This document shows positions 1 through 47,352 of a DNA stretch of 47,352 nt, one piece after another. This DNA is from Clostridia bacterium (GTDB lineage Bacteria; Bacillota; Peptococcia; Peptococcales; SKKY01): positions 1 through 47,352 of the forward strand of contig RZYW01000006.1 in assembly GCA_009930175.1 (NCBI GenBank), given 5' to 3'. Each line of letters begins with the position of its first letter. The first letter of the stretch is position 1. The translations under genes were made by a program, and so were the position numbers. The notes under the pieces were generated by a model. That model made no database searches, was not told where the DNA came from, and saw nothing but the letters and a program-made list of their open reading frames with translations.

Positions 1-482
1 TCTATTAACTGATCAATGTTATCTCTTTTTAGAGCAGAAACAGGAAATATTTCTGCAAAATTTAATTTTCTTTGCCAAAAATCTATTTTTCTTAATAAAT
101 CTTCCTTTGAAATAAGATCAATTTTATTTAATATTAAAAAAATGGGAAGATTAGTAGATTTAAGTCTTTCTACAATAAATTCTTCTCCAGTTTTAAAATC
201 AACAGATGCATCTACCATATAAAATAATATATCAACATCACGCATTGTTTTCTCGGCAACATCTACCATGTATTCACCAAGACGATGCTTCGGTTTATGA
301 ATGCCCGGGGTATCAAGAAAAACTATTTGAACATCTTCTTTTGTATAAATACCCGTAATTCTGTTTCTGGTTGTTTGAGGTTTATCTGACATAATAGCGA
401 CCTTTTTCCCCAGAATTTCATTCATCAATGTTGATTTTCCTGCATTAGGTCTTCCAATTAGTGCTACAAATCCTGATTTCAT
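1..482 (-). CDS. era: GTPase Era (C-terminal part cut by window edge)
   Basis: Essential Ras-like GTPase that binds 16S rRNA and takes part in 30S subunit maturation. I translated the minus strand from the ATG at 480-482; about 160 residues are visible before the window ends. Seen: the P-loop GRPNAGKST near residues 10-18, the switch region QTTRNRITGI, the G3 motif DTPG followed by the Era-typical IHKPKHRLGEYM, and the G4 motif NKID. The KH RNA-binding domain would lie beyond base 1. The start codon overlaps the cdd stop codon (TAATG), so the two genes are probably translationally coupled at the end of the phoH-pgpH-ybeY-dgkA-cdd-era operon. The protein is recognised with high certainty; only its 3' portion is missing. 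Confidence 0.96.
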   Translation of the reverse strand, partial: MKSGFVALIGRPNAGKSTLMNEILGKKVAIMSDKPQTTRNRITGIYTKEDVQIVFLDTPGIHKPKHRLGEYMVDVAEKTMRDVDILFYMVDASVDFKTGEEFIVERLKSTNLPIFLILNKIDLISKEDLLRKIDFWQRKLNFAEIFPVSALKRDNIDQLI

Positions 483-877
483 TAATTCCCTTCTTTCAAA
501 TCATATTCAAAAGCCATTGGTAAAAGCTGTTTTAAAGTAACAGTCTTTATACCATTTTTCCATTTTATAGTAACTTCAAGATCATCTGCAAATTCTTTTA
601 ATACCTGTAAACAAGCACCACAAGGAGTTACTATTGTATCCGCTTCAGTAACCAGCGCTAGCTTTTTAAAACATTTTTGCCCTTGGCCCACGGCAGAAAA
701 AACTGCATTTCTCTCTCCGCACACAGTCATGCCAAAACTTACATTTTCTATATTTGTTCCTGTATATACTTTATCATCACAACCCAGAATGGCTGCTCCT
801 ACCTTAAATTTAGAATAGGGTGAATAGGATTTTTCCATTGCTTTTTCAGCATAAACCATCAATTCTTCATTAGTCAC
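482..877 (-). CDS. cdd: Cytidine deaminase
   Basis: Small zinc-dependent cytidine/deoxycytidine deaminase (131 residues, the usual length of the homotetrameric class) that converts cytidine to uridine in pyrimidine salvage. Seen: the zinc/proton-shuttle motif CGER at about residue 53 (CAER in many relatives, so an Ala-to-Gly change beside the catalytic Glu), and the second zinc motif PCGAC near residue 86. The N-terminal SPYSKFKVGAA is the conserved substrate-loop sequence. The start is a GTG at 877, behind AAGGGATG. It sits 13 bases after dgkA and overlaps era by one base (TAATG), the standard Bacillus/Clostridium order. Confidence 0.95.
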   Translation of the reverse strand: MTNEELMVYAEKAMEKSYSPYSKFKVGAAILGCDDKVYTGTNIENVSFGMTVCGERNAVFSAVGQGQKCFKKLALVTEADTIVTPCGACLQVLKEFADDLEVTIKWKNGIKTVTLKQLLPMAFEYDLKEGN

Positions 878-890
878 AAAATCACATCCC

Positions 891-1241
891 TTATTTTATT
901 AAAAATATTAATACACCATTAATAACTGCTACAATACTTACTACAAGTACAGCACCTGCAGCCATATCTTTAATTCTTTTTGCTTCAATATTATAGTCTT
1001 GAACTATTAAGTCTACTGTTCTTTCAAAAGCAGAGTTAATTACTTCTACAGAAATAACCATACCTATTTGCAAAAAAAGCAAAATCCAGCGAACTGTAGA
1101 AAGCTTAAATAACAAACCTAAAGAAATGGCTATTATCATAGCCATAAAATGTATTTTAAAATTCTTTTCATTTCTGAAAGCAAAAGTCATACCTGAAAAG
1201 GCATGTTTAAAACTCTCAAATAAGTTTTTTGATTTATACAT
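891..1241 (-). CDS. dgkA: Undecaprenol/diacylglycerol kinase family membrane protein
   Basis: Small integral-membrane lipid kinase of the DgkA family; Gram-positive members phosphorylate undecaprenol (UdpK) to feed the lipid carrier used in wall synthesis. It has 116 residues with three hydrophobic helices. The family signature is clear: EVINSAFERTVDL (E-x-x-N-S/T-A-x-E) near residues 69-81 and KDMAAGAVL near residue 92. It lies between ybeY and cdd as in many Firmicutes. The family is certain; undecaprenol rather than diacylglycerol as substrate is inferred from Gram-positive relatives. Confidence 0.9.
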   Translation of the reverse strand: MYKSKNLFESFKHAFSGMTFAFRNEKNFKIHFMAMIIAISLGLLFKLSTVRWILLFLQIGMVISVEVINSAFERTVDLIVQDYNIEAKRIKDMAAGAVLVVSIVAVINGVLIFLIK

Positions 1242-1250
1242 ATAATTACA

Positions 1251-1721
1251 CTACCTTGTAAGAGAAAATTTTTCTAATATGGCTTCTTCTCTTGAGCGCA
1301 TTTCCTTTTTTTCATCTTCTTCTAAATGATCATGACCTAAAAGATGCAACATGCCATGAACAAAAAGATACATTAACTCTCTTTTAAAACTATGCCCGAA
1401 CTCTTTACTTTGTTCCTCTGCTTTTTCAAGGGAAATAACAATATCACCTAATAGAATTTGCTCTGGAATATTTCCTTCTTTAATACTTTTAAGCTCAGTT
1501 TCTTCATAAATAGGGAAAGATAATACATCCGTTGCTGAATCTATATTCCTGTACTCCTTATTTAATTCCTGAATTTCAGCGTTGTCTGTAAGAACAAGAC
1601 TAACCTCCGCAGAAGAAGGTATATTCTCTGAATCCAGCATATCAGAAAAAATCTTTTCAATAATATCTGAATCTTCTTTTACAAAAACAATTTTATCTTG
1701 TTCATTGTTTATCTTTATCAT
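1251..1721 (-). CDS. ybeY: Endoribonuclease YbeY (rRNA maturation factor)
   Basis: Zinc-dependent endoribonuclease acting in 16S rRNA 3'-end processing and ribosome quality control. The zinc motif H-x3-H-x5-H is intact (HGMLHLLGHDH near residue 117), preceded by the family block NSATDVLSFP-like SATDVLSFPIYEE. I prefer the ATG at 1721 because the upstream in-frame ATG at 1733 lies directly against AGG, whereas 1721 has AGGATGGG at a workable distance; this gives 156 residues. The gene overlaps the 3' end of pgpH by about 20 bases, so it is probably coupled to it. Standard phoH-pgpH-ybeY-dgkA-cdd-era order. Confidence 0.94.
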   Translation of the reverse strand: MIKINNEQDKIVFVKEDSDIIEKIFSDMLDSENIPSSAEVSLVLTDNAEIQELNKEYRNIDSATDVLSFPIYEETELKSIKEGNIPEQILLGDIVISLEKAEEQSKEFGHSFKRELMYLFVHGMLHLLGHDHLEEDEKKEMRSREEAILEKFSLTR

Positions 1722-3846
1722 TGGAATTCCCATCCTGACTCTCTTTTTTCATTTCTTTTAATACACCCTCTGGATACTCAATTCTTGTGTGATAAATACC
1801 CTGAAGAATTTTTACAAAAGTTTTTATTATTACCTCTATTTCCTTCATCGTCAGTTCACTTTCGTCAAGCTGACCATCATAAAGCTTATCTTTAACTATG
1901 TTCCTAACCATTGTATCTATTTTAATCGGGTTGATATCTTTTATAGATTTAACTGCTGCTTCCACACTGTCTGCAAGCATAAGAATAGCTGTCTCTTTAG
2001 TGTTTGGCTTCGGACCTTCATATCTAAAATCATCTCCAGTTACATCAGGATTAGCTTCTTTAGCTTTATGAAAAAAGAAGTTCATCAAACTTGTTCCATG
2101 ATGCATTGGAATAAAATCAAGAATTTTTTGCGGAAGTTTATACTTCTTGCCTAACTCTATGCCTTCTTTTACGTGAGCTTGAAGAACAATTACACTTAGG
2201 CTTGGATTGAGCTTTTCATGTGGATTTTCTCCAACTTGATTTTCAACATAGAAAAATGGTCGTTTTAACTTTCCTATATCATGATAGGCGGCTCCTACTC
2301 TTACAAGTACAGAGTTAGCTCCTATTGCCTCAGCGGCTCCTTCAGCAAGATTGCCAAGAATAATTGAATGATGATAAGTACCCGGAGCCTCAATTATCAA
2401 TTTCTTAAGCAAAGGATGATTAGGGTTAAATAATTCCAGTAATTTAATGATAGTAGTTTTATTAAATAAATCCTCTAAATAAGGAAGAATTCCAATGGTA
2501 AGCACCGTAGATAAAAATCCATTTATCGCTCCAAAGGCAAGTGCCGTAAGATAAAATGAGTAATCTTCATTTACCGTTAATAGCCATGCGGCAATACTAA
2601 TACAGTTCGCCAGGGAAATAAAGACACCTGCTTTAATTAAATCTCCCCTTTGATTAATTTTAGCCACTAGATAAATACCAACATAACTACCAATAAAAGA
2701 GGTATAAACATAGGCCATATCTTCAGTAATAAGTCCAATGTAAATACTAATAATAGCTGCTGAAACGTAGGCAAGCTTATCATCAAGAAGAATAGCAATC
2801 ATCATTGCAACTGCTGCCGTTGGTATTAAAAAGCTCACAAGAGGAGCAAAGGTACTGGTTGAATAGTTTTGTATGGTTATAAATACTCTAATTAATATTA
2901 ATGCCGTATAAAATAACACCATCAAAAGAAGAATATTCTTATCTTTTCTGTACATTTCTGGTTTATAGTTTTTCAGGAATAAAGATATAAGCATTATGAA
3001 TAAAAGGGTATAAAGTACTATTCCAAGTAAAATCCCCGGAATATTTCCTTTATCTGAATATCCCAGCCAGTTAATAATTTCTATCTGTCTGGAAGTAAGC
3101 ACTTCTCCCTTACTTACAACTCTTTCATTTTTTTGAACAACAATTCTAACAGGATCCACCTTTTGAAGCTCCGCAGCAACTTCTTTTGCAGTAGCTTCTT
3201 CATCTGGTATTAAATTAGGAACCATTTTTAAAGTGTTCGCAAGGTTTGATATAAATTTTTTATAAACAGGATTAATATCCAGCAAACTAATGTCTGAGTT
3301 TATTTTTTCAATAGTAAAAATAAGAGTCTCACTGTTTACTCCAGCAGCAAAATTGTTTTTTATTATAACTTCCAGTCTTCCCATTAAAGCATCTATCTGA
3401 GATTCAGAAGCAGCACTTAGTGTTTCTACATCAATTAGTGTAAAGTTAAAGCCCAACCCTGATAGAATATTTACCTTTTGGTTTAAAAGAAGCTCTTTAT
3501 CATTTAATATCTGCTTTATTTTATCTGTAATATTTTCCAGTTGTGCCTCGTATTCATCAACAACTGTGGGTTCCAGTCGATAAACAGTCTTTACCTTTGC
3601 TGCAATTTCAGCTTTCTTAATTTCTGTAGCTTCTTCATCAATAAAAGTCAGATATCTATCTGCTTCTATTGTTACTGGAGAAACATCCCCTTCCGCCAGA
3701 TCTAAGACGTTAGGTATCATACTTCCAGAAATTAAAGCTACCACCATAAGAGTAAAAAAAGTAACGTAAAGAGCCCGGCGGTATTTAGTATTATTTTCAA
3801 AAAACTTATAAACTTTATTTCGTTTTATTTTTTTTAGAAAACCCAT
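1702..3846 (-). CDS. pgpH: PgpH/YqfF-type 7TM-HD phosphohydrolase (c-di-AMP phosphodiesterase family)
   Basis: Membrane protein of 714 residues. Order of parts: one N-terminal membrane helix (about 27-47), a large extracytoplasmic 7TMR-HDED domain (about 50-265), a block of seven membrane helices (about 270-465), then a cytoplasmic HD domain. HD metal ligands are visible: YHHSII near 490, YHDIGK near 522 and MHHG near 580. Characterised homologues (Listeria PgpH, Bacillus YqfF) hydrolyse cyclic di-AMP and so influence wall and osmotic homeostasis; that activity is inferred here. It follows phoH by 15 bases and overlaps ybeY. No residue loss was noticed in the HD core. Confidence 0.93.
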   Translation of the reverse strand: MGFLKKIKRNKVYKFFENNTKYRRALYVTFFTLMVVALISGSMIPNVLDLAEGDVSPVTIEADRYLTFIDEEATEIKKAEIAAKVKTVYRLEPTVVDEYEAQLENITDKIKQILNDKELLLNQKVNILSGLGFNFTLIDVETLSAASESQIDALMGRLEVIIKNNFAAGVNSETLIFTIEKINSDISLLDINPVYKKFISNLANTLKMVPNLIPDEEATAKEVAAELQKVDPVRIVVQKNERVVSKGEVLTSRQIEIINWLGYSDKGNIPGILLGIVLYTLLFIMLISLFLKNYKPEMYRKDKNILLLMVLFYTALILIRVFITIQNYSTSTFAPLVSFLIPTAAVAMMIAILLDDKLAYVSAAIISIYIGLITEDMAYVYTSFIGSYVGIYLVAKINQRGDLIKAGVFISLANCISIAAWLLTVNEDYSFYLTALAFGAINGFLSTVLTIGILPYLEDLFNKTTIIKLLELFNPNHPLLKKLIIEAPGTYHHSIILGNLAEGAAEAIGANSVLVRVGAAYHDIGKLKRPFFYVENQVGENPHEKLNPSLSVIVLQAHVKEGIELGKKYKLPQKILDFIPMHHGTSLMNFFFHKAKEANPDVTGDDFRYEGPKPNTKETAILMLADSVEAAVKSIKDINPIKIDTMVRNIVKDKLYDGQLDESELTMKEIEVIIKTFVKILQGIYHTRIEYPEGVLKEMKKESQDGNSNDKDKQ

Positions 3847-3861
3847 AAAAAACCACTCTTT

Positions 3862-4818
3862 TTAATTTGATTTATAGTACTTATCATATGCATCGATAAT
3901 CTTTCTTACAACCTTATGCCTTACAACATCTGTACTTTTCAGAAAAGAAAAACCTATCTCATTTATATCTTTTAAAATATTCTGAACAACAATTAATCCT
4001 GACTCTGAATTTTTAGGTAAATCAACTTGCGTTATATCTCCAGTTACTACTACCTTAGAGTTTAAACCTATTCTTGTCAAAAACATTTTCATTTGTTCGG
4101 GAGTCGTATTTTGTGCCTCATCAAGTATAATAAAACAATCTTCTAAAGTGCGCCCTCTCATATAAGCAAGAGGGGCTATTTCAATAATTCCTTTTTCAAT
4201 ATATTTCAAAGCTAAATCCAGGCCTAGTACATCGTAAAGACCATCATAAAGTGGTCTTAAATAGGGATCTATTTTTTCTTGAAGATCACCTGGAAGAAAT
4301 CCAAGCTTTTCTCCTGCTTCAACTGCTGGCCTGGTTAAAACAATTCGAGAAACCTTTTTTTCTCTAAGATACTTTACCGCCATTACAACAGCAAGATAAG
4401 TCTTACCTGTACCAGCGGGTCCTATACCAAATACTACATCTTTTTCCTTAATTTTTTCTATATATTCGTACTGTCCTTTGGTTTTTGCCATGATTTTCTT
4501 ACCACGAACAGTCATGTATATTACTTCTTTTAAGAGATTGGAAATCTCCTGGTTTTCTTCTTTCATTATAATTGCATAATCTATATCAGTAAGGGAAATT
4601 ACCCTGTTATTTTCTACTAAATTTATTAAATGTTTAAATATTCTCTCGGCTAATTCAACATCTTCTTTTTTCCCAGTAATAATTATCTCATTACTTTTTG
4701 CTACGATCTCTACAGGAACATTTTCTCTAACCATATTTAAGTATTCATCATTTGCACCATATAACATTTGTGCAACTTGATTATTATTAAGACTAATAAT
4801 TTTTTCCTGTTGTTGCAA
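3862..4818 (-). CDS. phoH: PhoH-family ATPase
   Basis: Cytoplasmic PhoH-type P-loop ATPase, likely acting in RNA metabolism and associated with YbeY in many genomes; its exact role remains unclear in the family. Walker A GPAGTGKT is near residue 138 and Walker B FIILDEAQN near residue 230. An N-terminal KH-like segment (about 1-75) precedes the ATPase domain. The start is likely a TTG at 4818: the SD AGAGGGGG is 7 bases from it, while the more upstream in-frame TTG at 4824 abuts the SD. Expression must pass a hairpin/T-run just before the SD (see separate features). First gene of the phoH-pgpH-ybeY-dgkA-cdd-era run. Confidence 0.93.
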   Translation of the reverse strand: MQQQEKIISLNNNQVAQMLYGANDEYLNMVRENVPVEIVAKSNEIIITGKKEDVELAERIFKHLINLVENNRVISLTDIDYAIIMKEENQEISNLLKEVIYMTVRGKKIMAKTKGQYEYIEKIKEKDVVFGIGPAGTGKTYLAVVMAVKYLREKKVSRIVLTRPAVEAGEKLGFLPGDLQEKIDPYLRPLYDGLYDVLGLDLALKYIEKGIIEIAPLAYMRGRTLEDCFIILDEAQNTTPEQMKMFLTRIGLNSKVVVTGDITQVDLPKNSESGLIVVQNILKDINEIGFSFLKSTDVVRHKVVRKIIDAYDKYYKSN

Positions 4819-4834
4819 ATTCAAACCCCCTCTT

Positions 4835-4867
4835 AAAAAAAGTGCCTTTTATATGAAAAAGGCACTT
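4835..4867 (-). terminator. Terminator-like hairpin directly before the phoH ribosome binding site
   Basis: On the minus strand an 11-bp perfect stem AAGTGCCTTTT / AAAAGGCACTT (4857-4867 with 4840-4850) encloses a 6-base loop and runs into a T-tract at 4835-4840. The phoH SD (GAGGGGG) begins only a few bases later, so phoH transcripts must read through. It ends transcription from the floA-side genes and may act as an attenuator for phoH. Confidence 0.75.
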
Positions 4868-4876
4868 ATGACTGAT

Positions 4877-4906
4877 ATTATAATAGATTTTTCATGGTTA
4901 TCACAA
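4877..4906 (-). promoter_or_regulatory. Putative sigma-A promoter for phoH
   Basis: Minus strand: -35 TTGTGA (4901-4906), 18-base spacer, -10 TATAAT (4877-4882). The predicted start near 4870 lies right at the 5' edge of the hairpin at 4840-4867. It overlaps the 3' end of the small 61-residue gene. Confidence 0.45.
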
Positions 4907-5063
4907 AATATACTGTTATTGTAACTAGAATTATACCTAGAATTACATTAAAAATATTAAGCAATTTTTTTTCAATTATAATTTTGTTAAATACAAAACC
5001 TGCTATTATTCCTATTGAAATAATAACTAACCAACTAATAAATACTAAAAACAATGACTTCAC
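4878..5063 (-). CDS. Small two-helix membrane protein, unknown function
   Basis: I do not recognise this protein. It has 61 residues, almost entirely two hydrophobic segments (about 4-25 and 37-57) separated by a short basic hinge (NKIIIEKK). Its ATG overlaps the stop of the upstream 149-residue gene by 4 bases (ATGA), which supports it being a real, coupled gene. It occupies the place between floA and phoH where spore formers usually carry yqfC/yqfD; it resembles neither. No catalytic motif is visible. Confidence 0.6.
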   Translation of the reverse strand: MKSLFLVFISWLVIISIGIIAGFVFNKIIIEKKLLNIFNVILGIILVTITVYFVITMKNLL

Positions 5064-5509
5064 CTTCTGTAGGGCATTCCAATCCGGCGGGAAACTGGTT
5101 TCCCAATAATTTCTGAATAAACTATAGCTTTTTTCAAGTCTATTTTCTCTAAAGAATACTCGGATTCTTCATTATTATAGTATATTTCCTGGCTTTTTTC
5201 ATCTATAACTTTTTTTATTCTTGCTACTGGTTCAGGCTTTATTTCAGGAACAGGCATTGGTGGAACCTGTTTAAACTTCTTTTTCTTAGTAACAGGTTCC
5301 TTGGATAACTCTTCCAGCTTTTTTAATTGTTCTAAAGCTTCTTCAAAGAAAGATTTTTTCTTTTTATTCTCTTTAGTTTTTTCAACAATTACCGGGCTCT
5401 TATCACTAGTTTCCTTTTTCTTTTTCTTCCCTGAAGCTGCTCCTGAAATTAATTTAAAAATAAAAATGTAGAAAGCAATGTTAAATAAGGTGGCAAATAA
5501 ATCTTCCAT
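5060..5509 (-). CDS. Lys-rich membrane-anchored protein, unknown function
   Basis: A 149-residue protein without a function I can name. It has an N-terminal hydrophobic segment (about 4-24) followed by a Lys-rich, probably disordered or coiled region (KKKKK near 28-33, KKKKS, KKKKF) with a Pro-rich stretch (PPMPVPEIKP). A C-terminal block, DLKKAIVYSEIIGKPVSRR, looks like a short conserved tail motif that could bind a partner. Its start overlaps the floA stop (TAATG) and its end overlaps the next small gene (ATGA). It is therefore almost certainly co-translated with floA and may be a membrane partner of it; this is inference from position. Confidence 0.7.
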   Translation of the reverse strand: MEDLFATLFNIAFYIFIFKLISGAASGKKKKKETSDKSPVIVEKTKENKKKKSFFEEALEQLKKLEELSKEPVTKKKKFKQVPPMPVPEIKPEPVARIKKVIDEKSQEIYYNNEESEYSLEKIDLKKAIVYSEIIGKPVSRRIGMPYRR

Positions 5510-6474
5510 TATTTACCCTCTTTAGAAATATTTTCTCTCATAGCAGTGTCAGCTACAACATTCTGCATGTTGTAATAGTCCATTACACCAAGCTTCCCGT
5601 TTCTGAAAGCTTCAGCAATTCCTATTGGTACCTGAGCTTCTGCTTCTACTACTTTTGCTCTCATTTCCTGAACCTTTGCTTTCATTTCTTGTTCTTGAGC
5701 CACTGCCATAGCTCTTCTTTCTTCTGCTTTAGCCTGAGCAATTTTCTTGTCAGCTTCCGCCTGATCAGTTTGCAATTCAGCACCAATGTTTTTACCAACA
5801 TCAACATCTGCAATATCAATTGATAAAATTTCAAATGCTGTACCTGAATCTAATCCTTTATTTAGAACTGTCTTAGAAATACTATCTGGGTTTTCCAGTA
5901 CATCTTTATGTGAATCTGCGCTACCTATTGTAGAAACAATACCCTCTCCAACTCTAGCGATAATTGTTTCTTCACCAGCACCACCAACTAATCTGTCAAT
6001 ATTTGCCCTAACAGTTACCCTTGCTGTAGCCTTAACCTGAATACCATTCTTAGCCATTGCAGCAACAACGGGAGTTTCTATAACTTTTGGTGTAACACTT
6101 AAGGTAACAGCTTCCTTTACATTTCTTCCTGCAAGGTCAATAGCTGCTGCTTTCGAAAAGTTAAGATTGATACCCGCTCTTTGAGCCATAATTAAAGCAT
6201 CAACAACTCTGTCAACATTACCCCCTGCAAGATAGTGAGCTTCAAGTTTGCCAATCTGAACATCTATCTCAGCCTTTTCTGCTTTAATCAAAGGCAGAAC
6301 AATTCTATTTGGGACAATTCTTCTTAAACGCATACCGATAAGATTAAATAAGCCTACTTTTACTCCCGCTGCAAGTGCAGATACCCATAAGCCTACTGGT
6401 ACAAATGTAAATAGTACAACAACAAATAAAATTACAATTACTAAAAAAATAAAGGGTGCTAAAACTTCAATCAT
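5509..6474 (-). CDS. floA: Flotillin-like protein FloA
   Basis: SPFH-superfamily flotillin of the FloA (YqfA) type, 321 residues. In Bacillus it organises functional membrane microdomains and affects membrane fluidity. Seen: a hydrophobic N-terminus (about 5-45) that inserts in the membrane, the [17 protein letters not shown] segment, the SPFH core with [12 protein letters not shown], and a C-terminal coiled coil rich in Ala/Glu/Lys (about 235-290). It follows nfeD by 18 bases; this nfeD-floA pairing is the standard partnership. Length and sequence are typical throughout. Confidence 0.96.
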
Positions 6475-6492
6475 TTAATTTCCTCCTGTTTT

Positions 6493-7791
6493 TTATTTCT
6501 GGATTTTCCTTACTAAAATTCTGTTACCTTCTCTGTTAATAACTACGACTTGCTGATTAATTTCAATAAATGCCCCATCACTGACAACAGAAAGTTGCTC
6601 TCCATTGTTTAATAAAACAGTTCCTGATGGCCTTAATGCAGTTAATGTAACCCCTTCCTGACCTAGTACAGACTCTGATGCAGAATTTTCCTTTTCCACT
6701 TCTTCTCCGGTACCAAAACGCTGAAGAACCAGCCTGTTCCACACTGGACTTCTTTTCAAAAACTTAAATGCTATAAGTATAATAATTATAGACATAAGGA
6801 TTGCTATAGTAAGGGAGGTCAGAGCTGCCTCTACACTTGGAGAGACCAGTACGATTGATAAAATAAACAGACCCAAACCAGAAACACCAAAGATACCAAA
6901 TCCCGGCATAAAAGCTTCTACTGCCATTAATATTAAACCTGACAAGAAAACCAAAACCACTATCCAGTTTGAAAACCCTGCAGCAATATTACCAAGGAAA
7001 AAAAGTCCAAGGGATATCCCGCCAAGAATTCCAAATATTCCAAATCCAGCTGAGAAAACTTCAAGAATTAAGCCTGATATACCAATAGTTAGAAGAATTG
7101 GTGCTACAAAGGGATTTGTTAACAGCCTTGCTACCCTCTCCCCTATGGTTAAATTGCTCTCGGTTATCTCTGCATTGTCTAATCCTATTTCTGTTAGAAA
7201 TTCTTCTTTAGACTGAACAACAAAGTCCACCATCCCAAGATCTTTGGCCTGGGTGCTGGACAAGGAGAGTATTTTACCCTGTTCTTTTACTCCCTCGATT
7301 ACCATTTCCCTATCTGCAAAAGCTCTTGCTATCTCTGGGTCTCTCCCATAAGTTTCAGCAGCTGATGCCAGTTCTTCTTTCCATACAGAAAGAATTTTTT
7401 CGTCTGCGATTTCATTACCTACCCTAGGTTCAGCAGCCCCCATTGTAGAGCCTGCTCTCATGGCAATTTTTTCAGAAGATAAAGCAATTAAGCTCCCAGC
7501 TGAAATTGCCTGACCATCGATATAAGTATAGGTTGGCAGATCGCTTTTAATAATTGTATTTTTTATATCGATACTTGCATCCACAAGTCCTCCTGGAGTA
7601 TCCATAACTATAAGGACTCCAGTGTATCCCTCTTGTTCTGCTGTTTCATAGCTTCTGCTTATATAAGCTGCAAGCCCAGGTTCAATAGTCTTGTCAATTT
7701 TTATTTCTAAAAGACTACCTGCGGAAAAGCAACTGATTGTAAAAGCAAAAAACACAAAAAAGAGAACTGAGATTTTTACTGTATTTTTCAT
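6493..7791 (-). CDS. nfeD: NfeD family membrane-bound serine protease
   Basis: A 432-residue NfeD (STOPP/ClpP-fold) protease. N-terminal signal/anchor (about 5-24), ClpP-like protease domain (about 25-215), four or five membrane helices (about 230-345) and a C-terminal OB-fold NfeD domain (about 370-432). The catalytic pair is plausible: Ser in ISAGSLIALSS and Lys in the EKILSVWKEE segment, matching the Ser/Lys dyad of archaeal 1510-N. NfeD partners with flotillin or stomatin proteins, and floA follows 18 bases downstream. The gene lies after the yqeY terminator, with AT-rich sequence upstream that could hold its own promoter. Confidence 0.92.
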   Translation of the reverse strand: MKNTVKISVLFFVFFAFTISCFSAGSLLEIKIDKTIEPGLAAYISRSYETAEQEGYTGVLIVMDTPGGLVDASIDIKNTIIKSDLPTYTYIDGQAISAGSLIALSSEKIAMRAGSTMGAAEPRVGNEIADEKILSVWKEELASAAETYGRDPEIARAFADREMVIEGVKEQGKILSLSSTQAKDLGMVDFVVQSKEEFLTEIGLDNAEITESNLTIGERVARLLTNPFVAPILLTIGISGLILEVFSAGFGIFGILGGISLGLFFLGNIAAGFSNWIVVLVFLSGLILMAVEAFMPGFGIFGVSGLGLFILSIVLVSPSVEAALTSLTIAILMSIIIILIAFKFLKRSPVWNRLVLQRFGTGEEVEKENSASESVLGQEGVTLTALRPSGTVLLNNGEQLSVVSDGAFIEINQQVVVINREGNRILVRKIQK

Positions 7792-7881
7792 TTCATCTTC
7801 CTTTCTGATTTTTCTCTTAATTTGTATATCTTACCCCTATAATATCTATTTAAATAGAATCTTTTGTTAAAATTATGTAAC

Positions 7882-7914
7882 AAAAAAAGATAGCTTATTC
7901 AGCTATCTTTTTTT
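7882..7914 (-). terminator. Rho-independent terminator of rpsU-yqeY
   Basis: Minus strand: stem AAAAAGATAGCT / AGCTATCTTTTT with loop GAATA, ending in a run of seven T (7882-7888). The stem includes the last codons and stop of yqeY. It separates yqeY from nfeD. Confidence 0.85.
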
Positions 7915-8359
7915 CTATTAGTTCTTTCACTAAGTTTCCAACAATTTTTCCATCAGCTTTACCTTTTACAAGGGGCATCAATTTAGCCATTACTTTTCCC
8001 TGGTCCTTATGGGAAGAGGGGTTAACTTCGTTTATTGCTTCAGTAATAATTAAAGTGAGTTCTTCTTGAGAAAGCTGTTTAGGAAGATAATCCATAAGAA
8101 TAATTATTTCCTGTTCAAGTTTTGCAACCTCATCAGGTCTCCCTGCTTTTTCGTACTCGACTAAGGCATCTTTTCTTTTCTTAACTTCTTTAATGACAAT
8201 ATCTTCCACTTGCTCGTCATTAAGTTCCGCTTTTTTATTTATCTCTTCATTTTTTATAGCTGCACGAGTCATTCTGATTACAGAAAGCTTAAGCTTTCCT
8301 TCTTCTTTATCTCTCATTGCCTGCTTCATATCTTCCATAAGTCTTTCCTGCAGAGACAT
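7895..8359 (-). CDS. yqeY: GatB/YqeY domain protein
   Basis: A 154-residue YqeY-family protein, homologous to the tRNA-binding tail domain of the GatB amidotransferase subunit. Its cellular role is not firmly established; binding of tRNA or an accessory translation role is the usual guess. Family hallmarks: SVIRMTRAAIKNEEI near residue 25, LPKQLSQEEL near 93, and GKVMAKLMPLVKGKADGK near 122. It begins 10 bases after the rpsU stop with SD AAGGTGAT, forming the common rpsU-yqeY pair, and ends in a terminator. Confidence 0.95.
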   Translation of the reverse strand: MSLQERLMEDMKQAMRDKEEGKLKLSVIRMTRAAIKNEEINKKAELNDEQVEDIVIKEVKKRKDALVEYEKAGRPDEVAKLEQEIIILMDYLPKQLSQEELTLIITEAINEVNPSSHKDQGKVMAKLMPLVKGKADGKIVGNLVKELIEKKIAE

Positions 8360-8369
8360 TCAAATCACC

Positions 8370-8543
8370 TTATCTTTTTTTCTTTTTTCTAGCCGCCTCT
8401 TTTAATTTGCGCTTCACACTAGGTTTAACGTAGTGCTCTCTTTTACGCCATTCTGATAATACTCCAGATTTTTGGCAGTTTCTTTTAAATCTTTTCAAAG
8501 CACTATCAAGAGTTTCATTTTTTCCAACTACAACTTCAGACAT
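8370..8543 (-). CDS. rpsU: 30S ribosomal protein S21
   Basis: Small-subunit protein S21, 57 residues, translated from the ATG at 8541-8543. It begins [19 protein letters not shown] and has the typical highly basic C-terminus (EAARKKKKR). SD AGGGGAGGG lies 7 bases upstream. It forms an rpsU-yqeY unit with its own promoter (TTGTAA-17-TATAAT) in the gap after hit. The standard place of rpsU between the dnaK region and yqeY in Firmicutes supports the call. Confidence 0.97.
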
Positions 8544-8588
8544 CACTTTCCCTCCCCTCTAGTGCTAAAGGTACTTAAAGCAACTATT

Positions 8589-8617
8589 ATTATACAAAAT
8601 AAATTCAGTTCTTACAA
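8589..8617 (-). promoter_or_regulatory. Sigma-A promoter of rpsU-yqeY
   Basis: Minus strand: -35 TTGTAA (8612-8617), 17-base spacer, perfect -10 TATAAT (8589-8594). It lies in the 94-base gap after hit, giving a leader of about 40 bases before rpsU. Confidence 0.7.
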
Positions 8618-8637
8618 GTACAGTAAAATTAACTTTT

Positions 8638-8979
8638 TTATCCTGGAGGCCACTGCAGATTTCTTCCGCCAAGAATGTGGAAATGCAAATGGTTAACAGT
8701 CTGTCCCCCATCTTCTCCAACATTAGTTACTACTCTGTAACCACTTGAGGAAATTCCCTGTTTTTCAGCTATATCCTGGATAACTGAATAAATATTTTTT
8801 AAAAACTCAGCATCTTCTTTCTGAACCTTATCCACTCCCTGAATATGTTTCTTGGGAATAAGGAGAATGTGCACTGGAGCTTCAGGATTAATGTCCTTAA
8901 AAGCTAAAAAATTATCATCTTCATAAACTATAGTACTGGGAATTTTCTTTTCTGCGATTGAGCAAAATATACAATCCAT
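8638..8979 (-). CDS. HIT family nucleotide hydrolase
   Basis: Histidine-triad protein of the HINT type, 113 residues, likely hydrolysing adenosine phosphoramidates or related nucleotides. The catalytic H-x-H-x-H motif is present as NHLHFHILGG near residue 98, and the N-terminal CIFC...A zinc-type cysteines (DCIFCSIAEKKIPS) are those of the HinT subgroup. The start is set at ATG 8979 because GGGGGGTGA lies 6-7 bases upstream and would be inside the longer reading frame that begins at 8997. It is adjacent to mtaB, 20 bases downstream of it. Confidence 0.94.
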   Translation of the reverse strand: MDCIFCSIAEKKIPSTIVYEDDNFLAFKDINPEAPVHILLIPKKHIQGVDKVQKEDAEFLKNIYSVIQDIAEKQGISSSGYRVVTNVGEDGGQTVNHLHFHILGGRNLQWPPG

Positions 8980-8999
8980 AAATTCACCCCCCAACAATT

Positions 9000-10301
9000 T
9001 TATATGAATTTACCTAATAGGAATTCATCTTCAGCTTTTTCAATATATACTTTGCGATATTCGTTTTTCTCTCCCTCACCGGAAGTTAAAACTTTTAGAT
9101 AATTGGAAGTATGACCTTCCCAATACTCTCCATGTTTCTGCTCTAATAAAACTTCTATTTCTCTGCCTGTAAACTTTTCTAAAAATTCTTTTTTCATCTT
9201 TTTAGCAAGGGAAATAAGAGCCCGGCTTCTTTTTTCTTTATCCTTCAATATAACCTGGTTAGAAAATTTACTTGCTGGAGTATTGTGCCTTGGAGAATAT
9301 TTAAAAACATGAATATCACTAAAATTCATTTCCTCTGCAAATTTTAATGTATTCTCTGCATTTCCTTCTTCTTCAAAGGGAAAACCAACCATTATATCTG
9401 TAGTTAATCCAATCTCCGGATTATACTTTCTAATCATCTCAACTTTTTCTCTAAAATAAGAAGTATCATATGGGCGGTTCATTTTTTTCAAAATAAAATC
9501 ATCTCCACTTTGCAATGGTATGTGAAGATGGCTGCATAATCTTTCTTCTTTAGATATTAATTTCGCTATTTTCTCAGTAACTTCAGTTGGTTCAATTGAA
9601 CTAATTCTTATTCTTATTTTTTCTGTATTAGATATTATTTTCTCTAAAATTTTTCCAAAACTATATTCATAGGGTAAATCCTGACCATATGCTCCAATAT
9701 GGATTCCTGTTAAAACAACCTCATGGAAACCATTGTTTTCCAAATCAATAATCTCTTTTATTACATTTTCAGGAGTTTTACTTCTAACCGGCCCTCTGGT
9801 ATAGGGAATAATACAGTAACTGCAAAACTGCTGACAGCCTTCTTGTATTTTAAGAAAGGCTCTGGTTCTGGTAATGTTTCTTTTTATATCTATTTGCTCG
9901 AAATTCTTTTCTTTCATTATATCATCCACATAGACTCTTGGTACTCTGTCTGCTAAAAATTTATTTAAATGTTCTAAAAGATAAAGTCTTTGTGTGTTTC
10001 CTATTACAAGATCAACACCCAAGTCATCTAAAATATTTTCTGATGATGACTGAGCGTAGCATCCCATCACAATTACTACACTGTCTCTGCTTTCTCCGTG
10101 AGTTCTGGCTCTTCTAATAATCTGTCTTGATTTTCTATCTGCTGAAGAAGTAACAGTACAGGTATTTATTATATAAACATCTGCTATATCTTCAAAATCC
10201 ACCACTTCGTAACCATTATCCTGAAGCATTCCCTCAATGGTTTCAGTTTCAGTTTGGTTTACTTTACATCCTAAGGTATAAGTAGCACACCTTTTTAACA
10301 T
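9000..10301 (-). CDS. mtaB: tRNA (t6A37) methylthiotransferase MtaB
   Basis: Radical-SAM enzyme that adds a methylthio group to t6A37 of ANN-decoding tRNAs. Three domains are visible. An N-terminal UPF0004 domain carries the first cluster cysteines (TLGCKVNQTE, NTCTVT, MGCYAQ). The radical-SAM core has CQQFCSYC (C-x3-C-x2-C), and a C-terminal TRAM-like region ends the protein. YTRGPVRS after the cluster is typical of MtaB rather than MiaB. I start it at ATG 10301: it overlaps the rsmE stop region (TAG-A-ATG) and has GGGG 5-7 bases upstream, whereas 10319 lacks a good SD. About 433 residues. Confidence 0.94.
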   Translation of the reverse strand: MLKRCATYTLGCKVNQTETETIEGMLQDNGYEVVDFEDIADVYIINTCTVTSSADRKSRQIIRRARTHGESRDSVVIVMGCYAQSSSENILDDLGVDLVIGNTQRLYLLEHLNKFLADRVPRVYVDDIMKEKNFEQIDIKRNITRTRAFLKIQEGCQQFCSYCIIPYTRGPVRSKTPENVIKEIIDLENNGFHEVVLTGIHIGAYGQDLPYEYSFGKILEKIISNTEKIRIRISSIEPTEVTEKIAKLISKEERLCSHLHIPLQSGDDFILKKMNRPYDTSYFREKVEMIRKYNPEIGLTTDIMVGFPFEEEGNAENTLKFAEEMNFSDIHVFKYSPRHNTPASKFSNQVILKDKEKRSRALISLAKKMKKEFLEKFTGREIEVLLEQKHGEYWEGHTSNYLKVLTSGEGEKNEYRKVYIEKAEDEFLLGKFI

Positions 10302-10302
10302 T

Positions 10303-11037
10303 CTACCCCAACTCTCCAAAATGATACATTATACATGTTGAAGCCGCTATTGCAGCAGTTTCAGTTCTTAATATTTTTTCACCCAGGGATACACTTATTA
10401 CTCCTTTTTCTTTTAATAAGCTAACTTCTTTTTCATCAAATCCACCTTCTGGACCAATAATCATGGCAATTCGCTTTTCAGAAATTTTATTAAGAGCTTC
10501 CCTAAGTTTTAGATTTTTTTCTTCTTCCCAGAATAATATATATTTAACATCTTTTTCCAGACTGTTAATCATTTCTTTTATATTAGTAACAGAACCGATT
10601 TTAGGGATGAAGGGGGCATTACTTTGTTTCGCAGCTTCAGCAGCAATTTTTTGCCACCTTTCTGCTTTTTTCCCACTTTTCCCCGGATCAAGTTTAACAA
10701 TTGTTCTCATAGTTTCAATTGGAATTATACTGCTGATTCCAATTTCCGTGGCTTTTTGAATAATAAAATCCATCTTATCACCCTTGCAGAGACCCTGGTA
10801 TAAAATAATTTCCAGCTCACTTTTTTGCAAAGGAATTATGTCTTTTATTTTTAAAGTTATGATTCCCTCTGAATAATCGGAAATTTCAGTGATATATTCT
10901 TTATCATCCTCATTAGAAACAACAATTTCATCACCAATTTTATGTCTCAAGGCATTCATAATATGATTTGATTCTTCTGAATTAACCTTAATAAAATCAC
11001 CTTGCAATTCATTATTCTCAAGGAAAATCTTTTTCAT
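10303..11037 (-). CDS. rsmE: 16S rRNA (uracil1498-N3)-methyltransferase RsmE
   Basis: SPOUT-class methyltransferase acting on U1498 of 16S rRNA, 244 residues. An N-terminal PUA-like domain (about 1-70) precedes the knotted methyltransferase domain. The signature is IGPEGGFDEKE near residue 195 and the C-terminal SLGEKILRTETAA block that binds SAM. The start overlaps the prmA stop by 4 bases (ATGA), and its end meets mtaB, so the prmA-rsmE-mtaB run is translationally coupled. This order is conserved in Firmicutes downstream of dnaJ. Confidence 0.95.
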   Translation of the reverse strand: MKKIFLENNELQGDFIKVNSEESNHIMNALRHKIGDEIVVSNEDDKEYITEISDYSEGIITLKIKDIIPLQKSELEIILYQGLCKGDKMDFIIQKATEIGISSIIPIETMRTIVKLDPGKSGKKAERWQKIAAEAAKQSNAPFIPKIGSVTNIKEMINSLEKDVKYILFWEEEKNLKLREALNKISEKRIAMIIGPEGGFDEKEVSLLKEKGVISVSLGEKILRTETAAIAASTCIMYHFGELG

Positions 11038-11969
11038 TCTTTAACCCTCTTTACCCCCAGAGCAAACCATCCCTCTTTTTCTCTGGATTCAAAAATCTCA
11101 AAATTATATGCATTAAGAAGTTCTTTAATATCTTCAATACGTTTCTCAATTATTCCAGATAAAACTATTTTACCACCTTCAAGCAAATGAGAATCCAGCT
11201 GAGGAATCAGCCTGATTATTACATCGGCAACAATATTAGCAATTATAAGATCTGCCTTTTCATCTACTCCATTAAGAAGGTCATTTTGTTTTACGGAAAT
11301 AGTTGATGATAAATTATTATCCTCAACGTTTCTTTCTGCTGATTTTACAGCCACAGCATCATAGTCATAAGCATTAACAAAGGATGCTCCAAGTTTAGCA
11401 GCCTGGATACTAATTATCCCACTGCCAGTTCCAACATCAATTACTTTATCCCCTGTTTTTAAATATTTTTCTGTGAGTTCCATGGCCTGACTTGTTGTTG
11501 CATGACTCCCAGTACCAAAAGCCATACCAGGGTCAAGGTCAATTACTACTTCTCCCGGATTTTGATTGTATTCTTCCCAGGAAGGACGAATTATTGTTTT
11601 CTCCCCAATTTTAAGAACTTTAAAATACTGCTTCCAGGAATTTGCCCAGTCCTCTTCATCTACAGGAGTCTGATCAACTTCAAAGGAAAAATTCTCTTTA
11701 GTATTTTTAAACTCATTAAGGATTAAAAAAAGATTTTCCAGTCTTCCTTCAAGCTCATGGTTTACGGGAAGATACCCGGTAACACTGTACTTTTTTCCCC
11801 CTGGAACTTCAGGAAATTCCCAGGCATCCCACTGACCGCTTTGGGCATATTTCTCCACCAGGTCTGGATCGTCAATAACCGCACCTCCGGACCCCAGGTC
11901 ATTAAATACTTCAGCTACTTCCTCTAAGTATTCTTTATTTAAAATTACCTTAATGGCAAGCCATTCCAT
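11034..11969 (-). CDS. prmA: Ribosomal protein L11 methyltransferase PrmA
   Basis: SAM-dependent methyltransferase that trimethylates ribosomal protein L11; 311 residues, normal length. The N-terminal L11-recognition domain (about 1-120) starts MEWLAIKVILNKEY. The catalytic domain has WKQYFKVLKIG, the SAM-binding glycine loop VIDVGTGSGIISI near residue 178, and the IANIVADVI motif near 240. It lies 29 bases downstream of dnaJ and overlaps rsmE by 4 bases, as in the Bacillus dnaK-dnaJ-prmA-rsmE cluster. Confidence 0.96.
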   Translation of the reverse strand: MEWLAIKVILNKEYLEEVAEVFNDLGSGGAVIDDPDLVEKYAQSGQWDAWEFPEVPGGKKYSVTGYLPVNHELEGRLENLFLILNEFKNTKENFSFEVDQTPVDEEDWANSWKQYFKVLKIGEKTIIRPSWEEYNQNPGEVVIDLDPGMAFGTGSHATTSQAMELTEKYLKTGDKVIDVGTGSGIISIQAAKLGASFVNAYDYDAVAVKSAERNVEDNNLSSTISVKQNDLLNGVDEKADLIIANIVADVIIRLIPQLDSHLLEGGKIVLSGIIEKRIEDIKELLNAYNFEIFESREKEGWFALGVKRVKE

Positions 11970-11998
11970 TTATTCATCCCCATATCATTAACCTTTAT

Positions 11999-13123
11999 TT
12001 AAGAAAAAATATCTTTTACTTTACTAAAAAAGGATTTTCCATCTTCCTTTGAAACTGTATGTTGTTCTTCACTGCATGTTTTACCAAATTCTCTTAATAA
12101 ATCTTTCTGACTTTCTGAAAGATTTTGCGGAGTTACAACATTAACTTTTACATACTGATCGCCATTTGCAAAGGATCTTGGGTTTTTAATTCCTTTCCCT
12201 CTCATTCTAAAGGTAGAACCTGTTTGCGTACCTTCTGGAATAGTTAATTCTACTTTCCCATGTAGTGTAGGAACTTCAATAACAGCTCCAAGAGCAGCCT
12301 GAATTATACTGATATTTTTTTCAAGATAAATATCATTATCTCTTCTCTGGAAAAATTCATGAGGTTTTACGTTTATAAATACATAAAGATCTCCAGAAGT
12401 ACCTCCTCTTTCACCTGGTTCTCCTTCACCGCTTATACGGATTCTGGTTCCAGTATCAACACCTGCAGGTACTTCAATTTCCTTTTTCTTAACTGCTCTT
12501 TTCTTGCCTTCTCCTGAACATTCAGGACATTCTTCTTTAATTATTTTCCCTTGTCCTCCACAAGTAGGACAAGTTCTTACTGTTTGGAAATTTCCAAAAG
12601 CCGTTTTCTGACTCATTGTAACCTGACCTGCACCGCGACAGGTTGAGCAAGTTTCTGGAGATGTACCCTTTTTTGCTCCTGTTCCATGGCATTCCAAACA
12701 CTCATCCCAGAAAGGAATTTCAATAGTTTTAGTAACACCAAAGGCTGCCTCTGTAAACTCAAGATCTAAATCATATCTTAAATCTGAGCCACGACGGGGT
12801 CCATTACTTCTTCCCTGGGAAAATCCTCCCCCAAAGAACATGTCAAAAATATCTTCAAAGCCACTAAAACCTGCCCCATGACTAGCAAAACTATTTGGGT
12901 CAAGGCCATCATGTCCGTAAGCATCATAAGTCTGTCTTTTCTCTTTATCAGAAAGAACCTCATAAGCTTCATTAACTTCTTTAAATTTTCCTTCTGCCTC
13001 TTTATTATCAGGGTTCACATCAGGGTGGTACTTTCTCGCAAGATTTCTGTATGCTTTTTTTAATTCAGCATCCGTTGCGCCTTTACCTACTCCAAGAACC
13101 TCGTAGTAATCTCTTTTAGCCAC
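11999..13123 (-). CDS. dnaJ: Chaperone DnaJ (Hsp40)
   Basis: Type I J-protein of 374 residues, co-chaperone that stimulates the DnaK ATPase. J domain at 1-70 with the HPD motif ([10 protein letters not shown]), then the Gly/Phe region (about 75-115). Four zinc-finger repeats C-x2-C-x-G-x-G follow ([32 protein letters not shown]; about 140-215), then the C-terminal substrate-binding domains. The start is a GTG at 13123, 7 bases after TTAGGAGG. It is separated from dnaK by a terminator, so dnaJ depends on readthrough or a weak promoter of its own (a TATAAT lies in the gap). Confidence 0.97.
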
Positions 13124-13186
13124 AAATATCCTCCTAACTATAATTCACATCATAATATTATAGTATTAAATTCACAATAATTAAAG

Positions 13187-13216
13187 AAAAAATAAACAGG
13201 AGCTAAGCTCCTGTTT
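13187..13216 (-). terminator. Hairpin terminator between dnaK and dnaJ
   Basis: Minus strand: perfect 10-bp stem AAACAGGAGC / GCTCCTGTTT with a 3-base loop, followed after one base by six T (13187-13192). It probably reduces transcription from dnaK into dnaJ. Confidence 0.8.
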
Positions 13217-13231
13217 AAATAAGTTGATTAA

Positions 13232-15064
<1,833 letters not shown>

Positions 15065-15102
15065 TTATATTCCTCCTAATAATTTATTATATATTTAAAT
15101 TT

Positions 15103-15612
15103 TTATTTTTTAACCTTAACTAAAGCTGGCCTTACTACTTTATCGCCAAATTTATAACCTGTTCTCATTACTTCAACTACAGTACCTTCTTCTGCATCTG
15201 ATTCTTCAGCTACTTCCGCAGCCTCATGAAAATTAGGGTCAAATGCCTGACCTGAAGCCTGAATCTTTTCTAATCCGGCATTTTTTAAAACATAATCAAG
15301 TTGATCTTGAATCATTTTAAAACCTTTAAGAAACTTTTCCATATCCGGATCATTTACATTTACCTGAGTTGCTCGTTCAAAATTATCACAAACTGGAATA
15401 ATTTCTCCTAAAAGATTTTCATTAGCATAACGGGCAAATTCTGTTTTTTCTTTAAACGCCCTTTTCCTCAGATTTTCCATATCTGCTCTAAGACGAAGAT
15501 TTTCCATTTCCAATTCCTTAATTTTTTCTTCAAGGCTTATTTCTTCTGTCTCAATAATTTCATCTTTTATTTCTTCATTTTCTTGAATAATTTCTTCCTT
15601 CTTTCCTTCCAT
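15103..15612 (-). CDS. grpE: Nucleotide exchange factor GrpE
   Basis: Releases ADP from DnaK. It has 169 residues: a Glu/Lys-rich N-terminal tail and a long coiled coil (about 25-85, including LRADMENLRKRAFKE), then the four-helix and beta-wing region. The wing ends with the signature TGYKFGDKVVRPALVKV. It is located between hrcA (13 bases upstream) and dnaK (38 bases downstream), in the CIRCE-regulated chaperone operon. Confidence 0.97.
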   Translation of the reverse strand: MEGKKEEIIQENEEIKDEIIETEEISLEEKIKELEMENLRLRADMENLRKRAFKEKTEFARYANENLLGEIIPVCDNFERATQVNVNDPDMEKFLKGFKMIQDQLDYVLKNAGLEKIQASGQAFDPNFHEAAEVAEESDAEEGTVVEVMRTGYKFGDKVVRPALVKVKK

Positions 15613-15625
15613 TTCCTCACCACCA

Positions 15626-16645
15626 TTATTTTTTTCTTTCCAATACTTCTGATATTAATTCCAAAAGAGAAATTGCATTAGAATAATCCATTCTCTTTGG
15701 GCCTAAAACTCCCATTACACCTTGAAAATCTCCTTGGAAACTGTAACTTCTTTTTATCAAGCTACATTCTTTTATTTCTTTTGCTTCGTTTTCATTTCCT
15801 ATTAATACCTGGAAATTTTCAATCTGAGAATTTTTAGTTAAAACATCTTCTAGAATTCTTTTATCATCAAAAAAAGAAAGTATATTTTTTACTTTATCAA
15901 CATCTCTGAATTCTGGCTCATTTAACATTTGAATTATGCCAGTAAGATATACTCTGTGTTCTTTTTTTTGATTTAGACGGTCTTCAATGGAATCCAGAAC
16001 TGTAGCAAGAACATCTTTTTGTTTTAGCAAATCACCATATAATTCGCTAATAATTGTTTTATTCCATTGTGAAATTCTGGTACCGGAAAGCTTTGAATTA
16101 ATAACACTTGTTAATAAATCCAAATCACTTTCCTTAAATTCATAAGGCAGATCAACAAAAATATTCTCAACCTGATTGTTTTCAGTTATAACAACCAAAA
16201 GAGCCCTTTTTTCATCAACCTTAAGCATCCTGATCATTGAGAGAGAAGAACTCTCTGAACCAGGAGCAAGAATAAGAGAAGGATATCTTGTAATTTTTGC
16301 AATTAATTCCATGGATATTCTTATAGCATCATCAAACCTGTCAATTTTACCTTTGAAAGAAGAAATTACTAGTCTTTCAATTGCTTCATCCAGCTTGTTT
16401 TTTTTCATAATATAGTCTACATAATATCTGTACCCCTGGTCAGAAGGCATTCTTCCTGCAGAGGTATATGGCTGTTCTATATAGCCCATTTCTTCTAAGT
16501 CAGACATTTCATTACGAATAGTAGCGGGACTTATACTCAAGTCATACTTTTTGGAAATAGTCCTTGAACCAACAGGCTCTGCTGTAGAAATATAATCCAG
16601 GATAATTGCTTCTAATATTTTACTTTTTCTTTCATCCAAGCTCAT
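15626..16645 (-). CDS. hrcA: Heat-inducible transcription repressor HrcA
   Basis: Repressor that binds CIRCE and controls the class I heat-shock operon; its activity is typically tuned by GroEL. An N-terminal winged helix carries the family sequence STAEPVGSRTISKKY and SPATIRNEMSDLE near residues 20-50, followed by the GAF-like dimerisation domain. I choose ATG 16645 (339 residues): GGATGG lies 5 bases upstream. The in-frame ATG at 16654 is part of that SD and has none of its own. A perfect CIRCE lies 18 bases further upstream, so HrcA represses its own operon. Confidence 0.96.
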   Translation of the reverse strand: MSLDERKSKILEAIILDYISTAEPVGSRTISKKYDLSISPATIRNEMSDLEEMGYIEQPYTSAGRMPSDQGYRYYVDYIMKKNKLDEAIERLVISSFKGKIDRFDDAIRISMELIAKITRYPSLILAPGSESSSLSMIRMLKVDEKRALLVVITENNQVENIFVDLPYEFKESDLDLLTSVINSKLSGTRISQWNKTIISELYGDLLKQKDVLATVLDSIEDRLNQKKEHRVYLTGIIQMLNEPEFRDVDKVKNILSFFDDKRILEDVLTKNSQIENFQVLIGNENEAKEIKECSLIKRSYSFQGDFQGVMGVLGPKRMDYSNAISLLELISEVLERKK

Positions 16646-16663
16646 AGTAACCATCCTTTGTTG

Positions 16664-16690
16664 TTAGCACTCTGTCTGATTGAGTGCTAA
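16664..16690. promoter_or_regulatory. CIRCE operator (HrcA binding site)
   Basis: Perfect inverted repeat TTAGCACTC - 9 bases - GAGTGCTAA between the hrcA promoter and the hrcA SD. The match to the canonical CIRCE consensus is complete. It controls hrcA-grpE-dnaK(-dnaJ). Confidence 0.98.
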
Positions 16691-16701
16691 CGCCTACTAA
16701 A

Positions 16702-16730
16702 AAAATAATATATATTAGACTTTTTGTCAA
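16702..16730 (-). promoter_or_regulatory. Sigma-A promoter of the hrcA operon
   Basis: Minus strand: perfect -35 TTGACA (16725-16730), 17-base spacer, -10 TATTTT (16702-16707). The predicted start lies just upstream of, or at the edge of, the CIRCE element, the usual arrangement. It lies directly after the hemW stop codon. Confidence 0.75.
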
Positions 16731-16736
16731 CCTTTA

Positions 16737-17864
16737 TCAAACAAATTCTTCTAAGACTAAATTACTTATTAATTTCCCTCTTAAGGTCAAAAAAACCTTG
16801 CCATCACTTACTTCCAGCAAACTTTTTTGTTGTATTTTTTCTACTTGTTTACTGTAAATTTTCAAAAAAGACACATTAAATCTCTCATGAAAATCTTCTA
16901 GTATAAATCCATCACTTTTTCTTAAGTTCATTATTATATACTCGGATATTTGTTCCTCTTTTGTCAGTAATTCTTCATAGAAATCTTCTTTTGAAAAATC
17001 TTTCATTTTAATATAGTCATCATAATCGGCCTGGAAGCCGCTTCTGTAATTACCATAAAAACCTATTCCCCCAAAACCAGCTGCTGCATAAGGAAGATAG
17101 TTCCAGTAGTTTAAATTATGTTTTGAATACATACCACTCTTTGCAAAATTAGAAAACTCATAATTTGCATAACCTTTCTCTGCTAAATATGAAGTATTCC
17201 AGTTATATATTTTTTCCGCCAAATTATCAGGAAATAATGATAGCTCTCCCCTGATTAACTTCTTGTAAAGTGGTGTTTCCTCCTCTATTTTTAACTGATA
17301 TAGAGAAATATGTTCAGGAGATAAACTTACAGCTGTTCTTAGTGTTTCCTGCCATGATTCCAGGCTTTCTCCAGGAATTCCATAGATCAAATCAATACTT
17401 ATGTTTTCAAAACCAGCTTCCCTGGCAGAATTAAAGGCAGTGATTACCTGTTTCCTGTCATGAACTCTCCCTAAAAAACTTAATATTTCTTCATTGAAAC
17501 TCTGAACACCCATTGAGATTCTGTTTACCCCATAATTCTTCATAAGAGTAAGCTTTTCCTTATCAATACTCTCAGGATTCCCTTCCATTGTGTATTCATA
17601 TTCATTAGAAAAGTAAAAGTTTTTATTTATAAATGATAATAGTTTTTCAAGTGAAGAAAGAGGAAGAACTGTAGGAGTTCCCCCTCCGATATATATAGTA
17701 TTTAAATTACTAAACTGATATTCACTTTTCTTAAATTTTAAATCTTCAATTAATACATCCACATACCTGTCATAATCCTGTTTATTTTTTGCAAAGCTTA
17801 CAAAATCACAGTAGCTGCATTTATTTTTGCAAAAAGGTATATGAATATAAAGAGATTTAATCAT
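16737..17864 (-). CDS. hemW: HemW, radical-SAM heme chaperone
   Basis: Member of the HemN-like radical-SAM family, 375 residues. The cluster motif is CKNKCSYCD (C-x3-C-x2-C) without the fourth Cys of true coproporphyrinogen dehydrogenase HemN, which points to HemW, a heme-binding chaperone. Other family motifs: IYIGGGTPT near 58, GNPES near 96, NRISMGVQSF near 115, and the KHNLNYW motif near 250. It overlaps the lepA stop (TAATG), the conserved lepA-hemW-hrcA order. The hrcA promoter begins right after its stop. Confidence 0.93.
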   Translation of the reverse strand: MIKSLYIHIPFCKNKCSYCDFVSFAKNKQDYDRYVDVLIEDLKFKKSEYQFSNLNTIYIGGGTPTVLPLSSLEKLLSFINKNFYFSNEYEYTMEGNPESIDKEKLTLMKNYGVNRISMGVQSFNEEILSFLGRVHDRKQVITAFNSAREAGFENISIDLIYGIPGESLESWQETLRTAVSLSPEHISLYQLKIEEETPLYKKLIRGELSLFPDNLAEKIYNWNTSYLAEKGYANYEFSNFAKSGMYSKHNLNYWNYLPYAAAGFGGIGFYGNYRSGFQADYDDYIKMKDFSKEDFYEELLTKEEQISEYIIMNLRKSDGFILEDFHERFNVSFLKIYSKQVEKIQQKSLLEVSDGKVFLTLRGKLISNLVLEEFV

Positions 17865-19666
17865 TATTCATCATCCAGACTCAGTACCGCCATGAAGGCT
17901 TCCTGTGGTATCTCTACATTACCAACGTTTTTCATTCTTTTCTTACCAGCTTTTTGCTTTTCTAAAAGTTTTCTCTTTCTGCTAATGTCACCACCATAAC
18001 ATTTGTCTAACACGTTCTTTCTGTAAGCTTTAACTGTTTCTCTGGAGATTACCTTTGCTCCAACTGCTGCTTGAATAGGAACATCAAACATTTGACGGGG
18101 AATTAGCTTTCTAAGTTTTGCTACCAAAGCTTTTCCTCTTTGATAACTCTTATCTTTATGAACAATTGAGCTAAGTGCATCTACAGCCTCTCCATTAACA
18201 AGAATATCAAGCTTAACTAATTTAGATGGCTTATAGTCTTTCATTTCATAATCAAGAGATGCATAACCTTTAGTTCTGGTTTTTAACTGGTCAAAAAAAT
18301 CAAAAATTACTTCGTTTAAAGGTATTTCATATTTTAAATTAACTCTTGTTTCGGCAATATACTCCATATCAAGGAAAATTGCTCTCCTGTCCTGAGATAA
18401 TTCCATAATTGTACCTACATAATCTTTTGGAACCATAATGCTTGCATAAACATAAGGTTCTTCAATTCTTTCGATTTTCTGTATTTCAGGAAGATTATCC
18501 GGGTTATCAATTCTCAGCATATCTCCATCAGTTTTATATACGTGATAAACAACACTAGGTGCAGTTGTAAGAATATCTATATTAAATTCTCGTTCAATTC
18601 TTTCTTTAATAATTTCCATATGGAGAAGGCCTAAAAATCCGCAACGGAAACCGAAGCCTAAAGCATTTGATGATTCAGGTTCAAAGTACAAGGCTGCATC
18701 ATTAAGCTGAAGCTTTTCTAAGGCTTCTCTCAGCTCAGGATACTCCGTATTGTCAATTGGGTATAATCCACAGTAAACCATAGGATTAGCCTTCTTGTAG
18801 CCTTCTAGAGGCGTTAAAGCAGGGTTGGATTTATCAGTAATTGTATCCCCTACCCGGGTTTCCTTTACATTTTTGATGCTGGCTCCAACAAATCCTACCT
18901 CTCCAGGATATAAAGCTTCAACAGGTCTGATTCCAGGATTTAGAGTGCCTAAATCAGTTACAGGAAAACTTCTTCCTGTAGACATCATTTGAATATCAGC
19001 TGTTTTCTTTAGAATTCCATCAAAAACTCTGATATAAGAAATTGCACCTCTGTAGGAATCATAAACAGAGTCAAAAATCAAAGCTTGTAATGGTTTTTCA
19101 GGATCACCTTTGGGAGCAGGAATTTTTGCTACTATTGCTTCGAGTATTTCTTTTATTCCAGTTCCATCTTTTGCAGAAGCTAGAATTGCATCTTCTGCAG
19201 GAAGACCAATAACATCCTCAATTTCCTTTTTTATTCTTTCTGGCTCAGCACTTGGTAAATCAATCTTATTTATTACAGGGATAATTTCCAAATTATGTTC
19301 AAGAGCAAGATACACGTTCGCTAAAGTCTGAGCCTCAATTCCCTGGGCAGCATCAACAATAAGCAATGCACCTTCACAGGCAGCAAGACTTCGGGATACT
19401 TCGTAAGTAAAATCTACGTGTCCCGGTGTGTCAATAAGGTTAAGGATATACTCCTCACCATTATCAGCTTTGTAGTTCAAACGTACAGTTTGAAGCTTTA
19501 TTGTGATTCCTCTTTCTTTTTCCAAATCCATATTATCCAGGACCTGTTCCTGCATTTCTCTTTTAGATAATGCTCCTGTAAATTCCAGAATACGGTCAGC
19601 CAAAGTTGACTTGCCATGGTCTATATGCGCAATAATCGAAAAATTTCTGATGTTTGCCTGTTTCAA
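17864..19666 (-). CDS. lepA: Translation elongation factor 4 (LepA)
   Basis: Ribosome-bound translational GTPase (EF4), 600 residues, normal length. The G domain has [10 protein letters not shown], the switch [14 protein letters not shown] and NKIDLP. The elongation-factor domains 2, 3 and 5 follow, and the LepA-specific C-terminus includes [16 protein letters not shown]. The start is a TTG at 19666, eight bases after GGAGG. It overlaps hemW and lies 17 bases downstream of murJ. Confidence 0.97.
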
Positions 19667-19683
19667 AAAAATACCTCCATTTT

Positions 19684-21261
19684 TTATCCTCGTTTTAACT
19701 TTTTCATAACTATATTTTTAACTATTTTAGCTTCTTCCATTTTCATAATACTTGTGGAAATAAAATATACCACAATTCCTGCTCCTGTTGCTATAAGCAC
19801 TTGTAATATCTGTAAAATTTTATCTTCCGTGCCGAATATATTTCCAAATATCTGGGCAGTAAAATATACTGACAGTCCCATTATTATTGAAGATATACTG
19901 GTTTTTGTAAAGGATACCAGCATATTTTTTCCGTCAATTTGTCCAAATTTCATTTTTATTACTCCAAGAAGAATTACCATATTAAATATTCCTGCAACTG
20001 AATGAGCCAGAGCCAGTCCCCCATGGTTCATATACTTTACCAACATAATACTTAATATTATGTTGAGGGACATTGTTGTAACACCAACAACAACCGGCGT
20101 CCTTGTATCTTCTGTTGCGTAGAAGGAACGATATAAAAGAGCCTGGGCAGAATAAGCTACTATTCCCAATGAATAGAAGAAGAGGGCATGAGCTGTAGCT
20201 TCTGTATTCGCCACTGTAAAGTTACCTTGCTGGAACATTGTTCTGACTATTGGAGTTTTTAAGGCAATTATTCCTATGGTAGAAGGAAGTGTTATATATA
20301 CAATTGTCCTTATACCAAGACTTAAGAGTTTAACATACTCTTTTTTTTCATTTCTGGCAGCATGTCCTGTTAGAGACGGGAAAAAGGAAACTCCTATCGC
20401 CAGTCCAAAAATTCCTATTGGAAGCATGCTTATACGATAAGCGGCTCTTAAAGCAGAAATCATACCCTCTTCTGGAAGCTGGGAGGCAAGATTCTGAGTC
20501 ACAAATAGATTTAAATGTGTAACCGACAATCCTATAAATACAGGAATTATTAATCTAAATAATTTAATTACACCAGGATGTTTCAAATTAATACCAGGAT
20601 AATATTTTATGCCTGTTTTTTTCAAAGCAGGAAGGAGAATTAAGAAGTTTAACAATGCACCTCCAACAACACCTATAGAAAAACCAGCTATTCCAAAAGG
20701 TTTGGATAATAATAAACCAATGGCAATTATTCCAACATTATATAAGACGGACCCAATTGCAGGTGAAAGAAAATGTTTACTTGAGTGAAGAACACCCTGA
20801 GTTATTCCATTTAAAGTCATAAGAAAACTTTGAGCAAACATAATTCTAGTCAGCTTTACTGTCAGATCAATACTCTCTTGATTGAAACCCGGCACTAAAA
20901 TATAAATTAATTCCTCTGTAAAAATCATTCCGATGGCAATTCCAAAGGAAAGTAAAATCATTATCAAATTAAAAACCGTACTTACAACATGCCATGCTTC
21001 ATCCTTTTCATTTTTAGCTATATAGCCTGAAATCACAGGAATAAATGCAGAACTCAGAGCCCCACCAACAAGAAGATAATATATTAAATCCGGCACTGAA
21101 AAGGCTGCATTATAAGCATCTGTGTAATAGTTTTGTCCAAATTTACTATATATTATTACATCACGGGCATACCCAAGTATTCTTGACAGCATCATTGCTA
21201 TCATGATTATTCCAGTTGCTTTTAATATCTGATTATTTGATTCTTTATTAGACTCTTGCAT
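19684..21261 (-). CDS. murJ: Lipid II flippase MurJ
   Basis: MATE-like (MVF family) membrane protein with about 14 helices, which moves lipid II across the membrane for peptidoglycan synthesis. About 525 residues. Recognisable parts: [13 protein letters not shown] near the N-terminus, the [10 protein letters not shown] segment (helix 2) and the conserved [11 protein letters not shown] block. The start is ATG 21261 with GGAG 6-7 bases upstream; the TTG four codons earlier overlaps the SD. It occupies the interval between rpsT and lepA, where many spore formers carry gpr-spoIIP, and is divergent from rpsT. Confidence 0.94.
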
Positions 21262-21339
21262 ATCTGTCTCCAATACGTATAATTAACCTATATTCTACAA
21301 TAATAATGACTTTTTCGCATTATTTCTTTTAATGAAATC

Positions 21340-21368
21340 TTGAATTATTTGTAAAGCTCTGTTAAACT
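21340..21368 (+). promoter_or_regulatory. Sigma-A promoter of rpsT
   Basis: Plus strand: -35 TTGAAT (21340-21345), 17-base spacer, -10 TAAACT (21363-21368). It leads to a leader of about 50 bases before the rpsT start, which has SD AGGAGGTG. Confidence 0.55.
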
Positions 21369-21427
21369 AAAGTGTATTGAAAAAGACGATAACTCTATTC
21401 ATGACTGTAAAAGGAGGTGTCTGCAAA

Positions 21428-21694
21428 ATGGCAAACATTAAATCAGCTATCAAAAGAGCAAAAAAAGCTAAAAAAAGCAATATTTTAAACAAAATGCAAA
21501 AATCAGGTTTAAAATCTACTATTAAAACTTTTGAAGGTTTTTTAGCTTCCGAAAAGGTTGAAGATGCTAAAAACTTCTTACCAACTTTAATTAAAAAGAT
21601 AGATAAAGCTGCAGCTAAAGGTCTTCTTCACAAGAAAAACGCTGCTAATAAAAAATCAAGATTAACAAAAATGCTTAATTCTTTCAAAGCATAA
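21428..21694 (+). CDS. rpsT: 30S ribosomal protein S20
   Basis: Primary 16S rRNA-binding protein S20, 88 residues, Lys-rich helical bundle starting MANIKSAIKRAKKAKK and ending in SRLTKMLNSF. The start is ATG 21428, eight bases behind AGGAGGTG; the longer upstream frame is ruled out because it would translate through this SD. It is a monocistronic plus-strand gene with its own promoter and a strong terminator, flanked by minus-strand murJ and holA. Confidence 0.97.
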   Translation: MANIKSAIKRAKKAKKSNILNKMQKSGLKSTIKTFEGFLASEKVEDAKNFLPTLIKKIDKAAAKGLLHKKNAANKKSRLTKMLNSFKA

Positions 21695-21695
21695 C

Positions 21696-21720
21696 AAAAA
21701 GCACCCTGAGGTGCTTTTTT
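21696..21720. terminator. Bidirectional terminator between rpsT and holA
   Basis: Stem AAAAAGCACC / GGTGCTTTTT with loop CTGA. It has a T-run on the plus strand after rpsT and a run of A (T on the minus strand) on the other side, so it can end both converging transcripts. Confidence 0.9.
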
Positions 21721-21738
21721 TGTTGTCCAAAAATTTTG

Positions 21739-22755
21739 TTAAAAAACTGTTCTGATAATAAAATCTTTAACTAATACACTTTGTTCCTGTTTGCTGTTCC
21801 TTGAAGTAAATTCAAGATTATATAATTCATCATATATTTTTAATAATTCTTGCAAAGATATATTTTTTACTTGACGAACTGTTTTATCAATAAGGAAATC
21901 GGAACCTGTATCAAGATACTCTCGATAAACTGGTTTCATATATCCTTCCTGAAGTGCATTTTTTATTATAATCATTCTTCTAAAACTACTGATTAACATA
22001 CTTCGCAAAACTATTGGCTGTTCTCTGGCCGCAAAATATTCATCAATAAGCTCCAGAGCCTTTATTCCTTGCTTATTAATTACCGCATCTGTAAGTTCAA
22101 ATATTTTTCCTTCAGGAGTAAGAGTAACAAGATCTTTTACTAATTCATCTGTAATTATTTCTCCCATACTATACAAAATCAATTTTTCCAATTCATTATG
22201 AAGATTATAGAGTCCTTTTTCTCCAACCATAAGTAAAATATCCATTGCTTCAGGATATATTTTCACCTTGTTTTCATCAAGAAACCCTTGAATCCATCTT
22301 TTCAAGTCAGTTCCTTTTAACTTTTTACTTTCAATAAGCCTTCCTTGAGAGGAATTTTTAAGTGTTAAAGCAAGCTTATTTTTAGCAAGATTCTTAAGTT
22401 CATTTTCACCAAGAAAAACCAGGATACATGAAGGGTTAGGATTTTTTATATATTCCTCTGCATTTTTATATTCCCCAGGAGATAATTGTTTCTCTTTGCT
22501 TAACAATTCTGCATTTTTTACAATTAATAGTTTTCTGTCCCCCATAAAAGGAATAGTATTTGCTTCGCTAATTATTTGTCCTATTCCCATTTCTTGGTAA
22601 TTTAATATACTGTAATTAATTCCCTCAATTTTATTTGGAAGTGCGGTATTCTCTGCTTGTTTTAAATAAAAGTCAATTAAATATCTTTCATTACCATAAA
22701 AATAGTAAATATTTCTAAATTTATTCTCTTTTATGTCTTTAATAAAATTATCCAT
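21739..22755 (-). CDS. holA: DNA polymerase III delta subunit
   Basis: Clamp-loader delta subunit that opens the beta sliding clamp, 338 residues. Hallmarks: IYYFYGNERYLIDFY at the N-terminus (the degenerate P-loop position of delta), FMGDRKLLIVKNAE near residue 70, LKRWI and the C-terminal clamp-loader collar including RSMLISSFRRM. It overlaps the stop of the upstream carboxypeptidase-like gene (TAATG). The comEC-holA-rpsT neighbourhood is classical for Firmicutes. Confidence 0.93.
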   Translation of the reverse strand: MDNFIKDIKENKFRNIYYFYGNERYLIDFYLKQAENTALPNKIEGINYSILNYQEMGIGQIISEANTIPFMGDRKLLIVKNAELLSKEKQLSPGEYKNAEEYIKNPNPSCILVFLGENELKNLAKNKLALTLKNSSQGRLIESKKLKGTDLKRWIQGFLDENKVKIYPEAMDILLMVGEKGLYNLHNELEKLILYSMGEIITDELVKDLVTLTPEGKIFELTDAVINKQGIKALELIDEYFAAREQPIVLRSMLISSFRRMIIIKNALQEGYMKPVYREYLDTGSDFLIDKTVRQVKNISLQELLKIYDELYNLEFTSRNSKQEQSVLVKDFIIRTVF

Positions 22756-23924
22756 TATCTTCTTTTTGGCTTTCTTCTCATTTTCATAGTTCTGTAAATT
22801 ATTTGTATCAAATATAATCCGGCAAAGGCATAAATCCCCATATCAAGGTAACTGAATCTTATGGAAAGTTTCTGGTCTGAAAGAACATTCATTCTTTCAA
22901 GCTCTTCTCCCCCAACAAAATAAACTACTTCCCCTATTTTATCTCCTTCTTTTAAAGGCCTTTTTATTTCATTCATAAAAAATTCTTTTGAAGCATCAAC
23001 TTTAACTCCTATGCGTATAGGAATACTAATAGATCTTTCACTTAAACCCTGTATTGTTTTTCCATCTACTGTACTTACTGTAATAATAGGCTCCTTTTCA
23101 TCTACAAGCCTTACCACCTGAAAATTTTCTGAAGCGAATTCAATAAGCTGAGCTGCGTAATCAAAAGCCTTCACAGCCCTGGCATTTGTCATAACTAATA
23201 TGTAATCTTTATCATCAAGCTGATAAGAAAAAATTAAATCAAGTCTTTCCTGGTCTCCTCTGGTTGCGGCCATTAGTCCGGTAATACCAGGATAATCTTC
23301 CAATAATATATTCCTGTTAGTTAATAAAGCCTGCCAGCTTGCACCGGACCAGTTGAAACTTTTTATTTTAGCGAACTCAACAATTTTTTCGTTATTCATT
23401 GCATATTTTGCTATTAAAGCCAAATCATATGCCGTTGTTACATGTCTGGAGTCTTTTTGGCCATAGGAATTAGTAAAAACTGTGTTTTCACACCCTATTT
23501 CTCTGACTTTATTATTTAATTCTTCAACGAAAGCCAAATCACTTCCAGAAATATGTTCTGCAATAGCCATTGCCGCATCGTTAGCAGAATATACCAGAGC
23601 CGCTTTTACCAAATCTGATAAAAGAATTTTTTCTTTTTCCTGAAGATATACTTTCGTTCCCATTACTTTTACAGGATTTTCTCCAATTGAAACCTTTTTA
23701 TCAAGATCCCCTTTTTCTGCAGCAATCACTGAGGTTAGAATATTTGTTGCTCCTTCAATGTTCACACTAGTATCCTTGCCTTTTTCCAGCAGTACATGAC
23801 CGGAATTCCTGTCAATTAAAACATAGCTGTCCAAATCACTCTCTTCAATAACTGGAGCTCCCCATGCTGTTGAAGATAAAAAATACATAAACAATAAAAT
23901 TAAAACAAATGATTTTTTCTGCAA
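22755..23924 (-). CDS. Catalytically degenerate D-alanyl-D-alanine carboxypeptidase (DacF/PBP5-like pseudoenzyme)
   Basis: Clear homologue of DacF/PBP5 D,D-carboxypeptidases, with a signal peptide (about 1-25), peptidase S11 domain (about 30-260), a PBP5 C-terminal beta domain (about 265-350) and a C-terminal membrane helix with a basic tail (MKMRRKPKRR). The active site looks lost. At the S-x-x-K position (normally ASMTKIMT) it reads EGATNILT, so Ser becomes Gly and Lys becomes Asn; at KTG (normally GLKTGYT) it reads GLMAATR. Only S-x-N (YSANDAA) survives. The rest of the fold aligns well and there is no frameshift, so it is probably a maintained, non-catalytic wall-binding or scaffold protein. 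The start is uncertain: TTG 23924 has the best SD spacing; ATG 23930 is the alternative. Confidence 0.82.
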   Translation of the reverse strand: MQKKSFVLILLFMYFLSSTAWGAPVIEESDLDSYVLIDRNSGHVLLEKGKDTSVNIEGATNILTSVIAAEKGDLDKKVSIGENPVKVMGTKVYLQEKEKILLSDLVKAALVYSANDAAMAIAEHISGSDLAFVEELNNKVREIGCENTVFTNSYGQKDSRHVTTAYDLALIAKYAMNNEKIVEFAKIKSFNWSGASWQALLTNRNILLEDYPGITGLMAATRGDQERLDLIFSYQLDDKDYILVMTNARAVKAFDYAAQLIEFASENFQVVRLVDEKEPIITVSTVDGKTIQGLSERSISIPIRIGVKVDASKEFFMNEIKRPLKEGDKIGEVVYFVGGEELERMNVLSDQKLSIRFSYLDMGIYAFAGLYLIQIIYRTMKMRRKPKRR

Positions 23925-23968
23925 ATTCATCACCTCTCAATGATTATATCATTTTAATGAATCTTTTT

Positions 23969-26134
23969 TTAGTCTAAAATTGTTTTAATGTAAAAATCTT
24001 TTTTCCCCTTATACATAAAGGTTATTGTCCCCTTTTTATCTGTTCTTAAATAAGGTATATTTACCACTTCAAATAGTTCCAAAAACTCTTCCCCGGGATG
24101 CCCATACCTATTATTTTCTCCACAAGAAATAACAGCGGATTTAATTGATTCATTAAAAAAGAATTTCTTTGAAACCCCAGTATTACTGCCATGATGAGGA
24201 GCCTTAAGAATATGAATCTCTCTTCCAATAACCAGATCTTCCATAACCTCTTTTTCAATATCCCCAGTTAATAATACCTTTTTATTTTCATAGGTCACTA
24301 AAAGAACCAAAGAATGATTATTACTTGTAATATACTTTTGAGTTTTTGATGGAGAAAGAATCTCTATTTGGGTATCATCAATATAGAACTTTAGACCTGC
24401 ATAACCATAAATTATTTTAACGTTATTTTTATTTGCCAAATCAATAAGTTGATTAAGAAGTTCATTCGGTTCTGAATTAACAGGTAAAAGAATGCTCTTG
24501 GGCGGATGTGTTTTCATAAGCCAGATAATACCATTAATGTGGTCTGCATCCCCATGAGAAACAACAAAAAGATCAGGCTTATTAATCCCCCTGGAGGAAA
24601 GAAAATTTTCTACATCCCTGCCCCATGGACCACCATCTACAAGGATTGTTCTTTCTTTTTTTGTACTTATAAAGGTTGAATCCCCCTGCCCTACATCTAA
24701 AAATGTTATCTCCCAGCTTTTTGGATAAAAATTTATGCTTAACAGTAAAATCATCGCTATAAATAATACCTTTATATTTAAGTTTTTATTATTTACTATT
24801 AAATACAAAAGGCAATAATACAAGAACATTTCCCATGGCTCTGGTGTTGAAATATTAATATCCAGAAAGTGAAAGAATTCAGATAGTTTTTCTGTACCTG
24901 ATATTACAAAATTAACAAATTTATTTAAATACAAGCTAATTGAATTAAAAGGTAAGAACAACCCTGCCATTGCAAGAAAAGTTATAATTGCAAAAAGGGG
25001 AACATAAAAAAGGTTTATTACTATACCTGCTAAAGATATTTTATTGAAATAATAAATTACTATCGGGGCTGTCCCAGCAAGTGCTGCAAAGGACAAAGAA
25101 AGATTGCTTTTTTTATTTTTGTGAAAAATAACTATCCCGGAAATTGTTAGATAAGAAAGTTGGAATCCTGCTGAAAAAACTACAAAGGGATTTATGAAAA
25201 TCTGCGGCAATGCACTTAGAGATATTATTGTCCAGGGGTCCGGATACCTTAAATATATTTTTCTAATAGAAAAAAGGAAAAACATTAATGCCGCCCTGTT
25301 AATTGAAGGAGAAAAACCAGCCAAAAATGCATATATAAATAAAAACAGCCAAGCGGCTGCGTTTTTAATATAAAAACCACCAGGTGCAAAAATTCTGTAA
25401 GCCGCACCGGCAATTATTCCCCCATGCAACCCTGAAACAGCCAGTAAATGGGATAATCCAAGGAGTTGAAAACTATCTCTAGTTTCATCAGGAAACATGG
25501 ATTTATCACCAAAGATTAATGCTGGTATTAAACCTTGTGCTTTTCCTGTAAATTTTTCCCTATAGTCTTCCATTATTTTTTTCCTAAACTTTAATAAACC
25601 AGAGTAGATAGATTTTGAGTCTGTGATAAGTTGAAAATTTTTTCCTTTTCCTTTATAAAAAACATTATTGCTAAAATAATATTTTTTTTCATCAAATCCT
25701 TTAGGAATCCTTTGTAACTTAAACTTTTCCAGTTTTATATCCCCACGATATATTTCTCCAATCTCCAAATTTCCTGAATAGTAAAAACTTATCTTTCTCT
25801 TTATAAAAATTTTCATACCAGAATCCATAATTTCCCCGGTATAATTATTTTTCTTATTTCCTTCAATTAAAATTGTTAAAGTTTTGCTCTCCTTAATTGA
25901 ACTTTTCTCATCAACCTTTTCAAGAATAATATTTGAATAAAGGAACCCTAGAATTACAGAAAAAAGAATAAGGATAAGATAATTCCTTTTATTTCTAAAA
26001 ATCAGAAATAACATTGACAGTAAAAAATATATTTCTGTTTTATAAAGACTCCAGCTTGTAAAAATTCCTATTGTTATGGAGATAACAATAATAAAAATAT
26101 ACCTTTCTGTTTTCCATTCTCCCAAAAAGAACAT
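23969..26134 (-). CDS. comEC: ComEC/Rec2 DNA-uptake channel protein
   Basis: Inner-membrane channel for single-stranded DNA in natural transformation, 721 residues. N-terminal membrane helices and an OB-like domain (DUF4131, about 1-180) precede the Competence membrane domain (about 190-460, starting LLGLSHLLAVSGLHGG). The C-terminal metallo-beta-lactamase domain (about 475-715) retains VGQGDS, HGDADHINGI, LTGDIEKE and APHHGSN. SD GGAGG precedes the ATG. It is separated from comEA by ilvD and a GGDEF-EAL gene, unlike the usual comEA-comEC operon. Confidence 0.94.
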   Translation of the reverse strand: MFFLGEWKTERYIFIIVISITIGIFTSWSLYKTEIYFLLSMLFLIFRNKRNYLILILFSVILGFLYSNIILEKVDEKSSIKESKTLTILIEGNKKNNYTGEIMDSGMKIFIKRKISFYYSGNLEIGEIYRGDIKLEKFKLQRIPKGFDEKKYYFSNNVFYKGKGKNFQLITDSKSIYSGLLKFRKKIMEDYREKFTGKAQGLIPALIFGDKSMFPDETRDSFQLLGLSHLLAVSGLHGGIIAGAAYRIFAPGGFYIKNAAAWLFLFIYAFLAGFSPSINRAALMFFLFSIRKIYLRYPDPWTIISLSALPQIFINPFVVFSAGFQLSYLTISGIVIFHKNKKSNLSLSFAALAGTAPIVIYYFNKISLAGIVINLFYVPLFAIITFLAMAGLFLPFNSISLYLNKFVNFVISGTEKLSEFFHFLDINISTPEPWEMFLYYCLLYLIVNNKNLNIKVLFIAMILLLSINFYPKSWEITFLDVGQGDSTFISTKKERTILVDGGPWGRDVENFLSSRGINKPDLFVVSHGDADHINGIIWLMKTHPPKSILLPVNSEPNELLNQLIDLANKNNVKIIYGYAGLKFYIDDTQIEILSPSKTQKYITSNNHSLVLLVTYENKKVLLTGDIEKEVMEDLVIGREIHILKAPHHGSNTGVSKKFFFNESIKSAVISCGENNRYGHPGEEFLELFEVVNIPYLRTDKKGTITFMYKGKKDFYIKTILD

Positions 26135-26215
26135 AAAAAAACCTCCGGTTAAGATATCTGCTTACTTATATTTCACAAAATAAACAGAAAATCCTTACCA
26201 AAGGTAAATAATTTT

Positions 26216-27739
26216 TTATAAAATTTTCTCAATACTATCTGGGCGCTGAAGATAAAAACCTTGTCCCAAAGGACAGCCATTTTTCCGCAGGTATGTCAAC
26301 TGCCCTTCATTCTCTATACCTTCTGCAATTACCTGGAAACCCAGGCTTTTACTTAAAGAGATAACTGCTTTAATTATTAAACCTTCACGATTATCTTCAG
26401 AAATACTTCCAATAAATGATCTGTCAAGTTTAACTATATCTATAGGAAGGTTTTTAAGATGGTTAAGGGAAGAAAAGCCTGTTCCAAAATCATCAAGAGC
26501 AATTTTTATTCCCCTTGACCTTAACATTTTTATTCTTTCAATGGCCAAATCCACATCACCAATAACTGCTGTTTCAGTTATTTCAATTGTAATTCCGGAA
26601 AAATCAACATTGAAACCATCAAATATCTTAAGAAAATAAGGAAAATTCACTTCACCCATAAGGGTTTTGCTTGATAAATTAATTCCTATTTCAAGCATTT
26701 TTCCTTGTTCTTCTAAATATTTTTTCATTTCCAGGGTCTGCTTTAATACCCACTTGTCAATTTCCAAAATCTGCCCTGTTTCTTCTGCCAAAGGAATAAA
26801 TGACTCTGGAGATACAAAACCTCTTTTCTTGCTTTTCCATCTTATTAGTGCCTCAAGTCCAACCATTTCAAGTGTAGTGATATTAAATACCGGCTGATAA
26901 TAAAGTACCAGTTCTTGATTTTCAATTGCCTGTTGCAAATCATTTGCCAATTCAACATTATCAGTAACATTTTTTAAATGAACTTGTTCAAAAAATATAA
27001 TATTATTTTTTCCTGATTTTTTCACTTGGTTCATTGCAATATTGGCATTTTTATATAATTCAGATGGATTCGTTCCATCTCCAGGATACTTTGCAACCCC
27101 TGTACTAAATGATATAAAGAATTGATGGTTTTCCTTTTTCCAAAATTTACCAAAATTCTGGAATATTTTTTCAATTCTCTTTTCAATATCTTCATTAGAT
27201 GCTTTCCCGGGAAAAAGAATTCCAAACTCATCTCCCCCAAGTCTTGCAGGAAACTCATTTTCTTCACAAGCATCAGCAAGGCCTTTTGCAATAAAAGAAA
27301 GATACTCATCACCGGCCTTGTGCCCAAGGGTATCATTAATATATCTAAAATTATCTAAATCAATATAAGCAAAATAAAATGGTTCTTTTTCAATTGTATG
27401 CTTTTCCAGATAATTCAAAAAAGCAGTTTTGTTAGGCAGACCCGTTAATGAATCTGAATAAGCCGCTTTTTTAAGGTCATCGAAGGCTTCCCTAATAATA
27501 ACTCCCCTCTTTAAAAGAAGGATATAAATAAGTATTGTTGTAATAAAAACATAAAACCAGCCTTTATATAATTGAAGATGGCTGTATACTTCAAAATCTC
27601 TTACAAAAACTGCAAGAATCCTGTCTGATAAAAGTATCCATAACAAACCCAGGGAAAGGTATATTAAAGAAAACCTTAATGCTTCCAATTTTGGACCCAT
27701 TATTTTGTTTTTTTTATCACCCTTTACATCCCTGGTCAT
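26216..27739 (-). CDS. Membrane GGDEF-EAL protein (cyclic di-GMP turnover)
   Basis: A 507-residue signalling protein. Two membrane helices (about 23-43 and 59-80) give a short sensory/anchor region, followed by a GGDEF domain (about 95-250) and an EAL domain (about 265-505). Both catalytic motifs are intact: RLGGDEF, and GLEALIRW with ITETAVI, DDFGTGFSSL and IAEGIEN. The product-inhibition I-site RxxD expected five residues before GGDEF is absent (EENE instead). It could therefore make and degrade cyclic di-GMP; the net direction cannot be read from sequence. It follows ilvD by 14 bases and precedes comEC by 81. Confidence 0.93.
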   Translation of the reverse strand: MTRDVKGDKKNKIMGPKLEALRFSLIYLSLGLLWILLSDRILAVFVRDFEVYSHLQLYKGWFYVFITTILIYILLLKRGVIIREAFDDLKKAAYSDSLTGLPNKTAFLNYLEKHTIEKEPFYFAYIDLDNFRYINDTLGHKAGDEYLSFIAKGLADACEENEFPARLGGDEFGILFPGKASNEDIEKRIEKIFQNFGKFWKKENHQFFISFSTGVAKYPGDGTNPSELYKNANIAMNQVKKSGKNNIIFFEQVHLKNVTDNVELANDLQQAIENQELVLYYQPVFNITTLEMVGLEALIRWKSKKRGFVSPESFIPLAEETGQILEIDKWVLKQTLEMKKYLEEQGKMLEIGINLSSKTLMGEVNFPYFLKIFDGFNVDFSGITIEITETAVIGDVDLAIERIKMLRSRGIKIALDDFGTGFSSLNHLKNLPIDIVKLDRSFIGSISEDNREGLIIKAVISLSKSLGFQVIAEGIENEGQLTYLRKNGCPLGQGFYLQRPDSIEKIL

Positions 27740-27753
27740 TATCTCAAGCCCCT

Positions 27754-29427
27754 TTAAACATCATCCCTCATAATTGCCCCTGTGCTTGCACTTGTTACTA
27801 ACGCTGCATATCTTCTTAAGTAAGAATTTTTCATTAAGTCTCTTTTTGGTTTTACCCAATTTTTCTTTCTTTCACTCAATTCTTCTTGGGAAACAAGAAC
27901 TTCAAGTTTTCTTTCAGGAATATTAATGGAAATTTGATCTCCAGTTTTTATTAAAGCGATAGTTCCACCTTCTGCTGCTTCTGGGGAAACGTGACCAATA
28001 GCAGCTCCTGCTGTACCTCCAGAAAATCTTCCATCAGTAATAAGGGCAACATCTTTATCCAGCCCCATACCAATAATTGATGCTGTTGGACTTAGCATTT
28101 CTCTCATTCCAGGTCCGCCTTTTGGTCCCTCATATCTCACAACTACAACATCACCCTTAACTATTTCGCCCCCACGAATTGCAGCATAAGCTTCTTCTTC
28201 AGAATCATATACTTTTGCAGGTCCCTGGTGAACAAGCATTTCTTTTGCTACACCAATTTGTTTAACAACAGCACCATCTACTGCCAGATTACCTCTTAAA
28301 ATAGCAATTCCACCAGTTTTTGAGTAGGCATTTTCAATTTCTCTTATTACTTCATTATTTCTAACTTTTGCATGAGACACACTTTCTGCAAGAGATACAC
28401 CTAGAACTGTTTTTGTATTTCCATCCAGGTAATTATTTTCAATTAGTCTTTTTATTACTGCGGAGATTCCTCCAGCTTCATATAAATCTAAAATCCTGTG
28501 CACTCCAGAAGGATTTAACTTGCATATATTCGGAACCTTGTCACTAATTTTATCAAAATCATCAAGATCAACATCAACTTCTGCCTGATTAGCGATAGCC
28601 ATTAGATGAAGAACAGTATTGCTTGAACCGCCAATAGCCATATCAAGAGCAATTGCATTCATAAATGCTTCCTTAGTCATAATATCTCTTGGACGAATAT
28701 CTTTCTCCAGTAAATACATAACTGACTCCCCAGCCTTTTGAGCAAGCGCTTTTCTCTGCCCATAAACAGCTGGAATAGTTCCGTTTCCTGGCAAAGCAAT
28801 ACCCAGTCCTTCTGCCAGACAATTCATTGTGTTTGCAGTATACATACCTGCACAGCTTCCGCAGGTAGGACAAGCACTTAAAGCCATATCTTCCAAAGTG
28901 TTTTCTGTTATTTCTCCCTTGTCATACTGACCAACAGCCTCAAAAGCTCCTTTTATCAGGTCAGTTTCAACACCTTCAAATCTCCCTGGAAGCATTGGAC
29001 CGCCAGAAATATAAACACTTGGAATATTTAATCTTGCTGCAGCCATTAGCATACCTGGCACTATTTTGTCACAATTACCAACCAATACTAAGGCATCAAA
29101 CTTATGTGCAACTGCCATTGCTTCAATTGAATCCGCAATAAGTTCCCTGCTTGCCAAGGGATATCTCATTCCACTGTGGTTCATTGCAATTCCATCACAT
29201 ATTCCTATTGCAGGGAATTCCATTGGGGTTCCCCCTCTTGCAATAACTCCCTTTTTTGCTGCTTCTGCTATTTCATCCAGATGAACATGACCTGGAATAA
29301 TCTCATTTTGTGCGTTTACAATCCCTACAAGAGGTTTCTTTAAATCATTAGGGGAATATCCTGCTGCATAAAATAAGGATCTGTGAGGAGCCCTCTCAAC
29401 GCCTTTTGTTACCTGATCACTAATCAA
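27754..29427 (-). CDS. ilvD: Dihydroxy-acid dehydratase
   Basis: Iron-sulfur dehydratase for the third step of valine/isoleucine synthesis (2,3-dihydroxy-isovalerate to 2-ketoisovalerate). Cluster cysteines occur in GNCDKIVPG and [18 protein letters not shown], and the C-terminal GRFSGGTAG motif is present. I prefer the TTG at 29427 over the TTG at 29442. It gives 557 residues, aligns with the family N-terminus (M-x-SD...[11 protein letters not shown]) and has GGAG about 9 bases upstream. No other branched-chain genes are nearby and there is no room for a leader T-box, because it starts a few bases after comEA. Confidence 0.95.
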
Positions 29428-29442
29428 TCCAATCCACTCCAA

Positions 29443-30036
29443 TCAAGTTTTTATTAACTCTTTTATTCTTTCAAAGGTGGCAATGCCAATACCTTTAACC
29501 ATCATTATATCATCAATTATTTTAAATTTTCCATTTTTTTCTCTAAAGTCAATTATATCTCTTGCTTTTGTGTCTCCTATCCCGGGCAGAGTAATTAGAT
29601 CACTTAATCCTGCAGTGTTTATATTAATTTTACTTTGATCCTCTTCACTGGCAAATAATACCACTTCATCATTCTCTTTATTTATTTCTTCAGGGAAAGG
29701 AATATATATTTTTTCTCCATCAGATAAAAGCTTAGCCCTGTTAAAATATTTATCTAAAATTTCCATATCCTTTATCTTCGCAGGTACAATCAAATCATTT
29801 AGTCTTGATCCCTCTTCTATTTCGTATAGTCCAGGCTCTCCCACATTTCCGGCAATATGAACAAAAATTACTGTTTTTTCTTGAATATATTCTTGTTGTT
29901 TTAATTCAGTTTTGGTTTCACTAACTTCACTAATAATTATTTCTTTTTCCTCTTGATCCATTGTAAAAAAAGTAAAAATTGCAAAGCACAAAAATACTCC
30001 AATAAAAATTTTATTTTTTTCAATAAATTCAAACAT
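29443..30036 (-). CDS. comEA: ComEA-type DNA receptor
   Basis: Membrane-anchored DNA-binding receptor of the competence uptake machinery, 197 residues. N-terminal membrane helix (about 8-24), a linker, an SLBB-like domain (about 65-120, IAGNVGEPGLYEI) and a C-terminal double helix-hairpin-helix (about 135-197: INTAGLSDLITLPGIGDTKA, then MVKGIGIATFERI). The start is ATG 30036, six bases after GGGGAG; the ATG at 30057 has no SD. It sits two genes upstream of comEC, separated by ilvD and a GGDEF-EAL gene. Confidence 0.92.
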   Translation of the reverse strand: MFEFIEKNKIFIGVFLCFAIFTFFTMDQEEKEIIISEVSETKTELKQQEYIQEKTVIFVHIAGNVGEPGLYEIEEGSRLNDLIVPAKIKDMEILDKYFNRAKLLSDGEKIYIPFPEEINKENDEVVLFASEEDQSKININTAGLSDLITLPGIGDTKARDIIDFREKNGKFKIIDDIMMVKGIGIATFERIKELIKT

Positions 30037-30100
30037 AAAAAACTCCCCGCTTTGCATAAATGATTTTTCATTTATACTTCACGGGAAGTTTTAAAATTCC

Positions 30101-30748
30101 TTAATTTTTTATTAATTCTTCATAAAAAGCTGTTTTTGCTCCAGTGTAATATGCATATAGTGGAATAAATCCAATGCCCATTGTCAAAATAGCAAGTAAA
30201 AACCAGCCAAAAAATGATATTTGAAGACTAAATAATGCCATTTTATTACCGTCCATTAACTCTTTGCTTCTTTGAATCCCATCCATGAAACTCATTTCAG
30301 GATTATCATTTAGAATATACCAAGTCATTGAATATCTGTATGCAGCTATAATTCCCGGTATTATTAATAATAAGGCCCAAAGAACAATAAATATAAACAT
30401 TACTAAATCTGCAAGAAAATACTTAAAAAAATTAGAAAAACCAGAAATAACATCTTTCACTTCAGGATTATTTCTTCGCATTAAATTTAAGAAAAAGGCT
30501 GCTCCGCCAAAATATGCAGGTCCGGAAAAGAAGAAGTTCAGCAATCCTAAAAAACTACTTTGTCTTTCTACAGTTTTCCTGATAATTTCTCCATTACGAT
30601 AAACCTCTTCAACACTACTTGATGTAAATGTATTAGCACTATTTGCTAAAAACCAAACTATCAGTGCAACAAATAAAGCGGGAACCCAATAATTATTTAA
30701 CATTTCTAAAGAAGCTTTTTTAAAATCCTGATTAGATTTATTAACCAT
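30101..30748 (-). CDS. DUF975 family integral membrane protein
   Basis: Polytopic membrane protein of 215 residues with about five hydrophobic helices. The typical DUF975 block is clear: IIPGIIAAYRYSMTWYILNDNPEMS then IQRSKELMDGNKMALF and FFGWFLLAILTMGIGFIPLY. The function of this family is unknown; it lacks catalytic residues and may be a small membrane-stress or transport accessory protein. It begins 13 bases after obgE with SD GGAGAAA, so it may be co-transcribed with it. Confidence 0.82.
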   Translation of the reverse strand: MVNKSNQDFKKASLEMLNNYWVPALFVALIVWFLANSANTFTSSSVEEVYRNGEIIRKTVERQSSFLGLLNFFFSGPAYFGGAAFFLNLMRRNNPEVKDVISGFSNFFKYFLADLVMFIFIVLWALLLIIPGIIAAYRYSMTWYILNDNPEMSFMDGIQRSKELMDGNKMALFSLQISFFGWFLLAILTMGIGFIPLYAYYTGAKTAFYEELIKN

Positions 30749-30761
30749 AATTAGTTTCTCC

Positions 30762-32036
30762 TTAGTCTAAAAAGTCAAACTCAATATCTTTAACTACTAT
30801 TGTGTCGCCGTCCACTGCTCCTTTTTCCCTAAGTTCATCTACAACACCCATACCTTCAAGTATTTTTATAAATCTAAGCATTGCTTCCTCACTGGAAAAT
30901 TGAGTTTTATGGTAAAGTCTCTCAATTTCATCACCCAGGACAAAAAATACATTTCCATCTTTTTTGATATAAAACTGTTTTTCTTCTTCCACTTTTGTCA
31001 GTTTAACCTGGTCCTCTTGAATTTCTTCTAAATGAATATCATCCGGTACTGACTCAAGAACCCTGTAAGCATGATATATTAATTCTTTTAATCCTTCACC
31101 CGTTGCTGCTGAAACGGGAAAAATATCAAAGCCAGTTACTTCTTTTTTAAATTCTTCAAGTTTCTCATCTGCGCCAGTAATATCCATTTTATTTGCTGCT
31201 ATTATCATTGGTCTTTTCGTAAGCTTTTCACTATACTTTTCCAATTCTTTGTTTATAAGATGAAAGTCTTCTACTGGATTTCTGTTTTCTGATCCGGAGA
31301 TATCCAATACATGAATTAAAACTTTTGTTCTTTCTGTATGTCTTAAGAACCTGTGCCCAAGACCGGCTCCTTCTGCTGCACCTTCAATCAAACCAGGGAT
31401 ATCTGCCATTACAAAGCTTTCCCCTTGCTCAAGTTTAACCAGACCAAGATTAGGACTTAATGTAGTAAAGTGATAGTCTGCAATTTTAGGTTTTGCTGCG
31501 GAAACTTGAGAAATGATTGTAGATTTTCCAACATTTGGAAACCCTACCAAACCAACATCAGCAAGTAATTTTAATTCAAGCACTAACCAGCGGTTTTCAC
31601 CCATATCGCCATTTTCGGCAAAAGTTGGTGCAGTATTTTTAGGGGATTTAAAATGCTTATTACCTTTTCCACCACGACCACCTTTGGCAGCAATAAATTC
31701 TTGTCCAGGAGTAATTAAATCTGCCAATACTTTTCCTGTTTCAGAATCCTTAACGATTGTTCCAACAGGAACCCTTAACACCAATTCTTTAGCATTTTTG
31801 CCATGCATTGATGAACCTTCTCCATGTTCTCCACGGTCTGCCTTGTAGTGAGTCTGATAGCGAAAATCCACTAAGGTTCTAAGTCCAGAATCGGCTCTTA
31901 AAATTATGTCTCCTCCTCTGCCACCATCACCACCAGCAGGGCCACCAAAGGGAACAAACTTTTCTCTTCTGAAGGCGGAACAACCATTACCACCATCACC
32001 TGCTTTAACATTTATTTTAGTATAATCATAAAACAT
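30762..32036 (-). CDS. obg: Obg-family GTPase (ObgE/CgtA)
   Basis: Essential ribosome-assembly GTPase, 424 residues. N-terminal glycine-rich Obg fold (about 1-158, KAGDGGNGCSAFRREKF), G domain (about 159-330) with GFPNVGKST, DIPGLIEGA and NKMD, and a C-terminal OCT domain (about 345-424). ATG 32036 is chosen, 7 bases after AGGAGGT; the TTG immediately before it is too close. It follows rpmA across a terminator hairpin, so it may be partly uncoupled from the ribosomal-protein operon. The rplU-prp-rpmA-obg order is conserved. Confidence 0.96.
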   Translation of the reverse strand: MFYDYTKINVKAGDGGNGCSAFRREKFVPFGGPAGGDGGRGGDIILRADSGLRTLVDFRYQTHYKADRGEHGEGSSMHGKNAKELVLRVPVGTIVKDSETGKVLADLITPGQEFIAAKGGRGGKGNKHFKSPKNTAPTFAENGDMGENRWLVLELKLLADVGLVGFPNVGKSTIISQVSAAKPKIADYHFTTLSPNLGLVKLEQGESFVMADIPGLIEGAAEGAGLGHRFLRHTERTKVLIHVLDISGSENRNPVEDFHLINKELEKYSEKLTKRPMIIAANKMDITGADEKLEEFKKEVTGFDIFPVSAATGEGLKELIYHAYRVLESVPDDIHLEEIQEDQVKLTKVEEEKQFYIKKDGNVFFVLGDEIERLYHKTQFSSEEAMLRFIKILEGMGVVDELREKGAVDGDTIVVKDIEFDFLD

Positions 32037-32070
32037 CAAAGTTACCTCCTTTCTAAATTAAATAACAAGA

Positions 32071-32095
32071 AAAAAACCTGGCATTTCAGCCAGGT
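32071..32095 (-). terminator. Terminator after rpmA
   Basis: Minus strand: 7-bp stem ACCTGGC / GCCAGGT, loop TGAAAT, followed by TTTTTT. It lies between rpmA and obgE and is likely partly read through. Confidence 0.85.
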
Positions 32096-32100
32096 CTTTA

Positions 32101-32379
32101 TTATGCAGGGTAAACACTTACCATTTTTCTTTTTTTATCCATTCTTTCGAACTTAACTACACCAGTAACTAGTGCAAATAAAGTATCATCTCCACCAATA
32201 CCCACGTTATTGCCTGGGTGAAGCTTAGTGCCTCTTTGGCGAACAAGAATATTGCCTGCTAATACGCTCTGACCGTCTGAACGTTTTACTCCAAGTCTTT
32301 GTGCAGCTGAATCACGACCGTTTTTTGAGCTACCTACACCTTTTTTAGATGCGAACAACTGTAAATTAATTTTTAGCAT
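32101..32379 (-). CDS. rpmA: 50S ribosomal protein L27 (with cleavable N-terminal extension)
   Basis: Large-subunit protein L27, 92 residues before processing. Its N-terminus is [16 protein letters not shown], the Firmicutes motif in which Prp cleaves after the LQLFA sequence to expose the N-terminus that reaches the peptidyl-transferase centre. ATG 32379 has AGGAGG about 8 bases upstream, and it overlaps the 3' end of the prp gene by 14 bases, so the protease and its substrate are translationally linked. A terminator follows. Confidence 0.97.
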
Positions 32380-32716
32380 GCCATCCACCTCCTTTTTTTA
32401 CTGTAACATGCCCGGCATAAGCCTGAGCAATGGAATCTATGCCAATTTCAATAGTTTTTAAAATTAAATTTGCTTTTAAATAATCTTCTTTTGTTCCGTC
32501 AATAATTTCAAACTTCAGGTAACCTTTAGATTCTTCTATTTCAAGTCTGATTTTTTCTTCTCCAAGATGATAGGATAAAGAATTATATCCTGTTGTAGCA
32601 AGTGCGGAAACACCTGCACAAACAATATCCTTTCCATACTCATCAAAAAAAGCATGGCCGGAAACTTCAAGACCAGAGTAGTCAGAATCCTTAAACAAGA
32701 ACCTGGCTTTAATCAT
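32366..32716 (-). CDS. prp: Ribosomal-processing cysteine protease Prp
   Basis: Small cysteine protease (YsxB family), 116 residues, that removes the N-terminal extension of L27. Catalytic His is in [12 protein letters not shown] (about residue 22) and Cys in [10 protein letters not shown] (about 34), the standard H-x~11-C arrangement. It lies between rplU (3 bases) and rpmA (overlapping), the universal location in bacteria whose L27 carries the extension. Confidence 0.95.
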
Positions 32717-32719
32717 TTA

Positions 32720-33031
32720 TTAGCCTACAATTTTTTCGATAACAATATTTGTAAATGGCTGACGGTGACCTTGCTTTTTACGGTAGTTCTTTTTAGCTTT
32801 GTACTTATAAACAATAATTTTTCTTGCTTTACCGTGCTTTTGTACTTTAGCCTGAACTTTTGCTTCTTGAACGTATGGAGCACCAACTTTGATGCCTTGT
32901 CCATCAGAAACTAATAATACTTTGTCAAGCTCAACAACATCACCAATTTCAGCGTTTAATAACTCAACGTTGATGCTGTCACCCTCTTGAACTTTGTATT
33001 GTTTTCCACCTGTTTCAATAATAGCGTACAT
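32720..33031 (-). CDS. rplU: 50S ribosomal protein L21
   Basis: Large-subunit protein L21, 103 residues, starting [18 protein letters not shown] and containing the basic RNA-binding block [18 protein letters not shown]. The start ATG has SD GGAGGTG. It is first gene of rplU-prp-rpmA, transcribed from a strong promoter at 33142-33170 through a roughly 100-base structured leader of the L21-leader type, which is thought to mediate autoregulation. Confidence 0.97.
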
Positions 33032-33135
33032 GTCTGCACCTCCAATTCGAAAGACTCGCCTCTTAAGGTACTGTTAAACAGTTTTGGAACCTTTTCCGCG
33101 CGGTTTTAACGTCACACAGTGAGACCACTATAGAC
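33032..33135 (-). ncRNA. L21 ribosomal-protein leader (probable autoregulatory RNA)
   Basis: The transcribed leader before rplU contains a clear stem-loop, AAGGT...ACTGT-TTA-ACAGT...ACCTT (33065-33093), a GC-rich palindrome CCGCGCGG at 33096-33103, and further hairpin-forming sequence upstream. Position, length and the GTACCTTAAGAGGCGAG-like sequence before the SD agree with the known Firmicutes L21 leader. This was judged by eye; a covariance-model search would decide it. Confidence 0.6.
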
Positions 33136-33141
33136 TGTAAT

Positions 33142-33170
33142 ATATTACATCATACCTCATATAAAGTCAA
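33142..33170 (-). promoter_or_regulatory. Sigma-A promoter of rplU-prp-rpmA
   Basis: Minus strand: -35 TTGACT (33165-33170), 17-base spacer, -10 TAATAT (33142-33147). It overlaps the stop codon of the metallophosphoesterase gene. Confidence 0.75.
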
Positions 33171-33880
33171 GGCGTTTCCTTGATAAACAAAGGAGTAAAA
33201 TTTAATGCATCTGCACTAACAAGTCTGAATTCAATTCCCCATTTTGAATCCGGCATTCTGCAGCCAATTGAGGCATCGTGAAGATGCCCATATATGCACA
33301 TTTTCACATTATATTCTTCAAATAATTCAATAAAACCGCTATAATCATGTTTCATATTAACCGGAGGGTAATGAAGCATAACTATTATTTCTCTTCCCGG
33401 TTCTTTTGGTACAGAATTCAAGGACAGTTTTAGGCGGCTCAATTCTCTTAAATAAATTTTTTCATCTTCTTTGCTAAATCCTTTTTCACCAGGTACAGAC
33501 CATCCGCGAGTCCCACAAATATATAAGTGGTCATTTACCTGAAAATGATCATTTTGTATAAAATTAATTCCTTCAGGAAAGAAACTTGTCATTTTCTTAA
33601 TGCTTGTCCACCAGTAATCATGATTACCTCTTATTAGGATTTTTTTTCCTGGCAGATTCTTTAGATATTCAATATCTACTTTTAACTCTTCAAGATTCAT
33701 TGCCCAGGAAAAATCTCCAGGAATCATAACCATATCCTCAGCAGAAACATTTTCAATCCAGTTTTCTTTGATTTTTTGGTCATGATACTCCCAGTTTTTT
33801 CCAAAAATTCCCATAGGTTTTCTTAAATTTCCTTCTTCAAAAAAGGATAAATGAAGATCCCCTATTGCCCAAAGTTTCAT
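33167..33880 (-). CDS. Calcineurin-like metallophosphoesterase
   Basis: A 237-residue phosphoesterase of the COG1768 type. All metal-binding motifs are present in order: GDLHLS (residue 7), GDFSWA (near 55), RGNHDYWW (near 85), LHYPP (near 170) and YGHLHDA (near 200). The natural substrate is unknown; a cytosolic phosphodiester or nucleotide hydrolase is likely. Its start overlaps the rng stop by 4 bases (ATGA), suggesting co-translation with the RNase gene. The downstream rplU promoter overlaps its 3' end. Confidence 0.86.
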   Translation of the reverse strand: MKLWAIGDLHLSFFEEGNLRKPMGIFGKNWEYHDQKIKENWIENVSAEDMVMIPGDFSWAMNLEELKVDIEYLKNLPGKKILIRGNHDYWWTSIKKMTSFFPEGINFIQNDHFQVNDHLYICGTRGWSVPGEKGFSKEDEKIYLRELSRLKLSLNSVPKEPGREIIVMLHYPPVNMKHDYSGFIELFEEYNVKMCIYGHLHDASIGCRMPDSKWGIEFRLVSADALNFTPLFIKETP

Positions 33881-35328
33881 TTATATATACCTTCTATTTC
33901 ATAAAAATCATCCCTGTAATTATAGTCTTCTACAATTACAATAATTATGCCCATTTTTTCTTCCATTGCTTTTATAATTTTTGCATTATGGTTAAGAAGA
34001 TACCTGTACATAAATGAGGAAACTTTTACAATAATGGTTTTATATCCATTCTCTCTAACCTGCACTTTAAGTTCTTCTTTTATATTTGAAAAAACAAGTC
34101 TTTCAGATGTAACCTTGCCCCTGCCTTCACAGTTTTGGCATTTTCTTTCGAAAGCAGAAGAAAGGGCACTTCCAACTTTTTTTCTTGTCATTTCAACTAA
34201 TCCCAGGTGAGTTATGCCAAAAATATGGCTTTTTATTCTGTCTTTTTTTAATTCTTTATTTAGTTCCTCCACCAGGTAGTCTTTTTTTTCTTTATCCTGC
34301 ATATCAATAAAATCTATTATTATAATCCCGCCAATATTTCTTAGCCTGATTTGCCTTACAATCTCTTTTATAGCTTCAAGATTCGTTTCTAATATGGTAT
34401 CTTCAAAAACATTAGTCTTGCCAATATACTTTCCTGTGTTTACATCTACTGATGTCAGTGCTTCTGTTTCATCAAAAACTATGTAACCACCATTTCCCAG
34501 CCATACCTTTCTTGATAAAGCTCCATTAATTTGATTTTTTATATCAAAATGTGAAAAAAGATCTTTTTCCTGTACAAGTTCAATCTCAAAATTATTTCCC
34601 TCTTCTTGGTTAAACATACGAAGTTTTTCATAATTTTCTTGATTATTTACTACAACTTTTTTCACATTATGATTCAATATATCCCGCATTATTTTTTCTA
34701 GAACAGGTTTTTCAGTATAAATTAGTTCTGGTGGTTGGGCTTTTTTTGTCTTCTCAACAATGGCATTCCAAGTCTCTAAAAGACTTTCCAGGTCTTCACG
34801 AATACACCTCTCACTTACATTCTCAGCTACAGTTCTGACAATTACTCCAACATTTGCTGGCTTAATTTCTTCCATCATTTCTCTTAGTTGCTGGACTTTA
34901 TCAGGATCCTCAATTTTTTTTGAAATACCAAGATGATTGTTAAGAGGCATTAGCACTAAATATCTCCCCGGCAATGTAATTTGCCGGGAAATTCTTGACC
35001 CCTTTTGTCTTACTGGTTCTTTTATAACCTGAACCAGAATTTTTTCACCTTTTTTCACATGGTCTGCTATATGATAATCACTATTTTCCTTAACATCCCC
35101 GTTGATAATGGCCTCTTCTACATATAAAAATGCATTTTTATTTAATCCAATATCAACAAAAGCAGACTGCATTCCAGGAAGAACATTTTCAACTCTTCCC
35201 AAATAAATATTCCCAGAAAAACCTTCTTTAATCGATTCCCCAAAAAACAACTCCGTTAGCTTTCCCTCTTCAAGAACTGCAATCTGTACTTCTTCTTCAC
35301 CTGCCTGAATAATTAATTCTTGTCTCAT
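33877..35328 (-). CDS. rng: Ribonuclease E/G family endoribonuclease
   Basis: RNase G-type enzyme of 483 residues, acting in rRNA maturation and mRNA decay. An N-terminal S1-like RNA-binding region (about 30-125) is followed by the RNase E/G catalytic domain. Metal-binding aspartates are visible in LTSVDVNTGK and IIIDFIDM, corresponding to the catalytic pair of E. coli RNase E. A Zn-link type CQNCEGRGK lies near residue 395. It begins 2 bases after the DUF2344 gene and overlaps the phosphoesterase; the TIGR03960-DUF2344-rng-rplU order is conserved in Clostridia. Confidence 0.94.
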   Translation of the reverse strand: MRQELIIQAGEEEVQIAVLEEGKLTELFFGESIKEGFSGNIYLGRVENVLPGMQSAFVDIGLNKNAFLYVEEAIINGDVKENSDYHIADHVKKGEKILVQVIKEPVRQKGSRISRQITLPGRYLVLMPLNNHLGISKKIEDPDKVQQLREMMEEIKPANVGVIVRTVAENVSERCIREDLESLLETWNAIVEKTKKAQPPELIYTEKPVLEKIMRDILNHNVKKVVVNNQENYEKLRMFNQEEGNNFEIELVQEKDLFSHFDIKNQINGALSRKVWLGNGGYIVFDETEALTSVDVNTGKYIGKTNVFEDTILETNLEAIKEIVRQIRLRNIGGIIIIDFIDMQDKEKKDYLVEELNKELKKDRIKSHIFGITHLGLVEMTRKKVGSALSSAFERKCQNCEGRGKVTSERLVFSNIKEELKVQVRENGYKTIIVKVSSFMYRYLLNHNAKIIKAMEEKMGIIIVIVEDYNYRDDFYEIEGIYK

Positions 35329-35330
35329 AA

Positions 35331-36023
35331 CTACCCCACATTTGTCAGGACCTCCATCAAATCAAGATACTCATTATCTTTTTTGACATATAATCCCTTT
35401 CTTTTGATACTAACTTTTTCAATAAATATTCCCTCCAGAGAGAAAAGATTTAAAAGTTCCTGAACTTTTAAATTTTCTTTACTTCCATGGGCAATATAAA
35501 CTTCTAAGTTACATTTCTTGTTTTTTTCTTCGGCAACTATTATATCGTATATATATGGTCTTATGTCTGCCTCTTTAGTTTTTTTCTTGCTGGTTTTCAA
35601 TATTAAAATTTCATTTTCTGCCAGAATATCCCCTGCCCTTTTACTCAACAAAGCACAATCCGTTTCAACAAAATCTAAAGAATAAATTGCGCTGTTAATA
35701 ATACTGGACATCGATTTATGATTTCCCTTTACTTCTTTTGCTTCTACAGCTTCTATTGCCTGGGGAGCAAACTTATTGAAAATATCAATAAATTTTTCTT
35801 CAGTTATTTCTTCTTTAAGAACAACTTCAAAAAACTCTCCATCCCCAGTATGACCTACTGATAAGGGCATAGCAAAAGATAGTCTGGGATGAGGATTAAA
35901 ACCCTCAGAAAGCATAACTGGCAAATCAGCTCTCCTTAAAACCTTCATAATAGTTCTTGTCAAATCAAGGTGTCCAAGAAAACGACCCTCTTCCGTTACT
36001 TTGTACTTAACTCTTAATTTCAA
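35331..36023 (-). CDS. DUF2344 radical-SAM-linked protein (TIGR03936)
   Basis: About 230 residues, member of the TIGR03936/DUF2344 family that accompanies the TIGR03960 radical-SAM protein; in some phyla the two are fused. The diagnostic N-terminus is KLRVKYKVTEEGRFLGHLDLTR, with SEGFNPHPRLSFAMPLSVG near residue 50. The biochemical function is unknown; an RNA- or tRNA-related role has been suggested by its link to rng and ribosomal-protein genes. I prefer the TTG at 36023 (GGGGG 9 bases upstream and family N-terminus) over the ATG at 36047. Either start overlaps the upstream gene, so the pair is coupled. Confidence 0.85.
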   Translation of the reverse strand: MKLRVKYKVTEEGRFLGHLDLTRTIMKVLRRADLPVMLSEGFNPHPRLSFAMPLSVGHTGDGEFFEVVLKEEITEEKFIDIFNKFAPQAIEAVEAKEVKGNHKSMSSIINSAIYSLDFVETDCALLSKRAGDILAENEILILKTSKKKTKEADIRPYIYDIIVAEEKNKKCNLEVYIAHGSKENLKVQELLNLFSLEGIFIEKVSIKRKGLYVKKDNEYLDLMEVLTNVG

Positions 36024-37872
36024 TTTTACGATCCCCCTTGTAATCAATTTTTACAGGAAGATCCTGACATACTCCACAAACGCTGCATAAAGTAAATCTG
36101 CAGTCTCCAGTCAATTCTCCTCTTGAAGCTTTTTCATATTCACTCTTTAAAAAAGATTTTCTTACTCCAGGATTTATAATATCCCAGGAAAATTTCTCAT
36201 CAAGAGCTCTTTCTCTGAAATTATAATTGTCCAAAGAAATATCTTCTTCATTAAAGGATTCCAACCACTTTTCAAAGTCGAAGAAATGACGCCAGCTGTC
36301 TAGTTTGCAGCCCTTTTTAAAAGCATTTAACAATGCCTTGCCGACTTTTCTGTCACCCCGTGCAAAAACTCCTTCAATCAGCCCCAGCTCTCCATCATGA
36401 TAGTTAAATACAATCCGTTTACTCCTAATATTTTTTTTAATCAATATTTGTTTTTCTCTGATAGATTCAGGAGTATCTTGAGGAACCCATTGGAAAGGAG
36501 TATGTGCTTTAGGTACAAAAGCTGCTACAGAAATTGTTACCTTTGGTTTATGGTGACTGTCTTGATAAATTTTGTCCCCCTCAGCAAGAACTTTTCGGGC
36601 AAGATCTACTATGCCTAAAACATCTTCTTCCCTTTCCCAGGGGAGACCAATCATAAAGTAAAGCTTTATATTCTGCCATCCCTCATAAAAAGCAGCTCTG
36701 GCAACTTCAAGCATCCCTTCCTCAGTTACTCCTTTGTTAATTATGTCTCTCATTCTTTGTGTTCCAGCTTCAGGTGCAAAGGTAAGGGTACTCTTACGTA
36801 CACGACTAACTTCTTTTGCAATATTCACAGAAAAATTGTCTACTCTTAAGGAAGGGAGAGAAATCCCTATCCCTTTTTCACTATATTCATCAGCTGTTTC
36901 TCTTATTAGACCCTCAATACCACTGTAATCACTTGTACTTAGAGATGTAAATGATACTTCATCATAGCCTGTATTCTTAATAATTTCCTTAACCTGATCC
37001 AACAGGACTTCCTTACTTCTTTCTCTTACAGGACGATATACAATTCCCGCATGACAGAATCGGCAGCCTCTGTTACACCCTCTCAGAACTTCCACCATTC
37101 CCCTGTCATGAACCGTTTCAATATATGGAACAATTGGTTTTAAAGGGAATTCTGCCTGATCAAGATCGTTAACCGTTCTTTTTATTACAGGACAAGGTGC
37201 TTCTGGCACAACAGGATAAACTATACCCTTATCATCCACATTGTAAAATGAAGGAATATAAAGTCCTTGAATTTTTAATAATTCTTTTAATAAACTTTCC
37301 TTATTCAGAAGTCCATTGTTTGCATTTTTATTCTTTTTAACTTCTTCAAGAAGCTCAATAATTATTTCTTCCCCGTCACCGATTATAAAAACATCAACGA
37401 AATCAGCTAAAGGTTCCGGATTAAAAACACAAGGTCCCCCGGCAATAATTAGAGGATTATTATTTGTTCTGTCTTTTGATAATAGAGGAATTTTTCCCAA
37501 ATCAAGAATATTTAAGATATTTGTAAAAGTCATTTCATACTGCAATGTAAAACCAATAACATCAAATTCATTAATAGGCTTCTTATTTTCAAGGCTGAAA
37601 AGACTAAGGTCATTTTTTCTTAGTTCTTCTTCCATATCTACCCAGGGAGTAAAAACTCTTTCCATTAACATTTCAGGATGCTGATTTACTATATTATAAA
37701 TTATCTTTAAACCAAGATGACTCATCCCAACTTCATATAAATCAGGGAAGGCAAAAAGTGACTTTACCCCTGTTTTTTCCCAATCCTTTTTTATTGCATT
37801 ATATTCATCACCTAAATAGCGCAATGGTTTTTCAACTTTATTTAATATTTTATTTATTTCTATTAACGACAT
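36007..37872 (-). CDS. TIGR03960 family radical-SAM protein with B12-binding-like N-terminus
   Basis: A 621-residue radical-SAM enzyme. N-terminal B12-binding-like region (about 20-200, SLFAFPDLYEVGMSHLGLKI and AGGPCVFNPEPLADF). The radical-SAM core carries CNRGCRFCHAG (C-x3-C-x2-C, near residue 265). A C-terminal cysteine cluster CRFTLCSVCGVC (near residue 600) could hold a second iron-sulfur centre. The reaction is unknown. It overlaps its partner DUF2344 gene and is followed by rng. The start ATG 37872 has SD AAAGGAAG. Confidence 0.9.
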   Translation of the reverse strand: MSLIEINKILNKVEKPLRYLGDEYNAIKKDWEKTGVKSLFAFPDLYEVGMSHLGLKIIYNIVNQHPEMLMERVFTPWVDMEEELRKNDLSLFSLENKKPINEFDVIGFTLQYEMTFTNILNILDLGKIPLLSKDRTNNNPLIIAGGPCVFNPEPLADFVDVFIIGDGEEIIIELLEEVKKNKNANNGLLNKESLLKELLKIQGLYIPSFYNVDDKGIVYPVVPEAPCPVIKRTVNDLDQAEFPLKPIVPYIETVHDRGMVEVLRGCNRGCRFCHAGIVYRPVRERSKEVLLDQVKEIIKNTGYDEVSFTSLSTSDYSGIEGLIRETADEYSEKGIGISLPSLRVDNFSVNIAKEVSRVRKSTLTFAPEAGTQRMRDIINKGVTEEGMLEVARAAFYEGWQNIKLYFMIGLPWEREEDVLGIVDLARKVLAEGDKIYQDSHHKPKVTISVAAFVPKAHTPFQWVPQDTPESIREKQILIKKNIRSKRIVFNYHDGELGLIEGVFARGDRKVGKALLNAFKKGCKLDSWRHFFDFEKWLESFNEEDISLDNYNFRERALDEKFSWDIINPGVRKSFLKSEYEKASRGELTGDCRFTLCSVCGVCQDLPVKIDYKGDRKIEIKS

Positions 37873-37897
37873 TTTTCAACTTCCTTTCTAAATGAAT

Positions 37898-37917
37898 ATT
37901 ATACTATATGTTATAAT
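37898..37917. promoter_or_regulatory. Probable divergent promoter pair
   Basis: The 77-base gap between two divergent genes holds TATAAT on the plus strand (37912-37917, toward the glucosaminidase gene) and TATAAT on the minus strand (37898-37903, toward the radical-SAM gene). Both -35 regions are poor, so the calls rest mainly on the -10 boxes and geometry. Confidence 0.4.
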
Positions 37918-37949
37918 TAAATGAAAAGAAAAAGGAGGGAAATCTATTT

Positions 37950-40052
37950 ATGTATACTAATAAAACATTTTCAACTAACTTCAAAATATTTTCTATCCTG
38001 TTGTGTTTATTCTTGTTTATAACAATATCATCCTTTTCACAAACCAGCCCAAGGCTGATTATAGACGGAAGAACAATAACATCATCCCCAGGTCCCGTAA
38101 TTGAGCAAGGGCGTACCCTGGTGCCAATACGAATTATTTCCGAGGAGCTGGGAGCAACTGTAAGCTGGGATGAAATTAACCGTACAGTTTTAATAGAACT
38201 AGGAGATAAATCCGCCCTTCTAAAAATAGACAGCCTGATTTTCGAAGTTGGCAAAGGAAGTAATAATTTTGACACTTCTGATGTCCCTGCGAAAATAATC
38301 AGCGACAGAACTTTCGTTCCACTAAGACTTGTTAGCAATGTTCTGGGAGCAGAAATAGGCTGGGATGATTCTTCAAGAACAGTAACTATTAATTCTTCTA
38401 ATAAAATTCCATATAGACCTTATTCGGATTTAACAATTAACATTTCTTCAGGGAAAAATATACAGGGACAGACGTCCCTTGCATTGGCTTCAAAAAATGG
38501 TTTCCCCGCAAATGCTGCCGAGGTCAGATATTATCTCCTGGATATTGGTACAAGAAAAGGAACTATGATTGCCAGGGGGCAAAACCCCGGGGGAAACTAT
38601 ACATGGCTTCCAGAAACAGAAAAGCAAGGAGATAAAATTGTTTTTGCCGCTTTATATGACAGCAATGGAAATTTCATTGAAGGTGGTTCTGCTTCTGTAA
38701 ATATTGCTATTAATCCAAAAATCACTATTAAGAACCCAGGGAATGGAAGTGTTATTACTGAGAGTCCACTTAACTTTAGTGTTGATTTAAATTTTGCGCC
38801 AAAATATATAAAATATGAAATGACTTACCAGGATCGTGATAAAAAAACAACAACTTCTGAAGCTGATCCTTATGGACCCTTTACTTGGGCTTTTATGAGT
38901 GAAGATAATGGGCTGATTTCTCTAAAAGCAATAGCTTACGATAATAATAATCAGGCTTTTGAAAGCCCACCAATTAATATCCAGCTTGCCTTGGAAAAGA
39001 AACTTTCTTTAGCAGGCGTAAAAAATGGTAATTCCATACAAAATCCTGTAACTTTATCTGCAAACAGAAATTTTCAGGTAAGCGAAACACAGTATATTAT
39101 GAGAGATCCTTTGACACAAAAGGAAACTATACTTTTTTCATCAGGATACGGTTCATATAAGTGGTTTCCGAGACCAGAAGAAAGCGGAAACAAAGAACTT
39201 TATGTTCGGGTTAAAGACACCCGTTTAACCCCTTACACAAGTGAACCTATCTATGTAACTGTAATTGGAACTCCAAAAGTATACTTGGAAGGAATTGGAC
39301 CTAACCAAGTCCTTACGGGATCACAAAAACTTAAAGCTGGAAGTAATGTTGATGCAACTGATTTAAAGGTTATCTTAGAAAACCCAGCAAATGGCTCAAG
39401 AAAAACTATATTGTCAGGCTTTAATCTTTCCCAGGAATTATCCTGGACCCCAGCCTCAGAAGATAGCGGAAACAGAATTATCTATGTGGAAGGTAAGTAC
39501 CAGGGACAAAGCCTGGTGAGTGAAAAAGTTAACTTCAGAGTTTACCTGGGAACAATTTATACGGCAAAGCCTGTTATAGAAAAAAGTAGCTTCCAGAACT
39601 TTGCATCTGAAATGGCATTAAATTCTGCTGAAAAAACAGGTATGTCAGCCGCTCTCCAAACTGCTCAGGCTATTTTGGAAACTGGTTGGGGACAAAGTGT
39701 TCCAGTAGATAAATACACTGGAAAGTTTTCTTATAATTTATTTGGAATAAAAGGTACCGGACCTGCGGGTTCTGTTACTTCAAATACCTGGGAAGAGTAT
39801 AACGGAACTGTTTTTCGAATTGACGCAGCTTTCAGAGCTTACAGTAATGCTTCTCAAAGCTGGGATGATCATAAGAATCTGCTGTTAAAAGCACAACGTT
39901 ATTCTATTTTCAGAGATGTTATGCATAGTAGTACTCAAGGGGCCTGGGCATTAAGAAGAGCCGGCTATGCAACCGACTCCCAGTATCCTCTAAAACTTAT
40001 TAATATCGTTAACACATACAACCTGAATCAGCTTGATGAAAAATCTTTTTAA
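37950..40052 (+). CDS. Secreted stalk-domain / Ig-like repeat / glucosaminidase cell-wall hydrolase
   Basis: Exported protein of 700 residues. Signal peptide (about 1-30), then a copper-amine-oxidase-N-terminal-like stalk domain (about 35-150, two repeats: GRTLVPIRIISEELGATVSWD and DRTFVPLRLVSNVLGAEIGWD). Next come about four tandem beta-sandwich repeats (about 155-540) recognisable by a W-P/x-E-x-x-G pattern (YTWLPETEKQGDK, YKWFPRPEESGNK, LSWTPASEDSGNR). A C-terminal GH73-type glucosaminidase domain (about 545-695) has the likely catalytic Glu in AQAILETGWG and the NLFGIKG motif. It likely cuts peptidoglycan glycan strands. SD AAGGAGGG. It is a plus-strand gene among minus-strand neighbours, converging on clcA. 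Confidence 0.88.
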   Translation: MYTNKTFSTNFKIFSILLCLFLFITISSFSQTSPRLIIDGRTITSSPGPVIEQGRTLVPIRIISEELGATVSWDEINRTVLIELGDKSALLKIDSLIFEVGKGSNNFDTSDVPAKIISDRTFVPLRLVSNVLGAEIGWDDSSRTVTINSSNKIPYRPYSDLTINISSGKNIQGQTSLALASKNGFPANAAEVRYYLLDIGTRKGTMIARGQNPGGNYTWLPETEKQGDKIVFAALYDSNGNFIEGGSASVNIAINPKITIKNPGNGSVITESPLNFSVDLNFAPKYIKYEMTYQDRDKKTTTSEADPYGPFTWAFMSEDNGLISLKAIAYDNNNQAFESPPINIQLALEKKLSLAGVKNGNSIQNPVTLSANRNFQVSETQYIMRDPLTQKETILFSSGYGSYKWFPRPEESGNKELYVRVKDTRLTPYTSEPIYVTVIGTPKVYLEGIGPNQVLTGSQKLKAGSNVDATDLKVILENPANGSRKTILSGFNLSQELSWTPASEDSGNRIIYVEGKYQGQSLVSEKVNFRVYLGTIYTAKPVIEKSSFQNFASEMALNSAEKTGMSAALQTAQAILETGWGQSVPVDKYTGKFSYNLFGIKGTGPAGSVTSNTWEEYNGTVFRIDAAFRAYSNASQSWDDHKNLLLKAQRYSIFRDVMHSSTQGAWALRRAGYATDSQYPLKLINIVNTYNLNQLDEKSF

Positions 40053-40056
40053 CAAC

Positions 40057-41628
40057 TTAATTTGAAGTAATTTTTAGGAGCTCCTCTTTAACCAGAGGGG
40101 CTTCGTCATTATCCGCAAGAATAACCAGACAATCTCCCGAATATATTTCAAAATTACCATCCGGTATTAATTCCTCTTCGCCTCTTCTGATACTTACAAT
40201 CAAAAATCTTTCCGGCCATTTAATATCTTTAACTTTCTTACCATCAACATCTGACCCTCCCATTACAGGAACCTCTAAAATTGATTTCCCACTGCTTCTT
40301 TTTCTTTTCTTATGTGGTCCCTTTTTGTTATTTTCAAGAAGTCTTTCCAATAACGTTTCGTAAATTGCTTTAGAGCCAATTAGATCCGCAGTAATATATG
40401 ATGTTAAACAAATTGTTATCAATGCCAGCAGATGGTTAAAGCTTCCTGTCATTTCCATTATTAAAATTGTTCCCGTTATAGGCGCCTTTACTACTGCTGT
40501 AAAAAAAGCCGCCATAGCAAGTGTCATGAAATTTAACACAAAATTTTCCTGAATCATGCCAAATCCATATAACACTTCTCCTATTCCTTTACCTGCAAGT
40601 GCTCCTAAAACAAGCATAGGAAGAAAAATACCTCCAGGAACTCCGGCCCCGTAAGAAATGCCAGTAAATATTATTTTTACTAAAAATAGAAAGAAAATAA
40701 AACCCGCAGCTAAATGTCCTGCACTTAGCTCATCAATAAGATGATGACCTCCGCCCAGAACTTCAGGAACTGTAAAACCTAGTACCCCAGAAATCAAAAG
40801 AGGTATAACCGGCTTATAAATTTCTCTTATTGAGTTATTTTCACTGTAATTTAGCTGTACAAATAATATTATCCAGTTAAATAGTTTTCCCAAAAAGCCA
40901 ACAATCAGACCTAAAAAAATTACATATAAATATGAAGATAAAGGAAGAACATCCATATTTTCGAATTGGAAAATCGGACCTAGTCCAAAAAAATACCTGG
41001 AAACAAAATCTCCTGTAACAGATGCTGCCATTGCTGACATTAGTAAAACTGGTGAAATATATTTATGTAATTCCTCTAATGCAAACATAACTCCAGCTAA
41101 TGGTGCATTAAAAGCAGAGGCAAGTCCCGCACTTGCTCCCGCAGTCACCAAAAATTTTTCTTCAACAGGAAGTCTTTTGTTTAACCTGCTGAATCCCAGT
41201 CCAGTTTCTGCGCCAATCTGAACTGAAGGGCCCTCCCTTCCCAGGGATAAGCCAAAACCCAGAGCCATTACTCCACCTATAAATTTTGCAATAATATCTT
41301 TAAACCAATCCAGCTTCACCTGATGTATCAAAAAACCCTTTATTTGAGGAATTCCACTCCCTTTAGACATTGGGGCAAGTTTTACAATATATCCCAGTAA
41401 CAAGCCAGCTAATGCCAAAAAAACAAACCAGCCCAAAATAATCAATGGAGATTTTTCAGCTAATGCAGAATAAATTTTTTCTCTGGATTCATCTCCTCTG
41501 CTAATTGCTAATCTGTAAAAAACTACTATTAAACCCGTTAAAAAACCTATTATAATTCCCTGTAGTACTAATTTTAAGTTAAAAGAGTACCAGTCCTTTA
41601 AAATTCCCGATGTACTTCTATCCTTCAT
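40057..41628 (-). CDS. ClC-family chloride transporter with C-terminal TrkA-C domain
   Basis: ClC anion transporter or channel, 523 residues. The membrane domain (about 1-430) shows the three selectivity-filter signatures GKGSGIPQIKG, GREGPSVQIG (with the gating Glu) and GAGVPGGIFLP. A cytoplasmic TrkA-C (RCK_C) domain follows (about 445-523), a ligand-sensing regulator. By eye, the inner proton glutamate of the E. coli exchanger aligns with Leu in the SRYFFGLGPIF segment, so it may not be a strict H+/Cl- exchanger. It converges with the plus-strand wall hydrolase, 4 bases apart. Confidence 0.92.
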   Translation of the reverse strand: MKDRSTSGILKDWYSFNLKLVLQGIIIGFLTGLIVVFYRLAISRGDESREKIYSALAEKSPLIILGWFVFLALAGLLLGYIVKLAPMSKGSGIPQIKGFLIHQVKLDWFKDIIAKFIGGVMALGFGLSLGREGPSVQIGAETGLGFSRLNKRLPVEEKFLVTAGASAGLASAFNAPLAGVMFALEELHKYISPVLLMSAMAASVTGDFVSRYFFGLGPIFQFENMDVLPLSSYLYVIFLGLIVGFLGKLFNWIILFVQLNYSENNSIREIYKPVIPLLISGVLGFTVPEVLGGGHHLIDELSAGHLAAGFIFFLFLVKIIFTGISYGAGVPGGIFLPMLVLGALAGKGIGEVLYGFGMIQENFVLNFMTLAMAAFFTAVVKAPITGTILIMEMTGSFNHLLALITICLTSYITADLIGSKAIYETLLERLLENNKKGPHKKRKRSSGKSILEVPVMGGSDVDGKKVKDIKWPERFLIVSIRRGEEELIPDGNFEIYSGDCLVILADNDEAPLVKEELLKITSN

Positions 41629-41680
41629 GTTTTTAACCCCTGTCCTGAAACTGTTCTATATTTTAGCACTCTTCAGGAAT

Positions 41681-41725
41681 AAAAAAAAGGTACCCACAGC
41701 TAAAAAATATAGCCGGAGTACCTTT
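41681..41725 (-). terminator. Terminator of the glnB-amtB transcript
   Basis: Minus strand: long imperfect stem AAAGGTACTCCGGCTA / TAGCTGTGGGTACCTTT around a TATTTTTT loop, running into eight T (41681-41688). It begins about 10 bases after the amtB stop. Confidence 0.85.
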
Positions 41726-41734
41726 AATTCTAGG

Positions 41735-43096
41735 TTATTCACTTATTACTTTGCTTTTTACCGTAACATCAATTGGAGGCAGATCTATATAAAACTCACT
41801 ATATGCTGACATTGCATGTTCTTCCATATCTAATCCATTAAGTTCTTCATGTTCAGGAACTCTGATCCCAATAGTAGCTTTAATTACTGTTGCTAAAATA
41901 AATCCTATTGTTACACACCAGAGGAAAGTTGCTCCAATACCAATTGCTTGAGCAAAAAGTAAGTCCATTCCTCCTCCATAAGCAAGGCCACCATCAAGGG
42001 CGAAAATACCTACAGCAAATGTTCCAAAAGCTCCGCAAACACCATGTACCGAAATTGCTCCTACCGGGTCATCTATTCTTATTATTCTGTCAAACAACTG
42101 TACTGCCATTACAAGAATTACACCTGCAAATAAACCAGTTATTATTGATCCAATTGGAGACATAACATCTGCACCTGCAGTAATGGCAACAAGTCCAGCC
42201 AAGGCACCGTTTAGAGTAAATGTAATATCCGGCTTCCCAAATTTCAACCATGAGTACACCATGGAACTAATCGTTCCTGCTGCTGCAGAAAGAAGAGTAT
42301 TTGTTGCAATTACAGTTATTGCTGAAGAGGCCATTCCAGATAAAGTACTACCAGGGTTAAATCCAAACCAGCCAAACCAAAGTATTAACACACCTAATGC
42401 ACCAAGGGGAATATTATGTCCCGGAATTACATTAATTTCTCCTTTAGGTCCATATTTCCCAATCCTGGCTCCCAAAACGTAAGCTATAATTAATGCCGAC
42501 CAGCCACCAACTGAATGAACAACAGTTGAGCCTGCTAAATCATGGAATCCAAGCTCAGATAACCATCCTCCACCCCATACCCAATGGGTTACAACTGGAT
42601 ATGTTAGAGCTGTTGTTATTATTGCTATAATCAAATACGCCTGAAACTTAATCCTTTCAGCAACTGCTCCAGAAATTATAGTTGCTGCAGTTGCAGCAAA
42701 AACCGCTTGAAAAAAGAACGCTCCTGGCAAATAAATTCCAAAATCAAAATCAGCAAATCCTGATAATAAAAATCCTGAAGTTCCTAAAAATCCCTTCAAA
42801 CTTTCACCGTAAGCTATACCAAAACCTATAACAAAAAAACAAATAACGCCAATTGCTACAGTAATCATATTTTTCATTAGAATATTTATAGTATTCTTAG
42901 ATCTTGTAAAACCGATCTCAACAAGAGAAAAGCCTGCATGCATAAAAAACACCATAAAACCAGCAATCATAATCCAAATTGTATCTATCGCTAAAGTAAT
43001 CGCACTGAAAGATTCTTCAATTTCCACTGCTTCCAGAGCAAACCCATTTATTCCCGTAAAAATAAATAAGACCAGTAATAATAATAATTTTTTCAT
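41735..43096 (-). CDS. amtB: Ammonium transporter AmtB
   Basis: Amt/MEP/Rh ammonium channel, 453 residues, with a cleavable signal-like N-terminus (about 1-20) and 11 membrane helices. The pore twin-His is present: STVVHSVGG (near residue 185) and SVHGVCGAFG (near 345). A cytoplasmic C-terminus, from about 410, is where PII docks. It follows the PII gene by 28 bases with SD AGAGGG, the conserved glnB/glnK-amtB pair. It is expressed, by inference, under the ANTAR-type attenuator upstream of glnB, and ends in a strong terminator. Confidence 0.96.
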   Translation of the reverse strand: MKKLLLLLVLFIFTGINGFALEAVEIEESFSAITLAIDTIWIMIAGFMVFFMHAGFSLVEIGFTRSKNTINILMKNMITVAIGVICFFVIGFGIAYGESLKGFLGTSGFLLSGFADFDFGIYLPGAFFFQAVFAATAATIISGAVAERIKFQAYLIIAIITTALTYPVVTHWVWGGGWLSELGFHDLAGSTVVHSVGGWSALIIAYVLGARIGKYGPKGEINVIPGHNIPLGALGVLILWFGWFGFNPGSTLSGMASSAITVIATNTLLSAAAGTISSMVYSWLKFGKPDITFTLNGALAGLVAITAGADVMSPIGSIITGLFAGVILVMAVQLFDRIIRIDDPVGAISVHGVCGAFGTFAVGIFALDGGLAYGGGMDLLFAQAIGIGATFLWCVTIGFILATVIKATIGIRVPEHEELNGLDMEEHAMSAYSEFYIDLPPIDVTVKSKVISE

Positions 43097-43124
43097 AATA
43101 TTTCCCTCTCCCGTGTAATTTTAT

Positions 43125-43463
43125 TTATAAAGCGTCTCTATCCTTCTCACCAGTTCTGATTCTTATTGCTCCAGAAATATCCTGAATAAAAATCTTCCCA
43201 TCTCCTACTTTTCCAGTTTTAGCATTTTCAATAATTATTTTTATTACATCCTCAGCTTGTTCAGCTTTAACTACTATCTCTAGTTTTATTTTAGGTAATA
43301 AATTTATGTGTATCGGATTACCTCTGTAAAATTCTGTTTGTCCTTTTTGTAAACCACACCCAACAACCTGAGTTATTGTAATCCCGCTAATCCCAAAATC
43401 AGAAAGAGCTGTTTTAACTCCCTCAAGTCTGGAAGGACGAATTACTGCTTCAATTTTTTTCAT
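43125..43463 (-). CDS. glnB: Nitrogen regulatory PII protein (GlnB/GlnK type)
   Basis: Trimeric nitrogen/carbon/energy sensor of 112 residues that binds ATP/ADP and 2-oxoglutarate and docks on AmtB. Conserved ligand residues are present: Gln39 (GLQKG), Lys58 (PKIK), the B-loop KTGKVGDGKIF and the C-loop IRIRTGE. The T-loop is divergent: it reads EFYRGNPIHINLLPK, so Tyr46 is kept but the uridylylation/adenylylation Tyr51 is Ile and position 49 is Asn. Covalent control at these sites is thus impossible. ATG 43463 is chosen with SD GGAGG 9 bases upstream; the TTG at 43472 overlaps the SD region. Confidence 0.95.
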   Translation of the reverse strand: MKKIEAVIRPSRLEGVKTALSDFGISGITITQVVGCGLQKGQTEFYRGNPIHINLLPKIKLEIVVKAEQAEDVIKIIIENAKTGKVGDGKIFIQDISGAIRIRTGEKDRDAL

Positions 43464-43507
43464 ATTGCTCAACCTCCAATTTTCATTTTTTAATTAAACT
43501 TTTTGAA

Positions 43508-43572
43508 ATTAAGGGCCATGGAATGGAAAGGATTAATGGGGGATCCTGAAACTAAAATCCATGGCCCTTAAT
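43508..43572. repeat. Perfect 15-bp inverted repeat with 35-base loop before glnB
   Basis: ATTAAGGGCCATGGA (43508-43522) and TCCATGGCCCTTAAT (43558-43572) are exact inverted copies. The 35-base loop can form a further small stem (AGGAT/ATCCT on the minus strand). No T-run follows on either strand, so it is not a terminator. It lies between the ANTAR attenuator and the glnB SD. Confidence 0.85.
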
Positions 43573-43588
43573 ATTCTGGTGCTTTAAT

Positions 43589-43643
43589 AAAAAAAGCGCC
43601 CAGGGAAAACATACCGAAAACTCGATATATTTTCTCTGGACGC
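43589..43643 (-). terminator. Attenuator terminator between the ANTAR gene and glnB
   Basis: Minus strand: outer stem GCGTCCAGAGAAAA / TTTTCCCTGGGCGC (43630-43643 with 43596-43609, one mismatch and one G-U). It is extended by an inner stem ATATCGA / TCGGTAT with loop GTTT, and followed by seven T (43589-43595). Its 5' arm overlaps the hexaloop hairpin described at 43636-43653. Confidence 0.85.
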
Positions 43644-43653
43644 CTTTGCCCAG
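43636..43653 (-). promoter_or_regulatory. ANTAR-type hexaloop hairpin (antiterminator) before glnB-amtB
   Basis: Minus strand: 6-bp stem CTGGGC / GTCCAG closes a six-base loop AAAGGC, with A at loop position 1 and G at position 4, the residues conserved in ANTAR target RNAs. The 3' strand (43636-43641) lies inside the 5' arm of the terminator at 43589-43643, so the two structures exclude each other. It begins two bases after the ANTAR gene stop codon. A partner hairpin P1 was not found. Confidence 0.6.
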
Positions 43654-43654
43654 C

Positions 43655-44236
43655 TTAAAAGGATAGTTCTTTGATTATTTTTTCTGAAACAACTTTCACG
43701 CTTTTCCCGGTTTTCATACTAATTTTCTGAATTAGTTTATGGGCTTCCGGTTCAGAAAGCTGCCTGTTCTTAATCAAAAGTTCCTTTGCTATATTTATTT
43801 TTTTCTTTTCTGCAAGCACTTCATTTACTTCAAGCAACTTATTTTCTAGTTCAACAATTTTTTTGTAACTTTGCGTTATCAGCTTAACAGCCACTCTCAG
43901 AACTTCAAAGCTCAGGGGAGTTGTTAAATAGCTTGCACCCCAACCATCCTTTTCAATAATTTCTTCAATAGGTTTAACAAGCCTTTTATTTGAAATAATA
44001 AAGACTAGTGGTCCCATTCTTTCCCTTGCCAGAACCTTTGACACCCTTATACCATTTGTCCCGTATTCTGAAGGGTCAAAAACTACTAATGAATTTTTCA
44101 AAGAATGTGTTTGTCTTAACAGATTTTCCAAATCATCTGTTTCGATAATCTGATTAAAACCCATTTGCTTTAAACCAGCTTTAATATTTTGGAAAAGCAA
44201 ATTTTTCTTCATACAGATAATTGCTGATTCCCCCAT
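43655..44236 (-). CDS. ANTAR-domain RNA-binding antiterminator with degenerate receiver domain
   Basis: About 193 residues. N-terminal receiver-like domain (about 1-125), a coiled linker (about 125-145, VELENKLLEVNEVLAEKK) and a C-terminal ANTAR RNA-binding domain (about 145-193: INIAKELLIKNRQLSEPEAHKLI...KVVSEKII). The receiver looks non-phosphorylatable: the acidic pair after strand 1 is missing (ICMKKNLL) and the conserved Lys near the end is Thr (LTTPLSF), though an Asp sits near the usual site (VVFDPSE). The start is ATG 44236 (alternatives GTG 44245/44248); the longer frame to 44302 would translate a terminator hairpin. It lies between typA and glnB-amtB and is flanked by two ANTAR-type RNA elements. 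Confidence 0.85.
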   Translation of the reverse strand: MGESAIICMKKNLLFQNIKAGLKQMGFNQIIETDDLENLLRQTHSLKNSLVVFDPSEYGTNGIRVSKVLARERMGPLVFIISNKRLVKPIEEIIEKDGWGASYLTTPLSFEVLRVAVKLITQSYKKIVELENKLLEVNEVLAEKKKINIAKELLIKNRQLSEPEAHKLIQKISMKTGKSVKVVSEKIIKELSF

Positions 44237-44259
44237 AAACAGCACCACACTTCCGGAAT

Positions 44260-44297
44260 AAAAAAAGTCCTCAGAACAGTATTGCTGTTCCAAGGAC
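44260..44297 (-). terminator. Leader terminator of the ANTAR gene
   Basis: Minus strand: fully paired 13-bp stem GTCCTTGGAACAG / CTGTTCTGAGGAC (two G-U pairs) with loop CAATA, followed directly by seven T (44260-44266). It lies between the promoter and the ANTAR start codon, so it must be read through for expression. Confidence 0.88.
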
Positions 44298-44320
44298 CCC
44301 ATTGTCCATAAATCTATTTA
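44294..44320 (-). promoter_or_regulatory. ANTAR-type dual hexaloop element in the ANTAR gene leader
   Basis: Second hairpin (P2, 44294-44307): stem GGAC / GTCC with loop AATGGG (A1, G4); its 3' strand is the beginning of the terminator 5' arm. First hairpin (P1, 44309-44320): a short A-U stem TAA / TTA with loop ATAGAT (A1, G4), one base before P2. P2 is convincing; P1 is weak because only three pairs form. This layout matches the tandem hexaloop motif bound by ANTAR proteins. Confidence 0.6.
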
Positions 44321-44336
44321 GCTATGTTATGTTTGA

Positions 44337-44365
44337 ATTATATTATCTGTAGATTTTAAAGTCAA
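44337..44365 (-). promoter_or_regulatory. Sigma-A promoter of the ANTAR-glnB-amtB operon
   Basis: Minus strand: -35 TTGACT (44360-44365), 17-base spacer, perfect -10 TATAAT (44337-44342). The predicted start is near 44330, leaving a leader of about 95 bases that holds the hexaloop hairpins and terminator. No good promoter is seen between the ANTAR gene and glnB. Confidence 0.8.
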
Positions 44366-44397
44366 TTGAATCGCAAATTGTATACACTATTATACTT

Positions 44398-46227
44398 TTA
44401 TGCACCCTGACTATATTTTTTGTACTTATTTTGCTTATCTCTTTCATTTTTAGAAAGATATATCTTTCTAAGACGGAAAGTTTTAGGAGTAATTTCAAGA
44501 TATTCATCTTCTGCAAGATAGGTAAGAGCTTGCTCAAGACTTAGAGCTTTCTTCCCTTTTAGTTTAATTGCATCATCTTTACCAGAAGAACGTACATTGG
44601 TTTGTTGCTTTTGTTTGCAAACATTTAATGTCAGATCTTCATCTTTTTTATTCTCTCCAACTATCATTCCTTCATATACATCAGTTCCAGGATCAACAAA
44701 AAGAGTTCCTCTTTCTTCAGCGGACTGTAATGCATATCCAGTAGTTGTTCCAGTTTCCCAGGAAACAAGAACTCCATTTTTACGGTCTGATATTTCTCCT
44801 GACATAGGTCTGTAGTCAACAAATGAGTGATTTAAAATTCCATAACCTCTTGTTTCTGTAAGGAAATCTGTTCTTAAACCAATTACACCTCTTGAAGGAA
44901 TTTCGTATTTTATTTTTACGTTTCCTCCAATATTTGCCATATCAATCATATCAGCCTTTTTTCTGCTTAGAAGGTCCATTACAGCACCAAGGTGTTCTTC
45001 TGGAGTTTCTACAAAAAGAAGTTCATAAGGTTCCATTTTTTTACCATCAATTTCTTTTACAATAATTTGTGGTCTTGATACCTGGAACTCAATACCTTCA
45101 CGACGAAGTTTTTCAATAATAACCGCAAGGTGAAGTTCTCCTCTTCCTGCAACAGAAAATACTTCCGCTTTATCAGTTTTTTCAATTCTTAAAGAAACGT
45201 CCGTATGCATTTCTTTCATTAATCTGGCTTCAAGCTTTCTGGCAGTGAATGGATCTCCATCTTTACCAGCAAATGGTGAGTCGTTAACAAGAAAATTCAT
45301 TTGTAATGTTGGTTCTTCAATAATTACTCTGTCCAGGGGAGCTACTTTGCCCATTTCGCAAAGTGTATCTCCAACACTAATCTCACCAACACCAGCAATA
45401 GCAACAATTTCTCCAGCTTCCGCCTCTTCAACTTCAATACGTTTTAATCCAGAAAAAGCATATAGCTTAGTAATTTTTTGTCTGTCAGTTTTACCATCAT
45501 TTTTTGCAATCTCAACTGGCATATTAAGTTTAATTTTCCCATTTCTTACAACACCAATACCAATTTTTCCAAGAAAATCACTATAATCTAAAAGTGTAAT
45601 CTGAAGCTGAAGATCATTCTCTACATCTCCTGCTGGAGCAGAAATATGTTCTATAATTTCTTTAAATAATGGTTCAAGATCTGTTCCAAGATTATCTGGT
45701 GTTGTTGATGCAATACCCTGAATACCAGAAGCATAAAGAACAGGGAAATCCAACTGATCTTCATGTGCACCAAGATCTATAAATAAATCAATAACTTCAT
45801 CAATAACTTCTGCTGGTCTGATAAAATCTCTATCCATTTTATTAATTACTACAATTGGCTTTAAATTTTCTTCAAGGGCTTTTTTTAATACAAACTTCGT
45901 TTGAGGCATGCAACCCTCATATGCATCAATAACAAGTAAAACTCCATCAACCATTTTCATGATACGTTCTACTTCTCCACCAAAATCAGCGTGACCTGGT
46001 GTATCTATAATATTTATTCTGTAATCGCCGTAATCAACAGCTGTATTTTTTGCTAATATTGTAATTCCTTTTTCTCTTTCAAGATCATTGCTGTCCATAA
46101 CTCTCTCAATAACTTTCTCGTTACTGCGGAAATTGCCTGTTTGCATAAGCATTTTGTCAACCAAAGTGGTTTTACCATGATCAACGTGAGCAATTATGGC
46201 GATGTTTCTAATTAGTTCCTTTTTCAA
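44398..46227 (-). CDS. typA: Ribosome-associated GTPase TypA/BipA
   Basis: Translational GTPase related to EF-G and LepA that aids 50S assembly and stress/cold adaptation; 609 residues. G domain with AHVDHGKTTL, RGITILAKN, DTPGHADFGGEV and NKMDRD, then the domain II/III region and the BipA-specific C-terminal domain ending DEYLEITPKTFRLRK. The start is TTG 46227 with SD GGGAGGA 5-7 bases upstream; ATG 46242 lies within or before that SD. It has its own promoter and a terminator-like hairpin immediately before the SD. Confidence 0.95.
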   Translation of the reverse strand: MKKELIRNIAIIAHVDHGKTTLVDKMLMQTGNFRSNEKVIERVMDSNDLEREKGITILAKNTAVDYGDYRINIIDTPGHADFGGEVERIMKMVDGVLLVIDAYEGCMPQTKFVLKKALEENLKPIVVINKMDRDFIRPAEVIDEVIDLFIDLGAHEDQLDFPVLYASGIQGIASTTPDNLGTDLEPLFKEIIEHISAPAGDVENDLQLQITLLDYSDFLGKIGIGVVRNGKIKLNMPVEIAKNDGKTDRQKITKLYAFSGLKRIEVEEAEAGEIVAIAGVGEISVGDTLCEMGKVAPLDRVIIEEPTLQMNFLVNDSPFAGKDGDPFTARKLEARLMKEMHTDVSLRIEKTDKAEVFSVAGRGELHLAVIIEKLRREGIEFQVSRPQIIVKEIDGKKMEPYELLFVETPEEHLGAVMDLLSRKKADMIDMANIGGNVKIKYEIPSRGVIGLRTDFLTETRGYGILNHSFVDYRPMSGEISDRKNGVLVSWETGTTTGYALQSAEERGTLFVDPGTDVYEGMIVGENKKDEDLTLNVCKQKQQTNVRSSGKDDAIKLKGKKALSLEQALTYLAEDEYLEITPKTFRLRKIYLSKNERDKQNKYKKYSQGA

Positions 46228-46242
46228 ATGTATTCCTCCCAT

Positions 46243-46268
46243 AAAAAATAGAGCCGTTTTGGCTCTAT
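46243..46268 (-). terminator. Terminator-like hairpin directly before the typA ribosome binding site
   Basis: Minus strand: stem ATAGAGCC / GGCTCTAT with loop AAAAC, followed by T at 46243-46248. The typA SD (46232-46238) starts only about 5 bases on, leaving no room for a promoter between them. Confidence 0.8.
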
Positions 46269-46288
46269 AACTATCACAAAGCTTTTTA

Positions 46289-46317
46289 ATTATAAAGACT
46301 AATCAGCATTTGTGCAA
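46289..46317 (-). promoter_or_regulatory. Sigma-A promoter of typA
   Basis: Minus strand: -35 TTGCAC (46312-46317), 17-base spacer, perfect -10 TATAAT (46289-46294). The predicted start near 46282 gives a leader of about 55 bases that contains the hairpin at 46243-46268. Confidence 0.65.
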
Positions 46318-46334
46318 TATTTATTTATTTAAAT

Positions 46335-47138
46335 TTACATTAATTTTTCAATGACCTTCTTAATTTTTTCAAGATTCTCACCTTTGTAATCTTCAACTTT
46401 CCCTTCATTTGCCAGTGCAATAAATTCCGGGTCTGTTTCAAGAGATGTAATTAATTCTAATCCACATTCCTCAGCCATTTTACCAGCATAACTTTCTCCA
46501 AAAGGTTTAATTACTTCGTTGCAGCCGGGGCATGAAATATATGCCATATTTTCCACAACTCCCAAAATAGGAATATCCATTTTTTCCATCATTCTTACTG
46601 CCTTTTTTACAACCATATTTGTTACATCTTGAGGACCCGTAACCATTACAACTTCATCTACCGGAATACTTTGCATTACTGTCAATGGAATATCCCCAGT
46701 TCCAGGAGGAAGGTCTATAAGCAGAAAGTCCAGGTTAGCCCAAATAACCTCTTCCCAAAATTGCTTAATTACACCTGAAAGAATCGGTCCTCTCCATAAT
46801 ACAGGATCATCTTTATTTTCTAATAATAAATTTATTGACATTACAATAATGTTATCTCTGCTTTTAACTGGTAAAACTCCCAATTCCATTTTTTCAGGTA
46901 CAGCGTCTATACCAAATAGTCTGGGAATACTGGGACCTGTTAAATCTGCATCTAAAATTCCGACTTTGTACCCATTTTTCTTTAATGCTACTGCAATTAG
47001 TGCGGTTATTGATGACTTGCCCACTCCACCCTTACCGCTGGCAATTCCTACTACTTTATTAATATTATTTGTTATCCCATTCCCAATTTTGTCTTCTGGT
47101 ATATCCATTCTTTTTTTCTTGTCATGATCATGTCCCAA
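46335..47138 (-). CDS. Mrp/NBP35-type iron-sulfur carrier P-loop ATPase
   Basis: Mrp-family ATPase of about 267 residues that binds and delivers Fe-S clusters. Deviant Walker A GKGGVGKSS is near residue 35, followed by the DADLTGPSIPR switch segment, Walker B-like LLIDLPPGTGD, and the cluster-ligand motif CPGC (near residue 210). Start: the SD AAGGTG is 6 bases from a TTG at 47138; a GTG at 47147 overlaps the SD. It is separate from typA. The N-terminus is short and His/Asp/Lys-rich and lacks the DUF59 domain seen in some homologues. Confidence 0.92.
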   Translation of the reverse strand: MGHDHDKKKRMDIPEDKIGNGITNNINKVVGIASGKGGVGKSSITALIAVALKKNGYKVGILDADLTGPSIPRLFGIDAVPEKMELGVLPVKSRDNIIVMSINLLLENKDDPVLWRGPILSGVIKQFWEEVIWANLDFLLIDLPPGTGDIPLTVMQSIPVDEVVMVTGPQDVTNMVVKKAVRMMEKMDIPILGVVENMAYISCPGCNEVIKPFGESYAGKMAEECGLELITSLETDPEFIALANEGKVEDYKGENLEKIKKVIEKLM

Positions 47139-47190
47139 AGAAAACACCTTCTTTTTTATATTAATTATTATATTCTAGTACATAATCAAA

Positions 47191-47218
47191 GAAAAAAAAA
47201 GACCCACATAAAGTGGGT
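47191..47218 (-). terminator. Terminator after the membrane-protein gene at the window edge
   Basis: Minus strand: stem ACCCAC / GTGGGT with loop TTTAT, followed by C and a run of nine T (47192-47200). It ends the transcript of the partial gene upstream. Confidence 0.85.
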
Positions 47219-47253
47219 AGAGTTGACTAACTAATAACAAAATTAATTTTAAA

Positions 47254-47352
47254 TTATAATCCTAATACATGGAACATTAATGGCAAAGCAGCAAAACCAA
47301 TCGCTACGTTAACCGCACCAGCAACTTTTGTTAAAACTGGGCTTGGCTTATA
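47254..47352 (-). CDS. C-terminal fragment of a probable membrane protein
   Basis: The open frame entering from the window edge encodes the last 32 residues of a protein, ending LPLMFHVLGL. The stretch from about residue 9 to the end is hydrophobic with Ala, Val, Gly and Phe, consistent with a final membrane helix, for example of a transporter. I cannot assign a family from this fragment. A strong terminator follows, which supports it being a real gene end. Confidence 0.55.
   Translation of the reverse strand, partial: YKPSPVLTKVAGAVNVAIGFAALPLMFHVLGL

Follow-up and report, generated by a model that had tools for sequence, protein, structure and literature searches.

The closest described relative of the locus reported here is the system of EutV, the receiver-ANTAR protein of the Enterococcus faecalis eut genes (PMC3369931, PMC8934654). 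Ramesh 2012 defined the ANTAR target RNA by two hexaloop hairpins, P1 and P2, and removing P1 impairs EutV action. EutV needs P1 for eutP induction in vivo (PMC3369931), and in vitro antitermination was lost when the linker joining the two hairpins was extended (PMC8934654). The EutV-RNA structure showed contacts with one hexaloop at a time, and the minimal EutV binding site was redefined as one hexaloop, although both hexaloops are still necessary for antitermination (PMC8934654). Genes for P-II, the ammonium transporter, and glutamine synthetase are among the ANTAR targets (PMC3369931). In Pseudomonas aeruginosa, the gene for the pseudo-receiver ANTAR protein AmiR lies downstream of the amiECBRS leader that this protein antiterminates (PMC3369936), so autoregulation by layout is not new. 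It is also implied in clostridial operons in which an element is followed by glnA and then an ANTAR gene (L070, L071, L080, L095, and L107). In the open-licence literature, no paper was found on ANTAR autoregulation via the regulator's own leader or on single-hairpin ANTAR targets.

The operon analysed here lies in a 47,352-nucleotide stretch of DNA (the window). Its promoter, P2 hairpin, and two terminators (T1 and T2), as well as their conservation and gene contexts, can be read from the sequence itself (Table 1). Like the eut system, it combines a receiver-ANTAR protein with a gene cluster that contains several elements and with an A1/G4 hexaloop hairpin whose 3′ arm lies in the 5′ arm of a terminator, and the loop is closed by C-G as in the published AGCAANGRRGCUY motif. 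It differs in that there is no credible P1, the receiver is degenerate, the tyrosine that stacks on G4 is replaced by histidine, and elements are found before the regulator's own gene and before glnB-amtB. Compared to the dual-hexaloop definition, a P2 with A1/G4 and at least three pairs, its overlap with a terminator, and an ANTAR protein in the genome were all found, whereas a short-linker upstream P1 with an A1/G4 hexaloop was found neither at the leader nor at the second element. The gene order also differs. amiR is a late gene of its operon, and in the clostridial glnA-ANTAR operons, which share the upstream element, the nitrogen assimilation theme, and the single hexaloop, the ANTAR gene comes after glnA; here the regulator comes first, with its own leader and a second gate behind it. 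The locus is a real, conserved case of a known mechanism. The parts and the nitrogen theme were known already; the single-hexaloop form is a variant, and the tandem layout is unusual.

Table 1. Features of the ANTAR-glnB-amtB operon (window positions; loops in square brackets)
Feature	Position	Strand	Remarks
Promoter TTGACT-17-TATAAT	44337..44365	-	11/12 matches; the sister species also has an upstream TTGACT-17-TATAAT
Claimed P1, TAA[ATAGAT]TTA	44309..44320	-	probably not a functional hairpin
P2 antiterminator hairpin GGAC[AATGGG]GTCC	44294..44307	-	hexaloop with A1/G4
Intrinsic terminator T1 with T7 tail	44260..44300	-	5′ arm includes the P2 3′ arm
ANTAR regulator gene	43655..44236	-	degenerate receiver and ANTAR domain; ATG at 44236, or in-frame GTG at 44245/44248
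Second P2 hairpin CTGGGC[AAAGGC]GTCCAG	43636..43653	-	36.7 bits with the leave-out model
Second intrinsic terminator T2, overlapping second P2	43588..43647	-	element -34.1 kcal/mol, z -7.3
Third stem-loop before glnB, apical loop CCCCCAUU	43505..43576	-	conserved, 14-15 bp, z -5.8
glnB-type P-II signalling protein	43125..43463	-	
amtB ammonium transporter	41735..43096	-	

Promoter, P2, and terminator of the ANTAR gene leader

The promoter sits between the end of typA (44398) and the ANTAR gene, all on the minus strand, and P2 starts about 23 nt downstream of the expected transcription start. The GTCC strand is common to P2 and T1, the stem of which (44300-44264) consists of 13 pairs, or 16 with a weak extension, followed by the T7 tail. 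The predicted folding energy was -3.9 kcal/mol for P2 alone compared to -21.3 kcal/mol (z -5.2) for the terminator-containing stretch, in which P2 is open. This means that P2 and T1 are predicted to be mutually exclusive with the terminator as the default, and that something must therefore hold P2. The promoter, the strand shared between the hairpin and a 13-bp terminator ending in seven T, and the ANTAR identity of the controlled gene (Pfam ANTAR PF03861, 44.6 bits versus a cut-off of 27.3) had all been claimed in an earlier, sequence-only reading of this DNA, and each was borne out.

P2 and the terminator were present in the leaders of all five known orthologues (protein identity, 40-67%), and no other close orthologue turned up when 84,980 species genomes were scanned with a pattern-based search. 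In 30 aligned elements from relatives, the P2 pairs formed in 120 of 120 cells (four of four pairs in 30 of 30 elements), with compensatory changes at two of the four pairs, and the terminator stem showed 75 two-sided changes compared to 26 expected. The elements behind the first covariance model (R1) were chosen partly for having P2 and a terminator; therefore, sequences from the window's genus were left out of a second model (R2), so that for the window and its sister species, but for no others, the selection is no longer circular. R2, the covariance-model check that the sequence-only reading had proposed, found the leader at 33.1 bits. An Rfam search of the window gave no curated RNA family at the gathering score, and the weak E-value matches were taken as chance.

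Alternatively, the leader could be a plain constitutive attenuator, or the terminator of typA, with the A1/G4 hairpin a coincidence. In favour of the latter version, typA ends upstream on the same strand and shows no obvious terminator, but a strong promoter separates it from T1. Coincidence also fits poorly with a scan for A1/G4 hairpins whose 3′ arm starts a terminator: the only two sites in the window belong to this operon, and 20 shuffled versions of the window contained no such site. Furthermore, the sister species has exactly the same P2 sequence, although the remainder of the terminator has diverged, and only four sites were found in the whole genome, three of them at nitrogen genes (see below). 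We regard either version as very improbable.

The sequence-only reading had also described a weaker upstream hairpin with the loop ATAGAT, and hence the paired A1/G4 signature of ANTAR targets. This part was not confirmed. The hairpin consists of only three A-U pairs and is not in the predicted fold, and because this P1 is not credible, the paired signature is absent from the leader. It might be argued that TAA[ATAGAT]TTA is nevertheless a weak P1 stabilised by the protein, making the leader a canonical dual-hairpin target: the loop carries A1 and G4, three pairs are the minimum used in PMC3369931, and a strong P1, GTGC[AATGGC]GCAC or TGTGC[AATGGG]GCACA, is present 8-14 nt before P2 in orthologues from another family. 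However, the linker here is 1 nt long, the closing pair is A-U, no A1/G4 hairpin occurs at this position in the sister species, and shuffling the 23 nt in question gives a hairpin of this type about 4% of the time. Such a dual-hairpin target thus appears improbable. Given the strong P1 of the other-family orthologues and the lack of a credible one here, P1 seems to have been lost or to have degenerated in the genus of the window. A by-eye comparison of ANTAR residue types gave no simple rule that would explain the loss. In the glutamine synthetase III (GSIII) leader of the same genome, there is a clear A1/G4 hairpin, GGAC[AAAGAA]GTCC, but it lies ~27 nt from P2.

Two further features of the region were noted. 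An open frame running from upstream of the ANTAR start through the terminator (ATG at 44302) was rejected; it is not conserved, and the sister species has an in-frame stop codon. Around the ANTAR start (44214-44248, minus strand), 34 of 35 nt are the same as in the sister species, silent positions included, compared to a gene average of 72%; this is perhaps a further RNA signal.

The second element and its relatives across the genome

The earlier reading overlooked a second element, complete with a terminator, between the ANTAR gene and glnB (43651-43586, minus strand). No promoter of quality was found between this element and glnB. An element follows the ANTAR gene in five of five orthologues, before glnB in two, GSIII in one, and amtB in two, and none of these five elements has an A1/G4 P1.

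Downstream of the second element, the third stem-loop occurs in a single copy per genome and shows one compensatory change in the sister species. Two possible pairing partners of its loop, CCCCCAUU, occur in both species: the P2 loop AAUGGGG and the ANTAR start AUGGGGGAAUC. Compared to shuffled sequences, the energies of these pairings ranked among the best 0-2.4% in each species, but the best partner is not the same in the two.

Genome-wide statements rest on covariance-model searches. When the whole 1.79-Mb genome was searched with R2, only four sites were found at E≤1: the second element, the site on contig C123 (35.5 bits), the leader, and a site on contig C78 (29.6 bits) just before the GSIII gene. 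The C123 site (L141, C123:377-423) precedes an 85-residue Cys-rich open reading frame (YNCLNCYLCKYCSNCSNLVNCENC) without a Pfam match, which is possibly a new member of the nitrogen regulon.

Across the class, an element (E≤0.01) was found in 23 of 32 ANTAR-encoding genomes compared to 0 of 14 genomes without ANTAR (Fisher p 7e-6, with kinship ignored); some of these genomes contributed sequences to R1, the model used for this count. Elements elsewhere precede glnA, GSIII, amtB, nifH, an asparagine-synthase-like gene, and glutamate dehydrogenase; these names come mostly from sequence inspection, with a subset tested. The proposal of an ANTAR-type antiterminator ahead of this ANTAR gene is therefore supported by the orthologues, the leave-out model, co-occurrence with ANTAR proteins, and the nitrogen genes behind the copies. 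In one genome (L006, 1232 and 1903, minus strand), both operon elements have a G-initial hexaloop, GAAGAC, and its glnA element keeps A1.

The regulator and the proposed double gate

The alignment of the regulator with Rv1626 (1s8n) and EutV (6wsh) spans its length. Its receiver half scored 21.9 against the Response_reg cut-off of 30.2. A candidate Asp54 is present here and is Glu in one orthologue, there is no N-terminal acidic pair, and the conserved Lys is replaced by Thr. The receiver may be unable to accept phosphate, in which case a partner protein perhaps carries the signal. No kinase gene was found among the adjacent genes, and position alone makes P-II the obvious candidate for such a partner. 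Of the EutV residues with a role in RNA binding (PMC8934654), Glu160 and Met172 are kept. Tyr164, which stacks on loop G4 in EutV, is His in all five orthologues, where Arg168 is Gln and Arg175 is Gly, and the Asn173/Arg175/Arg177 patch is not kept. The RNA contacts must therefore differ in detail from those of EutV. Neither ANTAR protein of the genome received a specific name from an NCBIfam search.

We consider it quite probable that the leader (44330-44260, minus strand) is a single-hexaloop ANTAR attenuator that provides positive autoregulation, with a second gate before glnB-amtB and probably also control of GSIII. By default, RNA polymerase starting from the promoter would halt at T1. 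The active regulator would grip P2, which uses the first terminator strand, such that T1 could not form and the regulator's own gene would be transcribed. The same transcript would then meet the second P2 and T2, which the same protein must open before glnB-amtB can be made. With two such structures in series, the ammonium-uptake genes would be gated twice. We infer that the operon's own ANTAR protein is the one that binds, with the two gates acting in this order, and that the signal is nitrogen status, perhaps via a partner protein. If so, the operon is a compact natural design of a self-amplifying, twice-gated ammonium-uptake switch, in lineages where nitrogen control has been little studied.

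As for autoregulation itself, the layout supports it as an inference; however, the genome encodes a second ANTAR protein. Its gene, on contig C65 (L001), sits between a veg-like gene and glnA, with glnA immediately downstream. The leader might then be a genuine ANTAR target that is read by the C65 protein, in which case the operon would be cross-regulated and not autoregulated. Each of the five genomes that carry this operon also has a gene for the second ANTAR protein, a single ANTAR protein in other families accompanies glnA and GSIII elements alike, and the C65 ANTAR-glnA locus lacks an element, whereas its counterparts in other genera have one. On the other hand, elements in the leader and just behind this ANTAR gene in five of five genomes are the layout expected for self-control. 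In addition, in the dual-ANTAR genomes, the second stem pair is G-C in antar and amt elements and A-U in those of glnA and GSIII, a weak hint of separate specificities. Control by the C65 protein is therefore unlikely, though it retains some weight, and positive autoregulation is the reading that we prefer.

Single-hexaloop elements in other Clostridia

Among the collected loci, an A1/G4-type P1 was found in only 16 of 72 distinct elements, compared to 3.4 expected by chance. A TTGACA/TATAAT promoter (at least 10 of 12 matches) ends 6-13 nt before the P2 core in 17 of 64 elements, compared to 0.4 expected from shuffles. This places the expected start within a few bases of P2 and leaves P1 no space. 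Ten downstream genes were tested, and all were nitrogen-related or plausibly so: glutamate dehydrogenase, glnA, GSIII, class-II glutamine amidotransferase, NAD synthase, and amidase. ANTAR proteins would presumably act on these P1-less elements as well. That many clostridial ANTAR regulators antiterminate via only one hexaloop, without a recruiting P1 hairpin, and that the present operon places two such gates in series, before the regulator itself and before ammonium uptake, to form a self-amplifying and doubly gated switch, is a proposal we hold at even odds. The natural P1-less leaders, here and in many Clostridia, would be direct test cases for the purpose of P1. Near-perfect promoters 6-13 nt before P2 were observed at L070, L071, L074, L078, L080, L093, L095, and L100 and also at L152, L154, L155, L157, L161, L162, and L163.
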